A stretch of 64,000 bases of DNA from NCBI RefSeq assembly GCF_900403705.1, contig NZ_OUNR01000012.1:186001-250000 (forward strand), in the 5' to 3' direction. Shown one piece after another: positions 1-64,000 of the stretch (within the stretch, counting starts at the first letter, position 1; the number at the start of each line of letters is the position of its first letter). Made by a program: the position numbers and the translations under genes. The notes beneath the pieces are model-generated. The model worked only from the letters and a program-made list of their open reading frames with translations. It was not told the origin of the DNA and did not search any database. The stretch comes from Nitrospira lenta. GTDB taxonomy: Bacteria; Nitrospirota; Nitrospiria; Nitrospirales; Nitrospiraceae.

Positions 1-405
1 CATCATCAGATTGGCGCTGGAGACCATGCAGATCAGCACAAAGTCCGTGAAGCAGATCAGGGCCAGATACCGGCGCATGTGGCGATCCTGATACATGTAG
101 CCGGTCGAGTAGACGAAGATCAGGGTGCTCACGCCCGCGATCAACGTCATCATGATGGCGCTCAGCCGATCGATGTAGAAGCCGATCGGGAAAATGAGCG
201 CGGCCATCGACCCCGGATCGTAGAAGCGAATGGAAATGGGCCCCTGCACGGCGACGACATAGAGGGTTCCGATGGCGCCGCAACAGGCCGCTCCGATCGG
301 ATAGGCGGCGATCTTCGCGCGAAGGTCGCGCGTCTCGTCGGGGCCAATCAGTACGATCAACGCAGCCGCGAGTAATAGCAATGGGATGAGCAGCACGAAC
401 GACAC
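1..405 (-). CDS. NuoL-like proton-channel subunit (DabB/MpsA type), N-terminal part
   Basis: Runs off the left edge, so only the first 135 residues are visible. I chose the GTG at 405 because GGAG lies five bases upstream and the start matches the paralogue at 2335. The residues are very hydrophobic and nearly parallel the next gene: both have a PISIRFYDP motif, an IDRLSA motif and a YMYQD motif. These belong to the proton-conducting antiporter-like family of complex I NuoL. The nearby MpsC-family gene suggests the DabB/MpsA branch, which pairs with a DUF2309 (DabA/MpsB) subunit for inorganic-carbon uptake or membrane-potential generation. The partner is not in the window. A stand-alone complex I duplicate is the alternative. 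Confidence 0.8.
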   Translation of the reverse strand, partial: MSFVLLIPLLLLAAALIVLIGPDETRDLRAKIAAYPIGAACCGAIGTLYVVAVQGPISIRFYDPGSMAALIFPIGFYIDRLSAIMMTLIAGVSTLIFVYSTGYMYQDRHMRRYLALICFTDFVLICMVSSANLMM

Positions 406-646
406 GGGTACTCCATAACACCGGAAACACCGGAACGTGATGATCTCTCTTCTATCCCTCGCCCTCGCGCCTCGCGCGAACCCGGCATCGGGCGGTCACA
501 GACCGCGTCAGAGGGCCCTCTCGGCGTCCATCATTAGTACGTTGTCTAGACCATCGTCAAGCACCGAGTCGGCTTGAATCTTCCCCGGCGGACCTGCCGT
601 CGCTCTCGCCTGTTCTGCCCACGACGCTTCAGGGGAATCCGCCGCC

Positions 647-2335
647 TCATCGTTCCGCGCGATTGTCGAGACGGCTGGCGGTCTGTGCGATGGCCCGGCC
701 GAATCGATCGTAGAGCCCGTCCACGTACAACTGGTTCATGAAGAGAACGTAGAAGCGGCTCCGCAGGCCTTCCACCCAGGCCGGCATCCACACGGTCCGG
801 CCATGGGCGCGCAGATAGAGATAGCACCAGCTGAGGACGGTCATAACCGTGGCCATGAGCACGATACTGTCGAAGAGCCAGTTCGGAAGATCCGCGGCTT
901 GAAAGTAGGACGCGACTTCCGCGGGATTGGGATACAGGAAGGCCGTGAACGATTCGACGGCGAACAAATAGACGAAGACAACGAAGAGCAGCGTGACGAG
1001 CATGGCCCCCGATACTTCCCAGGAGGGCACCGCGCGCAGGCGGGTGAGCGTCAAAATGGCTTGCGAGGAGGTGATCCAAATAAAGAAGAGGAAGATGACG
1101 GTGCCTTGGGATTCCAGCAAGGGAATGCGCAGCACGCCGTGGGTGACCAGCAGGATCAGCAGGGGAATCATCAAGGTCGTCGCGAATCCGGTCGACCAGG
1201 TGAGGGGAGAAAATGCCTGTTCTTCCTCCTGCCGGTCCGCATGCGGGAAATGCGCTTCCTGTCTGGCTTTGTGGATCACGTTGCCGCTGTTCAGGAACAT
1301 GGTGGCCTTGAACAGTCCGTGGGCAATCAAATGAAAGACCGCGAGCGAGAAGGCGCCCAGGCCGCACTCCATGATCATGTAGCCCATCTGACCGACCGTC
1401 GAGAAGCCGAGGGTCTTCTTGATGTCGTTTTGCGCCAGCATCATGGTGGCGCCCACGATCGCCGTTAGTGTCCCCACCACGAACGCCACATGCAACGTCG
1501 TCGAACTCAGCCCGAACAAAGGCGCCAGCCGGTTGATCAGATACCCGCCGGCATTGATGATGCCGGCATGGAGCAGCGCCGTCGCGGGCGTCGGGGCATA
1601 GAGATAATGGGGGAGCCAGATGTGGAACGGGAACTGCGCCGATTTACTCATGCCGCCGATAAACAGAAGCAGCGTCACGGCCGTGGCTCCGCTGATCTCC
1701 CATCCCGGCAGGGGCGACAGCGTCACGGATGATTCAGCCGCCTTGGCAAACAAGGCCGGAAACTCCAGCGTTCCGTAGAGGGCGTGGGCCAGGACGATTC
1801 CCGCCAGAAACGCGATATCTCCGACCCGCAACAGCGTGAACGTCTTGAAGGCTCCTCCCAGCGTGCCCGCATGGGCATGGTTATGGGCGAGGAGATACAG
1901 CAGGTAACTCAGGAGTTGCCAGAAGAGAAACAGCATCATGAGGTTCGCGCTGGAAACCAGGCAGAGCAGGACGAAGAGCGCCAGACCGATGAGCGCGAGG
2001 TACCGCGGTTCGTGAGGGTCCTGGTACATGTAGTCGATGGAATAGGCATAGATGACCGTGCCGACCCCCGAGATCAGCACCATCATGACGGCGCTGAGCC
2101 GGTCGATATGCAAGCCGATGGGAAACGTGAGCGACGCCATTGAGTTGGGATCGTAAAAGCGAATGCTGATCGGTCCCTGCGTGGCGACAATGTAGAGGGT
2201 GGCGATTGCGCCGCAGAATGCCGCGCCGATCGGGAAGATGGCGAGCTGCGCGCGGGCGCGGCGTGAGCGTTCGTCGCCGACGGCGACGATGAGCGTCGTC
2301 AAGAGGGGGAGCAACGGAAGCAGAATGGCGTACAC
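647..2335 (-). CDS. NuoL-like proton-channel subunit (DabB/MpsA type)
   Basis: Predicted integral membrane protein of 562 residues with about 14 hydrophobic segments. It carries the proton-translocating antiporter core: the stretch SAQFPFHIWLPHYLYAP and a TALLHAGIINAGGYL helix are hallmarks of NuoL/MrpA-type channels. An ATG 63 bases upstream is in frame, but the GTG at 2335 is preferred because GTGAGG precedes it by five bases, exactly as in the downstream paralogue. It is followed by the second paralogue after about 240 bp and is divergent from mpsC. In Staphylococcus MpsABC and in DAB inorganic-carbon pumps a NuoL-like subunit works with a DUF2309 protein. I infer the same role here; the partner gene is not seen. 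Confidence 0.85.
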   Translation of the reverse strand: MYAILLPLLPLLTTLIVAVGDERSRRARAQLAIFPIGAAFCGAIATLYIVATQGPISIRFYDPNSMASLTFPIGLHIDRLSAVMMVLISGVGTVIYAYSIDYMYQDPHEPRYLALIGLALFVLLCLVSSANLMMLFLFWQLLSYLLYLLAHNHAHAGTLGGAFKTFTLLRVGDIAFLAGIVLAHALYGTLEFPALFAKAAESSVTLSPLPGWEISGATAVTLLLFIGGMSKSAQFPFHIWLPHYLYAPTPATALLHAGIINAGGYLINRLAPLFGLSSTTLHVAFVVGTLTAIVGATMMLAQNDIKKTLGFSTVGQMGYMIMECGLGAFSLAVFHLIAHGLFKATMFLNSGNVIHKARQEAHFPHADRQEEEQAFSPLTWSTGFATTLMIPLLILLVTHGVLRIPLLESQGTVIFLFFIWITSSQAILTLTRLRAVPSWEVSGAMLVTLLFVVFVYLFAVESFTAFLYPNPAEVASYFQAADLPNWLFDSIVLMATVMTVLSWCYLYLRAHGRTVWMPAWVEGLRSRFYVLFMNQLYVDGLYDRFGRAIAQTASRLDNRAER

Positions 2336-2646
2336 GGGCACCTCACGGTTTCGGAAAACAAAAAGCCAACGGGGCCACGCGACGACAGATTCACGCACCG
2401 CCCCGTTGGCTTGTACTGCGACCGGCCCGAAACGTGCCGATCACCCTACTGCCTCTGAATGTGAGTCAGCCCGATGGTGTGGCTGTCCCGTGCGTTTGCG
2501 GAGGAGCACCGACACCCCGAGCTGAATCCTGATGTTTCTTATCCGGTATCGGTCGCGGGGTAGTCAAGAGTGCGGGTACAATGCCCATCGCGATCTAGGT
2601 CTTCGGGCCCTCCCGTCTCTTTCGGCCAGACGGAGCGGCTTTGTTC

Positions 2647-2676
2647 TTGTGGCCTCCTCGGCGGCCCCTCTATAAT
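2647..2676 (+). promoter_or_regulatory. Sigma70-type promoter for mpsC-selO
   Basis: TTGTGG at 2647-2652, an 18-bp spacer and a perfect TATAAT at 2671-2676. The expected transcript would start near 2683, leaving a leader of about 27 bases before the mpsC ATG. Called by pattern only. Confidence 0.55.
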
Positions 2677-2709
2677 CACCCTCTATCATCTGGGTGGAAG
2701 GGTTGCGCG

Positions 2710-3081
2710 ATGAACAGAGGACTGACCAAAGGCGAAATCGAATCGGCGATTCGTAATGCCATCATCAAATTCGAACAGGAGTTCATGGGGCGGGGCCCGG
2801 AAGATGTGCGGGCCTATATCGTGCGCGATCTCGTCGTCGTTCGCTTGAAAGGCGTCCTGACGCCGGCTGAGCGACAACTGGCCAAGACCGCTGAAGGCGT
2901 CGACATGGTCAAACGAATCCGGCAAACCCTCATTGCCCAGGGACGCGAGAAGCTCTTCGAGCAGGTGAACGACATCACCGGGGCCAAATCGCTAGCGCTC
3001 TTTACCGATATCAATGCCCAGATCGGCGAGAAGGTGCTGGTCTTTACGGTGGATCGGGACCTGGAAGGGCTCGGTCGATAG
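2710..3081 (+). CDS. DUF2294 / MpsC family protein
   Basis: Soluble protein of 123 residues of the DUF2294 family (PF10057, named MpsC after the Na+-translocating membrane-potential-generating system; YbcI in Bacillus). Typical features are the N-terminal amphipathic helix with KFEQEFMGRGPEDVRAYI, then DLVVVRLKGVLTPAE and a C-terminal FTVDRDLE motif. The ATG at 2710 was chosen over an upstream TTG because GGAAGG lies about eight bases before it and the family begins here. In other bacteria these genes sit beside NuoL-like and DUF2309 genes, and here two NuoL-like genes lie divergently next door. The stop overlaps the selO start by one base. Its biochemical role is not settled. Confidence 0.85.
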   Translation: MNRGLTKGEIESAIRNAIIKFEQEFMGRGPEDVRAYIVRDLVVVRLKGVLTPAERQLAKTAEGVDMVKRIRQTLIAQGREKLFEQVNDITGAKSLALFTDINAQIGEKVLVFTVDRDLEGLGR

Positions 3082-4556
3082 TGGCTCGCCGTACATTGGA
3101 AACCCTCTCGTTCGATAACACCTATGCGCGTCTGCCCGAATCGTTCTATGCCAAGCTGAACCCCACACCGTTCTCGTCGGCTCCCTATCTCATCAGCTTC
3201 AATCGTGCGGCGGCGGAACTCATCGATCTCGATCCGGCGGAAGCGGCGCGCCCGGAATTCGCCGGCCTGTTCGGCGGAAGCCTTCTCGTGCCGGGGATGG
3301 AGCCTCTGGCGATGCTCTATTCAGGCCATCAATTCGGCACGTATGTTCCGCAGCTCGGCGACGGCCGCGCGATCCTACTGGGTGAAGTCTGGAATGACCG
3401 GGGCGAGAAATGGGATCTGCAACTCAAGGGCGCGGGCATGACGCCCTTTTCGCGCGACGGCGACGGTCGCGCCGTGTTGCGCTCCACGATTCGCGAATAT
3501 CTCTGCAGCGAAGCCATGCATGGCCTGGGCATTCCGACGACGCGGGCGCTGTGCATCGTCGGCAGCGATCACCAGGTCTATCGTGAACAGGTGGAGACCG
3601 GCGCCGTCGTGCTGCGCATGGCGCCGACGCATGTCCGCTTCGGCTCCTTCGAAGTCTTCTACTATCGCAAGCAGCATGAGCAGCTGAAAATTCTGGCCGA
3701 CTATGTCATCGCGCAGCACTATCCTCATCTGGTCGACGTCTCCGACAAGTACGCGCGGTTCTTTACGGAGGTGGTCGAGCGGACGGCGAAGCTAATTGCT
3801 CAATGGCAGGCCGTCGGCTGGGCCCACGGCGTGATGAACACCGATAACATGTCGATTCTCGGCATCACACTCGACTACGGACCGTTCGGGTTTATCGACG
3901 ACTACGATCCCGGCTTCATCTGCAACCACTCCGATCACAACGGCCGCTATGCGTTCAATCAACAACCGTATATAGGTCTCTGGAATCTGAGCTGTCTGGC
4001 GCAGGCGCTGCTGCCATTGGCTGAGAAGGACTCACTGAAAGCCGCCCTGGATTCCTACACGCCTCTCTGCGAGCGCCGCTATATGGAACTGATGCAGGCC
4101 AAGGCCGGGTTGAGCCAGGAGCAGGAAGACGATGCCGCGTTGATACAGGATTTGCTGGGCCTCATGCAGCAGAGTCATGCCGATTACACAAATTGCTTCC
4201 GCGCGCTGGGAGCCTTTTCATCGGCGGCGGACTCGCTCAACGAACCGCTCCGTGATTTCTTTCTCGATCGTGCGGCATTCAATGCCTGGGCCCAGCGCTA
4301 TGCCGAACGGTTGCGCAAGGAGCAGAGCCACGATGGGGAACGGCGCGCACGCATGGACCGGATCAACCCCAAGTACGTGTTGCGCAACTATCTGGCCCAG
4401 ACCGCGATCGAGAAGGCACAGCAGAAGGACTACTCAGAAGTCGATCGCCTGCTGGCGCTGTTGCAAGATCCCTACAGCGACCAGCCGAGCATGGAGGCTT
4501 ACGCCGCCGCGCCCCCCAACTGGGGCAAGCATTTATCGGTGAGTTGTTCGTCCTAA
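3081..4556 (+). CDS. selO: Protein adenylyltransferase SelO (YdiU family)
   Basis: 491 residues, the usual length for bacterial SelO. This pseudokinase-fold enzyme transfers AMP from ATP to Ser, Thr or Tyr of target proteins, many of them redox proteins. Visible family motifs include YSGHQFGTYVPQLGDGRA and LKGAGMTPFSRDGDGRAVLR, and the active-site stretch HGVMNTDNMSILG followed by DYGPFGFIDDYD. It ends in SCSS, the normal non-selenocysteine bacterial C-terminus. The GTG start at 3081 overlaps the last base of the mpsC stop, so the two genes are very likely translationally coupled. The link to mpsC is positional only. Confidence 0.95.
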   Translation: MARRTLETLSFDNTYARLPESFYAKLNPTPFSSAPYLISFNRAAAELIDLDPAEAARPEFAGLFGGSLLVPGMEPLAMLYSGHQFGTYVPQLGDGRAILLGEVWNDRGEKWDLQLKGAGMTPFSRDGDGRAVLRSTIREYLCSEAMHGLGIPTTRALCIVGSDHQVYREQVETGAVVLRMAPTHVRFGSFEVFYYRKQHEQLKILADYVIAQHYPHLVDVSDKYARFFTEVVERTAKLIAQWQAVGWAHGVMNTDNMSILGITLDYGPFGFIDDYDPGFICNHSDHNGRYAFNQQPYIGLWNLSCLAQALLPLAEKDSLKAALDSYTPLCERRYMELMQAKAGLSQEQEDDAALIQDLLGLMQQSHADYTNCFRALGAFSSAADSLNEPLRDFFLDRAAFNAWAQRYAERLRKEQSHDGERRARMDRINPKYVLRNYLAQTAIEKAQQKDYSEVDRLLALLQDPYSDQPSMEAYAAAPPNWGKHLSVSCSS

Positions 4557-4676
4557 TAGGGATCTCTCCGGGGCACTTTTTATGCTTTACGGAAAGCCTG
4601 TTCAAGAGGACGGCCGCTCAGCTGATCGAATGGGTGGGTTCGCTGGGCGGTCTCACGGCGTACAAGGAGCATGAGC

Positions 4677-6188
4677 GTGAAGGTTCAGACGACGGCACAG
4701 ATCGGCAGGAGCCTGCTCGTTTCAGTCTGGTTTCTGATGATGCTCGCCGCCTGTACGCAGGACGGGGGCGGCTCGACTTCACCGGCTCCCTCGGTCCCCC
4801 CGCCTCCGGTAGCTGGAAATCCGGCAACTGTTACGTTGGCGAGCCCGGCGCAGAACGCCACGGTCCCGGTCGGTCCCGTCACGGTCTCGTTCACGACGCA
4901 GTTCTTCACGGTCGGCCCGCCAGGTCAAACCCATCTGCATTTCTATCTCGACGGCGATCTGGTGCCGTACATGTTTTATAGCGGCGCTGGCATCGACGCA
5001 GACAATGGCGTGCTCTACAACGGCGTCCACACACATTTCGTCCATTGGAAATCAGCGGTGTCTTTCGACATCTTTGGTTTGTCCTCGGCGAGCCATACGG
5101 TTCGGGTCGTCCTTGCCGATCAAAGTCACAATGAGCTGATGAATGCCGAAGCGACGAAAACGCTCGCCTTCTCGGTCAGCCAGCCGCCGACCGGTGATTT
5201 GACTCTCCAGTCCGTCCTGTCGGGTCTGAATTTTCCTGTTGGCCTCTCGCTCGCGCCGGACGGCCGCGTCTTCTTCAACGAACGCCTGACAGGGAAGATT
5301 CGCATCATCGATCAGCAATGGCAGCTTGTGCCGACGGAGTTTTGCCAGATCGCGATCGTCACGAGCGGGGAGCAGGGTCTGCTCGGCTTAACTCTCGATC
5401 CGGACTTTGCGACGAACCATTTTGTGTACGTCTATCATTCGGCCGCGGGCCCCTTGCGCAATCGGGTGGTCCGGTACACCGAGTCCGGTGGGTTCTGTAC
5501 GAACCAGCAGATCATCCTCGACAATCTTCCGGCTAACGGCAATCACAATGGCGGCATCATTCAGTTCGGGCCGGACGGGAAGCTCTATGTGGTCATCGGC
5601 GATGCGGAAAATACAGCGAATGCTCAGAGCCTGACAACGCTGGCCGGGAAGATCCTGCGGATCAATCCCGACGGCAGCGCTCCGTCCGACAACCCGTTCT
5701 TTTCAAACTCGAACGCCAATGCGCAAAAAATTTTCAGTCTGGGCCATCGCAACAGCTACGGGTTCACGTTCCATCCCCACACCGGCCATCTGTGGGAAAC
5801 TGAAAACGGGCCGTCGGATACGGATGAAATCAATCGTGTCATTTCCGGCGGCAATTATGGATGGCCCACAGTCAGAGGTATTGTGGGCAATGCGAACTTC
5901 CATGACCCGATCCTCGCCTATGTCTCCGTGATTGCCCCTACTGGGATCATCGCGATTCCGGAAAATTCCACGGCCTACCCGACAGCCTACCGCAATAACC
6001 TTCTCTTCGCGGCCTGGAACGATGGACGAATCCGCCGGGTGGTCTTGAGCGGGGCCGATCTCACGCAGCTGGGCAGCACCAGTACGGCGTACAGCGGCGG
6101 CCAGGGTGCGCTGCTCAGCATGATGCTGGGGGCCGACGGATATATCTATGTGTCCAACGCCGGCGGCATCTTCAGAGTCGTTCCCTAG
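4677..6188 (+). CDS. Lipoprotein with PQQ-type sugar dehydrogenase (GSDH) beta-propeller
   Basis: About 503 residues. The N-terminus is a lipoprotein signal ending in LAAC, then a low-complexity Ser/Pro linker, a roughly 100-residue beta-rich domain and a GSDH/sorbosone dehydrogenase-like propeller from about residue 170. Propeller motifs include GLNFPVGLSLAPDGR, SGEQGLLGLTLDPDF, NGNHNGGIIQFGPDGKLYV and GHRNSYGFTFHP, typical of aldose dehydrogenases of the YliI/Asd type. Such enzymes oxidise sugars in the periplasm, usually with PQQ. Substrate and cofactor cannot be told here. An ATG at 4671 is possible, but AAGGAG lies one base before it and seven before the GTG at 4677, so the GTG is preferred. 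Confidence 0.85.
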   Translation: MKVQTTAQIGRSLLVSVWFLMMLAACTQDGGGSTSPAPSVPPPPVAGNPATVTLASPAQNATVPVGPVTVSFTTQFFTVGPPGQTHLHFYLDGDLVPYMFYSGAGIDADNGVLYNGVHTHFVHWKSAVSFDIFGLSSASHTVRVVLADQSHNELMNAEATKTLAFSVSQPPTGDLTLQSVLSGLNFPVGLSLAPDGRVFFNERLTGKIRIIDQQWQLVPTEFCQIAIVTSGEQGLLGLTLDPDFATNHFVYVYHSAAGPLRNRVVRYTESGGFCTNQQIILDNLPANGNHNGGIIQFGPDGKLYVVIGDAENTANAQSLTTLAGKILRINPDGSAPSDNPFFSNSNANAQKIFSLGHRNSYGFTFHPHTGHLWETENGPSDTDEINRVISGGNYGWPTVRGIVGNANFHDPILAYVSVIAPTGIIAIPENSTAYPTAYRNNLLFAAWNDGRIRRVVLSGADLTQLGSTSTAYSGGQGALLSMMLGADGYIYVSNAGGIFRVVP

Positions 6189-6299
6189 GAGCGGCCCATC
6201 CGCTCAGCTCCTCGCCGCGGTTCTCCGGAAACTCCTTGCAGTCTCCTCCTCTGTCTGATGTAGAGTGGCGGGGCTGTCATCTTTTGCGGAGTGTGACCT

Positions 6300-9200
6300 G
6301 TGGCAAAATCTCCCGGGGACTCGAAACTGGCTGTAGCCGGAGCTCTCACCCTCGTGCTGGCTATTGCCGGCGTGTTGTTGGTGAAGGAACCGCTGCGCAG
6401 TTCGCGGCCGGTCGGCACCGGGCTGGAAATGAAGCAGAGCACCGGCGAGCAGCTGGTCCGGGCGCGGCTGTGGGAAGACCCGGTGGCTGCGGTCGAGCGG
6501 GCTATCCGGGAAAAGGGGACGCCTCAAGCGGCATCCGGGAAGACCTCCTCATTAGCCCAACGGCTCAGCACGCTTCGGGAGGCGATCGCTGAACGGGTGG
6601 CGGGCGGACAGCGCCTCGCCGTGTTGCTGACGACGACGGGCGGAGGGCCTTACGTAGAGAGTGCGGAAACGCGGCTTCGCGACCGGTACGCCATCGGTAC
6701 GGCCCTCGGCGCGGCCTGTTATGTGCCGGAAGATGAGACCCATCTTTCATTTGTCGATTGGGATCCGCAAGGAGCCGTTCGAGGACTTCCCTATGAATGG
6801 TATCGGCTAAGAAAGACTCGCAATTGCGGCGAGCCGGGCTTGCGCGCGGACAGTGTCCTGGTAGTCTGGCTCCCCGACGAAACGTTGAGCCGCGGTTTTT
6901 TGGCGACCTTGACGTCGTTGTCCCAAGGGCTGGCCTGTCAGGAAGCGAGCAGGGGCGAGTGCCTTTTTACCGACGACAAGCGCAAGCTCGTGCGGCTGAA
7001 TCCCGCCATACAGCAGGCGGTCACCTTCAAAATCATCGGCCCGCGTAGTTCTTCGGCCTATCGCACACTGCTGGACGAGGCCGCGGCCCTGTACGGCAAT
7101 CCGCATGACGGGCTCGGGGTGTGGCCGAATGCCGACGGGTCGATCGAACTGTATTCGCCTTGGGCCAGCGCGATGAAAGGGCTGCTGGCCTACGGGCTCA
7201 AAGCGGAGTCCGGCAAAGGCGCGGCCTGTGCGACCTATGACGATTGCGAACATGAGTTTTATCGCCGGCTGGCCGACGCGAACATCCGGCTGGTCTATGA
7301 TATCGGCTCGGACGACCGGCAGTTCGAATCGTTAATCGCTGAATTGGACCGGCGGCAGGTTCGGCTCGGTTGGGATGCCGTGATTCTCATCGGCGAATGG
7401 GATTCTTTTTACGGACGAGCCTTGCCGATCGAGTTCCGCGCCGCCGCCTGCGCCAAGGTGGCGACGTTCTCCGAAGAGGATCTGAAACAGATCCAGGTGC
7501 CGGTGGACATCAAGCGGTTGTGTCCCAGCATTCCGCAGGCCGTCGATCTGCAGATTCAGCGGCCTGCCGACTATGAAGCGCTGACGCTCAACGTCTTTCG
7601 TTACAGTTATTTGGCCGGCCTGGACGGTGAAGTGCCGGGCGACGACGCGGCGCGCGCCGCCCGGGCGAAGGCCACAGCGGCCAATCAGGCCGGCGATACG
7701 TGGCGGGACCGTCCGGAGGGCACCAGCCAGCTCGACTATGTGCGTGCGCTGGTCGCGCGCATCCACGACGAAGGCGAAGGCGCCAGAGCGATCGGGATCA
7801 TGGGAACGGATCCCTACGATGCGCTGCTCATCATCAAGGCGCTCCGTCCGTTTTTCCCGCACGCGATCTTTTTTACGCTGGATCTGGATGCGCGCCATCT
7901 TCATCCGAGCGAGTACAAGTCGACACGCAACATGGTCATCGCATCCCCCTTCGGGTTGCAGTTGGAAGGGGGGCTCCAGCGCGACGTCCCGCCGTTCCGG
8001 AGCAGTTATCAGACCTCCGCGTATTTCGCCACGCTGCAGGCGGTGGGACAGGTTACCTGCGAACTCAAGGGCCATCAGCCTCAGAGAGGGCCCTGCACAT
8101 CGGCGTACCACGCGGCGCTGACGCCGGACGATCGGCTCTACGATGCAGGGTCGCATCCGAGGATTTTTGAAGTGGGCCGAAACGGGGCGGTGGACCTGAG
8201 CGTGGTCGACCGAGAAGGCCTGCGGACGGTTCATCCCCTGCGGTCGGATCTTGCCCATACCGAACAGTACGGGCAGCTGAAGCAAGGGGTCGGGTTTGAC
8301 AATACGGTGATCGGGGCCAGTCTCGTGATCGTTTTGTTAGCTGGCACGATTGTGGCCTGGAGCAATCAGCGGATCTGGCTTTGGGTCACGCGCAATCCGA
8401 AGCTGCTGGCAGTGCTGGGAATCCTGATTCTGGCGGCCTTCGCGGTTTTCCTGGCCTCCGGCGGCGCGACGAGGCTCCTCGCCGGGCATGACGAAGGCGA
8501 GCCGTTTTCATGGACCGACGGCATCAGCATCTGGCCGAGCGAATTGCTTCGCTTTCTGGTGGTAATCCTCTGCCTCATCCTGCTGGCCAAGGGCATGCGC
8601 GATCTGGCGAAGAACAGCGACCTGATCGGCCAAGATTTCCTGTTTCACGATGAGTCCGCCGGCAAGCGGTTTTCACCCGGGACCTTCTGGACCAACCTCA
8701 AGCGGGTGTCTCATCCGGCTGCGACGATGACGGCGACGACGGTGGATCAGGCCTGGTCCTGGTATCGCGAGGCCGGCAAGCCCGCGCAGCGGGCGGCTCG
8801 CACGCTCCTGTTGTTCTTTCTCTACTTAGCGGTCATGTGGCCGCTGGGGCACTGGGTGCTCGACGAGGAGATGATCCACCCTTGCCGGGGACATTTGAGT
8901 TGCACCGTCGATTGGGTTCTGACGCTTGTGAGCGTTGTGCTGGTAGTGTTGCTCAATCTGGCTGTCTTCGACGCGGTGATGTTGTGTCGGCGCTGGATCG
9001 GATGGGTCACCGCCTCGACCGGCGGCTGGTCCGATCGGGTGCAGGAAGAGTATCTCCGCGATTATGGCCTGGGCGAGGCGCAGAAGGCGGAGTTCGAGAA
9101 GCTGAAGTATCTGGCGGTGGTGGATCTGATCGGGCAGCGGACCGAAGTCGTGAACCGCCTGATCCGGTATCCCTTCATTGCGCTGTTGATCATGATCGCC

Positions 9201-9533
9201 GGCCGCAACGACTATTTCGATATCTGGAATTATCCCATACTGCTCCTGTTCTCCTGGGCGTTGAACATTCTGCTGGCTCTGCTGGCGGCGCTCCTTTTGT
9301 ATCAGGCGGCGAGCAAGGCGAAGGCCGCCATGCTGACCGGGTTGAGCCGCCAGATGGTCCAGGCTCTGGGAGTCGGGCAGGATCGCGATGTCCGGATGAA
9401 GCAGGTCCAGTTCATCATCGACGAGGTCGAGGCGAACGAGCAGGGCGCGTTCGTTCCGCTGTACCAGCAGCCGGTAGTCGAGTCCTCTCTCTATGGTCTG
9501 GTGGCGCTGCTGCAATACTTGTACATGAAATAA
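6300..9533 (+). CDS. Large multi-pass membrane protein with extracytoplasmic domain, unknown function
   Basis: 1077 residues; I do not recognise a named family. One N-terminal membrane segment (about 9-28) is followed by roughly 630 polar residues, probably outside the cytoplasm. A membrane block follows, with helices near 668-686, 701-721, 749-766, 836-856, 872-895, 957-972 and 977-1005, and then a cytoplasmic tail. The polar domain has alternating alpha/beta character, with stretches such as RAIGIMGTDPYDALLIIKAL and PHAIFFTLDLDARHLHP that recall type I periplasmic-binding folds, so a receptor or sensor role is possible but unproven. GTG start with GGAG eight bases upstream. It heads an apparent operon with two alpha/beta hydrolases and a small Cys protein. 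Confidence 0.8.
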   Translation: MAKSPGDSKLAVAGALTLVLAIAGVLLVKEPLRSSRPVGTGLEMKQSTGEQLVRARLWEDPVAAVERAIREKGTPQAASGKTSSLAQRLSTLREAIAERVAGGQRLAVLLTTTGGGPYVESAETRLRDRYAIGTALGAACYVPEDETHLSFVDWDPQGAVRGLPYEWYRLRKTRNCGEPGLRADSVLVVWLPDETLSRGFLATLTSLSQGLACQEASRGECLFTDDKRKLVRLNPAIQQAVTFKIIGPRSSSAYRTLLDEAAALYGNPHDGLGVWPNADGSIELYSPWASAMKGLLAYGLKAESGKGAACATYDDCEHEFYRRLADANIRLVYDIGSDDRQFESLIAELDRRQVRLGWDAVILIGEWDSFYGRALPIEFRAAACAKVATFSEEDLKQIQVPVDIKRLCPSIPQAVDLQIQRPADYEALTLNVFRYSYLAGLDGEVPGDDAARAARAKATAANQAGDTWRDRPEGTSQLDYVRALVARIHDEGEGARAIGIMGTDPYDALLIIKALRPFFPHAIFFTLDLDARHLHPSEYKSTRNMVIASPFGLQLEGGLQRDVPPFRSSYQTSAYFATLQAVGQVTCELKGHQPQRGPCTSAYHAALTPDDRLYDAGSHPRIFEVGRNGAVDLSVVDREGLRTVHPLRSDLAHTEQYGQLKQGVGFDNTVIGASLVIVLLAGTIVAWSNQRIWLWVTRNPKLLAVLGILILAAFAVFLASGGATRLLAGHDEGEPFSWTDGISIWPSELLRFLVVILCLILLAKGMRDLAKNSDLIGQDFLFHDESAGKRFSPGTFWTNLKRVSHPAATMTATTVDQAWSWYREAGKPAQRAARTLLLFFLYLAVMWPLGHWVLDEEMIHPCRGHLSCTVDWVLTLVSVVLVVLLNLAVFDAVMLCRRWIGWVTASTGGWSDRVQEEYLRDYGLGEAQKAEFEKLKYLAVVDLIGQRTEVVNRLIRYPFIALLIMIAGRNDYFDIWNYPILLLFSWALNILLALLAALLLYQAASKAKAAMLTGLSRQMVQALGVGQDRDVRMKQVQFIIDEVEANEQGAFVPLYQQPVVESSLYGLVALLQYLYMK

Positions 9534-9543
9534 CGGATAGCAC

Positions 9544-10263
9544 ATGCGTGAAGAGCAAATCAGCGGGTTGCGGACACGAATCACGGGTGGTACGGACGGT
9601 AAGGGTGGAGGGCGCGGGCCTCTTGTCCTGCTGCTCCATGGCTTCGGTGCGCCGGGCGACGATCTGGTGCCGCTGGCCGATGCCTTGAGTGTGCCGGCCG
9701 GTACGAGGTTTGTGTTTCCCGAAGGCCCACTCTCGCTGAGCTTCGGACCCGGTAACGCGCGGGCTTGGTGGCTGATCGACATGGCGCGCCTTGCCCAGGA
9801 TCGGGCGGCCGGACGGGTGCGCGACCTCTCGCAGGATATTCCCAAAGGTCTGGCGCCGGTGCGTGAGACGATGCTGAGTTTCTTGAAAGAGATCGAGCAG
9901 AGGTTCGACGCCGATCCGAAGAAGACGGTGCTGGGCGGATTCTCGCAAGGCGCCATGCTCTCCTGCGATCTGATGCTCCATACCGATCGGCCCTATGCCG
10001 GCCTGGTCCAGCTCTCCGGAACGTTACTGGCGCAACCGATCTGGGGGCCACTCTTGCCGAAGCGCAAAGGCCTGCCGGTCTTTCAGAGCCACGGAGTGCA
10101 GGACGAGATTCTGCCCTACGCCGGGGCAGAACGGTTGCGCGACACGCTGGCCCATGCGGGACTGTCCGTTGAATGGCACAATTTCCGCGGAGGGCATGAG
10201 ATTCCGAGAGTGGTGCTGCAACGGCTGGGGCCGTTCATCACCAAGGCGGCCACTTCTACATGA
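9544..10263 (+). CDS. Phospholipase/carboxylesterase-type alpha/beta hydrolase
   Basis: 239 residues of the phospholipase/carboxylesterase (YpfH-like) family of serine hydrolases. The oxyanion region is LLLHGFGAPGDD, the nucleophile elbow is GGFSQGAM, and the expected acid and base follow in HGVQDEILPYAGA and the FRGGHEI stretch. No signal peptide, so probably cytoplasmic. The substrate is likely an acyl ester but is not predictable. It starts 10 bp after the 1077-residue membrane protein and overlaps the next hydrolase by four bases (ATGA), so the genes are probably co-transcribed. Confidence 0.88.
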   Translation: MREEQISGLRTRITGGTDGKGGGRGPLVLLLHGFGAPGDDLVPLADALSVPAGTRFVFPEGPLSLSFGPGNARAWWLIDMARLAQDRAAGRVRDLSQDIPKGLAPVRETMLSFLKEIEQRFDADPKKTVLGGFSQGAMLSCDLMLHTDRPYAGLVQLSGTLLAQPIWGPLLPKRKGLPVFQSHGVQDEILPYAGAERLRDTLAHAGLSVEWHNFRGGHEIPRVVLQRLGPFITKAATST

Positions 10264-11009
10264 GCGACCTCCACTCATTCGGACGTACAGGCATTGACGG
10301 CAAGCTGATCCGCGGCGATCGCGCGATGGGGAAGGATCGTCAAGTTCTCTTCATCACCGGTTTTCTCTCCAAGCGCTGGGGGAATAAGAGCAAGGCTCTC
10401 GCGCAATGGTGCGAGGAGCAGGGCTGGGGATTCTGCTGCTACGATGTGCGCGGGTTCGGCGATTCGGAGGGACGGTTCACGGACTACACTCTGTCCGATT
10501 GGATCGCCGATGCGCGCAGCGTTTGTACTCTTCTCAAAGATGGGCCGCCAACGACAATCGTCGGCAATTCACTCGGTGGCTGGATTGCCTGGCTGATCGC
10601 GCAAGAGTTCGAGCTCGTCGACCGGCTCATTCTCATCGCCCCGGCGTTCAATATGATGGGCGTTCGCGCAACGCAGATTGCCCCGGAGCGACGACAGGCC
10701 TGGCAGAGCACCGGCTGGATGCCGTGGGATGACGACCCGCTGCACAAGGATTGGGCGCTGTCATGGAAGTGGGTCGAGGAAAGCGAGGCCTACTGGCAGG
10801 CTACGTTTGACCGGCTTAGGCCGGTACACACGACCATTCTGCATGGGCTACAGGATTCAGTCATTCTTCCCGAAGGGAGCCGAGAGTTCGCCCGGCTGCT
10901 GCTGGCCAAAGCCCCGGGGTTTCCGATCGACCTCAACCTGATTCCCGGCGACCATCGGCTCAGCAGCCCGGAGCAGGTCGAGCAGTTTCATAAGCTGGTA
11001 CTAGGATAA
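10260..11009 (+). CDS. Alpha/beta hydrolase
   Basis: 249 residues with the alpha/beta hydrolase fold. The nucleophile elbow is GNSLGGW, the catalytic Asp is probably in HGLQDSVILP, and the His is in IPGDHRL. An early DVRGFGDSEG motif is typical of the family. Substrate unknown. The ATG overlaps the stop of the upstream esterase in an ATGA arrangement, indicating translational coupling. Two different hydrolases in one operon suggest a shared ester-processing role, but this is inference. Confidence 0.85.
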   Translation: MSDLHSFGRTGIDGKLIRGDRAMGKDRQVLFITGFLSKRWGNKSKALAQWCEEQGWGFCCYDVRGFGDSEGRFTDYTLSDWIADARSVCTLLKDGPPTTIVGNSLGGWIAWLIAQEFELVDRLILIAPAFNMMGVRATQIAPERRQAWQSTGWMPWDDDPLHKDWALSWKWVEESEAYWQATFDRLRPVHTTILHGLQDSVILPEGSREFARLLLAKAPGFPIDLNLIPGDHRLSSPEQVEQFHKLVLG

Positions 11010-11026
11010 CCGTAAAAGGAATCACG

Positions 11027-11194
11027 ATGCTGACCCTGATCCATAAAGAATGCGGCGGACCGGCGTTGGATGAATCCCCCGTCGGCGAAGTCTGCGCGAT
11101 CCCCGTCAATCAATTCCCCTTCTCCTGCTTCACGTGCCTGGAAGAGATCGTCGACGAGTCGGAAGTGAGGTTGTCTGAGGAGTTGGGGATCTGA
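11027..11194 (+). CDS. Small Cys-rich protein, likely zinc-binding
   Basis: 55 residues: a HKECGG motif near the N-terminus, a single Cys at position 23 and a CFTC motif at 34-37, followed by an acidic helix. This His/Cys spacing suggests a minimal zinc ribbon. AAAGGA lies six bases before the ATG, and the gene begins 17 bp after the hydrolase stop, so it is probably the last gene of the operon starting at 6300. Function unknown. Confidence 0.6.
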   Translation: MLTLIHKECGGPALDESPVGEVCAIPVNQFPFSCFTCLEEIVDESEVRLSEELGI

Positions 11195-11205
11195 ACGAGC
11201 CGTCC

Positions 11206-11943
11206 CTAGTTTGAAGCGGGAGCGTCCGCCTGACTCGGTGATTTCCCCGCTGCGGCCCGGGCCAGGGCGCCCCGTAAACCAGCCGACAGAGGGTTGGAGA
11301 CCGTCCGCATCATCAGAATATCGACCGGCCTGACCGCTTTCCCATAATACAGGCGATTGGACTCATCCCGCACGGTGATGACCGCGCCTTCGAGCGAGAT
11401 GCCGCCGAAGAGGCCCTTCGCTCTGGCGAAGGTGATCAGATCCGTGCTCAGCGCGGCGGAGGCGCCCTCGACTCCGGCGCCGATCGGACCGGCAGCAACG
11501 GCGACATCGGCCCCGAGCTTGAACGTATTGGAGAGCATGGATTCGACGCCGCGTTGCGTCATGGCCAACAAGACGATCTCCGACGCTTGGACTCCGAATT
11601 GAAACCCGACGCTGGCCGTCCCCATCGTATAGAACGCCGCATCGCTCCATTCATCGCCGGTTGCGTTCTTGACGAGAAACACGCCGGTCCCGCCTTCCCC
11701 TCCGAAGAAGAACGCGCCTTTCCACATCCGCGGCACGATGAAGACGCCTTTGGCGTCCTTGATATGGTCTCGAAACCAGGCCATGTTCGGGTCAGCCATG
11801 AAGCTCTCCAGCGTGGTCTTCGATCGGTCGACCAACTCCGTGAGTTCGCGCTCGTCCGAAGAGGCCATCGCGCTCGTTGGTCCCACCGCTGATCCGAACA
11901 ACAGGGTCAGAATCAGGGCGAAGAACGGAATCCGGTGCATCAT
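11206..11943 (-). CDS. Exported SYLF (YSC84-type) lipid-binding domain protein
   Basis: 245 residues with a signal peptide (hydrophobic core about 6-25, cleavage after SAMA or close by). The rest is a SYLF domain: AKGVFIVPRMWKGAFFFGGE, then a GFQFGVQASEIVLLAMT strand and AGPIGAGVEGAS. SYLF domains bind phosphoinositides in eukaryotes; bacterial members are exported and of unclear role. It ends convergent with the small gene at 11027-11194 and is divergent from ettA. Confidence 0.9.
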   Translation of the reverse strand: MMHRIPFFALILTLLFGSAVGPTSAMASSDERELTELVDRSKTTLESFMADPNMAWFRDHIKDAKGVFIVPRMWKGAFFFGGEGGTGVFLVKNATGDEWSDAAFYTMGTASVGFQFGVQASEIVLLAMTQRGVESMLSNTFKLGADVAVAAGPIGAGVEGASAALSTDLITFARAKGLFGGISLEGAVITVRDESNRLYYGKAVRPVDILMMRTVSNPLSAGLRGALARAAAGKSPSQADAPASN

Positions 11944-12158
11944 CGGGCCACTCCCATGTTGAAAGTCCGCTTGCGATCAGTCTCTCGATGCATTGTGGTC
12001 TTCCGCTGGATGCTATGCAACCGCCTTTGCCGGTCGGTGTCCTGAGATTCCGGTGTGTTGGGAAGTGCGCGAGACGCCGGTTGCTTGTGATAAAAAAGGG
12101 TTGTCTGATATGGTGCGGGTTTGCGTCGTAATTCGGGCAAAGGAGGAAGGTAGGGCCC

Positions 12159-13841
<1,683 letters not shown>

Positions 13842-13934
13842 TCTCGGCTCCCATCCGAACGGCCGGCGAGTCCGTATTGCTAGAAGGATGGTTCGCTCTA
13901 CGCACAATCATATGGTCTTGAGGTCGACGAGGCG

Positions 13935-15164
13935 ATGAATGCCTCGTCGGCCATTCTCATGCTTCTCCTCCTTGGACTCGGAGGCTGTGTTTCGGCCACG
14001 CCAAGTCCCTCCGCACCGGTTGTTTCTTCTCCCACCCACGCCAATCAAGCACTCGATCACGAAACCCTGCGTGACGGGCGATTCATCGGCCTGGCCATTT
14101 CCGGCGGGGGCAGTCGAGCCGCCGTGTTCGGCGGGGCGATACTTCGGGAATTGCACCGGCTCGGATTGTTGCAACAGGTAGACATGCTCTCCGCTGTTTC
14201 GGGCGGCGCACTCCCCGCGGCCTACTACGCGCTCGACGGCTATCGTGACATCGATTTTTCCAACGGCTTTCTGGAACGGATGGGCCACGACTTTCAGCGC
14301 GATATGCGCGGTCGCTTCTTGTCGCCCGGTAACTTGCTCACCTACTGGTTCACCGATGCGACCAAGTCGGACACCGTCGTGCAAGTGCTGGACGAACAGC
14401 TCTTCCACAACGCGACCTTTGCCGACTTGAATCCTGACCGGCCTAAACTCCTCTTGAATGCCACCGATGCCCTGACGGGCGAGCCCTTTGTGATTTCCGA
14501 TGAGAGCTTTGCCGGGCTGGCCTCTCCGCTGTCGTCCTTTGGCGTGGCTCGAGCGGTGTACATGTCGGCCGCGTATCCCGGGGTGTTCAATCCGGTCCCT
14601 TTGTATGGCAACGCATCCTCTTCCAGCTCGACCATACGCCCCACCGTCTTAGCCTATGACGGCGGCCCCGTCGACAATCTGGGCGTGAAGACGCTGGTGA
14701 ACCTTCTGCGGAACGCCGATCAGGGCGCGCCGATCACCGCGAAATTTCCCGAGGGCTGCTTGATCATTTCCGTGGATGCCACGCCACGCATCGCCGGCGA
14801 GCAGGATCAACCCTTGTCCGCTTCCACTGTCTTGTTGAAAAGTCAGCGCCGTGAAGTATTGGAAGGCGTCGGGATCGCCGCAGCGCAACAGGATCGCGCC
14901 ATGTTCAGCACGTTCACAGTGAACGGGAGCCAGAGTGTCTGCACATTCTGGCATCTCGCGCTACGGCAGTTGCCGGACACCGATCCGCTGGGCGCCAAGG
15001 TCACCAGGATCAAGACGAACCTCGGATTGGAGCAGGCCGATCAGGAGGCCTTGATCCGTGCTGCCCGTCAGCTCGTTGCGCAAAGTCTCCGTACTCTTCA
15101 AGATGAAGGGGCTGGTCCGGTATTCTTGCGCAATCTCGGGAGCGGGATTGTGACGAATCGGTGA
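13935..15164 (+). CDS. Patatin-like phospholipase lipoprotein
   Basis: 409 residues. The lipobox LGGC ends the signal peptide. The patatin core follows: oxyanion loop AISGGGSRAA, nucleophile motif SAVSGGALP and the catalytic dyad aspartate in AYDGGPVDNLG. Patatins hydrolyse acyl lipids with a Ser-Asp dyad. This one should be anchored to a membrane facing the periplasm. No secretion (beta-barrel) domain is present. It is followed by a possible tiny ORF and the RmlD-like gene on the same strand. Confidence 0.9.
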   Translation: MNASSAILMLLLLGLGGCVSATPSPSAPVVSSPTHANQALDHETLRDGRFIGLAISGGGSRAAVFGGAILRELHRLGLLQQVDMLSAVSGGALPAAYYALDGYRDIDFSNGFLERMGHDFQRDMRGRFLSPGNLLTYWFTDATKSDTVVQVLDEQLFHNATFADLNPDRPKLLLNATDALTGEPFVISDESFAGLASPLSSFGVARAVYMSAAYPGVFNPVPLYGNASSSSSTIRPTVLAYDGGPVDNLGVKTLVNLLRNADQGAPITAKFPEGCLIISVDATPRIAGEQDQPLSASTVLLKSQRREVLEGVGIAAAQQDRAMFSTFTVNGSQSVCTFWHLALRQLPDTDPLGAKVTRIKTNLGLEQADQEALIRAARQLVAQSLRTLQDEGAGPVFLRNLGSGIVTNR

Positions 15165-15170
15165 GAGGCT

Positions 15171-15275
15171 ATGTCGTTGCGTTACATCGTCGTGATCGAA
15201 AGCACGGAGTATCGGCTCATGGAGATGATTCCGTCTACGCATGACGCAGCACGTCGATTGGGAGGTGCTCAATGA
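15171..15275 (+). CDS. Possible 34-residue ORF overlapping the next start
   Basis: A short ORF from ATG 15171 whose TGA overlaps the following ATG. It has a weak purine-rich stretch upstream. No homology is recognised. The ATGA overlap and the filled gap favour a real coupled peptide, but the length is compatible with chance. Confidence 0.25.
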   Translation: MSLRYIVVIESTEYRLMEMIPSTHDAARRLGGAQ

Positions 15276-16165
15276 AGCCGGTCGTATGGATTACCGGCGC
15301 GGGAGGATTGGTCGGGAGCTATCTCATGCGGACCGCATCGCGTTGGGCGCTCGATTGGGATGCGCGCGGCCTGACTAGGCAAGATGTGGATCTCACGGAC
15401 GAGACGGCGGTCCGCCGTTTGTGGCAGGAGCATCAGCCTACAGCGGTGATTCACTGTGCTGCGATCAGCCGTCCGGCCGTCTGTGAGCAAGACCCTGAGC
15501 TGGCGACGAAAATCAACGTCGGCGCGACGGCCTTACTCGCCTCGCTCGCAAGCGAGGTGCCGTTGCTATTCTTTTCGAGCGATCAAGTGTTCGATGGCCG
15601 GCAAGGCTGGTATGTTGAAACGGACCGGATCAATCCCATCAACCGGTATGGTGAGACCAAAGCAGTCGCTGAGAAGATTGTCTTGAGCAATCCCCGGCAC
15701 ACGGTGATCCGTCTGGCACTGACGGCCGGGACCTCGGCGACCGGCGATCGGAGTTTCGTGGAAGACATGCGTCGAAGCGCTGGACAGGGGCACGATCTCA
15801 CGTTGTTTACGGATGAGTTTCGCTGTCCGGTGCCGGCGGCGGTCGTCGCGCGTGCGGTGTGGGAACTGATTGGCCTGAAGAGATCCGGTCTGTATCATCT
15901 TGGAGGAGCCGAACGGCTGTCCCGAATGGAGATCGGTGAGGCGCTGGCGATGAAGTATCCCGAGCTGGCGTCGCGCCTTCAGCCAGGATCAGTGACCGCG
16001 TATCGCGGGCCGCAACGGCCGCCGGATTTGTCGATGTGTTGCGATAAAATCCAGCGACTCCTCTCGTTTCCGATCCCCGGCTTGCGCTCATGGCTGATGA
16101 CTTCCACGACTCCTGGTACTGAGGTGTGGGACTATCCGCTGACGTCGTCACGCGTGTGTTCGTGA
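15272..16165 (+). CDS. NAD(P)-dependent sugar-nucleotide reductase, RmlD-like SDR
   Basis: 297 residues, extended SDR fold. The cofactor-binding motif is TGAGGLVGSY at the N-terminus. HCAAISRPAVCE, FFSSDQVFDG and YGETKAVAEK follow in the RmlD (dTDP-4-dehydrorhamnose reductase) order, including the YxxxK catalytic pair. RmlD makes dTDP-L-rhamnose, but no other rml gene is nearby, so the true substrate is open. Eight bases separate it from the DUF1295 membrane protein downstream. Confidence 0.85.
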   Translation: MKPVVWITGAGGLVGSYLMRTASRWALDWDARGLTRQDVDLTDETAVRRLWQEHQPTAVIHCAAISRPAVCEQDPELATKINVGATALLASLASEVPLLFFSSDQVFDGRQGWYVETDRINPINRYGETKAVAEKIVLSNPRHTVIRLALTAGTSATGDRSFVEDMRRSAGQGHDLTLFTDEFRCPVPAAVVARAVWELIGLKRSGLYHLGGAERLSRMEIGEALAMKYPELASRLQPGSVTAYRGPQRPPDLSMCCDKIQRLLSFPIPGLRSWLMTSTTPGTEVWDYPLTSSRVCS

Positions 16166-16172
16166 GGTCTCA

Positions 16173-16991
16173 ATGGCGTATGATCCACTCACGCTGCTCC
16201 TGTGGGCCTGGATTGCGATGGCCGGCTGGATGGTGGTGCTGTGGCTGATCGAGCGGGTCCGGCGCAACACCTCGCTCGCGGATGTGGGCTGGTGTTTTGG
16301 CCTGGTCGCTGTCGTGGCGGACTATGCTTATTTTGCGACCGGTGAGATCGAACGGAAACTTCTCTTGGTCGTCATGGTGTCGGCCTATGGTCTGCGCCTG
16401 GGCGGATACCTCCTTCTCCATCGGGTGATCGGCAAAGCCGAAGATCAGCGGTATCAGCGATTGCGGTTGGTATGGCGCTTGGACGAGCCGCTCAGGATGT
16501 TCGGGTACTTTCAGCTGCAAGCCGCCGCCGTCGTGCTCTTCTCCCTTCCCTTTCTGGCCGTCATGCAGAATCCACGACCGCCGTTCGGCTTGTGGGAGTT
16601 GGCCGGTGTGATCCTCTGGATGATCGGTATCACCGGGGAATCCCTCGCGGACCGGCAGTTGGCCGGATTTCGCGCGAAACCCTGGAATCACGACCGGGTC
16701 TGTCGTGACGGACTCTGGTTCTACTCACGCCACCCGAACTACTTTTTCGAATGGGTTCACTGGTGGGCCTATGTGGTGATGGCCATCGGGATCCCCGGTT
16801 GGTGGCTGACGTGGATCGGTCCGGTGGTGATGGGCGTAGCGCTGGTCAGGATCACCGGTATTCCCTGGGCGGAGGAACAGGCCCTGCGAACACGCGGCGA
16901 CGACTATCGCCGCTATCAGGACAGCACGAACGCGTTCATTCCCTGGTGGCCGAAGACGAGTCAGTCTTCTTCGGCGCCGTTCAGAAACTGA
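16173..16991 (+). CDS. DUF1295 membrane protein (steroid 5-alpha-reductase-like)
   Basis: 272 residues with about seven hydrophobic segments. The family signature is the C-terminal block GLWFYSRHPNYFFEWVHWW followed by EEQALRTRGDDYRRY, shared with steroid 5-alpha reductases and isoprenylcysteine methyltransferase-type enzymes. The physiological substrate of DUF1295 proteins is unknown. It starts seven bases after the RmlD-like gene, and its 3' end overlaps the convergent PilZ gene by 31 bases. Confidence 0.88.
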   Translation: MAYDPLTLLLWAWIAMAGWMVVLWLIERVRRNTSLADVGWCFGLVAVVADYAYFATGEIERKLLLVVMVSAYGLRLGGYLLLHRVIGKAEDQRYQRLRLVWRLDEPLRMFGYFQLQAAAVVLFSLPFLAVMQNPRPPFGLWELAGVILWMIGITGESLADRQLAGFRAKPWNHDRVCRDGLWFYSRHPNYFFEWVHWWAYVVMAIGIPGWWLTWIGPVVMGVALVRITGIPWAEEQALRTRGDDYRRYQDSTNAFIPWWPKTSQSSSAPFRN

Positions 16992-17290
16992 TCGAGCCGG
17001 TTCTTGGCGGCTTCGTCGATGTGCGACACTTTCCAACCGGCCGTATTCCCGTCCGACCAGCAGACCGTCGCCACGTTCACAATCATGTATCGGTAGACGT
17101 CGTGATCCGGCAGAGCCAGGTAGACCGTCGTTTCCGATCCAGCAGGGATGGGATGTTTCATGCTAGTCCGCCACCCGGATTCTGAGAGATCCCAGACCTT
17201 CCCCTGTTCGAGCGTGCCGTTCCAGAAATATAAAAAGGTGCATTGGGTCGGAATGCGGGTCGCGCTGCGGACACTGTACGTCTTGACCAT
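16961..17290 (-). CDS. PilZ domain protein
   Basis: 109 residues from the ATG at 17290, chosen over an upstream in-frame ATG because GGAGG lies close upstream. An RxxxR-like N-terminal arm (RSATRIP) is followed by a DLSESGWR motif matching the (D/N)xSxxG pattern of PilZ domains, which bind cyclic di-GMP. It is a stand-alone domain. Its 3' end overlaps the convergent DUF1295 gene. The first arginine pair is imperfect, so ligand binding is not certain. Confidence 0.75.
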   Translation of the reverse strand: MVKTYSVRSATRIPTQCTFLYFWNGTLEQGKVWDLSESGWRTSMKHPIPAGSETTVYLALPDHDVYRYMIVNVATVCWSDGNTAGWKVSHIDEAAKNRLDQFLNGAEED

Positions 17291-17425
17291 GAGGGCCTCC
17301 TTACCGGGGTGAGTGCGGTGCTGAGTCATTGGTCTGAGTGTACGCGCCGCACGACGATTCGGCGTGCCTCAAAAGGGGGGGAGCGGGAGCCTCTGAAGGG
17401 GGGAGCGAATTGTGGGCCGAGCCGA

Positions 17426-17650
17426 TTATGGGCTGGTATTCATTTGCGCCAGCCGAGCACGAGCGATTTCCGCCTGCTTGCTGGAGGGGTAGAGGCGGAC
17501 CACGTCGTCGTACAGCTGCTTGGCGTGCGGCAGGTTCATCTGCCGTTCTTCAAACTCGGCGGTTTCCAGCAGCTCTTTCGCCTTGTCGCCAGAGCATCCC
17601 AGCAGCAGACCGCAGTAGAGGGCACCGAGCAGGAAGCGTGTCGCTGTCAT
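17426..17650 (-). CDS. Small TPR-like lipoprotein
   Basis: 74 residues from the ATG at 17650, which has AAAGGA upstream. The signal ends in LLLGC. The mature part, with EERQMNLPHAKQLYDDVVRL and a following helix, resembles one tetratricopeptide unit. It starts 22 bases after the HTH/zinc-ribbon regulator and is probably co-transcribed with it. Function unknown. Confidence 0.75.
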   Translation of the reverse strand: MTATRFLLGALYCGLLLGCSGDKAKELLETAEFEERQMNLPHAKQLYDDVVRLYPSSKQAEIARARLAQMNTSP

Positions 17651-17672
17651 CCTTGTCCTTTCTTGTCGCACC

Positions 17673-18017
17673 CTATTCAGTTGCGGTGCGGTTGTCTTTC
17701 TGGCCGACGGGTGGTCCTACGAGATCGATGCCATAACGCGGCGCGGCGATATCCTCACTGTGGCATTGGGGACAGCGACTGGGCCTGGTGAGCCGCCGTC
17801 GGTCGCGAAACACGAACTCACAATCCTGACAGCGGGATGGTTCCAGGATGAAGCAGCGGGTTTTGTCATGGGCGATGGATTTCACGACGTGTTCGAGGTG
17901 ATCCTCGACGTGCCGTTCGGGAATGCCGAGCATCTGAGCCAACTGGTGCGTGGCTAGGCGCGTGCCGATCAGCAAGTCGATCATGCGTTGGCGCGGGGTG
18001 CGTTCAGGAGGAAGCAT
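17673..18017 (-). CDS. HTH and zinc-ribbon DNA-binding protein, probably leaderless
   Basis: 114 residues from the ATG at 18017. The N-terminal half looks like a winged or simple HTH (RQRMIDLL...THQLAQMLGIPERHVEDHLE). The C-terminal half is a zinc ribbon with CQDC and CPQCH pairs. This resembles small transcriptional regulators of unknown target common in archaea and some bacteria. There is no Shine-Dalgarno before the ATG. Instead a TTGAGC/TATCAT promoter ends about seven bases upstream, so the message is probably leaderless. A longer in-frame version from 18053 would begin inside that promoter. Confidence 0.75.
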   Translation of the reverse strand: MLPPERTPRQRMIDLLIGTRLATHQLAQMLGIPERHVEDHLEHVVKSIAHDKTRCFILEPSRCQDCEFVFRDRRRLTRPSRCPQCHSEDIAAPRYGIDLVGPPVGQKDNRTATE

Positions 18018-18024
18018 GGGGGTT

Positions 18025-18053
18025 ATGATAGACGGGCAGGCGTTGAAGCTCAA
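18025..18053 (-). promoter_or_regulatory. Promoter for the HTH/zinc-ribbon regulator
   Basis: Read on the minus strand: TTGAGC (18053-18048), a 17-bp spacer and TATCAT (18030-18025). Transcription would start at about 18018, essentially on the ATG at 18017, implying a leaderless mRNA. Confidence 0.5.
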
Positions 18054-18076
18054 GAAGTGTCGATGAAGCCATAGTC

Positions 18077-18101
18077 GATGCCCGGCCTGTCAGCCGGCAT
18101 C
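18077..18101. other. Short hairpin at the edge of the low-GC block
   Basis: GATGCC and GGCATC arms with inner GGC/GCC pairing around a six-base loop, in the gap between the regulator and the P450 gene. No T-tract follows, so it is not a clear intrinsic terminator. The remaining gap to 18210 shows nothing else I can name. Confidence 0.35.
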
Positions 18102-18210
18102 ATGGGTTTGTGATCACCCGGAAAGGTACGCCACCTTTACACTCCGTTCCACAACTTCCGACTATAACTCCAACTATTGTTGTGTCCTGGTCAAGAAATC
18201 TCACCAGTGG

Positions 18211-19713
18211 TCACACCTGTGAATATCGGGTCATGTGTACACGAAGCTTAGAACTGGGTCGCCAATGAAAATAGCCTAATTCCCTGGGGCCATCCTGAAC
18301 TACCTCCCACGTGAAACCGCGGGCTAACTCCAGAACAAATCTCTGGGCGATCCATAAGGTCAATCCTTTGCCCACGCATGATTTCTGTTGAATACCAAAA
18401 GGAGAATACTGCTTGGATCCGTAAGGCGATGTGCAAAAGCGATCAGGGTTGAATGCATTGGGATCGTCAAAGATTTCCTTGTCGCGGTGGCTCTCACGAA
18501 TGCCGATCCGTACCAACCAGCCTTTGGGAATCACAAAACCTTCGAACTGAATGTCATGAAGTGCCTTGCGCATGAGATATTCGCTTTGCTCCAGTCGCAA
18601 CGTCTCAAGCACAATACCATTTGCCAACTTATGGGCAGATTGGATTGTGCCTTCATCTTGTGACTGAAGATCCTTCCGAAGGGTGTTCATCCATTGCGGG
18701 TTGTCACTGAGCAGTTTGAAAATCCAGACGAAAAGATCCGAGACATCTATCCATGACGTTTGCAGCAGATAGATAAAATTCCGCAGTAACGTTTTGTCCT
18801 GTGCATGGGTCGAACAATTGTGGCCGGCATCCCCCAGAAAACTCCTGAAAAAGGTGTCCCTGGCAAGTCCGTAGGTGAGAAATAATTGCTCAATTTCACA
18901 CAGAGCATTTTCCGTTGTTCTTCTTGAGGAGAAGAGAGCGTGGCGATAATCAATCTGTTTGTACAAATTTTGCAGATGTTCGAATTCCGGATCCTGAGCG
19001 GTCAGCCCCAGAAACAGTTCGACAAAAATGGAGAAGGCCATCTGTTGCAAATGGGGAACGGGATGGAGGGCTTTGGAATTCTCCGCCATCGTGATGCACC
19101 TTGTTCTGATAATCCTTTCGACCGATGCGGCTCTTTTCTCAAGAAAGGCAGAATCCGCAAAAAGGCCTTTCATTTTACTCCGGTATTCCATATGTACGGC
19201 GGGCGCCATGTAACGCATGAACCCGCCTGGAATATAACTGTTGAAGGGCATGGGCGGCGTAGTCGTGGATTCTTCATGATCTTTCAAAAACTTATTGCCC
19301 AATTGAATGCCGGTCAGGCAGATCATTGGTTGGACAAAGTTATTCATTTTGAAGATAGGACCATATTTGTCTGCCGCTTTCTGATAATACAAATAATCAA
19401 TCCATGGTCCTGAAGGCGCTAATTGGAGAGAACCGGGAGGGAGGCCTCTGCTAGAACCGAACGTTGGCCTGGCTCGCCAGTAAAAGAGGTACAACACCAG
19501 TGGGGCAGCCATGATCATCACAAAGGCGGAATATCGGGGAAGATACCAGGTGAGCAGGACAGACAACGTCAGGTAGGCGATGATGCCGAAGCTGAGAATC
19601 CCGAACAGACGAGGAAACAGGCTGAGTCGACGAAGAAAGCCAGAGTAGCGATATAAGTTTACAAATGGGGCGATGGGAATGAAAACAATGGCGGTCTCAA
19701 TGAGCATTTTCAT
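18211..19713 (-). CDS. Membrane-anchored cytochrome P450
   Basis: 500 residues. Two to three hydrophobic segments fill the first 80 or so residues, unlike most soluble bacterial P450s. The catalytic domain follows: K-helix ETLR (E370, R373), the FNPDRF meander and a heme-ligand loop with SPFGIQQKSCVGKG, Cys446 being the thiolate. The loop departs from FxxGxRxCxG: the Gly is Gln442 and the Arg is Lys444. Substrate unknown. The gene is AT-richer than the core genome and lies 62 bp downstream of a glycosyltransferase. ATGs at 19713 and 19707 are both possible; neither has a good ribosome-binding site. The diverged heme loop leaves room for a non-P450 activity. Confidence 0.8.
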   Translation of the reverse strand: MKMLIETAIVFIPIAPFVNLYRYSGFLRRLSLFPRLFGILSFGIIAYLTLSVLLTWYLPRYSAFVMIMAAPLVLYLFYWRARPTFGSSRGLPPGSLQLAPSGPWIDYLYYQKAADKYGPIFKMNNFVQPMICLTGIQLGNKFLKDHEESTTTPPMPFNSYIPGGFMRYMAPAVHMEYRSKMKGLFADSAFLEKRAASVERIIRTRCITMAENSKALHPVPHLQQMAFSIFVELFLGLTAQDPEFEHLQNLYKQIDYRHALFSSRRTTENALCEIEQLFLTYGLARDTFFRSFLGDAGHNCSTHAQDKTLLRNFIYLLQTSWIDVSDLFVWIFKLLSDNPQWMNTLRKDLQSQDEGTIQSAHKLANGIVLETLRLEQSEYLMRKALHDIQFEGFVIPKGWLVRIGIRESHRDKEIFDDPNAFNPDRFCTSPYGSKQYSPFGIQQKSCVGKGLTLWIAQRFVLELARGFTWEVVQDGPRELGYFHWRPSSKLRVHMTRYSQV

Positions 19714-19775
19714 GACGAGGTGGAATTCAGAAAATCCATTGGGAGTGGTGTGAGAGGAAAGATTGGCGGTGTAAG

Positions 19776-21068
19776 CTATATGCCGAATATCTTTCGGTCA
19801 GCAAAGGTCCTGGTGGCTGCATCATAGTCACGTATTTCTCCGTACCGATGTTTCTGTGACAAGAGTTCTCCCACGACCGATAAGTAACGTTGCACATAGA
19901 CTTCTTCTGAATACTCCTGTCTGTAAGCCCGAGAGGCTTCTGTCTTCAAATGGTGTTTTGTCCGGTCATCAGTAATCATCGTGGTGATGGCGTCGTGAAG
20001 TTCCTCCGACTTCGTGTACAAGATCCCGCCGCCATGTTCGGAAATGATTTCTTCAACGGCGCTTTGCCTATACGCAATGACGGGGGTTCCGGCGGAAAAG
20101 GACTCCGCCGTGACATGACAGAAGGTCTGATAGCAGCGTGAAGGAACAATGGTTGCCACGGCGTTTTCATATAACTGTTGTATCCGGTCCTGAGATAGTG
20201 GGCCGGTAAAATGCACATTCAACATGCCTTCGGCCAGAGATTGCAGATGTGTGCTGTAACTGCCCTGGCCGCAAATGACGAGGCCATGATCCGGAAAGTT
20301 GCGGAACATGGGGATGACATCCTGAAACCCTTTGTAGGATTCCAGTCGTCCCACGCAGAAAAAAAATGGGCGATCCAGGGGTAGAGGATTCTCGACCGCC
20401 GGGGTCTTTTCCGGGATGGTATACAAGGGCGGCAGGTGAACCATGCGCTTCTTAAATCCCCGCTCCAGGTGTTTGTGGATAGTAAAAAGGCTTGGTCCAA
20501 GGAACATATCAATATGCCTGGTCATGTCTTCCATGAGACTGGTGTGACGCCACAGTTGAGGCGGTCTCCCATAATGCAGGCTGCAGGTAAAGCATTGAGG
20601 TTTCTCACATACTGCCCCAGTATACTTCCAAAGTAAATGCATGGGACAGACCAACCAATGATCATTCAGCCCCCCGATTTTAATTCGGCTTTTACCGTAG
20701 CTGAAAATTTGCGGCCCGCCCAACAGGGAAACATTGTAGTAATGAATGACATCAAAAGGTTCCTTGAAGCATTCTTGGAGCGCGGCTTTTTGCCCATACG
20801 GCCTTCCGGTTTGATGAATGGCCAATAAACTCAGGAGTCGCAAAGGCGAAGTGATTTTTTTGATGGTGATAGCGGGATGATCTTCATACTGTGCAGTGAT
20901 GTGTTCCCCTGCCAACGCTTCATACGCATCCGGATTGTGTAAGACCGTGACCTCATGGCCGCGCCTGGCCAGCCCGTTGGCGAGGCGTTGGACATACCAA
21001 CCGTCTGCATCGGCATTGTAAGGAGGATAAAAGGTTGTGCAGAGACAAATTTTGAGTTTTTTGGTCAT
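19776..21068 (-). CDS. Glycosyltransferase family 4
   Basis: 430 residues, GT-B fold. The N-terminal Rossmann half starts CLCTTFYPPYNADADGWYVQ and includes GHEVTVLHN. The donor half contains FFCVGRLESYKGFQDVIP and the EX7E-type motif around AESFSAGTPVIAYRQSAVEE, which binds the nucleotide sugar. Soluble or peripheral enzyme; donor and acceptor unknown. It lies between xdhC (87 bp upstream) and the P450 gene on the same strand, so it may be part of one transcript. The GT and P450 pairing hints at oxidation plus glycosylation of a small molecule, which is inference. Confidence 0.88.
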   Translation of the reverse strand: MTKKLKICLCTTFYPPYNADADGWYVQRLANGLARRGHEVTVLHNPDAYEALAGEHITAQYEDHPAITIKKITSPLRLLSLLAIHQTGRPYGQKAALQECFKEPFDVIHYYNVSLLGGPQIFSYGKSRIKIGGLNDHWLVCPMHLLWKYTGAVCEKPQCFTCSLHYGRPPQLWRHTSLMEDMTRHIDMFLGPSLFTIHKHLERGFKKRMVHLPPLYTIPEKTPAVENPLPLDRPFFFCVGRLESYKGFQDVIPMFRNFPDHGLVICGQGSYSTHLQSLAEGMLNVHFTGPLSQDRIQQLYENAVATIVPSRCYQTFCHVTAESFSAGTPVIAYRQSAVEEIISEHGGGILYTKSEELHDAITTMITDDRTKHHLKTEASRAYRQEYSEEVYVQRYLSVVGELLSQKHRYGEIRDYDAATRTFADRKIFGI

Positions 21069-21155
21069 ACAGCCATCGCGACGAATCGGAACCCGGTTGT
21101 AAACTTTTTGAAAGGATCAAGGGCAATGATAATGATGTTTGACATATCGGTTCCG

Positions 21156-22316
21156 TCAAACCTTTACTAAGGTCGCCAACGTGACGGCCGTGTCCGTCAC
21201 AGGTGCTATGGTATTCCGTTGTTGGAGAATCTGTGCCGCCACGGCAACAGCGATGACACCGGGATCTTTATCAGGAATGTCCCGAATACCGATTGGACAG
21301 GTGAGACGCCTGACCACCCCCTGCCCCAGTCCCTTTTGGATAAGCCGTTTAGTAAAACGCTCCCGTTTGGTTTTTGAGCCGATCAGTCCCAGATACGCAA
21401 AATCTCCACGCCTCAAGATATGCTCGCAGAGGTCCAGATCGAGCGGGTGGCTGTGGGTCATGACCAGAAAGAAGGTTCCTGGTTGGGCGTCAGCAATGAT
21501 CCGGTCATGTGTGTCCGACACAATTGTTGTCACATTATGCGGGACTGTGGCGGGAAACATATCGGGGCGTCCATCTATCCAGGTGATGTGACAGGGCAAT
21601 CCACTCATGACTCTGATGATGGCTTTTCCTACATGACCGGCACCAAACAACACCAGGCGGAACATGTCGGGGCCATACCGCTCCAATAAGTAGGCAGGGG
21701 GTGTGTCGCCAGGCTTGCGGTAAACGAGCTGTAGGGAATAGGCGGCTTTACCTGGCGAGGCCAGAAGCGTGCGGACAAGTGGGGCAATTATTTCCTGATC
21801 GTCTGCCAGACTTTCTTTAATAACATCTCCGGCTAAATATTCTGTAATGATCAGTTTGCCGTCATAGGCTGACAATGCACTCGCGTTGAGAGAGGTCACC
21901 ATGACACAAGGGGCGCTGTCCTGATAGTGTTGCAATTGATCAAGCCATGCATGGTTGAGTGGAGGGACTGTCTCCAGTAGTAACGTACATTCCCCTCCGC
22001 AACATTGACCAGCATCCGCACCCAAATGCCAGGTCCGAAGATGGCGCACAGGCTTCTGGTCGCTGCCGCTTTTCAATAGCCGGCGGGCTTCTTCAATCAC
22101 GCGATATTCAAGGGTGCCGCCTCCGATTGAACCAAAAGACTTGGACTGGGTGACGATCATCCTCGCGCCCACGTCACGAGGCGTTGACCCTTTAGCCTGT
22201 ACGAGCAACACTAGAACACAGGCCACCTGTCGGCCGAGTAGTGTTTGAAGAATAGGGATCCAGTCAATCACAGGCGTACGGAAACTCCCATAGCAGGCTG
22301 TTGAACAAGCAAGCAT
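21156..22316 (-). CDS. xdhC: Xanthine dehydrogenase accessory protein, XdhC/CoxI family
   Basis: About 386 residues from the ATG at 22316; a GTG at 22271 is the other plausible start and would remove residues encoded by the adjacent repeat. The XdhC/CoxI N-terminal domain has LVQAKGSTPRDVGARM and SIGGGTLEYRV. The C-terminal Rossmann domain has LVLFGAGHVGKAII and VMTHSHPLDLDLCEHIL. XdhC binds molybdenum cofactor and helps sulfurate and insert it into XDH. It lies downstream of xdhB on the same strand, separated by a repeat of about 300 bp. The start region overlaps that repeat, so the native 5' end may have been altered. Confidence 0.88.
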   Translation of the reverse strand: MLACSTACYGSFRTPVIDWIPILQTLLGRQVACVLVLLVQAKGSTPRDVGARMIVTQSKSFGSIGGGTLEYRVIEEARRLLKSGSDQKPVRHLRTWHLGADAGQCCGGECTLLLETVPPLNHAWLDQLQHYQDSAPCVMVTSLNASALSAYDGKLIITEYLAGDVIKESLADDQEIIAPLVRTLLASPGKAAYSLQLVYRKPGDTPPAYLLERYGPDMFRLVLFGAGHVGKAIIRVMSGLPCHITWIDGRPDMFPATVPHNVTTIVSDTHDRIIADAQPGTFFLVMTHSHPLDLDLCEHILRRGDFAYLGLIGSKTKRERFTKRLIQKGLGQGVVRRLTCPIGIRDIPDKDPGVIAVAVAAQILQQRNTIAPVTDTAVTLATLVKV

Positions 22317-22599
22317 GACCTGAGTCTTGCCGAAGGACCCGCCAGCGGCGTCCTCGCCCCTTGCCCGCCTTCCGGCGCACACACGTGATGCTCTTCCCGT
22401 CGGGTGCGTTCATGTGGCTCTCTGAATGATCCGCCTGTCCAAGCGGGTTCGCCTTGCCACGAGAAAAGTTGCTTCACGCCGGGGCTGGGAGGGCTATCAG
22501 CCTGGGCCTTTTTGAATATCCCCTCTCCCTGATTGAAAACCGTTACATGTTGGACCATGAAACGCCTCTCACATATGTCGAGTTTTTCAACAGCTCTGC
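22293..22599. repeat. MITE-like element between xdhB and xdhC
   Basis: Imperfect inverted ends: GCAGGCTGTTGAACAAGC at 22293-22310 and its counterpart GCAGAGCTGTTGAAAAACTC read on the minus strand from 22599 to 22580. The interior is about 270 bp with no credible gene and includes CCGCCAGCGGCG and a GCCTTTTTGAA stretch. Elements of this style are, to my recollection, frequent between genes in Nitrospira genomes; this was not searched. The right arm supplies the xdhB stop codon and the left arm overlaps the possible xdhC start. Confidence 0.55.
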
Positions 22600-24914
22600 T
22601 GATTATGCGAATGCAAATCCTGTATGGCATTGAGAATACGTTCGGGAGTGGCCGGTGCATCCAGACGGGGGCTTCGACGAACGTGGCCGGCTGCAGCGAC
22701 AATGGCGTCCTTGATAGCCTGAAAGACTGAGATGGCCAGCATGAACGGCGGCTCTCCCACCGCCTTGGAGGAAAACACGCTGTCTTCCTGGTTAGGCGCG
22801 GTATTGAGCAACGTCACATTGAAATGTTGAGGACAATCACTGCACGCCGGAATTTTGTAGGAGGACGGGGCATTGGTTTGCAGGATCCCCGCATCATTCC
22901 AAATGAGTTCCTCCATCGTGAGCCACCCTGCCCCTTGAAGAAATGCCCCTTCAATCTGCCCGCGGTCGATGGCGGGGTTCAGCGATTTCCCACAATCGTG
23001 CAAGAGATCGACCCTCAGCAATGTACTCTCTCCTGTCAGGGTATCGATTACGACTTCGGAGACCGCTGCGCCATAGGAAAAGTACAAAAAGGGTCGGCCG
23101 GTGAAGTTGTTCCGGTCGAATCCGATTTCCGGCGTGCGATAAAACCCCGTCGCCGACAACGAGATCCGCTCTTTATAGGCGAGTGCTATTAGCTCCTGGA
23201 AAGAGATCTGTTGTGATCCAATCGATACCCGGTTGTTCATAAAGACGACCTCGTCCGGCCGGACGTCGAAATACTTCGCAGCGAATTCGACCAGGCGCAA
23301 TTTGATTACACGGGCAGCCGCTTGAGCTGCCTTTCCATTAAGGTCTGACCCAACCGATGCCGCCGTGGCTGATGCATTCGGGACCTTGCTGGTATCCGCA
23401 GCAGAAATCGTGATGCGCTCCAGATCGACCTGCAATTCTTCGGCGACAGTCTGAGCGACTTTGGTGTACAGTCCCTGGCCCATCTCTGCCCCGCCATGAT
23501 TGAGATAGACACTGCCGTCAGCGTACAGGTGGATGAGCGCACCGGCCTGGTTCAAATGGGTTTGAGTAAACGAAATGCCAAATTTCACCGGAGTCAACGC
23601 CAACCCGCGTTTGAGGATAGGATTGTGACGGTTGAAGTCGTCGATTTCAGCGCGACGTTTTCCATACCCGGCATCGGTTTCCAGACGGGAGACGATCTCA
23701 GGCAATAGGCGGCCCTCGACACGCATGCCATAAGGCGTGATATCGCGTTGGCCCGGTTCGTAAAAGTTGCGTTTGCGTATCTCGTTCGAATCTTGACCGA
23801 GGTAACGGGCAATCTCGTCAATAACCTGTTCCATCACCCAGATCCCTTGAGGGGCGCCAAATCCCCGAAAGGCCGTATTCGATACCGTATTGGTTTTGCA
23901 GCGGTGAGAGACAATGGACACATGAGGTAAAAAGTAACAATTGTCGCTGTGGAGGATGGCACGATCGTTGACAGGTCCTGAGAGATCAGCAGACATTCCG
24001 CACCGTGAGGACAGCTCCAGACTGTACCCCTCGATTTTGCCCTCATCGTCAAAGCCCACCTGATACTGGGCTATGAAATCATGCCGTTTGCCGGTTATCA
24101 CCATATCTTCCTGCCGGGTGAGTCTGCATTTCACGGCCTGCCCGGTTTCCGCGGCGAGTAAGGCCGCGACGCAGGCGGTGAGAGTCGACTGAGTCTCCTT
24201 GCCCCCAAAGGCCCCGCCCATGCGACGACACATCACCGTCACATCACTGATTCGTGTCAACCCCAACACCCTGGCCACGGCCTGCTGGACATACGAGGGG
24301 TACTGGGTGGCGCTGTGAACACACAACCCTCCGTCATCATTTGGAATCGCCAGCGCTACCTGGCATTCGAGGTAGAAGTGTTCTTGGCCCCCTACCTTGA
24401 GTTGTCCTTCCAGGCGGTGGGTGGCTGCTTCGATCGCCTGGGTGGCGTCTCCACGGGAAAGACGCATGGATGGCAGGACAAAGGAGTCTATAGCCAGCGC
24501 TTGTTCGACCGTAAGGACCGGCGCCAGGGGTTCATACTCCACCGCCGCTAAATTGACCGCCATTTGTGCTTGCTTGAACGATTGAGCGGCGACGGCGAAT
24601 ATCGGCTGCCCGACACACGCAACGTGCGTCGAAGCAAAGACGGGCTCATCCGCCTGGATGAAGCTGAGGAGATTCTCTCCCGGAATATCCTGTGCTGCCA
24701 TGACGGACATAACCCCAGGAGACTGCCTGACCCGGTCCAGGTCAAGAGTGGTGACGCGCGCATGAGCGTATCGGCTCACTCCAATCGCAGCATAGAGCGT
24801 CATCGCGGGCACCGGCAGGTCGTCGACGTAATTCGCCTTACCGGTCACATGCAAATGGGCACTATCGTGCATCCTGGAAGTCCCGACACCACCTGACAGC
24901 TCAGGGTTACTCAT
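22587..24914 (-). CDS. xdhB: Xanthine dehydrogenase, molybdopterin-binding subunit
   Basis: 775 residues from the ATG at 24914, which overlaps the xdhA stop by eight bases. It has the xanthine oxidase fold, with the motif AHARVTTLDL early, MGGAFGGKE ending at E240, the purine-binding TAFRGFGAPQG and the catalytic Glu in KAVGEPPFM. These are the residues equivalent to Glu802, Arg880 and Glu1261 of bovine xanthine oxidase, which favours true xanthine or hypoxanthine oxidation over an aldehyde or CO substrate. Cytoplasmic partner of XdhA. Its stop codon falls within the arm of a MITE-like repeat. Confidence 0.94.
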   Translation of the reverse strand: MSNPELSGGVGTSRMHDSAHLHVTGKANYVDDLPVPAMTLYAAIGVSRYAHARVTTLDLDRVRQSPGVMSVMAAQDIPGENLLSFIQADEPVFASTHVACVGQPIFAVAAQSFKQAQMAVNLAAVEYEPLAPVLTVEQALAIDSFVLPSMRLSRGDATQAIEAATHRLEGQLKVGGQEHFYLECQVALAIPNDDGGLCVHSATQYPSYVQQAVARVLGLTRISDVTVMCRRMGGAFGGKETQSTLTACVAALLAAETGQAVKCRLTRQEDMVITGKRHDFIAQYQVGFDDEGKIEGYSLELSSRCGMSADLSGPVNDRAILHSDNCYFLPHVSIVSHRCKTNTVSNTAFRGFGAPQGIWVMEQVIDEIARYLGQDSNEIRKRNFYEPGQRDITPYGMRVEGRLLPEIVSRLETDAGYGKRRAEIDDFNRHNPILKRGLALTPVKFGISFTQTHLNQAGALIHLYADGSVYLNHGGAEMGQGLYTKVAQTVAEELQVDLERITISAADTSKVPNASATAASVGSDLNGKAAQAAARVIKLRLVEFAAKYFDVRPDEVVFMNNRVSIGSQQISFQELIALAYKERISLSATGFYRTPEIGFDRNNFTGRPFLYFSYGAAVSEVVIDTLTGESTLLRVDLLHDCGKSLNPAIDRGQIEGAFLQGAGWLTMEELIWNDAGILQTNAPSSYKIPACSDCPQHFNVTLLNTAPNQEDSVFSSKAVGEPPFMLAISVFQAIKDAIVAAAGHVRRSPRLDAPATPERILNAIQDLHSHNQQSC

Positions 24915-26475
24915 ATGTCCTTTGGTAAGCCGTGACTTGCAAGGATTCTGGCCGAAGGGTTGACTCAAGAAACCATCGTCGCAGGAGATTTTTGGCGACC
25001 AACGTTCGATAGGCTGCGGATGCACGCACATCGCTCGTCGGCTCAAAATCCTTCTCTAACGCGTGCGATGCCGTTACTACTGTGTCGGCGGTCCAGGGTC
25101 GGCCAGCCAACGCGCGTTCACAATGGGTGGCCCGTTTCACATAGGGGGACATGCCGCCATAGCACACACGTACCTGGTGTACCCGATTGTCCTTCAGTTC
25201 CATATAGAAGGCGGCATTGATTGCGGCAATATCACAACCGTGCCGTTTGGTAATTTTGTAGGCAGAGAATGTACCCGATTTCTGAGGAAGCGGGAGGAAA
25301 ATGGATTCGATCAACTCACCGGAGGCAAGAACATCCTGTATCCCACCTGTGAAATAGGCTTCCACTGACAAGGTGCGTTGCCTGCTGCCGGCACGTAACA
25401 CCATCATGCTGTCCAGGGCAATGAACGCCGGAGCGGTATCACTGAGGGGCGACCGGCCGGCAAGGTTCCCACCGATGGTCGCTAGATTTCGAATGGCAGG
25501 AGAACCGATGCGCAGCAATAGTTCTCCAAACGCGGGATAATACCGGGCGATGACGGGACAGGCCTCCGTCAGCGTGGTCGCCGCACCGATGGTGATGCCT
25601 GAATCGGAAATCACGGCGCCACGGAGTTCTTTGACCTTTCCGATGAAGATCACTGTTTCATTATTGTGCCGGTTCTGAGCAACCAATGGGCCAATCTCGG
25701 TGCCACCTGCAAGTAAAACAGCGTTTTCATACTGTTGAAGCATGCCGGAAAGTTCGGCCAGATCCACAGGTACCAGACAATGGTTTGTTGTACCCGTGGT
25801 CGAACTTCCTCGTATCTGCAGTCGGTGAGGTCTTTTGAGGGAACGTAATAATTCACGAAGATGTCGTTCATCCGTATCCACCCGTCCGGATGACCCGAGA
25901 CGTTGGTTCGCCCGCTGTTTGCCCGGCCCGCCGGTCGGTTGATCGGCATCAAACAGACACAAGGCCGCATCAATGATTGACCGATAGCCGGTACAGCGAC
26001 AAAGATTCCCGGCCAACGCATTGACGATATCTTCTCTTACGAGGTGTTCCCCCGATTGGTAAAGCGCGAAGAGGGTCATGACAATGCCCGGTGTACAAAA
26101 TCCGCATTGCGACGCATGTGCCTCAACCAGTGCTTGTTGTACAGGATGGAGTTGACCATCGGTCGCTTTCAGGTCTTCTACCGTGAGAAGCGCCTGGCCA
26201 TCCAATTGAGGTAATGGGTGAAGGCAGGAATTGATGGTGCGATAGCAAAGCTGTCCGCTATCGTCCAAGCCTGCCAGCACCACCGTGCATGCGCCGCAAC
26301 CGCCTTCGCCACAGGCCTCTTTCGTCCCGGTCCGGTTCCCTATTTCGCGCAGATACCGAAGGATGGTCATGGATGGATCAACATGGGCCAACGTTTGGAC
26401 TTCCCCGCCCAGAACAAAATGGATGGCCCCATCATCACTACTATCGAATGAAGTCTTGTCCAGCATGTCGTTCAT
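24907..26475 (-). CDS. xdhA: Xanthine dehydrogenase, Fe-S and FAD subunit
   Basis: 522 residues. The N-terminal plant-type ferredoxin domain has CGEGGCGACTVVL. The second [2Fe-2S] domain has SQCGFCTPG and NLCRCTGYRSI. After a linker, the FAD-binding domain contains LLAGGTEIGPLV and RNLATIGGNLAGRSPLSD. This fused small-subunit layout is that of two-subunit bacterial XDH (Rhodobacter XdhA type). It passes electrons from the Mo centre to NAD+. First gene of the xdhA-xdhB-xdhC run, and a few hundred bp downstream of the adenine deaminase gene on the same strand. Confidence 0.94.
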   Translation of the reverse strand: MNDMLDKTSFDSSDDGAIHFVLGGEVQTLAHVDPSMTILRYLREIGNRTGTKEACGEGGCGACTVVLAGLDDSGQLCYRTINSCLHPLPQLDGQALLTVEDLKATDGQLHPVQQALVEAHASQCGFCTPGIVMTLFALYQSGEHLVREDIVNALAGNLCRCTGYRSIIDAALCLFDADQPTGGPGKQRANQRLGSSGRVDTDERHLRELLRSLKRPHRLQIRGSSTTGTTNHCLVPVDLAELSGMLQQYENAVLLAGGTEIGPLVAQNRHNNETVIFIGKVKELRGAVISDSGITIGAATTLTEACPVIARYYPAFGELLLRIGSPAIRNLATIGGNLAGRSPLSDTAPAFIALDSMMVLRAGSRQRTLSVEAYFTGGIQDVLASGELIESIFLPLPQKSGTFSAYKITKRHGCDIAAINAAFYMELKDNRVHQVRVCYGGMSPYVKRATHCERALAGRPWTADTVVTASHALEKDFEPTSDVRASAAYRTLVAKNLLRRWFLESTLRPESLQVTAYQRTYE

Positions 26476-26539
26476 AGACTTGAAGGCGAACTCTGGTTTA
26501 ACCTGAATAATCCACGACTCTGATAATAAAAAAATCCAC

Positions 26540-26745
26540 CGAGGCTCCTACTGTGCTAATAGGAGCGGTGTCGAAACGCTTCTACGTACACTCTAGAGGA
26601 CCCTCGATGGAGACAGAGTGCATACCAGAACTGACGTTCGAATTCCATCCCAAGATGGAGAACGGGGCCCGATTCGATCAGACCCGTGCCAGCACCGATG
26701 GAGGCGTTGTGCTACTCAAGGCCGTGGATAAGCACCTGTGTCAAC
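26540..26745 (+). pseudogene. IS1380-family transposase remnant, N-terminal fragment
   Basis: An ORF from ATG 26607 reads METECIPELTFEFHP, then RASTDGGVVLLKAVDKHL, which matches the conserved N-terminus of IS1380-family DDE transposases. Homology stops at about 26740, where the adenine deaminase 3' end begins on the other strand, so more than 90% of the transposase is missing. The AT-rich stretch just upstream probably holds the IS left end. It lies between xdhA and the deaminase. Confidence 0.65.
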
Positions 26746-27820
26746 GACCTCCTGGAATTTTCCCGGTGCGATTACATGAAATTTCCCCTCCAGTTGATAA
26801 AGGGTCTGTTTGCGCGAACACTCGGTTGAGTTCATGCAGGTGCTTGGTCTTCTCTTCTTCAGTGATCCAGGCGCCTTCAAAGGAATTGCGGGCCAGTTGG
26901 TAGAGGTCTTCGCGGGTGACTGGCAGGTGTTCAATGAGTGCGCGGTAATTGTCGTTCACATACCCGCCGAAATAGGCAGGATCGTCTGAGTTGACGGTCG
27001 CTTTGAGACCCCGTTTGAGCATTGTCAGTATTGGGTGCTGATCCATGTCCTTCACCACACAGAGCTTGAGATTGGACAGAGGGCAGACGGTGAGGGTTTT
27101 GCCTTCATCGGTTAGGCGGTGCACCAGCACAGCATCATCCAGCGAGCGGTTGCCGTGATCAATGCGATCCACGCGCAGCAGGTCTAGTGCCTGATAGACA
27201 TAGTCCGGCGGGCCTTCCTCACCGGCATGGGCGGTGATTTTAAAACCTAATTCCCTACACCTGGCGAACACTCGTGCAAACTTTTCCGGCGGATTGCCGA
27301 TTTCTGTGGAATCCAGGCCGAAGCCATCTAGCTGATCCAGAAACGGCTTGGCGAGCTTCAGGGTTTCAAAGGCGTGCTCTTCAGACAGGTGACGTAGAAA
27401 AGACAGAATCAGCTTGGAGCTGATGCCCAACTGCTCCTTGCCATTCTGCAACGCACGGCGAATGCCGCTGATCTGAACGTCAATCGGAATGCCGCGCTCC
27501 AGATGCGCCTGAGAATCAAAAAACATCTCCACATGCACCACATTGTCCTGATGCACCCGTGTCAGATACGTCCACGTGAGATCGAAAAAATCCTCTTCCT
27601 TCAACAGTACTGACATACCGGTGTAGTAGATATTCAGAAATTCCTGGAGATTATTGAAGGCGTACGCGGCACGCAGCGAGTTTACGTTGGGATAATTCAA
27701 CCGAACGCCATTGCGCAAGGCGAGACGGAACACCATTTCCGGTTCCAGACTGCCTTCGATATGCAGATGCAACTCGGCTTTGGGCATCCGTTGTGCCAGC
27801 TGCAGCAATTCTTCGTTCAT
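26741..27820 (-). CDS. Adenine deaminase, type 2 (adenosine deaminase family)
   Basis: 359 residues from the ATG at 27820, with GAGGGA upstream. Metal-dependent amidohydrolase: zinc ligands in [13 protein letters not shown], the ITAHAGEEG motif, [10 protein letters not shown] and [16 protein letters not shown]. The last motif and [15 protein letters not shown] are characteristic of the bacterial/fungal adenine deaminases within the adenosine deaminase family. It would convert adenine to hypoxanthine, the substrate of the XDH encoded next. The last 20 or so residues are unlike the family and run to an IS1380 fragment, so the C-terminus may have been replaced at the insertion. Confidence 0.88.
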
Positions 27821-27866
27821 GGATGTCCCTCGATGGGAAACAGAGAGCGATGGGGAGGAGGCTATC

Positions 27867-28113
27867 ATGGGTCAGATTGTTGACCTAGCAAATGTGAGTT
27901 GTAGTGTAGATAGCACATCATCTGTCCGGTTTAAGGTGCGCCCTCACCGACGGCCCGTGACGGATCTGGAAGCGGAGCGGTCTTGGCTCAAACGCGATCT
28001 CGCTGAAGCGCGGATGGAAGTGGCGATCCTAGCTGCGCATGTGCGGCCCCTCCAGACGTATGGCCCGGAACGGCTGCAAGCCGAACTGCGTGAGGACGGC
28101 CTTCCAGCCGGGA
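27867..28113 (+). pseudogene. IS3-family transposase remnant
   Basis: A plus-strand ORF contains ERSWLKRDLAEARMEVAIL, like the leucine-zipper end of an IS3 OrfA. It continues directly into HVRPLQTYGPERLQAELRED, like the N-terminal part of OrfB. The middle and most of OrfB are missing. The reading frame then runs out of transposase homology at about 28113, where another protein begins in a different frame. This is an internally deleted scar with no catalytic domain. Confidence 0.6.
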
Positions 28114-28117
28114 TCCT

Positions 28118-28603
28118 GAGCAGGCGAACTATTGGATCCAGGCCAAGGTCATGTACTGCCACAAAGCAGCAGATGGTGTCACACCGGAAAGTGTGGCCAA
28201 AGCCGGGGCCGACATCAGCAGTGGCGGTACGACGATGGCCTCTGCCGGTGATATGTCAGGGGGTGGAATGGGTGCGGGTATGATGGGCATGGGTGGAGGA
28301 ATGCCGGACATCAACGCCATGATGAGGCAGGCCATGGCCGGGGGAGGCGGTTTTCCCGGTAGGCAGATGCAACAGACTCTGAAAGAAGATGGCGTGACGT
28401 ATTTGTGTGTCACCGACGTGCAGATCACTGATCGCAAAATCGGCAAGACAATCGGTCAGCCACTCACGGGGCAGGCAACGAGCAGCCCCAAAGTGCGGCA
28501 GATGCGTATGGTGGGACACGTTCGACAAAAAGATATCGACAGTCCTGAAGCGACGCCGATCATTCAGGACAAGGTCAACACCGGTATTGCCGGACTGTTC
28601 TAG
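28118..28603 (+). pseudogene. 5'-truncated hypothetical gene
   Basis: The open frame from about 28118 (EQANYWIQAKVMYCH) to the stop at 28603 gives about 161 residues: a Gly/Met-rich linker (GMGAGMMGMGGGM) and then a compact domain with VTYLCVTDVQITDRKIGK. The frame is open upstream of the first ATG (28151) right up to the IS3 scar, so the original start and any signal peptide have been lost. I do not recognise the family. It may still be translated from 28151. Confidence 0.5.
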
Positions 28604-28657
28604 TCGGTCATCGCTCAGGTCCCTTCTGACCCTCTGCGTACGCTCCTCTGATCCTGT

Positions 28658-28663
28658 TATACT
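28658..28663 (+). promoter_or_regulatory. Extended -10 promoter for tldD-pmbA
   Basis: TGTTATACT: a TATACT hexamer at 28658-28663 preceded by TG one base upstream. No convincing -35 is present, as is usual for extended -10 promoters. The expected start is near 28670, about 38 bases before the tldD ATG. Confidence 0.4.
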
Positions 28664-28707
28664 GACCTCATTCGAGATTGCTCACTCCTCTCAAAGGCGG
28701 TCACGCG

Positions 28708-30165
28708 ATGAGCGCTCCCACGTGGGATGATTTTGCTGAGCTCGCGCTGAAGCGCATCACGTCATCCGGCGCCGACTACGGCGACATCCGCATCGTGCAC
28801 AGCACCGCTCAGACGATCAGAGGCGAAGACCGGCGGATCGCATCAATTCGGGATACGGACGATGTCGGTTTCGGAGTGCGGGTGCTCTATCACGGAGGAT
28901 GGGGCTTCGCGGCCAGTTCGATCCTTTCCCTTGAAGAGGTTCCGCGAGTCGCCGAGCTGGCGATCGAGATTGCCAAAGGATCCGCCTCGGTCGCCATCGA
29001 CAAGGTTCGGTTGGCAGCAGAGCCGGTCCATCGCGATCGTGTTGTGACGCCGGTTCGGATCGATCCGTTCACCGTTCCGCTCCAGCACAAGACCGAGCTC
29101 CTTCTTGCCACGATGGAATCGCTTCAGGCGCAATCCGGGGTCGTCCGCAGCACGGCCGAGCTGTGGGCGCGGCGAGACCGCAAGCTGTTTGCGTCCACGG
29201 AGGGGACGCGGCTTGAGTTTGATCTCCTCGCATCGAGCGGAGAGTGTGCGGCGACGGCGCTCCACGACGGGCGATTCGCCAGTCGATCGTTCAATACGCC
29301 GCAGTTGCGGCGCGGGTATGAACTCATCGAGGAGGCCGGCTTTTTGACGCAGGCGCCACGCGTGGCGCGCGAGGCGGTCGAAAAGGTGCGCGCGCCCGCC
29401 GTAGATGCGGGGGCCTACGATCTCGTGCTGGACCCGGAACATCTCTCCCTCACGATGCACGAGTCGTGCGGCCATCCCACCGAGCTGGATCGGGCGCTCG
29501 GGTATGAAGCGAACTATGCCGGGACCAGCTTTCTGACGACGGATAAGCTGGGCAGGTTTCGGTACGGATCTCCGCACGTCACGCTGGCGGCGGACAATAC
29601 CGAGCCGGAAACGTTGGCGGCCACCGGGTACGATGATGACGGCGTGGCTTGCCAGAAATGGGACATTGTGCGCGACGGGCTCTTCGTGGGGTACTGCACG
29701 AATAGAGAGGTCGCGCCGAAAATTGGCGACGCGCGCTCGCGCGGGTCGAATCGCGCCGATAGCTGGGGGACGGTCCCGATCGTGCGCATCGCCAATATCG
29801 GACTGGAGCCGGGCCGGGCGACCCTCGATCAACTCCTGGCGGATGTGCAGCGCGGGATTTATATCGAAGGCCACGGCTCCTATAGCATCGATCAGCGGCG
29901 CTACAATTTTCAGTTCGGCGGAGATGCATTCTGGCTGATCGAAAACGGACGGCGGACCCACATGCTGCGCGACGTGATCTATCACGGCATCACGCCGGAA
30001 TTTTGGAACAGTTGCGACGGAGTGGCCGACCGGTCGCATCGTCAACGGTATGGCTTCATCACCTGCGGCAAGGGCCAGCCAGGCCAGTCCGGCTGGATGA
30101 CGCACGCCGCATCGCATGCGCGTTTCCGCAACATTCAGGTCATTCGAGGTGAGGGACGATCATGA
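28708..30165 (+). CDS. tldD: TldD/PmbA-family metalloprotease, TldD-like
   Basis: 485 residues from the ATG at 28708 (AAAGGCGG seven bases upstream). The zinc motif HESCGH matches the HExxxH of TldD. The N-terminal substrate-binding half has DDVGFGVRVLYHGGWGFAA. TldD pairs with TldE (PmbA) to form a heterodimeric protease that degrades unfolded peptides and matures microcins or antitoxins. The next gene is the partner and overlaps by four bases. Target unknown. Confidence 0.93.
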   Translation: MSAPTWDDFAELALKRITSSGADYGDIRIVHSTAQTIRGEDRRIASIRDTDDVGFGVRVLYHGGWGFAASSILSLEEVPRVAELAIEIAKGSASVAIDKVRLAAEPVHRDRVVTPVRIDPFTVPLQHKTELLLATMESLQAQSGVVRSTAELWARRDRKLFASTEGTRLEFDLLASSGECAATALHDGRFASRSFNTPQLRRGYELIEEAGFLTQAPRVAREAVEKVRAPAVDAGAYDLVLDPEHLSLTMHESCGHPTELDRALGYEANYAGTSFLTTDKLGRFRYGSPHVTLAADNTEPETLAATGYDDDGVACQKWDIVRDGLFVGYCTNREVAPKIGDARSRGSNRADSWGTVPIVRIANIGLEPGRATLDQLLADVQRGIYIEGHGSYSIDQRRYNFQFGGDAFWLIENGRRTHMLRDVIYHGITPEFWNSCDGVADRSHRQRYGFITCGKGQPGQSGWMTHAASHARFRNIQVIRGEGRS

Positions 30166-31505
30166 CCGTCACCGGCGCCAAGCCTTGGCCGAAGATGACC
30201 ACCCGCGAGGAGTTTCAGTTTATCGCCGAGCAGGTCCTCAACTGTTCGACGGCGGACCATGCGCTGGTGGCCTTGCATGATCAGGATAGCGGGACGACGC
30301 GATTCGCCAACAACCAGGTGACTCAGAACGTCAACACGCGACGGGGAGGCGTGACGGTCACGGTGGCATTCGGCGCCAGGCAGGGCACGGCCACGACGAC
30401 GGATTTCACCGCCGGGTCGCTGCGCGGGACCGTCAAACGGGCCGAGACGATCGCACGGGTCTCTCCCGAAGACCCGGAGTATCTGCCGCCTGCCGGACCG
30501 CAAGCCTACAATTCTTGTCCGACGGTGCGTAGTGAGACCGTAAAAGCCGGTCCGTCAGTTCGTTTGGAATATGCCAACGAAGCGATCGGCCAATGCCGTA
30601 TGGAAAATATGTCGGCTGCGGGCATTGTCTCATCAGCCCGCGCATCGGTCGGCGTCGCGGCGGACACCGGGCTCCTGGCGTTTGAAGAGCGTACGGAAGC
30701 GCGATTCAGCATTACCGTGCAAGCCGGCGACGCGACCGGGTGGGCCTCGGCGGCGCATCGTTCCATCGATCGGTTGAAAGTCCAGGAGCGCACGCTGTCG
30801 GCGATCCATAAGGCGACGGTGGGGGCTGAGCCGCAGGAACTGCCTCCCGGCCGCTATCGGGTTATTCTCGAACCGGCGGCGGTGGCTGGTTTGTGGTCGT
30901 GGATCATCTGGATGCTGGATGCCAAGTCGTATCTGAAAGGCACGAGTCCGTTTGCCGGCAGACTGAAGAAGCGGATCCTGGATAAACGGCTCTCGTTGGA
31001 GAATTGTCCGGGGCACGCCGATCTACTCGGGGTTGGCTTTACGGCTGAAGGGCTTCCGTCTACGGCATCGGCATGGATTCATCAAGGCGTCTTGCAGCAA
31101 TTGGCCTATGATCGATTTGCCGCCCAGGCGCAGCAGATCATGCCAATTCCGACAATCGAGGCGCCGCGCCTTTCGATCGAGGGATCGTCGGCCAGTTCTT
31201 TGGCGCAACTCATCAAATCGACCGACCGGGCGATCCTCGTGACGAATTTCTGGTATCTGCGCACGGTGAATCCCACCGATCTGACATTGACCGGCATGAC
31301 GCGGGATGGAACATTCCTGGTAGAGAAGGGGGAGATTGTCTCCGCGGTGAAAAATTTCCGGTTTCACGAGAGTCCTCTGCGGGCGTTCCAACAGGTCGAA
31401 TCCTGGACGGCGCCGATGGAAGCGGTGACTTCTGAAACGGGAAAGATGCTCGTGCCCGCCGTGGTCCTGCCGGAGTTTCACTTCTCCAGCGTCACCAGAT
31501 TTTAG
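30162..31505 (+). CDS. TldD/PmbA-family protein, PmbA/TldE-like partner
   Basis: 447 residues. It has the TldD/PmbA fold (TRFANNQVTQNVNTRRGGVTV at the start, with one substitution-rich stretch; later STDRAILVTNFWYLRTVN near the end) but lacks an HExxxH motif, as expected for the non-catalytic TldE/PmbA half. Its ATG overlaps the tldD stop (ATGA), so the two subunits are coupled and should form the TldD-TldE complex. Confidence 0.88.
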   Translation: MTVTGAKPWPKMTTREEFQFIAEQVLNCSTADHALVALHDQDSGTTRFANNQVTQNVNTRRGGVTVTVAFGARQGTATTTDFTAGSLRGTVKRAETIARVSPEDPEYLPPAGPQAYNSCPTVRSETVKAGPSVRLEYANEAIGQCRMENMSAAGIVSSARASVGVAADTGLLAFEERTEARFSITVQAGDATGWASAAHRSIDRLKVQERTLSAIHKATVGAEPQELPPGRYRVILEPAAVAGLWSWIIWMLDAKSYLKGTSPFAGRLKKRILDKRLSLENCPGHADLLGVGFTAEGLPSTASAWIHQGVLQQLAYDRFAAQAQQIMPIPTIEAPRLSIEGSSASSLAQLIKSTDRAILVTNFWYLRTVNPTDLTLTGMTRDGTFLVEKGEIVSAVKNFRFHESPLRAFQQVESWTAPMEAVTSETGKMLVPAVVLPEFHFSSVTRF

Positions 31506-31726
31506 GCCTCAGACGCTTTGATTGTGACGTGCGTGGGTACACCATGTTTGGAAAAATGATTGACTCACCCGCATGGTCGGAGTAGACAAGTACGTAGTGG
31601 CTCGGAGATATTGTCGGTTCCCGTTCGAGCCCGCACGATGTTCGAATCCCTCCAGTCAGATCGTCGCAACCTGCCTCCACGATGTTCTGCGGTCTGGGTG
31701 GTGAAGTTGATAGAGGAGGTTCCGTC

Positions 31727-32428
31727 ATGTCCCGTCGATATAGCGACCAGCCCATTAACCTGATCGCGCGCATTCCTTCTCCCGAGCAGATGTCCGCGGC
31801 ACGCCCGAAGCAGCGGTCTTTCATCCAACTGGTTATGGAGTCCGGAGCAACCTGCGCGCGCGGGATTGCCGATATGGTGGCGCAGTTTCACCGGCTGGGT
31901 CGGTCGATTAGTCCTCCGATGAATCGCCGGCAGGCCGAGAACGCCCCGCTCAATTCGACCGCCGAATCGGCGGCGTCACCGTCTCAGCCTGTTGCGGAGA
32001 AGGTCTATCTCTCCGACGATCGCCTGGCCAGATGGAACGCCCTTCTGGATGCGACGATTCCGCGCATTCAGTCCGATGAACAGGGTCGGGAGCCCATTCC
32101 TGCATCGGCCGCTCGTTCGGTGCCCCGTGTTGCTGAGTCACATCCTCTCGATGAAGTGGTCGCATTGCGCGTGGAGTTGTTGGCGCATCAGCAAGAGGTG
32201 GCCCGCCTGTCGGTACAGTTGCAAGAATTGAAATCGATGGTGGGCTCACAGCAGCAGGTCTTGATCTATTTGGGGCAAGAATTGGAAGCACAACAGCTGC
32301 CGATGGTCATGGCGGCGGCACAGGCCGCGCCGTCCGTGAAGAAAGCCCGGGTCATGCGGGCAAAATCCGGGGGGAAAGAGCTGTCTGCGTCACGGAAAGT
32401 ATCTCGCGAGCCGTCTCTGAATTTGTAA
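31727..32428 (+). CDS. Hypothetical protein with C-terminal coiled coil
   Basis: 233 residues from the ATG at 31727, which has GGAGG seven bases upstream. No signal peptide. The middle is Ser/Pro-rich. A predicted coiled coil (DEVVALRVELLAHQQEVARL and following) precedes a basic, Lys/Arg-rich C-terminus. I do not recognise a family. The basic tail could bind nucleic acid or a membrane. It precedes two exported-protein genes on the same strand. The 31506-31726 gap shows nothing I can name. Confidence 0.65.
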   Translation: MSRRYSDQPINLIARIPSPEQMSAARPKQRSFIQLVMESGATCARGIADMVAQFHRLGRSISPPMNRRQAENAPLNSTAESAASPSQPVAEKVYLSDDRLARWNALLDATIPRIQSDEQGREPIPASAARSVPRVAESHPLDEVVALRVELLAHQQEVARLSVQLQELKSMVGSQQQVLIYLGQELEAQQLPMVMAAAQAAPSVKKARVMRAKSGGKELSASRKVSREPSLNL

Positions 32429-32454
32429 CAACATGGTGTGTATGAGGTGGATCC

Positions 32455-32811
32455 GTGCGTAGAGCGGTGATCGTAAGCGGACTGTTGTGTATGCTGACCG
32501 GCTGCCTTTCAACGGCGGGCACTCACGAAGAGTCCCTCGGGGTCGGTATTGTCCGGGGAACGTTGGGCGTTCAGTCCGAGGGGCAGGTACGGCTCGCGCA
32601 GCCGGCAGGTGCGTCTCTACAGGGGGCGGTGCTGTTGCTGGAAGGCGGTGCGTATGTCCTGAGCCTTTCGGATGGTTCGGAACGCCGTGTGGCGTTGGAT
32701 GAAAATACCCGCATCGACCGGCCGGCTCATGTCGGCGACAGGGTCGAAGCGTTTTTGGATGACAGCGGACGTGCCGTTCTTATTCGCAACATTGACCACC
32801 GCACGGACTAG
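32455..32811 (+). CDS. Small lipoprotein, hypothetical
   Basis: 118 residues from a GTG with GAGGTGG four bases upstream. The lipobox is LTGC. The mature part is beta-rich: a LEGGAYVLSLSDGSERRVAL strand pair followed by ENTRIDRPAHVGDRVEAFLD, similar to small OB or SH3-like modules found in exported DUF5666-type proteins, though I cannot assign it. It ends 46 bp before the TPR gene. Confidence 0.75.
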   Translation: MRRAVIVSGLLCMLTGCLSTAGTHEESLGVGIVRGTLGVQSEGQVRLAQPAGASLQGAVLLLEGGAYVLSLSDGSERRVALDENTRIDRPAHVGDRVEAFLDDSGRAVLIRNIDHRTD

Positions 32812-32857
32812 CCCTCAACCGCATGCAGCCGGATTCGTCCCTCGTTCTCGCCGCTCG

Positions 32858-34483
32858 GTGAGCCGACTGAGTCGTGCTGCCCGGTTCTGCCTCGCGCTTT
32901 TGCTGTCGGGGGGCGGCGCTGCTGAGGCGGCGGATTCCGTCCCGCTGTTCACCGATCTCGGAACGCTTCGCCACCCGATTACCACGACATCCGAACAGGC
33001 CCAGCACTATTTCGATCAGGGCTTGCGCTTGGTTTACGCGTTCAATCATGAAGAGGCGATTCGTTCGTTCGAAGCAGCAGCCCGCCTCGACCCGACCGCC
33101 GCGATGGCTTATTGGGGGATTGCACTGGCCTTGGGGCCGAATATCAATGCGCCGATGGCCAAGACCGATGAACGGCGGGCGGGGGAGGCGCTGCAAAAAG
33201 CCCGGGCACAGATCGGCCACTCCAGTCCCGCCGAGCAGCGGTACATTGAGGCGCTTGGAAAACGATACAGTGCAAAAGGCGGTTCTCGTGTCGCGCTCGA
33301 TAAGGCCTATGCCGCGGCGATGCGGACCGTCTGGCAGCAATCGCCGAATGATCCGGATGCCGGGGTTCTCTTTGCCGAAGCGTTGATGGATCTGCGGCCG
33401 TGGGATTTCTGGGCGTCCGACGGACGTCCGCATCCTGGGACCGATGAGATGGTCTCGACGTTGGAAACGGTTCTCGCCGGACATCCCGATCATCCCGGGG
33501 CGTGCCACTACTATATCCATGTCGTCGAAGCGTCGCCGAAACCGGAGCGGGCGTTGGCCTGTGCCGAACGGTTGCCTGGCCTTATGCCGGGAGCGGGGCA
33601 TCTGGTGCACATGCCGGCGCATATCTATCTCCGCCTCGGCAAATATCACGAGGCGGCGGAAGGCAACGCCCGCGCGGTCCATGTCGACAAAGAGTACCTG
33701 GCGGGCCGGCCGACGAATGGAGGCTATGCGGACGGCTACTTCGCGCATAATCTGCATTTTCTCTGGGCGTCGCTGATGATGGAAGGGCGCCAGTCCGAGG
33801 CGTTGAAGATTGCTCGAGAGTTGACGGGAACCATTACCGAAACCGAAGCGCGGAAGGAGAAGTGGAAAGAATTCTATCTTCCGGCGCCGTTGTTTTCGTT
33901 GATCCGTTTCGGCCGGTGGGAGGAGCTGCTGCGCGAGCCGGTTCCATCGAAGGGACTACGGGTGCACGAAGGTATGTGGCGGCTCGGGCGGGGACTGGCA
34001 TCAGCGGCAGTGGGCAGGATTCCGGGGGCTGAAGGCGAGCATTTTGTGCTGGCTGGCCTGGCGAAGCAGTTCCGCCGGGACCGCAGCCTTGAGGACAAGA
34101 CCGCGCGGACCATGTTAAAAATCGCCGAGCGGTTGCTGGCGGGAGACATTGCCGCGCGCCGCCAGAAGTATGAGGAGGCCATCAAGATTCTGCGTGAAGG
34201 GGTCGCACTGGAAGAGTCGCTGCCTTATGCGGAACCTCCCTATTGGCCGATTCCCGTGCGGCACTATCTGGGGGCGGCGTTGCTGACGGCCGGCCGTCCG
34301 TCAGAGGCCGAACAAGTCTATCGGGAGGATCTTCGGCGTCACCCGCAGAACGGGTGGAGTCTCTGGGGATTGACCCAGAGCCTGCGTGCTCAGCATAAGG
34401 GGAGCGATGCGGACAAGGTCGAGGGGCAGTTCAAATCGGCCTGGACTTATGCAGACGTCACTCTGACGGCCTCACGATTCTAG
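32858..34483 (+). CDS. Exported tetratricopeptide-repeat protein
   Basis: 541 residues from a GTG at 32858, chosen because a clean signal peptide follows (LSRAARFCLALLLSGGG). The frame is open further upstream over the preceding lipoprotein gene but codes for nothing sensible. TPR units are seen from LYAFNHEEAIRSFEAAARLD onward, with PAHIYLRLGKYHEAAEGNAR and a C-terminal LGAALLTAGRPSEAEQVYRE. Proteins with this exact N-terminal unit are widespread in bacteria without known function. Its 3' end is part of a tripled, decayed junction repeat. Confidence 0.85.
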   Translation: MSRLSRAARFCLALLLSGGGAAEAADSVPLFTDLGTLRHPITTTSEQAQHYFDQGLRLVYAFNHEEAIRSFEAAARLDPTAAMAYWGIALALGPNINAPMAKTDERRAGEALQKARAQIGHSSPAEQRYIEALGKRYSAKGGSRVALDKAYAAAMRTVWQQSPNDPDAGVLFAEALMDLRPWDFWASDGRPHPGTDEMVSTLETVLAGHPDHPGACHYYIHVVEASPKPERALACAERLPGLMPGAGHLVHMPAHIYLRLGKYHEAAEGNARAVHVDKEYLAGRPTNGGYADGYFAHNLHFLWASLMMEGRQSEALKIARELTGTITETEARKEKWKEFYLPAPLFSLIRFGRWEELLREPVPSKGLRVHEGMWRLGRGLASAAVGRIPGAEGEHFVLAGLAKQFRRDRSLEDKTARTMLKIAERLLAGDIAARRQKYEEAIKILREGVALEESLPYAEPPYWPIPVRHYLGAALLTAGRPSEAEQVYREDLRRHPQNGWSLWGLTQSLRAQHKGSDADKVEGQFKSAWTYADVTLTASRF

Positions 34484-34752
34484 TCGGGCAGTTTGGAGTA
34501 CGAGAGCGTGTGATTGAGGGACAAGTTCAAGTCGTCTGGATCCATTGGATCTTCCCCGATGTCCCCTTGACGGCCTCACGATTTGAGTCGGGTAGTTCGG
34601 AGTGGAAGAGCGTGAGGTTTATTGTAGGTGTATGATCGAGGAAGAGGTCAAGTCGGCCTGGATCTCTGCCGATGTCATACTGAGCGTATCACGAGTGTAA
34701 TCGAGCCGTCCGGAGTGGAGGAGCGATGCGATTCATAGTGGGTGTGATGGGG
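34427..34752 (+). repeat. Decayed tandem triplication of a gene junction
   Basis: Three diverged copies of a roughly 95-120 bp unit span the end of the TPR gene and the start of the TIGR00725 gene. Their common point (TTCAA or TCAAG) falls at 34430, 34526 and about 34647. Each copy carries a version of ACGGCCTCACGATT with its stop, then a purine-rich RBS-like stretch ending GAGCG. The middle copy (34612-34635) still encodes V-R-F-I-V-G-V and then a stop, next to the real M-R-F-I-V-G-V-M at 34726. The first copy has lost this part by deletion. Confidence 0.7.
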
Positions 34753-35268
34753 CCGGCCAAGGCCAAGAAGAAAGATTTGGATAATGCGCGGGTGCTCGGT
34801 GAGTTTATCGCCCGGCGCGGCTGGGTGGTGCTCACCGGCGGTCGGGATGTCGGCGTGATGGACGCCGCCTGCGAAGGGGCCAAGCGAGTGGGAGGGAGTC
34901 TGACGGTTGGGATCATGCCCACGGCCAAAGACAAGGTGTCCCGTCACGTGGATGTGCCGATTATCACGGAAATGGGCAGCGGCCGGAACAATATCAATGT
35001 GCTCACCAGCGATGTCGTCGTGGCCTGTGGACTGGGCGGGTCGGGAACCGTGTCCGAGGTGGCGCTGGCAGTGAAGGCCGGGAAGCCGGTCATTCTTGTG
35101 GAGGCGTCTCCGGCCGATGTGGCTTTCTTTCGCAAGCTCGGCAAGCGGTTGGTGTCTGCCGCATCGTCACCGGAAGAGGCGATCGAACTCATCATGAAGC
35201 AGATGGGGGGTGGCAAACGCCGACCAAAACCAGAAGAACCGGTGGAGTACGACGATCTGGCGTTATGA
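34726..35268 (+). CDS. TIGR00725 family protein (SLOG superfamily, LOG-like)
   Basis: 180 residues. Rossmann-like nucleotide-binding fold of the SLOG/lysine decarboxylase-like group: RRGWVVLTGGRDVGVMDAA near the N-terminus, and GRNNINVLTSDVVVACGLGG with GTVSEVALAVKAGKPV later. Members bind nucleotides; LOG relatives are cytokinin phosphoribohydrolases, but TIGR00725 proteins have no fixed function. GGAGG-type RBS, itself part of the tandem repeat upstream. Confidence 0.88.
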   Translation: MRFIVGVMGPAKAKKKDLDNARVLGEFIARRGWVVLTGGRDVGVMDAACEGAKRVGGSLTVGIMPTAKDKVSRHVDVPIITEMGSGRNNINVLTSDVVVACGLGGSGTVSEVALAVKAGKPVILVEASPADVAFFRKLGKRLVSAASSPEEAIELIMKQMGGGKRRPKPEEPVEYDDLAL

Positions 35269-35275
35269 GCATCGG

Positions 35276-35746
35276 TTAGGGAGTGAGAATGCCGGAGAGC
35301 TCGCCTTTTTCCATCAGCACCCCGCTATTTTCGAAGGGGAGCCGGCCATCTTTCAGATACAGCACGCCGCTGATCTCGTAACTCAGGGCCTGGACTTTTC
35401 GTAACCCGAGCACCTGTCGCACGACATCCAGGGTAGACGTCGTCGTTTCAATCGTCACCACGCTGTCGCTCAAACGCGGAACGGTGAACGCCTGGTTCCC
35501 GAGGCCGCGAGCCAACCGTTTTCCATTCAAATCCAATCGGATGTCCATGCCGGTCACCTGTAGCTCGTAGTCGTTCGGGTTCCGGATGCGGAGATCGATC
35601 TTGAGCCGCTGCTCAAACGGTGTGCTATCCAGAGGAGTGATATTGGCGACCAGCACATCCGGTATTTCTCCCTTCACAAACCAGGAGGCGCAACCGGACA
35701 GCGCAGCGAGGGTTGCCATACAGAGCAGAAGTTTCGAGAGAGACAT
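35276..35746 (-). CDS. LEA type 2 (WHy domain) lipoprotein
   Basis: 156 residues from the ATG at 35746. The signal ends in LSGC. A single WHy/LEA14-like domain follows, with LKIDLRIRNPNDYELQVTGM and DLNGKRLARG. Such lipoproteins are thought to act in desiccation or envelope stress, which is not proven here. No Shine-Dalgarno is visible. A TATGAT hexamer lies about eight bases upstream, so a leaderless message is possible. It is convergent with the TIGR00725 gene and divergent from msrA. Confidence 0.82.
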   Translation of the reverse strand: MSLSKLLLCMATLAALSGCASWFVKGEIPDVLVANITPLDSTPFEQRLKIDLRIRNPNDYELQVTGMDIRLDLNGKRLARGLGNQAFTVPRLSDSVVTIETTTSTLDVVRQVLGLRKVQALSYEISGVLYLKDGRLPFENSGVLMEKGELSGILTP

Positions 35747-35845
35747 GAGGAGATCATACCCGAAAATCCATCGGAAGCCGAGCGCCGTAGTACACTGTGA
35801 GAGTGTCGTGTCAGCCTCGACTGACCACAGAGGAGGGTCTTCGCA

Positions 35846-36469
35846 ATGACAAGACGGAATTTCGGACAAGCCGTATTAGCAGGGGTGATCCTCGTCATAG
35901 GATTGAGCCTCAGTCTGATCCAGCCGGAGCGCTCGGCCGCGACCGCTCCGGCCAAGGCCTATTTTGCCGGCGGATGTTTCTGGTGCATGGAAGAAGCCTT
36001 TGAGAAAGTCGAGGGTGTGTCGGCGGCGGTCTCCGGCTATATGGATGGGACGATAGCCAATCCGACGTATGAGCAGGTATCCGCGGGCGGGACCGGGCAC
36101 GCGGAGTCGGTCGAGGTGACCTACGATCCCGCCAAAGTGAGTTACGAAAAGCTCTTGGATGCGTTCTGGCGCAATGTGGATCCGCTGACCTCGAACGCGC
36201 AATTCTGTGACCATGGCAATCAGTATCGGGCCGCGATATTTCCCTCGACTCCCGAGGAGCAGAAATTGGCGGAGGCCTCGAGAAAACGCCTTGAAGAGTC
36301 GAAGAAATTTCACAGTCCGATCGTGACGCAGATTGTGGCCGCCACGACGTTTTACCCGGCCGAAGAGTATCACCAGGATTTCTATAAAAAGAACCCCGTG
36401 CGCTACAAGTTCTATAAATTCAATTGCGGCCGGACGCAGCGGTTGGAAGAAGTCTGGGGCAAGCCGTAG
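35846..36469 (+). CDS. msrA: Peptide-methionine (S)-S-oxide reductase MsrA, exported
   Basis: 207 residues. An N-terminal hydrophobic segment (LAGVILVIGLSLSLI) acts as a signal or anchor, so the enzyme should work outside the cytoplasm. The MsrA active site GGCFWCMEEAF follows, with the family motif YHQDFYKKNP near the end. It reduces the S epimer of methionine sulfoxide in proteins. AGAGGAGGG precedes the ATG. Confidence 0.93.
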   Translation: MTRRNFGQAVLAGVILVIGLSLSLIQPERSAATAPAKAYFAGGCFWCMEEAFEKVEGVSAAVSGYMDGTIANPTYEQVSAGGTGHAESVEVTYDPAKVSYEKLLDAFWRNVDPLTSNAQFCDHGNQYRAAIFPSTPEEQKLAEASRKRLEESKKFHSPIVTQIVAATTFYPAEEYHQDFYKKNPVRYKFYKFNCGRTQRLEEVWGKP

Positions 36470-36661
36470 CGCGTGCTGGTGCGCAATGTTTGAGGTCGTT
36501 CACTTGCCAAAAAGTGGTCGTCTCTGTCCAAAGTGGGCAGCATTATCAGGGACACACCGCGTGCCAGCCGCAGTTCTGAGATACATCAGCAGGTTGTGAG
36601 GTCATTAGGACGGCACGGCTCTTGAGGAGATAGTCCGGTAACCCGGGTTCACCCCTGCTGA

Positions 36662-37279
36662 ATGGGTCGACCAGGTTACTGCGTGACTATTTCAATTTCC
36701 ATACAACGATGTCGCCTTTCCGCTGCCTGTCTCCGCAGCGCGGGTGTGCTGCTGTTGGCCGTCGTCATGGTCGGGGCAATCCCCGTTCCTACGAAGTCGG
36801 ATTTCGATGGTCGTCCGCGATACGACACACAAGAAATCCGTCGGGCGATCGCATTCTATGCCAAGCGATATCGGCTAGATCCGGCGCTCTTGCATGCCGT
36901 TATTAAGACGGAGTCTGACTTTCGTCCCGACGCGGTCTCTCGGAAGGGGGCGGTCGGACTGATGCAATTGACTCCCGAGACCGCTGCGACCTTACGTGTG
37001 GGCAACCTCCACGACCCCATCCAGAATATCGGCGGTGGCGCGAAGCAGTTGCGTCATCTTCTCAATCTCTATGACGGGGATCTCTCGCTGACGCTGGCCG
37101 CCTACAATGCCGGAGTGCATCGGGTGAAAGGCGGCCGGATTCCACGCATCCGCGAAACTCGACACTATGTGCGTAAAGTACTCAAGTACTATGAACGGTA
37201 TCGATCCAAGAGCCCCCAATTGCCGCCGCCGGATCACTCAGCCACGTCTCCTTCAGCGTCGCAGTCCGTTGCTTCGTAG
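36662..37279 (+). CDS. Lytic transglycosylase (SLT domain)
   Basis: 205 residues. A signal peptide (SAGVLLLAVVMVGA) precedes a goose-lysozyme-like SLT domain: LDPALLHAVIKTESDFRPDA with the catalytic Glu, KGAVGLMQLTPETA, and SLTLAAYNAGVHRV. It cleaves peptidoglycan glycan strands with 1,6-anhydro-muropeptide formation. The C-terminus is a Ser/Pro-rich tail. The alternative GTG start at 36683 has a slightly better upstream AGG. The 36470-36661 gap holds no recognisable gene. Confidence 0.88.
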   Translation: MGRPGYCVTISISIQRCRLSAACLRSAGVLLLAVVMVGAIPVPTKSDFDGRPRYDTQEIRRAIAFYAKRYRLDPALLHAVIKTESDFRPDAVSRKGAVGLMQLTPETAATLRVGNLHDPIQNIGGGAKQLRHLLNLYDGDLSLTLAAYNAGVHRVKGGRIPRIRETRHYVRKVLKYYERYRSKSPQLPPPDHSATSPSASQSVAS

Positions 37280-37335
37280 AGGACCTCTCTGAAATCGGAG
37301 AAAGAGCGGTGCGGTGAGCGGCCGGCCGTCGAGCG

Positions 37336-37704
37336 CTATCGCGCTTTGATCACCAATGCACGCAGCCGCTCCCGTTGGGCCATGGTAATGTCGACGAACT
37401 CCAATCCGAACTCTTTGCAGTCGATCCAGCGGACGATGGCCTGATTGATGCGTAGCGGCCATGGATGGTCGGGCAGGAAAAGAGACAGTCTCACGATCAT
37501 GCCGATCTCGAGTGGGATTGACGAACTTGCTCGGCAGCCACTGGCGGAAATATCCAGCAGCACGGCTTCACCCTCAAAATCGTCTTCGCCGAAGAAGAAG
37601 AGACGGCAGGAGAGCGGCAGCCGTCTTCCTCGTCGATCCTTGTGGTGATCGCTTGCCGAGTCCTGGCTCGCGGGCGGTTGTGGTCGTACTTCCATGGCCT
37701 TCAT
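37336..37704 (-). CDS. PilZ domain protein
   Basis: 122 residues. It has a PilZ fold with the RRGRRLPLSCRLFF arm (RxxxR type) and DISASGCRASSS, which fits the DxSxxG motif, both needed to bind cyclic di-GMP. Stand-alone domain, probably an adaptor. An ATG at 37695 is equally possible. Convergent with the lytic transglycosylase. Second PilZ protein in the window. Confidence 0.85.
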   Translation of the reverse strand: MKAMEVRPQPPASQDSASDHHKDRRGRRLPLSCRLFFFGEDDFEGEAVLLDISASGCRASSSIPLEIGMIVRLSLFLPDHPWPLRINQAIVRWIDCKEFGLEFVDITMAQRERLRALVIKAR

Positions 37705-37986
37705 ATCCTCTCAGATATTCCTCACGCCTAGACTGTACCGCGCGTTCTCTTTTTCCGCCTTCCTCAGATGGTGTAGTTCGGACGGGGGACAGCCATGCCT
37801 TCGAAAAGCCCTGAAGGTCACTGCGAATGTGTACCAGAGAAACCATCGAATGCAAGTACAAACAACTAAGAAGTAACGATCATGCCATCAACCATAGCGG
37901 TGAGGGATGAGCTCGACAAGCAGTTGACCTTCGCCCGGGTCTCTGCGAAAAAGATGGGATTGGGATGTGGGAGGGGAGAAGTCGTG

Positions 37987-39147
37987 ATGAAACGAACAGG
38001 GAATCTCAAGATGGCGCAGCTCGGACCGTCAGAAATCCGAGCCATGACCCAGGCCTGTGTACAGGCCAAGGGGGTCAATATGGCCCAAGGGGTCTGCGAC
38101 ACGGCCGTTCCTTTGCCGGTCTTGGCGGGCGCCAAGCGCGCCATGGACCAGGGGTTCAACACCTATACGCGATTCGACGGGTTGGCCGAACTACGGCAGG
38201 CACTGGCCAAGAAACTGGCTCGCTTCAATGGCATTCAGGCCGATCCTGAGCGCAACATCACGGTGAGCGCCGGGGCAACGGGATCGTTTCATTGTGCCTG
38301 CGCCGCTCTTCTGAACCCCGGTGATGAAGTCATTCTCTTCGAACCCTACTACCAGTACCATGCGACGGCGCTGCAATCGGTCGACACCGTTCCGGTGCCG
38401 GTGCGGATGCACCCGCCCGATTGGACCTTCTCGCTCGCCGAGGTGGAGCGAGCCGTCACAAACCGCACCAGAGCGATTGTGGTCAATAGCCCCGGCAATC
38501 CGTCGGGAAAAGTCTTTTCACGTACCGAGCTGGAAGGGATTGCCGCGATCGCCACGCGCTACGATCTGTTCGTATTCACCGATGAAATTTACGAATACAT
38601 GCTGTATGACGGCCGGCAACATGTCAGCCTCGCGACCTTGCCGGACATGGCCGAACGGACGATCACAATCGGAGGCTACTCCAAGACATTCAGCATTACC
38701 GGGTGGCGCATCGGCTACAGCGTCGCGGCGGAGCGATGGGCGCAGCTCATCGGGGCGATGAACGATCTGTTATATGTCTGCGCGCCGGCGCCGTTGCAAA
38801 TGGGTGTGGCGGCCGGCATTCACGAGCTGCCGGATTCCTTCTATCAGGAGATGGCCCGGGAGTATCAACGGAAACGGGATCGTTTTTGCGAGGCACTCTT
38901 GCGGGCAGGGCTCACGCCGTCTGTTCCTCAGGGCGCCTACTACGTGCTGGCGGATGCGACCCGGCTTCCGGGGAGCACCGGCAAGGCACGCGCGATGGCG
39001 CTGCTGGACATGGCCGGTGTGGCCGCTGTTCCAGGGGAAGCCTTCTTCTCAGGGCCTGAAGGCGCGCGGTTCGTGCGGTTCAGCTATGCGAAAACCGAAT
39101 CTGATTTCGATGAGGCGTGCCGGCGTTTAGCGACACTCCATCTATAA
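37987..39147 (+). CDS. PLP-dependent aminotransferase, class I/II
   Basis: 386 residues from the ATG at 37987 (GGGGAG eight bases upstream); an upstream in-frame ATG gives an atypical extension. Fold type I aminotransferase: NTYTRFDGLAELRQAL, VNSPGNPSGKVFS, FTDEIYEYMLYDG and the PLP-lysine motif GGYSKTFSITGWRIGY. The closest classes are aspartate, kynurenine or glutamine aminotransferases (subgroup I); specificity is not readable. It stands alone. Confidence 0.9.
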   Translation: MKRTGNLKMAQLGPSEIRAMTQACVQAKGVNMAQGVCDTAVPLPVLAGAKRAMDQGFNTYTRFDGLAELRQALAKKLARFNGIQADPERNITVSAGATGSFHCACAALLNPGDEVILFEPYYQYHATALQSVDTVPVPVRMHPPDWTFSLAEVERAVTNRTRAIVVNSPGNPSGKVFSRTELEGIAAIATRYDLFVFTDEIYEYMLYDGRQHVSLATLPDMAERTITIGGYSKTFSITGWRIGYSVAAERWAQLIGAMNDLLYVCAPAPLQMGVAAGIHELPDSFYQEMAREYQRKRDRFCEALLRAGLTPSVPQGAYYVLADATRLPGSTGKARAMALLDMAGVAAVPGEAFFSGPEGARFVRFSYAKTESDFDEACRRLATLHL

Positions 39148-39235
39148 GGTGGAGACGTTCTGATTGTATCGAAGCGCTTGTTCCTCGTGCCGCTGCATGG
39201 TAGATAGGGTAAAACATCAGGGAGTCTATCGGTAT

Positions 39236-39706
39236 ATGCGTCTGGTGCAATCTCGGGTCTGCGCGCTGATCGTGCCGCTGCTGCTGCTGGCGGCATGCGG
39301 TAGTCCACACTCCTCACGCCTGATGACGAGCTCGTCGCTTGCGGGATCGGTCACTGGGGATTCGAGTGATCGTCGTGTGCTTGCCGGCGAATGGGATTAT
39401 GAAGAGATGGCGGTGGTGCTACTCACGCTCGATGAGGCAGGGAACGGGACGTACGGGTGGAAGAAGGGGCAGTTTCGAACCGTCGCGCTCAATGGCTTGC
39501 ATTGGGAAGGAATCTGGCTACAGGAAGAGAATGATCGAGAAGGTCTCTTTGTCGTGGAATTAAGCCCGGATCTTTCCGAAGGCGACGGCCGCTGGTGGTA
39601 CACGCGCATCGGCGATGATCGAGCTCCGACGGCGAAGGGGGGGACGTTCCACCTCACGCGGAGGATTTCCAGTGTGGCTGCCAGTGATACGCCTCCCGCT
39701 CCTTAA
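39236..39706 (+). CDS. Hypothetical lipoprotein
   Basis: 156 residues from the ATG at 39236. The signal ends in LAAC. The mature domain is Trp-rich and beta-like: LAGEWDYEEMAVVLLTLDEAGN, where the last residues repeat a charged pattern, then LHWEGIWLQEENDREGLF and GRWWYTRIG, which suggests a small lipocalin-like barrel. Family not recognised. It overlaps the convergent dehydrogenase gene by four bases. Confidence 0.72.
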   Translation: MRLVQSRVCALIVPLLLLAACGSPHSSRLMTSSSLAGSVTGDSSDRRVLAGEWDYEEMAVVLLTLDEAGNGTYGWKKGQFRTVALNGLHWEGIWLQEENDREGLFVVELSPDLSEGDGRWWYTRIGDDRAPTAKGGTFHLTRRISSVAASDTPPAP

Positions 39707-40566
39707 TCTCTTGGGTTAATCGATTCAAATAGTGCCGAATAGTCCGCATCCCGTTGTCCCGTCTGGATCGCGTGCTCGAGAAGGGCGCGCACGCCTGTCA
39801 GCCCGGCTATATTCAGTCCATGGTGTCGCGCGTCATCGGCAAACAGGTTCACGTCTTTGAGTAAATGGCTGGTGGGAAAGTTCGGCTTGTCGTACTGGCG
39901 CGCCAGCAGGCGGGGAAGTTTTTTCTCGAAGGCCGGCGCAAACAGCGCGCTTGATTTGAGAATCGTCATGAATTGGTCGACGGAAATGCCGGCTCGTTGA
40001 ATGAGACCCAGACTCAGGGCGAAAGCGGACAGTTCTGCGGCAATCAAATGATTCAGCGCGAGCTTGAGGGCTGCGGCCTGTCCGATGGGCCCGATGAGGA
40101 ATGGTGCCGGCGTTAAGGACGAGAACACCGGCTCCCAGCGGCGGAGCTGGTCAGCTGTGCCTCCGCCCATAATGATCAATGTGCCGGCCTTGGCTTCGGC
40201 GAGGCTGCCGAGGACAGGCGCTTCAAAATAGTCTCCTCCGCCGGCGGACACCGAGCGTTGGAATGCCCGGCTTTCGTCCGGGCTGATGGTTCCCATTTGA
40301 ATTATAGTTCGACTGCGGAGATCCACCGGCGCGGCAGGCGGGAACAGCACAGCATGAATGGCGGCCGCATCAGTCAAGTAGAGCAGCGTACAGTCCGTGG
40401 ACGCCACTGCCTCAGCAGCGGTCGCCGCCACCGTGATGCCGTGTGCGCGGAGAGGATCGGTCTTGGAAGCCGTGCGGTTATAGACTGTGACGGCATGCCC
40501 TGAGTCGTGGAGCCGTTCTGCGACGGCTCGTCCCAGTAAGCCAATCCCTAAAATTGTGACACGCAT
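39703..40566 (-). CDS. NAD(P)-dependent beta-hydroxyacid dehydrogenase
   Basis: 287 residues. N-terminal Rossmann domain with ILGIGLLGRAVAERL and VYNRTASKTDPL. The substrate motif is APVLGSLAEAKAGTL, and the catalytic Lys region is AALKLALNHLIAAELSA. This is the 3-hydroxyisobutyrate/tartronate semialdehyde/glyoxylate reductase family. Substrate undetermined. It lies just downstream of the IMPase-family gene on the same strand. Confidence 0.88.
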   Translation of the reverse strand: MRVTILGIGLLGRAVAERLHDSGHAVTVYNRTASKTDPLRAHGITVAATAAEAVASTDCTLLYLTDAAAIHAVLFPPAAPVDLRSRTIIQMGTISPDESRAFQRSVSAGGGDYFEAPVLGSLAEAKAGTLIIMGGGTADQLRRWEPVFSSLTPAPFLIGPIGQAAALKLALNHLIAAELSAFALSLGLIQRAGISVDQFMTILKSSALFAPAFEKKLPRLLARQYDKPNFPTSHLLKDVNLFADDARHHGLNIAGLTGVRALLEHAIQTGQRDADYSALFESINPRD

Positions 40567-40587
40567 GAGGCCCTGGTCTTTCCTGCG

Positions 40588-41382
40588 TCAGTGGGCCGAT
40601 CTTGGGAGTTGCCGCACCTGCGTGATGAGGCGATCGGGAAATCCTTGCACGGTTGCGATGAATCCTTCAAAACGGGGGCGCGGTTGGTTGTAGTGGAGCG
40701 GCTGCCCCGCGCCGTCGTGCGCTGATCCGCCGGCTTCTTCGAGCAAGAGCATTCCCGCTGCCACATCCCACTCATTTTCCGGCTCGAAGGTGATGACCCC
40801 GTGAATCGTCCCACGGGCCGCCAGCGCCAGCGCCCAGGCAATGGAGCGCATCGGGCGGCTCACCATTTGCGACTCGATCGATCTGAAACGCCCGACATGG
40901 AGTTCCCACGGACTGAGCGCGATCGTCGGCAGTTGGTCGGTCTTCGATTCGTGGTGTGGCGCCGGTGCGCCATTCAGATGGAGGCCCTGGCCGCGGATCG
41001 CGGTATAGAGCTCGTTGGTCGATGGATTGAAGATCGCCGCCAGCACCGGCTGCGTACCTTCCAGCAACGCCACGGAGATGCAATATTCCGGTTCGTGCCG
41101 GATGAAGGCTTTCGTTCCGTCGATGGGATCGATGACCCAGACGCGGGGTTTGGTCAGCCGGACAGCGGTATCGGGGGTTTCTTCAGACAGCCATCCGTCA
41201 TGCGGAAAGTGTCCGAGCAACCGATCCATGAGGATGTCATTGACGGCATGGTCGGCCGAGGTGACCGGAGAATCGTCCGGTTTGGTGTAGATCTGAAAGC
41301 CGTCGGCGGCCAGCCGCAAGGCGGCGTCGCCGGCGTCGCGTATTGCCGTCGTGAGGACTCGATATTCCTGTTCCCAAGCCAT
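40588..41382 (-). CDS. Inositol monophosphatase/CysQ-family phosphatase
   Basis: 264 residues from the ATG at 41382. Metal-dependent phosphatase motifs: LSEETPDT, DPIDGTKAFI and ENEWDVAAGMLLLEEAGG. The 3'(2'),5'-bisphosphate nucleotidase CysQ is the best guess from the KPDDSPVTSADHAVND start, which would recycle PAP from sulfate assimilation. IMPase or histidinol phosphatase activity is possible. It is divergent from corA and 21 bp upstream of the dehydrogenase. Confidence 0.88.
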   Translation of the reverse strand: MAWEQEYRVLTTAIRDAGDAALRLAADGFQIYTKPDDSPVTSADHAVNDILMDRLLGHFPHDGWLSEETPDTAVRLTKPRVWVIDPIDGTKAFIRHEPEYCISVALLEGTQPVLAAIFNPSTNELYTAIRGQGLHLNGAPAPHHESKTDQLPTIALSPWELHVGRFRSIESQMVSRPMRSIAWALALAARGTIHGVITFEPENEWDVAAGMLLLEEAGGSAHDGAGQPLHYNQPRPRFEGFIATVQGFPDRLITQVRQLPRSAH

Positions 41383-41473
41383 GGTGCAGAGTAGCAAGGT
41401 CGCGCGGCGATTGGAAGCCGGTTCGTTCGATCCCTTGACCTCCCGAGAGAATCTGCGTACAAGCTGAGTACCT

Positions 41474-42529
41474 ATGAAACTTGTCCAAAAGCGCTCAAGA
41501 AAAACCGGATTGCCGCCGGGGACGCTGGTCCACATCGGTGAGAAAAAAGCCGACACCGTGACCATGACGGTGTTCGATTATGCCGGCGCGCGTTGCGATG
41601 AGCGGACGGTGACCAATCCGGAAGAGTTGCGGCCGCCCGTCGATGAGTCTGTTATTTGGGTGGATATCGGAGGGGTGCACAAGCTCGACCTGCTCGAAGC
41701 CATCGGCGCGCAATTCTCACTCCATCCTCTGTTGCTTGAGGATATTGCCAATACCGATCAACGCCCGAAGCTCGATGACTATGAGTCCTACCTGTTTCTG
41801 GTCATGAAGGTATTGTCTGTCACGGAGACGCACGACCTGCTGGTCGAGCAGGTCAGTTTCGTCCTCGGGCGGAACTTCGTCCTCTCGTTTCAGGAGAATG
41901 GCACCGATGTCTTTAAGCCGGTGCGAGACCGGTTGCGCGGCGGCAAGGGCCGTCTTCGGCAGAACGGCGCCGACTATCTGATGTATGCCTTGGTGGATGC
42001 CATCGTGGATCAGTATTTTCTGGTCCTCGAATCGCTGGGCGAGAAAATTGAATTACTACAAGAAAAAGTGGTGGCGGATCCGAAGCCGGACACGCTGAGA
42101 GAGGTGTATGCCCTCAAACGGCAGCTGCTCTTTCTTCGCCGGGCCGTGTGGCCGCTTCGGGAAGCGACGAATGCTTTTTCCCGTTCCGATTGCCCCTTTC
42201 TGCATGAACCGACCAAAGTCTTCTTCAGGGATGTGTACGATCATGTCGTGCAGATCGTCGATACTATCGAGACGCTCCGTGAAATGGTGTCGGCCAGCCT
42301 CGATATTTATTTATCCAGCGTCAGTTACCGCCTCAATGCGGTCATGCGCGTCTTGACGGTCATCACGACGATTTTCATGCCGCTGAGCTTTATCGCGAGC
42401 ATTTACGGCATGAACTTCGAACACATGCCGGAGCTGCAGTCAGAGTGGGGGTATCCGGCCGTGTTGGGAGTGATGGGATTGATTGCCGCGGGGATGTTGA
42501 TGGCGTTCCGGCAACGGCGCTGGCTCTAG
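41474..42529 (+). CDS. corA: Magnesium/cobalt transporter CorA
   Basis: 351 residues. A large N-terminal cytoplasmic domain is followed by two C-terminal membrane helices with the YGMNFEHMPE loop, the GMN selectivity signature of CorA. The inner helix runs from about VITTIFMPLSFIASI. Homopentameric Mg2+ channel, which can also pass Co2+. No Mg-responsive leader is seen upstream; the gap to the IMPase gene is only about 90 bp. Confidence 0.95.
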   Translation: MKLVQKRSRKTGLPPGTLVHIGEKKADTVTMTVFDYAGARCDERTVTNPEELRPPVDESVIWVDIGGVHKLDLLEAIGAQFSLHPLLLEDIANTDQRPKLDDYESYLFLVMKVLSVTETHDLLVEQVSFVLGRNFVLSFQENGTDVFKPVRDRLRGGKGRLRQNGADYLMYALVDAIVDQYFLVLESLGEKIELLQEKVVADPKPDTLREVYALKRQLLFLRRAVWPLREATNAFSRSDCPFLHEPTKVFFRDVYDHVVQIVDTIETLREMVSASLDIYLSSVSYRLNAVMRVLTVITTIFMPLSFIASIYGMNFEHMPELQSEWGYPAVLGVMGLIAAGMLMAFRQRRWL

Positions 42530-42544
42530 CGCCGCGCCGCCGGC

Positions 42545-42901
42545 CTATTCCTGGATTTCGATCCGATCCACAAAATAGTCGGTTTCTCCGAAGCAGGTCG
42601 TGGGGAGGTAGCGGTATTCTTTGTAGTGGAGGACCACGCGCTTGCCCAGCACTTTTTCAAGTTCGGCGGCCACCTGTCCATCCTGGACGGTGAAGCTCCA
42701 GAGTACCGGCGCGACACCCGGCACGGTGGTCATGGCCAGCTCACCCTCATAGGTCTTGCAGACCCATCCCTTTTGAGAGAATTTCTGAATGTAGCCCGCG
42801 CGACTTCCGTCGGAGTAACTCAGATTGAAGGCGATGAGGAGATAGGCCGCACCGAGAAAGAGAAGTAGGGTCAACAGGAATCTGGGGCGCAAGAACTTCA
42901 T
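42545..42901 (-). CDS. Hypothetical single-pass membrane protein
   Basis: 118 residues with one N-terminal membrane segment (LLTLLLFLGAAYLLIAF). A small domain follows with SQKGWVCKTYEGELAM and YLPTTCFGETDYFVDRIEI. The two Cys could form a disulfide outside the cytoplasm. Similar proteins occur widely as conserved hypotheticals. It is 16 bases upstream of leuD on the same strand, reading away from it. Confidence 0.78.
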   Translation of the reverse strand: MKFLRPRFLLTLLLFLGAAYLLIAFNLSYSDGSRAGYIQKFSQKGWVCKTYEGELAMTTVPGVAPVLWSFTVQDGQVAAELEKVLGKRVVLHYKEYRYLPTTCFGETDYFVDRIEIQE

Positions 42902-42917
42902 GAGACAGATCCTCGAT

Positions 42918-43541
42918 TCATGATGAAATATCGGTGAACAGCCATGGCGCCTCGGTTTTCCGTTTCTGTTCGTAGGCGGAAATGGCGGACTCGTGTTGCA
43001 GCGTCAGGCCGATGGAATCGAGTCCGCGATACAGGCAGTCTTTGCGGAACGGGTCGATCGCGAAGGTGCAGGTCTTGCCGCCTGGCGTCGTGACGGTTTG
43101 CTTGCCGAGATCCACCGTTAGCTGGTAGCCCGGCGTCGCCAGCACGTCGTGCATCATCGCCAGGACTTCGTCGGCGGTGAGGACGACGGGCAGGATGCCG
43201 TTCTGAAAACAATTATTGTAGAAGATGTCCGCGAAGCTCGGTGCGATCACGCAGCGAAATCCCTGATCGAGCAGGGCCCAGGGGGCATGTTCTCGGGAAG
43301 AGCCGCAACCGAAGTTATCGCGGGTCAAGAGAATCGTGGCGCTTTGGTAGCGGGCTTGATTCAGGAAGAACTGCGGATCCGGCGACCCATCTTTCTGTTT
43401 CTTCCAGTCGAAGAACAATCCCTCGCGCAGTCCCGTGCGCTTGATCGTCTTCAAGTACTGCTTTGGAATAATCTGGTCCGTATCGACGTTGACCCGGTCC
43501 AAGGGGGCGACTAAGCCGGTGAGCATGGTAAAGGCTTGCAT
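42918..43541 (-). CDS. leuD: 3-isopropylmalate dehydratase small subunit
   Basis: 207 residues from the ATG at 43541, with GAGG five bases upstream. LeuD swivel-domain motifs: [18 protein letters not shown] and [15 protein letters not shown]. With LeuC it isomerises 2- to 3-isopropylmalate in leucine synthesis. It begins eight bases after the leuC stop. Confidence 0.97.
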
Positions 43542-43549
43542 GGCGTCCT

Positions 43550-44953
43550 CTAACTCCAATGACGAATATCGATAAAGTGTCCCTCGACGGCGGCTGCAAC
43601 GGCCATGGCGGGAGAGACCAGATGTGTGCGTCCGCCCGCTCCCTGCCGCCCTTCGAAATTTCGATTGCTGGTCGAGGCGCACCGTTCGCCCGGTTTCAGC
43701 ACATCGGCGTTCATCGCCAGGCACATGCTGCAGCCGGCCTCCCGCCACTCAAATCCGGCTTCGCGGAAGATTGTATCGAGGCCTTCCTGTTCGGCCTGCT
43801 GTTTGACGAGACCGGAGCCAGGGACCACCATCGCATGCACGGTCTTGGCGACGTGTTTGCCTTTGGCCAGCGACGCGGCAAGACGCAAGTCTTCAATGCG
43901 TGAATTCGTGCAGGACCCGATAAAGACCGTGTCGATCTTGATGTCCGCAATCGGCATGTTGGCGGCGAGTCCCATGTATTCCAGCGCGCGCTCGGTGGCC
44001 TTGCGGGTATTGTCGTCGGTCATCGTGGCCGGGTCCGGAACCCGCTGGTCTACCCCGAGCACCATACCGGGGCTGGTTCCCCAGCTGACTTGCGGGGCGA
44101 TATCCTCGGCGCGCATGACCAGCGTGGCGTCGTACTTGGCATCCGAATCCGTCTTCAATTGCTCCCAGGCCTGCACGGCCTGCTCGAACAGCGCGCCTTT
44201 CGGGGCCAAGGGCCGCCCCTTGATATAGGCAACGGTCTTTTCATCGGGCGCGACCATGCCGGCGCGGGCTCCGCCTTCGATCGACATGTTGCACAGGGTC
44301 ATGCGGCCTTCCATGCTTAAGGCGCGAATGGCCGACCCCGTATATTCGATGACATATCCGGTCCCGCCGGCCGTGCCGATCTTGCCGATGATGGCGAGAA
44401 TGATGTCTTTGGCGGAGCAGCGATCCGACAGAACGCCGTCGACGCGGATCTCCATCGTCTTGGGCCGCTTCTGGACCAGGCATTGCGTCGCCAGTACGTG
44501 CTCGACTTCGCTGGTGCCGATGCCGAAGGCCAGTGCGCCGAACGCGCCGTGAGTGGAGGTGTGTGAGTCGCCGCAGACGATCGTCGTGCCGGGGAGCGTA
44601 AATCCTTGTTCCGGGCCGATGACGTGGACGACGCCCTGGCGGATGTCGTTCATGCCGAACAGCGTAATACTGAAGTCCCGGCAATTGTCTTCCAGTGTCT
44701 GAATTTGTTTGGCGCTGATGGCGTCGGCAATCCCGAGACGGCGGTCCGTCGTCGGAACATTGTGGTCCGGGACCGCGAGCGTCGCGGCGGGGCGACGCGG
44801 CCGGCGCCCCGCCAGTTTCAGTCCTTCGAAGGCCTGCGGCGAGGTGACTTCATGGACCAGCTGTCGGTCGATATACAACAGTGTCGTTCCGTCCGGTTCT
44901 TCCCGTACGAGATGCGTATCCCAAATCTTGTCGAATAATGTCTTGCCTGCCAT
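43550..44953 (-). CDS. leuC: 3-isopropylmalate dehydratase large subunit
   Basis: 467 residues from the ATG at 44953, after GAGGAG. Aconitase-fold protein with a [4Fe-4S] cluster: the ligand region [16 protein letters not shown] and the CSMCLAMN motif supply the three Cys. The active-site stretch [15 protein letters not shown] is present. First gene of the leuCD pair. No leucine leader peptide was recognised upstream. Confidence 0.97.
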
Positions 44954-45095
44954 GACGTGCTCCTCACGAACCGGTGCCGGTGGAGTGGAAAGGAGCGTCA
45001 TTATACATAGGGATCCGGCGGCATGCCAGGGAGGGGCGCACGATATCGCCATAGGCGGAGACTTCAGAATTTTTCCGGACTGCCGATAGGGAATT

Positions 45096-45311
45096 ATGAT
45101 GGATGACCACATACTCAACCCCGATCATATCTCTATCCCCCGTTGGACGATTGCTCGGGATACCCGCTCGTTAGGCTGTGTCTTTTGCCACTCCATTATC
45201 GTGCGGGTGACCACCGACACCCGGCAGGTCGCGTTTTGTAGCTGTCGGCTCGTCGAATACCGTCTCCTCCCAAAACCGACCCCCCGCAAGGCCAATTCCG
45301 CCAAGCCCTGA
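45096..45311 (+). CDS. Small Cys-containing hypothetical protein
   Basis: 71 residues, starting ATGATG with an AGGGAA stretch upstream. Four Cys in GCVFCHS and AFCSCRLVE form two CxxC/CxC-like pairs, suggesting a small metal-binding knuckle. The C-terminus is basic. It is divergent from leuC. Not recognised. Confidence 0.5.
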
Positions 45312-45356
45312 TCTCCTTCGCTTGTCTTGCCCGTTCAGACATGATAGCAGCAGGGT

Positions 45357-45827
45357 ATGTCGATAGATGATGTCTCCCACCGCTTTCTAGTCACCTGGTC
45401 ACAGCTTCTCCTGGATAGCTTTCATCGCTGGACGGGGCGAGATTTGCTGAGCCGAACCGGCTCACCGGACGCGCAGGCGGACACGCTGTTTTCTGCGCCC
45501 TTCGTGGTGGTGTCGCACGGTACGGAGGTCGATCCTCTCTTGAATTACGGCAATCAGCAGGCGCTCGACCTGTGGGAGCTGTCGTGGTCCCAATTGACGA
45601 GCACGCCCTCTCGCCTCACCGCAGAGCCCATGAACCGGGATGAGCGCGCCCGCATGTTGGCAGTGGCTGAGCGGCAGGGATTTTATTCCGGTTATCGGGG
45701 AATCAGAATCTCTTCTACGGGTAAGCGGTTTCTGGTCGAAGATGCCACGGTGTGGAACGTCGTCGATGGCCAGGGTGTTCGAGTGGGCCAGGCCGCGGCA
45801 TTCGCTCGTTGGACGGCGGTGGAGTAG
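45357..45827 (+). CDS. MEKHLA domain protein
   Basis: 156 residues. PAS-like MEKHLA domain with LLNYGNQQALDLWELSWSQL, the MNRDERARML stretch and GYRGIRISSTGKRFLVEDAT. In plants the domain sits on HD-ZIP III factors; in bacteria it stands alone and is thought to sense a small ligand or light. No output domain. Confidence 0.85.
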   Translation: MSIDDVSHRFLVTWSQLLLDSFHRWTGRDLLSRTGSPDAQADTLFSAPFVVVSHGTEVDPLLNYGNQQALDLWELSWSQLTSTPSRLTAEPMNRDERARMLAVAERQGFYSGYRGIRISSTGKRFLVEDATVWNVVDGQGVRVGQAAAFARWTAVE

Positions 45828-45908
45828 CGTCGCTCAGTCAGATCGAGTCTCGGGAGGCGCGTCTGCGAGTGCGCGGCGTGCAGGGTGTGGAAGGGGCGGA
45901 ACGAGCGG

Positions 45909-46523
45909 CTAGGTCCAGAGTTCTATAGGGCCGTGGTTGGCCAGCCCCCGGAGTAAGTCCTGTTTGGAGATAATGCCGACCGGCTGGCGATTGGCATCTA
46001 GGATCGGCAAAGCTCCGACTCGTTCATCCATCATGACCCGGGCGATTTCTCGAATGTCGGTCGTGGGTGTGGCGGAAAGCACGCGAGGGCTCATGATCTC
46101 TGCCAAGGGCCGATGGGCTGCGGTGCTCTGAATACCGGCAATGACGAGATCGGGAGCGTGGCGGATCAGATCCCGATCCGAGACCATTCCCACCAGCGTG
46201 CCATGGACAGAGGAAATCGGCAGATGACGGAATGATCGGCGCGTCATTAAGGTCCAGGCTTCGACAAGCGTCGCGTCGGAGGGCAAGGTGATGACCGGGG
46301 TGGTCATCAAATCTCTGGCTAGGATAGCCGGCTTCGGAAGCCGCGTTTGCTTCGTCTGTTCTTGATAGGCCTGGTGCGCCGCCAACTTCGTTCGATCCCC
46401 GGCCGGATTGCGGTGATCCTTGCCAGCTTGGCTATCGACGGCGTCGATCAGCGGTGTTCCGGGCGTCACGGGTCTGACTGGGTAGGTGTCGGTAACTCCG
46501 GTGATGGGTTGGACCACTGCCAT
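45909..46523 (-). CDS. Tandem CBS domain protein
   Basis: 204 residues. The N-terminal 65 residues are low in structure. Two CBS domains follow: ARDLMTTPVITLPSDATLVE to GMVSDRDLIRH, and AEIMSPRVLSATPTTDIREI to GIISKQDLLRGL. CBS pairs bind adenosyl ligands and report energy state; no catalytic partner is fused. The start overlaps the 3' part of the DUF1653 frame. Confidence 0.9.
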   Translation of the reverse strand: MAVVQPITGVTDTYPVRPVTPGTPLIDAVDSQAGKDHRNPAGDRTKLAAHQAYQEQTKQTRLPKPAILARDLMTTPVITLPSDATLVEAWTLMTRRSFRHLPISSVHGTLVGMVSDRDLIRHAPDLVIAGIQSTAAHRPLAEIMSPRVLSATPTTDIREIARVMMDERVGALPILDANRQPVGIISKQDLLRGLANHGPIELWT

Positions 46524-46857
46524 GGAAGTCTCTCCTCGCTCGTGGTATCGGCGGACTGCGGGAAATACTTAAGCTGCGAACGCTGAGTAGTTGAGGACCG
46601 TGAGGATAAGGGCGGAACGGGGGGGGGTACGTTTTGGGTGGAATGGGGCCTTCCGCCACGAATTGGAACCGGGGTTGCGGTTGCCCCTCGACCGTCACGG
46701 TGTCAAGAAACATGGCAAGCGGTCTCACCCAGAGCCCTTTCTCTCCGTAGAGCGCGTGGTAGACAACGACCTCCTCTTCCGTTTCGGAGTGCTTTGCCAC
46801 ACCGACGACTTCGTAGTCGTTTCCCTTGTAGTGTCGATAGCGGCCCGGCTGGATCAT
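46432..46857 (-). CDS. DUF1653 protein, likely frameshifted at a homopolymer
   Basis: The ATG at 46857 has AAAGGA upstream. The first 67 residues are a complete DUF1653 domain: GRYRHYKGNDYEVVGVAKHS, VVVYHALYGEKGLWVRP and the closing RFQFV. The frame then runs on for about 75 non-conserved residues, overlapping the CBS gene by 92 bases. The overrun begins at a run of nine C (minus strand, 46627-46619). Losing one C would end the protein at a TAA at 46571-46569, before the CBS start. That points to a sequence error, or slippage-controlled length. Confidence 0.75.
   Translation of the reverse strand: MIQPGRYRHYKGNDYEVVGVAKHSETEEEVVVYHALYGEKGLWVRPLAMFLDTVTVEGQPQPRFQFVAEGPIPPKTYPPPFRPYPHGPQLLSVRSLSISRSPPIPRARRDFHGSGPTHHRSYRHLPSQTRDARNTADRRRR
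46619..46627. repeat. Nine-base G/C homopolymer within the DUF1653 frame
   Basis: Nine G on the plus strand. The run sits just after the conserved domain, and its exact length decides whether the protein ends before or inside the CBS gene. Confidence 0.8.
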
Positions 46858-46896
46858 GGTGTATCCTTTCTTGCCACGACTATAAATGGAAGGCGT

Positions 46897-48288
46897 ATGA
46901 CAACTCAACGGACACATGATGTGGTCGTGATCGGCGGCGGCTCCGCCGGTTATGCGGCGGCGCGAACAGCCCGTGAGACGGGGGCGGATGTGGCGATCGT
47001 TGATCAGGGCCCGCTCGGCGGACTATGCATTCTGCGGGGCTGCATGCCGACGAAGGCGATTTTGCGATCGGCTGAGATTGCCGCTGTGATGCGGCGGGCT
47101 CCTGAATTCGGTCTGTCGCCGGTCGAGGTGCGCGCCAGCCTCCCGGCCATTGTCGATCGAAAGGATCGCTTGGTCCGGGAGTTCGCCGACTACCGGATTC
47201 AACAGTTGCGCGATCCGGCCTTTGTGCTCTACGAAGCTCCGGCGACCTTTCTTTCCCCCTATCGGCTGCAGGTCGGTTCGACTTGCCTATCCGCGAAGTC
47301 TTTCATCATTGCCACCGGCTCGGTTCCGCGCGAGAAGGTCATTCCGGGGCTGACCGAGACGGGCTGTGTCACCAGCGATAGTTTGCTGGATCGACGAGAG
47401 CAGCCGGAGTCGCTTATCGTATTGGGAGCCGGCCCCGTCGGATTGGAATTGGCCCAGTTCTTTGCGCGGATCGGCACGCCGGTCACTCTTGTGCAGCGGG
47501 CGCCTCATGTTCTGTCCCATCTTGATGCCGATGTCGGGGTCGCACTCGGACAGGCCCTCGCCGCCGAAGGCCTGCGGGTCATGACCGATACGCAGGCGCT
47601 TCGTGTACGGAGAGATGGAAACAAGATGGCGGTGTCTGTCATGCACAAGGGGAAGGAAGAGCTTCTGACCGGCGATCTGGTGCTCAACGCGCTTGGCCGG
47701 GCTCCGAACATCGCCGGCCTGAACCTGTCGGCCGCCCAGGTGACCGTGGATGCCGGCCGCGTGGTCGTGGATGCCGGCATGCGGACCTCGCAGCCCCACA
47801 TCTTTGCCGTCGGGGACGTCACGGAGCTTCACGATGTGGTGCACATTGCGATTCAACAAGGTGAGTTGGCCGGATGGAATGCCTGCCATCCCGGCGATCC
47901 TCCCAGACATTTCGACGATCGGCTGGCGGCGGAAGTGATCTTTACCGAACCCCAAGTCGCTGCGGTGGGCCTGACGGAAAAAGCCTGCCGGGCGCGCGGC
48001 CTCTCCTATCTCACCGGGGCCTATCCGTTCGCCGACCATGGAAAGGCCATGTGTCTTGGGAGTACCCAGGGGTTTGTGAAATTGATGGCCGACCGCGCAA
48101 ATGGGACGGTGCTGGGTGCCGAAATTGTCGGGCCAGAATCCGGGGAACTGATTCATGAGCTACTGGCGGTGATGTATTACCGGGGGACCGTGCACGATCT
48201 TCTTCAAATTCCGCACTACCATCCGACGTTGGCCGAGATCGTGACCTATCCGGCTGAATCCATTGTCGAGCAGATGCGACAGTCATGA
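46897..48288 (+). CDS. FAD-dependent pyridine nucleotide-disulfide oxidoreductase
   Basis: 463 residues from the ATG at 46897 (GGAAGG three bases upstream). FAD motif VVVIGGGSAGYAAA, redox-active disulfide GGLCILRGCMPTKA (CxxxxC), NAD(P) motif VLGAGPVGLELAQFF, and the dimer-interface His region HYHPTLAEIVTYP. This is the dihydrolipoamide dehydrogenase/mercuric reductase/glutathione reductase class. No lipoyl or mercury genes are nearby, so the electron acceptor is open. It overlaps the following TPR gene by four bases. Confidence 0.9.
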   Translation: MTTQRTHDVVVIGGGSAGYAAARTARETGADVAIVDQGPLGGLCILRGCMPTKAILRSAEIAAVMRRAPEFGLSPVEVRASLPAIVDRKDRLVREFADYRIQQLRDPAFVLYEAPATFLSPYRLQVGSTCLSAKSFIIATGSVPREKVIPGLTETGCVTSDSLLDRREQPESLIVLGAGPVGLELAQFFARIGTPVTLVQRAPHVLSHLDADVGVALGQALAAEGLRVMTDTQALRVRRDGNKMAVSVMHKGKEELLTGDLVLNALGRAPNIAGLNLSAAQVTVDAGRVVVDAGMRTSQPHIFAVGDVTELHDVVHIAIQQGELAGWNACHPGDPPRHFDDRLAAEVIFTEPQVAAVGLTEKACRARGLSYLTGAYPFADHGKAMCLGSTQGFVKLMADRANGTVLGAEIVGPESGELIHELLAVMYYRGTVHDLLQIPHYHPTLAEIVTYPAESIVEQMRQS

Positions 48289-48974
48289 GTCGCCGATTCT
48301 CACTGCGTGTGTCCACGCTGGTCCTTGTGGCGGCGGTGATGCTCTCTTGCGAACAACAAACCTGGGAATCCGCCATGGCGGCCGGTCAGCGAGCCTTGCA
48401 GAAGGGGGACTACTCTGCGGCGGAGCAGATCTTTGCCGCAGCCGTCAAAAAAGCCGAGTCCCAGTATGGGCTGAAGGATCGGCACGTGGCCGTTGCGCTC
48501 TCGAGCGAGGCGCAAGCCTTGACGGCGCAGGGCAAGTATGTGGAAGCGGAGCCGGCCTATCTTCAGGCGTTGAAGATCTATCAGGATGCGCACGGAGAGA
48601 ATCATGTCGATGTGGCGGCGACGTTGAATAACCTTGGCGTCCTGCATCGGATGCATGGGCAATATACGGACGCGGCACCCTTGCTCATGCGGGCACTCGC
48701 GATCAAAGAGCGTCTCCATGGTCCGGATCATCCCGACGTCGCCCTCACCCTGCACAATCTGGGGTTGGTCTATGTGTCGCAAGGGGTGCCGGAGAAGGCG
48801 GAGCCGCTCTATCGTCGCGCGTTGACCATTCGAGAGACGGCGCTGGGAGAGACGCATCGGGATGTGGAGAAAAGCCTGAGCGAACTCATCGGCGTCTTGC
48901 GGAAATTACATCGCGAGGCCGACGCGGCGCCGCTGGAGGAACGGTTGTCGGCGATCAGACAACGGCGGAGTTGA
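48285..48974 (+). CDS. TPR lipoprotein (kinesin light chain-type repeats)
   Basis: 229 residues. The signal ends in VMLSC. Four TPR units of the 42-residue type follow, with HVDVAATLNNLGVLHRMHGQ and HPDVALTLHNLGLVYVSQGV clearly repeating. Probably a periplasmic scaffold. Its ATG overlaps the flavoprotein stop (ATGA). Confidence 0.85.
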   Translation: MSRRFSLRVSTLVLVAAVMLSCEQQTWESAMAAGQRALQKGDYSAAEQIFAAAVKKAESQYGLKDRHVAVALSSEAQALTAQGKYVEAEPAYLQALKIYQDAHGENHVDVAATLNNLGVLHRMHGQYTDAAPLLMRALAIKERLHGPDHPDVALTLHNLGLVYVSQGVPEKAEPLYRRALTIRETALGETHRDVEKSLSELIGVLRKLHREADAAPLEERLSAIRQRRS

Positions 48975-49006
48975 AGTCTTCTTCCTCTCCAGTGTAGCGT
49001 ATATCC

Positions 49007-49243
49007 ATGAGGGAGCCGGGGCACAAGACAGAGATCAATTGGCGGATGCAGGGCATGATCGCCCGGGCGGTCGGCATCGTCGCGATTGCCCTCGGATTTG
49101 TATTCGGAATGCGCGGGCTCGACGATCCCACTTCTCATTGGCTGAACACGGCGCTGGGTCTTCTGACCACCGGCATGTTGGCGCAGGGCTATGCCCTCTA
49201 CTGCTCGATTAAGCGCATGCAGCAACTGAATTCCCAATCATGA
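49007..49243 (+). CDS. Small two-helix membrane protein
   Basis: 78 residues with two hydrophobic segments (MIARAVGIVAIALGFVFGM and LNTALGLLTTGMLAQGYAL). Weak ribosome-binding site. The stop overlaps the next ATG (ATGA), supporting a real coupled gene. Unknown function. Confidence 0.65.
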   Translation: MREPGHKTEINWRMQGMIARAVGIVAIALGFVFGMRGLDDPTSHWLNTALGLLTTGMLAQGYALYCSIKRMQQLNSQS

Positions 49244-49671
49244 TTCGTCATATCCTAGCCATTCGCGCGACAGCCTGCGGGCTTGTCATTGCTTTGGCGA
49301 TGATGAGTGCCGCCTGCGGCGGTCCCTGGCGCGATCTCTACTTCAAGAAGGGCGTGGATCGATTGACGCAGGAGGATGTGCGCGAGAAGTTGGGCGCTCC
49401 GCACACGGCCAAGACGCCGGCGCTGGGAGGAGACAGTGTCTGGACCTATCGGGTCTCGATGGGAGATAAAGAGCTGGAGTCCATTGCCTCTCCTGGGCTC
49501 AGCGGCGCAGGCGAGTCGGTCGGCGCGCTTTTGGGCAAACCGGGAGAGGGGCCGAAACCGACGCTGTATTGCTATCGGTATACGCTGACGTTCGATGAGC
49601 AGAAAGTCTTGAAGGCCTGGAAACGTGAAGAGTGCGTGCCGGGTACCCGCGAAACGTTGATGGCGCGATAA
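49240..49671 (+). CDS. Hypothetical lipoprotein, SmpA/BamE-like region
   Basis: 143 residues. The signal ends in SAAC. KGVDRLTQEDVREKLGAPHT and the later YRYTLTFDEQKVLKAWKRE resemble the beta-alpha layout of BamE/SmpA-type lipoproteins (a G-x-P turn and a closing strand), but the match is loose. Coupled to the upstream small membrane protein. Confidence 0.7.
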   Translation: MIRHILAIRATACGLVIALAMMSAACGGPWRDLYFKKGVDRLTQEDVREKLGAPHTAKTPALGGDSVWTYRVSMGDKELESIASPGLSGAGESVGALLGKPGEGPKPTLYCYRYTLTFDEQKVLKAWKREECVPGTRETLMAR

Positions 49672-49692
49672 CCGTTCGGGTTCGCGCCATGT

Positions 49693-51240
49693 CTAGAGTA
49701 TTCCCGCCAACCGATTGATACTCAGCGTCGTCTGGCCGAAGAACAGCTGAAAGGCGTGGTAGTCCTTTTGCTGCACCTGTCGGGGGATTGGACCGTTATC
49801 GCAATACAGCATGCCGATGGGCCTGGTTCCGACGCGGAGGGGCGCGATGATGGCCGATCCAGGGTGCCACGTGCGGAGAAATTTCGGATTGATGGGGTTG
49901 CCTAGCGGGAGGGCGAAATCTTCGATCCAGACCGCATCGGACCGCTTCATGAGCTGCAAGAAGTGCGGGTGATCCTTGGTCAGCGAGCCGGACAAACTGT
50001 CGAGATAGAGAGCCGGTTCTTCCACGCCGAGTAACAATCGTCCCACCAAATGATCGGTATTGTTCGGGTTCAGCAGGGCCAGGGCCACCCGGCTAAAACC
50101 GCCGTCCCGGTGCAGGGCCTGCACCAGCGTACTCAGGAGCGTATTGATATCCTTGGCCTCGCGCAACGCGGTTTGCAGGGTTTGCAGCGTTTCGAGAGGA
50201 TTCGTCTCGATCGCACTGGGCCCTCGCTTCTGTGGCATCGCCGTGACGGGAGAGATTTCTACCGGCGGCGGTACGGGAATCAGGCCGCTGGGTTCTTGCT
50301 CGACGGGATCTTCCCAGAGATCAAACGGCAGGCCTGCTGAATGGATCAACTGTTTGCCTCGATCCAATGCGCACCCCAGGATGTCGCCAAACAGGTGTGA
50401 CGGCAGGCCGCTCCCCGCGAGGAGGCCTCGCTTGACGGCCTCCATGATGGCCGGGGAGGGAGGGCCGGTCATGACGTCGATCAATGAAGAGCAGCCGATG
50501 ACCAGGCCCTTGAACATCTCCTGACCGGAGCCCCATCGTTCCTGGCTCGGATGCCATTCGATTGCAAACAACTCCACGACAAAAGGGGGCAGCGCCCACA
50601 TCTGTCCGAGGGCTTGCGCGATCCGGAGGCGGGGGGCTCCAAAGAGTTGCGTTTCTTCGAGGAGGCGCGCCGCGGGTGTTTTGGCGGTCAGCGGGATTTT
50701 GCGGTACGAGGCGTACAGATCCTGCGATTGACTGGCGATGGCGAGGTCACCGATTGAGTAGAGCAAGGTGGCGCTGAAGAGCTGGCTCAACGAGGGATAC
50801 TCGAGCGCCATGCCCAGTTCATTGGCATGCACGGCTGCGACGAGAGCCCGCGCGATGACTCCGCTGACAATTCGCTGCTGATTGGGCCATTGACTGAGTT
50901 GTTCGACCAGCTGGGAAGCGGTGACAATGGAACGGACCGTATCCAGACCGAGCCAGCTGACGGCGTGGGGAATCGATGTGATGACTTGTTGCGGACTGTA
51001 GGCAATGCTGTTCGAGATCTGGAGGACTCGGCAGGATAAGGCCGGATCACGACTGATAATTTGAGCGAGGCGGTCGGCTCCGGTAAGTCCCCCGGTCAGA
51101 CTGAGAATTTTCTGGCAGGTTTTCTCCAGGGCTGGTAAGCAAGGACTAGCCTGATTCAGGAGCGGCTGTAAGGTGTTGTGCAGGCGGGGACGAAGGGATT
51201 CGGCCAGGGCCGACTCCGACGTGGTGGGTGACGATGACAT
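49693..51240 (-). CDS. HDOD domain protein with C-terminal GAF domain
   Basis: 515 residues from the ATG at 51240, preceded by AAGGAG. The HDOD domain covers about the first 260 residues: LAQIISRDPALSCRVLQISN, PHAVSWLGLDTVRSIV and LFSATLLYSIGDLAIAS. It lacks the catalytic HD pair, as usual for this output module. A GAF-like domain follows (VQALHRDGGFSRVALALLNP onward). Probably a signalling regulator. It may act in the same cyclic di-GMP network as the two PilZ proteins, which is inference. Confidence 0.88.
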   Translation of the reverse strand: MSSSPTTSESALAESLRPRLHNTLQPLLNQASPCLPALEKTCQKILSLTGGLTGADRLAQIISRDPALSCRVLQISNSIAYSPQQVITSIPHAVSWLGLDTVRSIVTASQLVEQLSQWPNQQRIVSGVIARALVAAVHANELGMALEYPSLSQLFSATLLYSIGDLAIASQSQDLYASYRKIPLTAKTPAARLLEETQLFGAPRLRIAQALGQMWALPPFVVELFAIEWHPSQERWGSGQEMFKGLVIGCSSLIDVMTGPPSPAIMEAVKRGLLAGSGLPSHLFGDILGCALDRGKQLIHSAGLPFDLWEDPVEQEPSGLIPVPPPVEISPVTAMPQKRGPSAIETNPLETLQTLQTALREAKDINTLLSTLVQALHRDGGFSRVALALLNPNNTDHLVGRLLLGVEEPALYLDSLSGSLTKDHPHFLQLMKRSDAVWIEDFALPLGNPINPKFLRTWHPGSAIIAPLRVGTRPIGMLYCDNGPIPRQVQQKDYHAFQLFFGQTTLSINRLAGIL

Positions 51241-51321
51241 GGAGCTCCTTCCAAAAAATCCCATGAGTTGTATCGGATAAAGGGCAATGAACCTTAACCG
51301 GTATAGAAGAAAAGACGGAGA

Positions 51322-52164
51322 ATGACGGGCATGCAGTTGAGCTGGATCACCGTTGATAGTTCCGTCTTCTTGGATGGGCTCAAGTCATTGATCCTGCTGG
51401 TGTCGGTCATTCTGATCCGGACGCTGGTCGTGCGGGGCATTTCGCGCAACCATGCCTTGTCGATGGAGGACAAGCGCCGCTGGGTCGTGACGACTAGAAA
51501 CTCGATGGTCTTTGTCATCCTGATCGGTTTCGTCGTCATCTGGGCGCATGAACTGGAGGCCTTCGCCGTCTCGATTGTGGCGTTGGCGGCGGCGTTGGTC
51601 TTGGCCACAAAGGAATTGATTCTCTGCTTGAGTGGAGCGGCATTGCGCGTGGGCGGCAAGGTGTATGGCGTTGGTGACCGCATCCAAATTGCCGGACACC
51701 GCGGGGTGGTGCTGGATCACGATATGTTTGCCACGAAATTGCTGGAGATCGGCCCCGGCCAATCGTCGCACTTGTATACCGGACGAATAACGGTGTTTCC
51801 GAATAGTCTTCTGTTTACGAATGCGCTCGTCAAGGAAAACCCAGGACAGGAGTATGGCCTCTATACACTCGTCGTGCCCTTGAGGTCGGAAGGAGAATGG
51901 CAGCGAGCGGAACAGGCGTTGCTGATGGCCGCGAAGACCGAGTGCGGCCCGTTCATGGAAGAAGCCGCGCGACAGATGAAACTGCTGGAACAGGCCAACC
52001 TTTTGGAGGCTCCCTCGCCGGAACCTCGTATTACCATTCAACTCCCCGAGCCGGGGAAGATTCAGTTAGTGCTTCGATTTCCGGCTCCCGATCGGGGTCG
52101 CTCGCGAGTGGAGCAAGCCATCCTTCGGCGCTACCTGATTGAGATGAATCAGGCGGTAGTCTGA
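51322..52164 (+). CDS. MscS-like membrane protein
   Basis: 280 residues. Three hydrophobic segments precede a short MscS-type beta domain: RVGGKVYGVGDRIQIAGHRG and VFPNSLLFTNALVKE. This is close to the mechanosensitive channel fold, but the pore helix is not glycine/alanine-patterned as in E. coli MscS, so it may be a transport or signalling variant. An ATG at 51331 is better placed relative to GGAG and is an alternative start. Confidence 0.8.
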   Translation: MTGMQLSWITVDSSVFLDGLKSLILLVSVILIRTLVVRGISRNHALSMEDKRRWVVTTRNSMVFVILIGFVVIWAHELEAFAVSIVALAAALVLATKELILCLSGAALRVGGKVYGVGDRIQIAGHRGVVLDHDMFATKLLEIGPGQSSHLYTGRITVFPNSLLFTNALVKENPGQEYGLYTLVVPLRSEGEWQRAEQALLMAAKTECGPFMEEAARQMKLLEQANLLEAPSPEPRITIQLPEPGKIQLVLRFPAPDRGRSRVEQAILRRYLIEMNQAVV

Positions 52165-52170
52165 CGCCAT

Positions 52171-52208
52171 AGGAGGACCCTGGCGATGGAGCCTTGCGAG
52201 GGTCTCCT
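52171..52208 (+). other. Inverted repeat after the MscS-like gene
   Basis: AGGAGGACCCT and AGGGTCTCCT form a near-perfect ten-base stem around a 17-base loop, just past the stop at 52164. No T-tract follows, so a factor-dependent terminator or mRNA-stabilising hairpin is more likely than an intrinsic terminator. Confidence 0.45.
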
Positions 52209-52314
52209 TACAATATCCGTGTTTGACACCAGCGCCATTCCAGGGCAGGATATGGAGAGCCTCGCCTAGGTAAATGCCCGTTTATTTACACACTCTGACA
52301 TGCAGGAGGATAGG

Positions 52315-52707
52315 ATGCGACATATCGTAATGGCTGCAATCGCTGCCGTCTATTTATTCGGAGCTGGTTCATTGGTTCTCGCGGATGAGACGATGACAAA
52401 TGAACTAGGGGCCATGAAAGATCAGTTGAAGTCCGACGCGAAAGCCGAGAAGGATAAGATGAAGGCCGATGTGAAGGCCCATAAAGAGGACATGAAGAGC
52501 AAGATGAAGGCGGAACGCGAAGAGGCGAAGGCCAAGCGGGCAGCCATGAAAGAGAAGATGAAAGCCAAGCACGAAGAAGTGAAAGGTCAAGGCGATGCGG
52601 TGAAAACCCAAGCGCAGGATATGAAGGCCGCCGGGCAGCAAATGGGTAGCGATGCGAAAGCTGCCGGGCAGGAGATGAAGGACGCACTCGGTTCGTTGGG
52701 GAAGTAG
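52315..52707 (+). CDS. Exported Lys/Glu/Met-rich coiled-coil protein
   Basis: 130 residues from the ATG at 52315, with AGGAGG five bases upstream (an upstream in-frame start is less likely). The signal peptide is IAAVYLFGAGSLVLA. The mature part is nearly all charged helix, with KADVKAHKEDMKSKMKAERE and several further repeats of an 11-residue K/E/A pattern, like LEA or apolipoprotein-type helices. No Cys or Trp is seen. A TTGACA box lies at 52223, with a weak -10 17 bases on. A strong terminator follows the gene. Confidence 0.8.
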   Translation: MRHIVMAAIAAVYLFGAGSLVLADETMTNELGAMKDQLKSDAKAEKDKMKADVKAHKEDMKSKMKAEREEAKAKRAAMKEKMKAKHEEVKGQGDAVKTQAQDMKAAGQQMGSDAKAAGQEMKDALGSLGK

Positions 52708-52734
52708 CCGTCGCTGAATGATTTCGGGCCATGA

Positions 52735-52760
52735 CGGCCCCTGGCAACTGCCAGGGGCCG
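52735..52760 (+). terminator. Intrinsic terminator of the exported coiled-coil gene
   Basis: A perfect 12-base stem (CGGCCCCTGGCA pairing with TGCCAGGGGCCG) around two bases, closed in practice by a small loop, followed at once by TTTTAT. It begins 27 bases after the stop codon. Confidence 0.9.
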
Positions 52761-52881
52761 TTTTATCTTCAGCCTGGAATCATCAAATGATAAACACCCG
52801 TGTCTTGAGACTTGGAAAATAGGCCTGCTTGTTCCTGTCTCCCGCTTCTGCTAGCATCCCCGCCGGTTAATCGTCCACACT

Positions 52882-53655
52882 ATGAAAATCGCCACGTTCA
52901 ACGTCAACTCGCTTCGCAAACGGCTGCCGATCGTGCTGGATTGGCTTGCGCAACAGAAGCCCGACGTGTTGTGCTTACAAGAAACCAAAGTGCAGGACAG
53001 CGAGTTTCCGCTGTTGGCTCTGGCCCCCTCCGGTTACCACATCACGTTTCGCGGGATGAAATCCTATAATGGCGTGGCCATCTTGAGCCGCAAGCCGCCG
53101 GAAGCGGTATTCCACGGATTCGACGATGGCGGTGAATCAGAGGATGCCCGGCTGCTCAGAGTCGTCATCGACGGGATTCCTATCGTCAACACCTATGTGC
53201 CGCAAGGTTTTGAAATCGATTCACCCAAGTATCAATACAAGCTGGGGTGGTATGAGCGGCTGAGACAGTATTTCGAGAAACATCTGTCTCCCACCAAACC
53301 GGCCATCTGGTGTGGTGATATGAATATTGCGCCGCGCCCCATGGACGTGCACAGTCCGGAGAAGCATCTCAAGCATGTCTGCTATCACGAGGATGCGCGG
53401 AAGGTTTACGAGCGAACACTAGCGTGGGGTTTTCAGGACGTGTTTGTGAAGCTCTACCCGGATCGCCGGCAATATACGTTTTGGGATTACCGGGCGCCCA
53501 GTTCATTAGAGGCGAATAAAGGCTGGCGGATCGACCATATCTTAGCGACGGCACCACTGGCGGAACAGTGTACAAGGGTTGACGTGGACGTCGAGCCGCG
53601 GCGAGCGAAAGACCCATCAGATCATACGTTTATCTGGGCAGAGTTCTCGGTCTAA
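52882..53655 (+). CDS. xthA: Exodeoxyribonuclease III
   Basis: 257 residues of the exo-endo-phosphatase fold. Motifs: MKIATFNVNSLRKRLP, CLQETKVQDSEFP with the metal-binding Glu, WCGDMNIAP with the catalytic Asp/Asn, GWRIDHILAT and the closing SDHTFIWAEF. An AP endonuclease and 3' exonuclease for base-excision repair. Convergent with the small zinc-ribbon gene. Confidence 0.96.
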   Translation: MKIATFNVNSLRKRLPIVLDWLAQQKPDVLCLQETKVQDSEFPLLALAPSGYHITFRGMKSYNGVAILSRKPPEAVFHGFDDGGESEDARLLRVVIDGIPIVNTYVPQGFEIDSPKYQYKLGWYERLRQYFEKHLSPTKPAIWCGDMNIAPRPMDVHSPEKHLKHVCYHEDARKVYERTLAWGFQDVFVKLYPDRRQYTFWDYRAPSSLEANKGWRIDHILATAPLAEQCTRVDVDVEPRRAKDPSDHTFIWAEFSV

Positions 53656-53743
53656 CCGCGTGCGCGACGTCCACACCCGCCCGATCCGGTAGCAGGGCAA
53701 GTCCTCCCCGCCACCAGATGGGAGCAGATCACTAGTGCAATCT

Positions 53744-53914
53744 TTAAGCAGCCCGCATGAACGAATCTTTTCTGAGCCGGCTGCTCAGCCGGTTTCGTTG
53801 TATCAATGAATCCAAGACCAATCCGCAGTTGATGCATCGATGCACGACGGATTCCGGTGCGAGCTCCGGTCGCTGTTCCTCGATCATCAATCCTTTGCAT
53901 TTTTGACAATTCAT
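53744..53914 (-). CDS. Small zinc-ribbon protein
   Basis: 56 residues. CQKC at 3-6 and CINC at 27-30 make a four-Cys zinc ribbon, followed by a basic helix. AGGAGG lies eight bases before the ATG, which is strong support. Function unknown; it could be a small nucleic-acid or protein-binding zinc protein. It is the last core gene before the Tn7-like element. Confidence 0.75.
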   Translation of the reverse strand: MNCQKCKGLMIEEQRPELAPESVVHRCINCGLVLDSLIQRNRLSSRLRKDSFMRAA

Positions 53915-54080
53915 CGATCTGTCCTCCTCTTGCTATTTCCGAGGGCAAGCGTCTCATCAACGTTCGGGAAGAAACTTAACACCATCAGATTAACCCTGTG
54001 TTAACAGGTAGTTAAAAGTGTCTAATCTTTGATTGAATGTGTGGGGGGGTATTGCCGCCGGGGCAACTTGTTGGCAGTGA

Positions 54081-54131
54081 TAATGTTTGACACTTGGGAA
54101 TAATGTTTGACCATTAGTAATAAAGTGTGAC
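54081..54131 (+). repeat. 20-bp-periodic direct repeats, putative TnsB sites
   Basis: TAATGTTTGAC at 54081 and 54101 and TAAAGTGTGAC at 54121 are spaced exactly 20 bp apart. A weaker copy (TAAAGCTTGAG) lies at 54200. Tn7 ends are built from arrays of about 22-bp TnsB-binding sites, so this is the probable tnsA-side end. Upstream, TGTGGGGGGG at 54040-54049 recalls the TGTGGGCGG terminus of Tn7, but the exact end and target duplication are not settled. Confidence 0.55.
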
Positions 54132-54342
54132 CCTAAAAAAGGCTGGTGTTAGCGGTGACAAAGTCCAAGACTTAGGAATAATTACGCCAGACTTGGTGAT
54201 AAAGCTTGAGAACAAGAGCGGCTGGGAAGAACTCATTAAATAGTGGAGCCGACCCGCGGAGCAGGAATTTAATGGACCACACTAAAATGCAATTCCTGTG
54301 TCCATAAAGCTTATAAAAAGCTCAATGCAGAAGCCCGCAGAA

Positions 54343-54490
54343 CCTCGATTCAGAATAGATTGATCACCCTGTCCATTAATCACATGACCGCCGTGTTACT
54401 TACCTGGGGGAACCTCTGCCTGTCCGGCTGTCGCCGGATCGGGCGGCCCATGCCTGGGCCTATGATCTCATCGCATATTCTGAATCGAGG
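54343..54490. repeat. 15-bp perfect inverted repeat bounding 148 bp
   Basis: CCTCGATTCAGAATA at 54343-54357 and its exact complement at 54476-54490. The interior has two shorter palindromes (CCGGC/GCCGG and GGCCCA/TGGGCC). This could be a tiny non-autonomous element or a long structured RNA or DNA hairpin. Confidence 0.6.
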
Positions 54491-54762
54491 TGGAAGAGGA
54501 GTGCGTAGCCCCGAGGATGCGTTGATCCAGTGTTTCAACTCCCCGCAGCTATACTGGCACTATGCCGATCCATAATACGAATACGCCGACCTCGCGCTCT
54601 GGTAAACATTGACAAGTGATTGAAGGCACGCGACAATCTCGCACCAATTGCAGTTTGTCTCGGCGTACTATGCCGGTCAGTATACTCATTAGTTGGGCGT
54701 CGTAAGCACCAACCGTTCGCCTCGGTCATGCCTTCATCTGTATTCCAGGGAAGAGAAACGAT

Positions 54763-56358
54763 ATGAAGTCAGACATTTCGACGAAACTCACTACAGAGAC
54801 GGCGTACTTCAATCAACTGATCGCCGATATCAAGAAGGGTGAAGTCAAGATCCCACAGTTCCAGCGCAAATTCGTCTGGAAGGACGAGCAGGCACTCGAA
54901 CTACTGGACTCAGTGGCAAACGGTTATCCGATTGGCAGCATTTTGCTTTGGAAGACTGTCGACAAACTTAACGCAGCCCGCGACATCGGAGTCTTTCAAT
55001 TACCGAAGACTGACGAGATAACGCCAACCAACTACGTCTTGGACGGACAGCAGCGACTTACGGTCATCTACTCATGCTTGGGAGCGCCGGAGAACGCGCC
55101 AGGCTACATGGCTGGGTACGACCTCGCCAACGAAACATTCCTCGAACTCAAGCCCGGCGCTGGAAGGCCCGATGTCTTCCCGCTGCGTAAGCTCTTCCAG
55201 ACGACAAGCCTTCTGAATTATCGGACCTCGCTCTTGGCTCTGCCAAATGCCGCCCAGTTACAGCAGCGGCTGGACGACCTAATCGCGGCGTTTACCCAGT
55301 ACAAGCTTCCGGTTGTCACGCTCAAGGATCTTACTATTGATGAGGTATGCCCCATCTTCGAGCGCATCAATAGTTCTGGTACTCGACTGTCTACCTATGA
55401 CTTGATGGTTGCTGCTACTTGGGCAGAGGACTTCGACCTGAATGAGAAAGTCGGTGGAATCCTTGCGTCGATAGAATCAAAAGGCTATGGGGAGACGGAG
55501 AGATCCACGATCCTCAAAGCAGTCTCGGCAGTCCAACTTGATTCGATTCAAGACAAGGCCCTCCGAGACCTTCGCAAGCTGACCACTCCTGAGATTGAAG
55601 CACTTGCCGTGCGTACTGAATCGGCGCTCAAGCACGCAGTTGACGCGTTAAGCACTCAGTTCAAAATTCACAGTTGGGACTTTCTCTCCTACGAGGCCGT
55701 CTTAATAATCACGACCTACCTTTTCCGCGACACAAAACACCTCTCGGCCGAGCAGTCAGCTCGCCTACGTCAGTGGTTCTGGCGCGCGTCGTTCGGTGAG
55801 CGGTACAAGGTCGGCGGCGAGAACTTTGTTTCCCGTGACCTAGAAATAGTCCGACGCTATGTCTTGGAAGGCGTCGGCGACCCTGAACAATTCGGCACTA
55901 TCCCAATAGCTGCTGAATGGGCAAAGACACAATTCAAGAGCAATGTCTCCCGCTCCCGTGCATACATCCTGGCACTAGCGGCAGCTGCACCTAGAAACCT
56001 ACCCAACGGGATGGTCGTGGACGTCGAGCACGCACTGTCCTCCTATAACAAGAAGGAATACCACCATGTGTACCCGCGGGCATACCTTAAGGCGCTGGGT
56101 GAAGGTGAAACGTCGAATGTTCTGGGCAACATCATCATGTTGACCGCTGCATCGAACAAGACGATATCGGATAACTCGCCCGCAAAGTACATTCCCGCTA
56201 TCGTGGCTTCTCTTGGGAAAGAGTGCGACGCAGTGTTTGCGTCAAACCTTCTGCCTCTACCCTCGTCCTTCGATTATGCCAAGAGTTCGTACGGCGATTT
56301 CCTTGCGGCCCGCGGTCCACTTATATCGAAACACGTCGAGGACCTCATCCTGACTTAG
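54763..56358 (+). CDS. DUF262 protein with C-terminal HNH-like domain (GmrSD-type effector)
   Basis: 531 residues. The DUF262 domain begins with an IPQFQRKFVWKDEQALELL motif and carries DGQQR at residues 94-98, the conserved nucleotide-binding/hydrolysing site of the ParB-like fold. The C-terminal part has YHHVYP (H434, H435) followed by GNIIMLTAASNKTISD, fitting the DUF1524/HNH nuclease layout. GmrSD-type enzymes cut glucosylated or otherwise modified phage DNA, and many DUF262 proteins are phage-defence effectors. Located inside the Tn7-like element between its end and the tns genes, so it is probable cargo. Target not known. Confidence 0.85.
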   Translation: MKSDISTKLTTETAYFNQLIADIKKGEVKIPQFQRKFVWKDEQALELLDSVANGYPIGSILLWKTVDKLNAARDIGVFQLPKTDEITPTNYVLDGQQRLTVIYSCLGAPENAPGYMAGYDLANETFLELKPGAGRPDVFPLRKLFQTTSLLNYRTSLLALPNAAQLQQRLDDLIAAFTQYKLPVVTLKDLTIDEVCPIFERINSSGTRLSTYDLMVAATWAEDFDLNEKVGGILASIESKGYGETERSTILKAVSAVQLDSIQDKALRDLRKLTTPEIEALAVRTESALKHAVDALSTQFKIHSWDFLSYEAVLIITTYLFRDTKHLSAEQSARLRQWFWRASFGERYKVGGENFVSRDLEIVRRYVLEGVGDPEQFGTIPIAAEWAKTQFKSNVSRSRAYILALAAAAPRNLPNGMVVDVEHALSSYNKKEYHHVYPRAYLKALGEGETSNVLGNIIMLTAASNKTISDNSPAKYIPAIVASLGKECDAVFASNLLPLPSSFDYAKSSYGDFLAARGPLISKHVEDLILT

Positions 56359-56572
56359 GCGGGCAAATCAAATCCCGCTTTGGCACCGAAGAAATATTTT
56401 CTCTGGACAGAGTTAGGCTACCTATTGACGGAGTTTGTAGACGAGAAATCGCGCAAAGCCTCGCCCAGAGCCTCATTGGCAAGGTGGTTACCATCGCATT
56501 CCATCTTTGAGGGAAATGACTGAATTTCCAATTGTGCTACTAGGAGGAACAAGTGGTTTAGGTCTACCCTCG

Positions 56573-57097
56573 TCATGAAAGGCGTTTCTTGCCTTTGTTC
56601 TTTGTTTCCCTATGGTCCTTCTGTGACCCTTCCGGAGACGGCTTCCCATACAACTGAAGTAGCCTGTGGTTATATTCGAGACGGTCCTGGGTCAGCAGCC
56701 AGGCCATCTTGGCAAGCTGCTCCAGGTGGTCGCGAATTTGGATATCTCCATGCACGTAGGCGCGAGTGAAGTCTTCCACCGGTTTCAACTCTCTAGGGGA
56801 CAAGTTCCCAAGCAGTCCAGCAATTCCACGGATTTCGTCTTTATATACACCTAGCCCAGGTTGGGTTCCCACGCAGAGATAGTCGATTGTCACGCCAAGC
56901 TCTCTCGCCATCTTCGTGAGTACATCGGCGCGAGGTATCCGTTCTCCTGAGAGATACAAGCTCAAGGCGCGAATCGATATTCCAATCCGATCCGCCAATG
57001 TCTCTTGCTTGAAGCCTTTATCGTTGATGGCCTTCCTGAGGTGCCGTCCAAATCCCTTGAATGTATAGCCCCAGCCTCCTTCATCCTCAATCGTCAT
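56573..57097 (-). CDS. XRE-family HTH regulator, divergent from tnsA
   Basis: 174 residues from the ATG at 57097 (AGGAGGG four bases upstream). N-terminal Cro/CI-type HTH: FKQETLADRIGISIRALSLY then GERIPRADVLTKMARELGVT. The C-terminal 100 residues are helical and may dimerise. It shares a 273-bp divergent promoter region with tnsA that contains two GTGC/GCAC dyads, one within the tnsA promoter spacer. A repressor of the tns operon and of itself is the natural inference. Confidence 0.82.
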   Translation of the reverse strand: MTIEDEGGWGYTFKGFGRHLRKAINDKGFKQETLADRIGISIRALSLYLSGERIPRADVLTKMARELGVTIDYLCVGTQPGLGVYKDEIRGIAGLLGNLSPRELKPVEDFTRAYVHGDIQIRDHLEQLAKMAWLLTQDRLEYNHRLLQLYGKPSPEGSQKDHRETKNKGKKRLS

Positions 57098-57120
57098 AAG
57101 ACCCTCCTCTAGAACACAAA

Positions 57121-57138
57121 TGTGCAAGGTCTAGCACA
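57121..57138. promoter_or_regulatory. Putative operator 1 (TGTGC-N8-GCACA)
   Basis: Perfect five-base arms TGTGC and GCACA, 24 bases upstream of the XRE start codon and positioned to overlap any promoter of that gene. Probable regulator binding site; not tested. Confidence 0.45.
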
Positions 57139-57147
57139 ATCATGCAG

Positions 57148-57175
57148 TTGACACAAGCACATACGTGCATAAGAT
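57148..57175 (+). promoter_or_regulatory. Promoter of the tns operon with embedded dyad
   Basis: TTGACA at 57148-57153, a 16-bp spacer and TAAGAT at 57170-57175. The dyad GCAC-ATAC-GTGC (57157-57168) lies wholly inside the spacer, the classic place for a repressor site. The leader to the tnsA ATG is long (about 190 bases). Confidence 0.5.
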
Positions 57176-57370
57176 AATGCGGCATGTGATGGACAGGTTG
57201 TTGCGGCCCTGCGGCGCGGCATGAATCAAAAGTCTTCATGGTCAGATGGGAAAATGTCAGTGGTGCCCTAAGACAAATTGTCATTCTGCGCGCCGTTAAT
57301 GTCAGGCTCGGTATTGTTTGTACGGAACAGATGTGCAGGTTGTCAAACCTATATCCAGAAGGAGGTGCGT

Positions 57371-58258
57371 ATGCCAAGGCGAACTCGAGTACGTGGAAAG
57401 CATCGGTGGCAAGCGGCATCGAGGAGCAAGCGGCGGGGCCGTCACTTTCCGTTGCGACAAAGACGATTGCGTCTTCGTGCGTCGCGGTTCACAACACTTG
57501 GCTGTAAGAAGAAAGTCTTTCAACCAGGAGTCCGCATTTGGAGCTTTTCATCGCATGGTCGGTCCCACCGTCCCTTGGGATGGACCACCGACCGCGTCCA
57601 TCATCTCCTGAGTGATCTCGAGTATCACGTATTTCTGATACTCGATTGGGCTCGTGACGTCGTCGACATTCGGGAGCAGTTTCCGCTCCCGCTCCAAACG
57701 ACCCTGGCGATCGCCCGCCGGTCCCACCTGTCTCATCCCTGGGACCGCAAGCGCGCTCGTTACCGACCGGTCACATCGGACTTTCTCTATACCGTGCGGA
57801 CTCGTCACCGGGTTGAGCCTCACGTGCGGGCCCTTAAATACGAAGAGGCACTTTCGGAGCCGACTCAACTGCGAAGCCTTGAGATCGAACGCGCGTATTG
57901 GCATCAGCGGGGGATTGACTGGAAACTCATCCTCCACAGCCAAATCCCTCTCGCTTATGTCGCAAACATCGAATGGGTCCATCCCTATAGAAGACCGTTA
58001 TCACTGTATCCATTGGCCGGCGTTGAACTCGATCGGATCCAGCGTGTGTTGATACCCATGTTGAGGCGGTCCCATGATCGGTGTTGTGATGTGACGGATT
58101 GGTGTGACGCACGAATGCGACTTCCTGAAGGAACCGCCCTGGCGATGGTGCGCTATCTCATTGCGAATCGTCTCCTTCTGGTCGACATGCATATCCGCAT
58201 CATTCCGACCAATCCCCTCATTGTGCTGGACGACGCACAAGACGATTTCCTGCTGTAG
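57371..58258 (+). CDS. tnsA: Tn7-like transposition endonuclease TnsA
   Basis: 295 residues from the ATG at 57371, preceded by AAGGAGG. The N-terminal 50 residues are very basic. The nuclease core has SDLEYHVFLILDWARDVVDI (E84), REQFPLP, TSDFLYT (D137) and ALKYEEAL (K156), followed by the LEIERAYWHQRGIDWKLI helix typical of TnsA. The restriction-enzyme-like triad E-D-K is intact. TnsA cuts the 5' ends, giving cut-and-paste transposition with TnsB. First gene of tnsABCD. Confidence 0.92.
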   Translation: MPRRTRVRGKHRWQAASRSKRRGRHFPLRQRRLRLRASRFTTLGCKKKVFQPGVRIWSFSSHGRSHRPLGWTTDRVHHLLSDLEYHVFLILDWARDVVDIREQFPLPLQTTLAIARRSHLSHPWDRKRARYRPVTSDFLYTVRTRHRVEPHVRALKYEEALSEPTQLRSLEIERAYWHQRGIDWKLILHSQIPLAYVANIEWVHPYRRPLSLYPLAGVELDRIQRVLIPMLRRSHDRCCDVTDWCDARMRLPEGTALAMVRYLIANRLLLVDMHIRIIPTNPLIVLDDAQDDFLL

Positions 58259-58274
58259 TCACAAAGGAGGACAA

Positions 58275-60497
58275 ATGGAGATCTCAGAAAACATTGTGAT
58301 CGAGTGGGAGGATGAGAGAAGAGAACGGGTGCTGCGGTTGTCCACAGACCGGAGCGAATGGATCTGTATTGTCTTAGCCGCGAAGCGCTTGACGCTGAAG
58401 CGGTACGACGTGGAAGAGCTGCAGGCTGCGCTCGACCGCGGTGTGGTGAAGATTCTTGATCATGATCCGATGCAGGCCCCCTACGCCAATATGCCAGACC
58501 ACCAAATCCGCAAGACACTTCGTCGGGTGAGAGACCGACGCTGGAGACGGGTAAGAGAAGTCTTTACGAATCCCAAGATTCTGGATGATGCCTGTCGGTC
58601 GAGGCTCCTCAAGTCAGTGGTTCCCCACCGAACAGGCTATCGGTTATTGACGCGCTATTTGAAATGCGGGCAAACGCCGAACGCACTCTTGGCGGACTAT
58701 GATCAATGTGGAGCCAAGGGTCAGCCGCGAGAGATTGCGGTGAATGAGAGAAGGCGTCCACCGAAGGCCTCGCGGTCTCACGAACCAACGAAGGCCATAC
58801 GCGAAGTGTTTCAGTGTTGGCTCGAAGAGAAATATGACAAGAAGACGAAGCCGTCCCTTCATGACATTTTCATTGCCATGTCAGGGGCTGAATGGTCCTG
58901 TGGTTTTGAATTGAACCACGATGGCACACGGGTACCCAAGTTACTGCCTCAAGATCACCGTCCAACGGAAGATCAGTTTCGGTACTACTTCAATCACTAT
59001 CATGATCCAGAACGGTCAGCCGAGCAGCGTATGGGAGCCGTGATGGCGGCGAGAGCCGCCAAGGTCCGAGATCGTGATACCCGCCATCTCGCCTTTGGGC
59101 CCAACTCTCTGTGGATGGGAGATGGGATGGATTCTCGCGTTTATATCAGGGAAGGTGATGAGGACACTGAACCAGACAACCTCATCCGATCTACAGTCAA
59201 GACCGAACTGTTCATTATCGATGGGGACGATTCGCTGCAGATTCTCGGCGCCCCCAAAATCTATGCGATTGGAGACGTCTTCACGGGAGCTATTCTGATT
59301 GCCTATGCCACGTTGGAGGAAGAAAGTTACGAGAGTATTAAAACCGCTTTTGAACTCGCCACCTGTGACAAGGTTGAATACTGCCGACAGCACGGCATCA
59401 CCATCGCCGAGCATGAATGGCCGTTCCGTCACCTCCCTGATGCCATCCTCACTGATCGCGGCCCGCTGAGGGGCAAAATGGGCGATCATCTAGCCAAGGT
59501 GTTTGGAATCAATGTCCAAACGACGGCGCCGTACCGCCCAGATCTCAAAGGCTTTATTGAGCGGACGATTCGGACCATTCGACAACGGCTACTGAATTCC
59601 TTGCCGGGAGCGTCGCGCGGGCGTCGCACACCGGGTGAGGAGGATCCACGCTTAAAGACCGCGCTGACATTGAAGGAGCTCAACACGCTCCTCATCACTG
59701 CGACCCTGTACCATAACAACTTTCGTCGCCGGCGCAATTATCCCATCACTCCGGACATGCGTCGCGATGGTCTCCAGCCGTACCCGATTCGCATTTGGCG
59801 ATGGGGGGTCACGCGACGGTCGGGGGTCATGAGGATGCTGCCACAGGAGGTGATCCGTCACAAACTGCTGCCAGTGGCGACGGCCAGGATGACCGAACAG
59901 GGCGTGTATTTCGGCAAGCTGTATTACGGGAGTACGGGCGCGTTCTTCCATACCATGCGGTTTCGAGCAAAACATCGCGGCACATTCTCTGTCTCGATTG
60001 CTTTCGATCACCGATTGGTTGACGTCGTCTATCTCTTACGCGACGCTGGGCGTGAGTTTGTGAAATGCGAGATCAAAGGCTCGAGCGATCGATTTGCAGG
60101 GCGGAGTTGGGCCGAGGTGAGGGCGCTTCTCAGGGAAGAGCGTCGTCAAACGACGCTGGCCCGAACACGAGATGATCAGGGTACGCTCGCCTACCAGACG
60201 CTGGCCACCAAGATTGTGAAGACCGCTGGCGCGCGAGCCGCCAAGCTGCGTCGAGCCCCTTCTGCGGCTGCCCAGGTTCGCGGAATTCGACAGACCTGGC
60301 AGGCGGGGAAACGTCGGCGCCGCGTGGCCAGTGCCAGAGCGCAGCATGGAGTAAAGCCCAACCACGCCGCTAGGTCAACCCGTCGGGGCGCATCTGCCCC
60401 CACTGCCCCGCCCCTCTCGACCCGTCGCAAACGCCTCTTAGGAACCTTCAATCGTGTGTGGAAAGGAGGTCGTGATGGCCGAATGTCCCGTGTGTGA
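58275..60497 (+). CDS. tnsB: Tn7-like transposase TnsB (DDE)
   Basis: 740 residues from the ATG at 58275 (AAAGGAGG upstream). N-terminal HTH region, then the RNase H-like core with D283 in LWMGDGMDS, D394 in AILTDRGP and E429 in KGFIERTIRTIRQ. This is the DDE triad, with D and E 35 residues apart. A Mu-type beta-barrel follows (LYYGSTGAFFHTMRF). The last 130 residues are strongly basic, rich in Arg/Ala. It cuts the 3' ends and joins them to target. It overlaps the tnsC start by 23 bases. Confidence 0.95.
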   Translation: MEISENIVIEWEDERRERVLRLSTDRSEWICIVLAAKRLTLKRYDVEELQAALDRGVVKILDHDPMQAPYANMPDHQIRKTLRRVRDRRWRRVREVFTNPKILDDACRSRLLKSVVPHRTGYRLLTRYLKCGQTPNALLADYDQCGAKGQPREIAVNERRRPPKASRSHEPTKAIREVFQCWLEEKYDKKTKPSLHDIFIAMSGAEWSCGFELNHDGTRVPKLLPQDHRPTEDQFRYYFNHYHDPERSAEQRMGAVMAARAAKVRDRDTRHLAFGPNSLWMGDGMDSRVYIREGDEDTEPDNLIRSTVKTELFIIDGDDSLQILGAPKIYAIGDVFTGAILIAYATLEEESYESIKTAFELATCDKVEYCRQHGITIAEHEWPFRHLPDAILTDRGPLRGKMGDHLAKVFGINVQTTAPYRPDLKGFIERTIRTIRQRLLNSLPGASRGRRTPGEEDPRLKTALTLKELNTLLITATLYHNNFRRRRNYPITPDMRRDGLQPYPIRIWRWGVTRRSGVMRMLPQEVIRHKLLPVATARMTEQGVYFGKLYYGSTGAFFHTMRFRAKHRGTFSVSIAFDHRLVDVVYLLRDAGREFVKCEIKGSSDRFAGRSWAEVRALLREERRQTTLARTRDDQGTLAYQTLATKIVKTAGARAAKLRRAPSAAAQVRGIRQTWQAGKRRRRVASARAQHGVKPNHAARSTRRGASAPTAPPLSTRRKRLLGTFNRVWKGGRDGRMSRV

Positions 60498-62058
60498 TCA
60501 GTTGCCGTCCTTTGCGAAGCATCTCCACCAGTATCCCGACCTCGGCATGGCGTGGTATGACGCTAACCCCTTGGCCCGAGGGCTCGGCCGTCTGCGAACA
60601 GACGACGAGGTGATACAACACCTCAGCCTTCCTCCTATGCTGCCTCCTGATATCCGGCAAAAACCCGCTCATGAGCGAGTCCATCACCTTGGGATAGCCA
60701 TAAAACGGCTCTTCATTCCCACCACAGAGGCCGTGCGTTTGTACCGCGCGATTGAGCAGATGCTCTATCAACGCTATGTTGAGCTGACACCGTTTCTGCC
60801 CGGGTTCACGAAAGAGGTCAAAAAGCGTAGCGCCCAATTCATGGAGGATTGGGTGGCCGACCTGTCCCCACAGGACCCTGTAGCAAATCATTTACTGGTA
60901 CGAGGATTTCCCGGGACTGGAAAAAGCCGGACGGTGCAGCGATGCCTATCTCTGTTCACGCCTGTGCTCTATCACAGTGAGTTTCAAGGAAGACCCTTTC
61001 CGTTCCAACAGCGTGTGGCGGTCAAACTTGATTGTCCACCGGAAGGATCTGTTCGTGGTCTGTGTCTGCAGTTTCTGGCTGAATTGGATCGCCTCTTCGT
61101 CCGCAAGGACGGCAGAAAGACGAATTATTTCCAGCACTACAAAAGACTGACGAAGAATGAGCTTTTGGTAGTCATGGCGGAACTCGCGTTGCAGCACGGG
61201 GTGGGGCTCCTCGTTATCGATGAAATCCAAAACCTTTTGGACGCCCTGGTGGATGGTCGGAGGGTCATCCTAAATTTTCTCGTGGGGCTTGAGAACACGA
61301 TCGGGGTCCCGGTGCTGGTCGTGGGCACCTATGCGGCGGATGAGCTGGTTTTGGCGCGCTATCACCAAGTACGCCGGTCGGAGGGCGAAGGCCATTTCGA
61401 ATGGGTGCCGATGATGTGTGATGAGGAATGGGACAAATTCGTGAAGGCACTATGGAGTTGTCAGGTCATTCAGAAACCGGCGCGCTTTGGCAAGGAGTTC
61501 AGTCAGACACTGTATGAACTGTCTGGAGGTGTGATGGACCTCGCGCTACGCATTTTTCGCTTTGCCCAGGAAGATGCCATCGCGGAAGAAACCGAGAGTG
61601 TGACGCTGCGGTCTCTGACCGAGGCTGCAGCCCACCACTGCCCGCTGAGTCGCGGTACTCTTGAAGCCCTCAAGGCGCGGGATTGGAATAATCCGTTGCT
61701 ACAGGATCTGTCCGATATGCTCACGGGCGAACAGCGCGAAGAGCTAAAAAACAGTCAGGGGACTGCACTTGCTGTGGCCGAAGCAGATGACGTCACGGCG
61801 CCACAACGCAAGCACTCCATCGACAAGGCAAAGCCAGCGAGCAAGAGGACAGCTTCAACAGGCCGCAAACAGAAGCCGCAGGCCTTAGGTGAAGCGACTT
61901 CGAGGCGACGCAAGTCGCCCTGCAAGCAGCGTCAGACGTGCACCGGACAACTCCAGAGATTGGTCAGCGAAGGGTCGGCCAATGGGGTATCAGCGACCGA
62001 GGCGCTCAAAGACCATGTGGCGAAGCCATCCACTGATCAGAAGGAGGCCCAGCCATGA
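60475..62058 (+). CDS. tnsC: Tn7-like AAA+ target regulator TnsC
   Basis: 527 residues from the ATG at 60475 (AAAGGAGG upstream). AAA+ ATPase with Walker A GFPGTGKS at 144-151 and Walker B LLVIDEIQ near 245. The N-terminus has a CPVC pair. The C-terminal 110 residues are a basic linker ending in a short helix (LQRLVSEGSANGVSATEALK) that is duplicated downstream. TnsC links target selection by TnsD to the TnsAB transposase. The stop overlaps the ATGATG of the following copy. Confidence 0.93.
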   Translation: MAECPVCDQLPSFAKHLHQYPDLGMAWYDANPLARGLGRLRTDDEVIQHLSLPPMLPPDIRQKPAHERVHHLGIAIKRLFIPTTEAVRLYRAIEQMLYQRYVELTPFLPGFTKEVKKRSAQFMEDWVADLSPQDPVANHLLVRGFPGTGKSRTVQRCLSLFTPVLYHSEFQGRPFPFQQRVAVKLDCPPEGSVRGLCLQFLAELDRLFVRKDGRKTNYFQHYKRLTKNELLVVMAELALQHGVGLLVIDEIQNLLDALVDGRRVILNFLVGLENTIGVPVLVVGTYAADELVLARYHQVRRSEGEGHFEWVPMMCDEEWDKFVKALWSCQVIQKPARFGKEFSQTLYELSGGVMDLALRIFRFAQEDAIAEETESVTLRSLTEAAAHHCPLSRGTLEALKARDWNNPLLQDLSDMLTGEQREELKNSQGTALAVAEADDVTAPQRKHSIDKAKPASKRTASTGRKQKPQALGEATSRRRKSPCKQRQTCTGQLQRLVSEGSANGVSATEALKDHVAKPSTDQKEAQP

Positions 62059-62373
62059 TGATCGGATGTGTGCGGCAGGGGACGGCTATTGCTGTCGTGG
62101 AAGCGGATGGCGCCTCGCTCGGTGAGCACTGCAAAGCCAATGACCAAGTCAGCGGAAGTCACAGTCCATTGTCATCACCCAGGAAGAAGATGCCAGCACA
62201 AGATTAAGAGATCGCCGAAACGGCGCAGATCCGCACGAAAGCCGCCCCAGTCCTGCCGTGGGCATCTTCAACGGTTAATCACTGAAGGGTCGGCGAAGGG
62301 CGTACCGCCGACTGAAGCGCTCAACAAGCATCTTGCCAGACCTGAAAATATGCCGGAGGAAACACAGCCATGA
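61756..62373 (+). repeat. Tandem duplication of the tnsC tail and tnsC/tnsD junction
   Basis: Copy 1 (about 61756-62060) is the tnsC tail. Copy 2 (about 62076-62375) lies immediately downstream at an offset of 320 bases at the start and 315 at the end. Matching parts: QGTALAVAEAD and QGTAIAVVEAD; LQRLVSEGSANGVSATEAL and LQRLITEGSAKGVPPTEAL; both end in CAGCCATGATG. The five-base difference puts the second half of copy 2 in another frame. Confidence 0.8.
62055..62207 (+). pseudogene. Short ORF from the duplicated tnsC tail, frameshifted
   Basis: 50 residues from the ATGATG that overlaps the tnsC stop. It begins MMIGC, like the tnsD start MMVTC, then continues as tnsC-tail sequence (QGTAIAVVEAD). 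It ends at a stop after a frame change. The rest of the copy continues in another frame to 62373, including the LQRLITEGSAKG helix. Probably a decayed duplicate, though a small independent product cannot be excluded. Confidence 0.5.
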
Positions 62374-64000
62374 TGGTGACCTGTATCCCGTTCCCATACG
62401 AGGAAGAGACAGTGATGAGCCTCTGTGCTCGGTACGCCGAGAGAATGCCGTATAAAACAATCAGACAGGTGATGATAGAGCTGTTCGGAGTTCATGTAGG
62501 TACGCTTCATCCGACTATGCCACGGCATCTCCATCGGTTCATGAGCGTTCTACCACCGGGGCATGGGCTGAGCATCGAGACGATCATAAGAAACCACACA
62601 CTCCTTGAACTGTACTGCTTCTTTGCGCATGACGGTTGGCAGGAGAGGACCACCCAACTAATGAGCGAAGAACTCGCCCTTTATCCAAGCCGTTTAATAG
62701 AGTCAAGTTACGCTTCTGGGAAAGTACCATTACTTCGGTATTGCCCCATCTGCAGCCGGATAGATCGAACAAAGCGGGGAGAGACCTACTGGCGACGGTT
62801 ACATCAAGCGCCAGGGTGCTTGGTGTGTCCTGTCCACTGTGTGTTTCTCGAGGAGACCTCAGCCCGTGCCATGCTGCTGCGGCGTGAAGAAGCGTGGAGC
62901 CTCAATAGTCATACACTAGCCGACAACCCGCGAGTGCTAGACACGAATCAGAAAGATCATCACATACTGCTCCGACTAGCTAAGGACATGGAATGGTTGT
63001 TAGGGCATCCGGAGATGCTAGTCAGTCACGACACAGTAAAAACTGCATACGGCACAATTTTGGGAAAAGCCGGCTTCGTGACTCGCACCGGGCACTTTCA
63101 GGCTACAGCACTAGTAGAGAAAGCCCAGCAGTACTTCTCTCCCACGCTCCTATCATTGATCGGCGTGCCCATCAAAAACTTGGTTAATGGGATCCGAGGG
63201 CTGTTTAAAACAGATGAAGGACGACGCAGACCGGATCTCATCCGGCATCTCCTTGTACTTCAGCTGTTAGACCGATCCGTAGAAGAGTTCTTCAGCATGA
63301 AGCCGGTTTATAAATCTTCTAAGCTCGACGAGATCTATTCGCACGTTGCTGAACAGCGTGAAAATGAACTGAAAGGTCCTTGGCGATGTCCCAATCGAGC
63401 CGCTGGGCATTATGCCAAAATGGTCGTTAAGAAACGCAGAAAAGAGCGAAAGTGGGGCGATCGATGGGTCTTCAGCTGTAAGTGCGGTATGGTGTATCGG
63501 GCTACCCATCCTGATGGTCCAGGTCGTGTCTACAGCCGGCATATTGTTCATCATGGTGCTACATGGGACTCGAAGTTGCGCCAATTATGGGAGGAGCGGA
63601 CTTTATCGCTAGTCGCGATTGCAAAGCAGCTCGGCGTCGATAGGGGGCATCTCAGACATGAGGCCCAGCGCTTACAACTGTCCCTACCAAGGAGCGTGGC
63701 GCCGCAAGGGGGAATCACGAGCTTTCCCCCTCCTAGAAGGCGACGCCGTGCGCCAAATTTAGCCTTTCATCGAAAGGTGTTCTTAACCCTTCTTCAGCAG
63801 CATCACGGAAAACCAAGATCTTTCCTTTCAAGAGAAGCGCCCCCAAGCTATGCCGCGTTATGGAGGCACGACCGGCCTTGGATGACAACACATTTACCGC
63901 CAAAACTCATGAAGCGACCCAGCCAACAGAAGAGAGATTGGCCTCTGATAGATCGCACCTGGGAGGGGCGTATTAAAGAGGCATACGCCAAGCTTGTCGG
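62370..64000 (+). CDS. tnsD: Tn7-like target selector TnsD (TniQ family), 3' end outside the window
   Basis: At least 543 residues, open to the window edge. Start at ATG 62370 (GGAGG about ten bases upstream; 62373 also possible). TniQ N-terminal domain: IPFPYEEETVMSLCARYAER, then the zinc motif RYCPIC and GCLVCPVHCVFLEE. A second Cys set follows in GPWRCPNRAAGH and FSCKCGMVYRA, typical of the longer TnsD proteins, and further HTH-like parts (LVAIAKQLGVDRGHLRHEAQ). The length points to a DNA-binding TnsD that directs insertion to a fixed site rather than a short TniQ. Confidence 0.9.
   Translation, partial: MMVTCIPFPYEEETVMSLCARYAERMPYKTIRQVMIELFGVHVGTLHPTMPRHLHRFMSVLPPGHGLSIETIIRNHTLLELYCFFAHDGWQERTTQLMSEELALYPSRLIESSYASGKVPLLRYCPICSRIDRTKRGETYWRRLHQAPGCLVCPVHCVFLEETSARAMLLRREEAWSLNSHTLADNPRVLDTNQKDHHILLRLAKDMEWLLGHPEMLVSHDTVKTAYGTILGKAGFVTRTGHFQATALVEKAQQYFSPTLLSLIGVPIKNLVNGIRGLFKTDEGRRRPDLIRHLLVLQLLDRSVEEFFSMKPVYKSSKLDEIYSHVAEQRENELKGPWRCPNRAAGHYAKMVVKKRRKERKWGDRWVFSCKCGMVYRATHPDGPGRVYSRHIVHHGATWDSKLRQLWEERTLSLVAIAKQLGVDRGHLRHEAQRLQLSLPRSVAPQGGITSFPPPRRRRRAPNLAFHRKVFLTLLQQHHGKPRSFLSREAPPSYAALWRHDRPWMTTHLPPKLMKRPSQQKRDWPLIDRTWEGRIKEAYAKLV

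Follow-up and report, generated by a model that had tools for sequence, protein, structure and literature searches.

The quiescence of Tn7-like elements in an established host has largely been worked out on the target side, and much less so at the level of gene expression. In Tn7 itself, TnsB acting at the right end governs the tns promoter, a statement of which was not returned by our literature search. Local regulators have been described for the CRISPR-associated members of the Tn7-like group (PMC11406308, PMC9938897). The I-F3 CASTs carry the Xre regulators RtaC and RtbC, for which zygotic induction has been proposed (PMC11406308); VpxR (VPA1391), from a Vibrio I-F3 CAST, shows CI-like autoregulation and represses a neighboring gene (PMC12150760); and CvkR represses cas12k and tnsB in V-K CASTs (PMC9938897). 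An element of Nitrospira moscoviensis is named in a survey of Tn7-like elements (PMC8649781), and a repressor of the kind described below is mentioned neither there nor in a second survey (PMC10293859), in those portions of the two texts that the terms searched brought up.

We analyzed a 64,000-nt stretch of the Nitrospira lenta genome (contig NZ_OUNR01000012.1, positions 186,001 to 250,000; hereafter, the window), in which a gene encoding an XRE regulator is divergent from the tnsA gene of a Tn7-like element. Comparative evidence supports the view that this dedicated regulator would act at the tnsA promoter, and the sequence suggests that the element probably has a built-in off-switch: with a probability of roughly 0.7, XRE would serve as a local repressor of the tnsABC promoter, working through paired sites and giving rise to autoregulation and zygotic induction. 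RtaC/RtbC and VpxR resemble XRE in being Xre-type regulators inside Tn7-like elements, with sites at the promoters of element genes and CI-like logic. Their known targets are an atypical guide RNA array, the regulator itself, and a neighboring gene (RtaC and RtbC being compared here by description), whereas in N. lenta the promoter of tnsABC is the predicted target, and no cas gene was recognized in the TnsD-type element to which it belongs. CvkR, likewise small, is encoded divergently from one of the core genes of its element and directly represses core genes, including tnsB (PMC9938897); it differs in being of the MerR type, in its motif, AnnACATnATGTnnT, and in being divergent from cas12k rather than tnsA.

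Extent and gene order of the element

The Tn7-like element spans ~40 kb, from 54069 to ~94105 in window coordinates (L015:11106), and thus continues beyond the window. Its right end (54069 to 54211, forward strand) begins with TGTTGGCAGTG and contains four TnsB-like repeats, at 54076, 54096, 54116, and 54195; the other end (L015:11106, ~94105) reads as the reverse complement of TGTTAGCGGTG. Inside both ends are clusters of similar TnsB-like repeats. The flanking AACTT would fit a target duplication of 5 bp only on the assumption that the terminus and the flank have one base in common.

Inward from the right end, the gene order is a GmrSD/DUF262 cargo gene (54763 to 56358, forward strand; PF03235, E = 1.2e-31), which lies between that end and xre; xre itself (56573 to 57097, reverse strand; ATG at 57097 with a GGAGG Shine-Dalgarno sequence; 174 aa); tnsA (57371 to 58258, forward strand; ATG at 57371 with an AGGAGGT Shine-Dalgarno sequence; 295 aa; PF08722, 7e-14, and PF08721, 2e-13); tnsB, encoding the DDE transposase, between tnsA and tnsC (58104 to 60497, forward strand, as the longest frame, the true start being further in; a weak rve_3 match, 6e-4); tnsC, encoding the AAA+ ATPase (60454 to 62058, forward strand, as the longest frame; AAA_22, 3e-16, and TniB, 3e-11); tnsD/tniQ (62370 to 64000, forward strand, running past the window end to ~64304; PF15978, 2.5e-44); and a second tnsD (PF15978, 6e-66). 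The Tn7-like core set is therefore present in order, with Pfam matches for TnsA, TnsC, and TnsD, and weakly for TnsB, and both TnsD proteins have the TnsD C-terminal region. When the open reading frames of the 40-kb element were read through, neither type I-F cas genes nor a guide array was recognized. As further cargo, the element carries a BREX-type defense set (L013:13744-18563 and L015:1-6788; ~76743-89787), in which BrxA, BrxB, and BrxC were identified by profile and the methylase-like, PglZ-like, and BrxL/Lon-like frames that follow by eye, with a WYL regulator further upstream. A flavoprotein frame located within the element, close to the left end (L015:8927-10195), resembles a longer one just outside (L015:13744-15108), which suggests that a partial copy was captured as cargo.

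The prototype Tn7 shares with this element the order tnsA, tnsB, tnsC, tnsD, the TnsB-like end repeats, and a right end on the tnsA side; the difference is the regulator gene that here separates tnsA from the right end. The right-end repeats extend no further than 54211, which leaves 2.9 kb between them and the tnsA promoter and makes Tn7-style control by TnsB unlikely here; no TnsB-like repeat was found in the xre-tnsA interval of either N. lenta or N. moscoviensis (best scores of 7.8 and 3.5 bits, compared with 15-20 bits for the end repeats). In N. moscoviensis, no gene of the element lies closer to the right end (L016:7898) than xre, which separates that end from tnsA. In many relatives attached at glmS, the first gene upstream of tnsA is glmS itself, a few hundred bp away, and their right end must therefore sit beside tnsA. 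The layout agrees with the original prediction that phage-like control would distinguish this element from classical Tn7; the idea is, however, less novel than was implied, since CRISPR-associated relatives already provide examples of local regulators. While the principle is known, its direct placement on tnsABC in elements without recognized CRISPR genes appears to be new as far as the literature accessible to searching goes.

The XRE protein and the xre-tnsA interval

XRE has an N-terminal domain of the HTH_3/Cro-CI type at residues ~13-76 (Pfam HTH_3, E = 1.4e-13; Phage_CI_repr, 1.8e-6), well above the curated HTH_3 cut-off (PF01381, 51 bits vs. 23), and this DNA-binding domain is a feature that it shares with lambda CI and ICEBs1 ImmR. 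The right operator of phage lambda has a center spacing of ~23 bp, and in lambda, as here, tandem operators about that far apart lie over a promoter between divergent genes. Unlike lambda CI, XRE yielded no Pfam match to the S24 peptidase domain at E 0.1, so that self-cleavage of the CI/LexA type is not expected. The nearest named model is that of RstR, but XRE falls outside this phage repressor family (NF041951; 46 bits, from the HTH part alone, vs. a cut-off of 80); among the nearest solved chains is the Xre-family regulator of ICEBs1 (7t8i, E = 0.0024). An AlphaFold model built from two sequences is confident for the HTH, and gives a helical C-terminal part with pLDDT <50. Searches with XRE found no relative in the genome contigs and a single match, to the HTH part alone, among plasmids; in viral contigs, neither the XRE pair nor TnsA had a relative. 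The predicted recognition helices of XRE (SIRALSLY) and its N. moscoviensis counterpart (SIRSMSMY) are alike, which would be in keeping with a half-site common to both proteins.

The predicted tnsABC promoter, TTGACA-16-TAAGAT (57148 to 57175, forward strand; -35 box, 57148-57153; -10 box, 57170-57175), is present and directed towards tnsA as originally predicted, and scores 13.5 bits, whereas the highest score among 100 shuffled versions of the interval was 12.7. With the tnsA start at the ATG at 57371, the predicted transcript would have an untranslated leader of ~190 nt, within which lies a AAGACAAATTGTCAT palindrome. No convincing candidate for an xre promoter was found in the interval, either here or in N. 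moscoviensis; the best here were TTGACA-18-TACAAA at ~57346 and a weak TTGTGT-17-TAGACC over the operator-like sites described below. The former, a fair match that faces back to xre, would make the transcripts overlap; it and the leader palindrome fall within 57270-57346. An Rfam scan of 56400-57500 gave no match.

Two dyads had been put forward as operators, one in the promoter spacer and one near the XRE start. Both exist, GCAC-N4-GTGC at 57157-57168 and TGTGC-N8-GCACA at 57121-57138, 24 nt from that start, but each is at chance level, and each in its exact form is absent from N. moscoviensis, a relative that keeps the regulator. Of 400 dinucleotide shuffles of the 273-nt xre-tnsA interval, 261 contained a palindrome equal to its best one, and elsewhere in the window both motifs occur again by chance. 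We therefore rejected the dyads, as first drawn, as the operator. What that relative does keep is a revised motif, AGCA-N6-TGCA. The dyad in the spacer coincides with the core of this motif's second copy (57156-57169), while the TGTGC/GCACA dyad probably represents the facing arms of the copy at 57133 and a weak third copy.

The revised motif forms a pair. Site 1, AGCACAATCATGCA (AGCA-N6-TGCA; 57133 to 57146), is directly upstream of the tnsA -35 box, and site 2, AGCACATACGTGCA (AGCA-N6-TGCA; 57156 to 57169), fills the -35/-10 spacer and is 23 bp away from site 1. The two are separated by GTTGACACA, which includes the -35 box, and are followed immediately by the -10 box; relative to xre, both are situated upstream of the start codon, at a distance of 36-72 nt. 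A possible weak third site, AACACAAATGTGCA (57113 to 57126), is 15 nt from the XRE start, has one core mismatch, and is not significant alone.

The same divergent pair is found in N. moscoviensis NSP M-1, a member of the same genus (xre, L016:7185-7664; tnsA start, 6948). The XRE proteins are 34% and the TnsA proteins 37% identical, indicating that conservation of the motif is not a matter of recent DNA copying. Read towards tnsA, the N. moscoviensis interval contains AGCAGAATTCTGCT-AATTGAAAG-TGCAGCTTGATGCT; common to both intervals are a paired WGCA-N6-TGCW, the 23-bp spacing, and a 9-bp gap with a TTGA hexamer (TTGACA here, TTGAAA in N. moscoviensis). Site 1 of N. moscoviensis is at the center of a perfect 16-bp palindrome, TAGCAGAATTCTGCTA, and none as good arose in 400 shuffles. 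The full pattern, WGCA-N6-TGCW-N9-WGCA-N6-TGCW, occurs at two places in 146 related genomes, both of them xre-tnsA intervals. Because the motif had been chosen after viewing both sequences, the shuffle test was corrected by admitting any palindrome with 3-bp half-sites and a gap of 2-12: 445 of 80,000 shuffled interval pairs had a common half-site palindrome at least twice in each interval, and when equal spacing of 12-40 bp was also demanded, the number fell to one in 80,000. As this particular XRE and the motif occur together in two genomes only, conservation here means a single comparison; a further search for TnsA in the Nitrospirota added one element, whose upstream side is an IS. In N. 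moscoviensis, the -10 sequence opposite TTGAAA is poor (TATTTC, with a spacer of 15), and the best promoter of the interval, at 6.5 bits, is within the range of the shuffles. A third AGCA-N6-TGCA copy in that species (L016:6978-6991), ~30 nt upstream of the tnsA start and outside the presumed promoter, does not fit simple promoter occlusion.

Upstream regulators in other lineages

Divergent xre-tnsA pairs were also found in the Paenibacillaceae. Among 80 TnsA loci, three Paenibacillus elements have an xre divergent from tnsA (the Dechloromonas XRE, ~560 bp from tnsA, was left out of this count), and all eight genomes with a Paenibacillus-type XRE at E <= 1e-20, out of 104 genomes of the family searched, have it in that position. 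Most of these tnsA promoters have TTGACA with an AT-rich -10. A dyad surrounds the tnsA -35 box in six of nine Paenibacillaceae loci, and the arms of this dyad vary from one element to another while remaining complementary to each other (AATCGACT/AGTCGATT, TTACTCGACT/AGTTGAGTAA, and ATTATTTAAC/GTTAAATAAT); no motif was common to these dyads and the Nitrospira sites. One Paenibacillaceae xre (L143/L146, G415:C1:47364-47817) has an internal stop codon, while the neighboring tnsA looks intact, a combination that amounts to a natural test of derepression.

Other kinds of gene occupy the position upstream of tnsA elsewhere. In three Nitrospira genomes (L020, L021, L023, and L024; i.e., G014, G022, and two identical N. 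moscoviensis copies), a different HTH gene is directly upstream of and co-directional with tnsA, with a response-regulator gene adjoining in most; from its position, this HTH gene would be another local regulator of a Tn7-like element. Three elements of Betaproteobacteria have a small DUF6471 protein encoded divergently from tnsA (L058:2934-3182, L063:2939-3214, and L070:3007-3261), which may be a tns regulator, and a possible ribbon-helix-helix gene is located upstream of tnsA in Calothrix.

Predicted action of XRE and its alternatives

We infer the following course of events from the arrangement of the interval. An XRE dimer would bind each of the two AGCA-N6-TGCW sites, whose 23-bp separation (~two helical turns) would permit cooperative binding on one face of the DNA. 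XRE on sites 1 and 2 would then cover the -35 box and the spacer, excluding RNA polymerase and keeping expression of tnsABC(D) low. Because the sites are so close to the xre start (36-72 nt upstream), this binding would also affect the xre transcript, i.e., would be autoregulatory. Upon entry into a cell without XRE, the tns genes would be expressed until XRE accumulates, which is zygotic induction. Dimer binding, repression rather than activation, autoregulation, and zygotic induction are all predictions of this scheme, and so is the "self-contained" nature of the switch.

A different use of the same sites, in which XRE chiefly regulates itself, activates tnsA, or is a dual regulator as in phage lambda, strikes us as unlikely. 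Site 1, directly upstream of the -35 box, is in a position that activators also use, the sites are near the xre start, and XRE could be an activator in the manner of VpxR, which is reported to activate its own promoter while repressing others (PMC12150760); site 2, however, is in the -35/-10 spacer, where a bound protein normally blocks polymerase, and -35 and -10 boxes so near consensus should make an activator unnecessary. It is less probable still that XRE is cargo unrelated to tns control, for example, a regulator of GmrSD or BREX that is beside tnsA by chance. While GmrSD adjoins xre and the element has BREX genes, GmrSD and xre are tail-to-tail and have no common promoter region, N. moscoviensis retains xre-tnsA without GmrSD at the corresponding place, the paired motif occurs in the whole genome solely between xre and tnsA, and the divergent arrangement recurs in the Paenibacillaceae.

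We likewise consider it improbable, and slightly more so, that TnsB holds the tns promoter down as in Tn7 and that the dyads are due to chance. TnsB control of a right-end promoter is indeed the Tn7 picture, and the two dyads first proposed are individually at chance level; the distance of the end repeats and the lack of any scoring repeat in the interval of either species argue against this explanation, and the revised paired motif is not a chance occurrence. The least probable of the alternatives, and very improbable in our view, is that XRE is no transcription factor but a target-site or transpososome accessory, a DNA-binding partner of TniQ/TnsC. Some Tn7-like elements do target via separate DNA-binding partners (TnsF in Tn6022; PMC10293859), but the two TnsD proteins of this element both include the TnsD C-terminal region, and the conserved motif is at the promoter, not at the element ends or flanks.

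Should XRE repress tnsABC as we propose, a 40-bp stretch and a 174-aa protein would constitute an off-switch that directly governs transposase gene expression in an ordinary Tn7-like element of the non-CRISPR kind, and the divergent xre-tnsA pairs of the Paenibacillaceae would make such an XRE switch a recurring solution. We extend this, tentatively and at somewhat less than even odds, to the proposal that, in unrelated phyla, non-CRISPR TnsD-type elements have repeatedly gained a prophage-style XRE repressor in the space from the right end to tnsA, so that a lysogeny-like off state, with a burst of transposition on entry, took the place of control by end-bound TnsB. If so, which elements no longer control their own promoter through TnsB may be predictable from the presence of a regulator gene between tnsA and the end.
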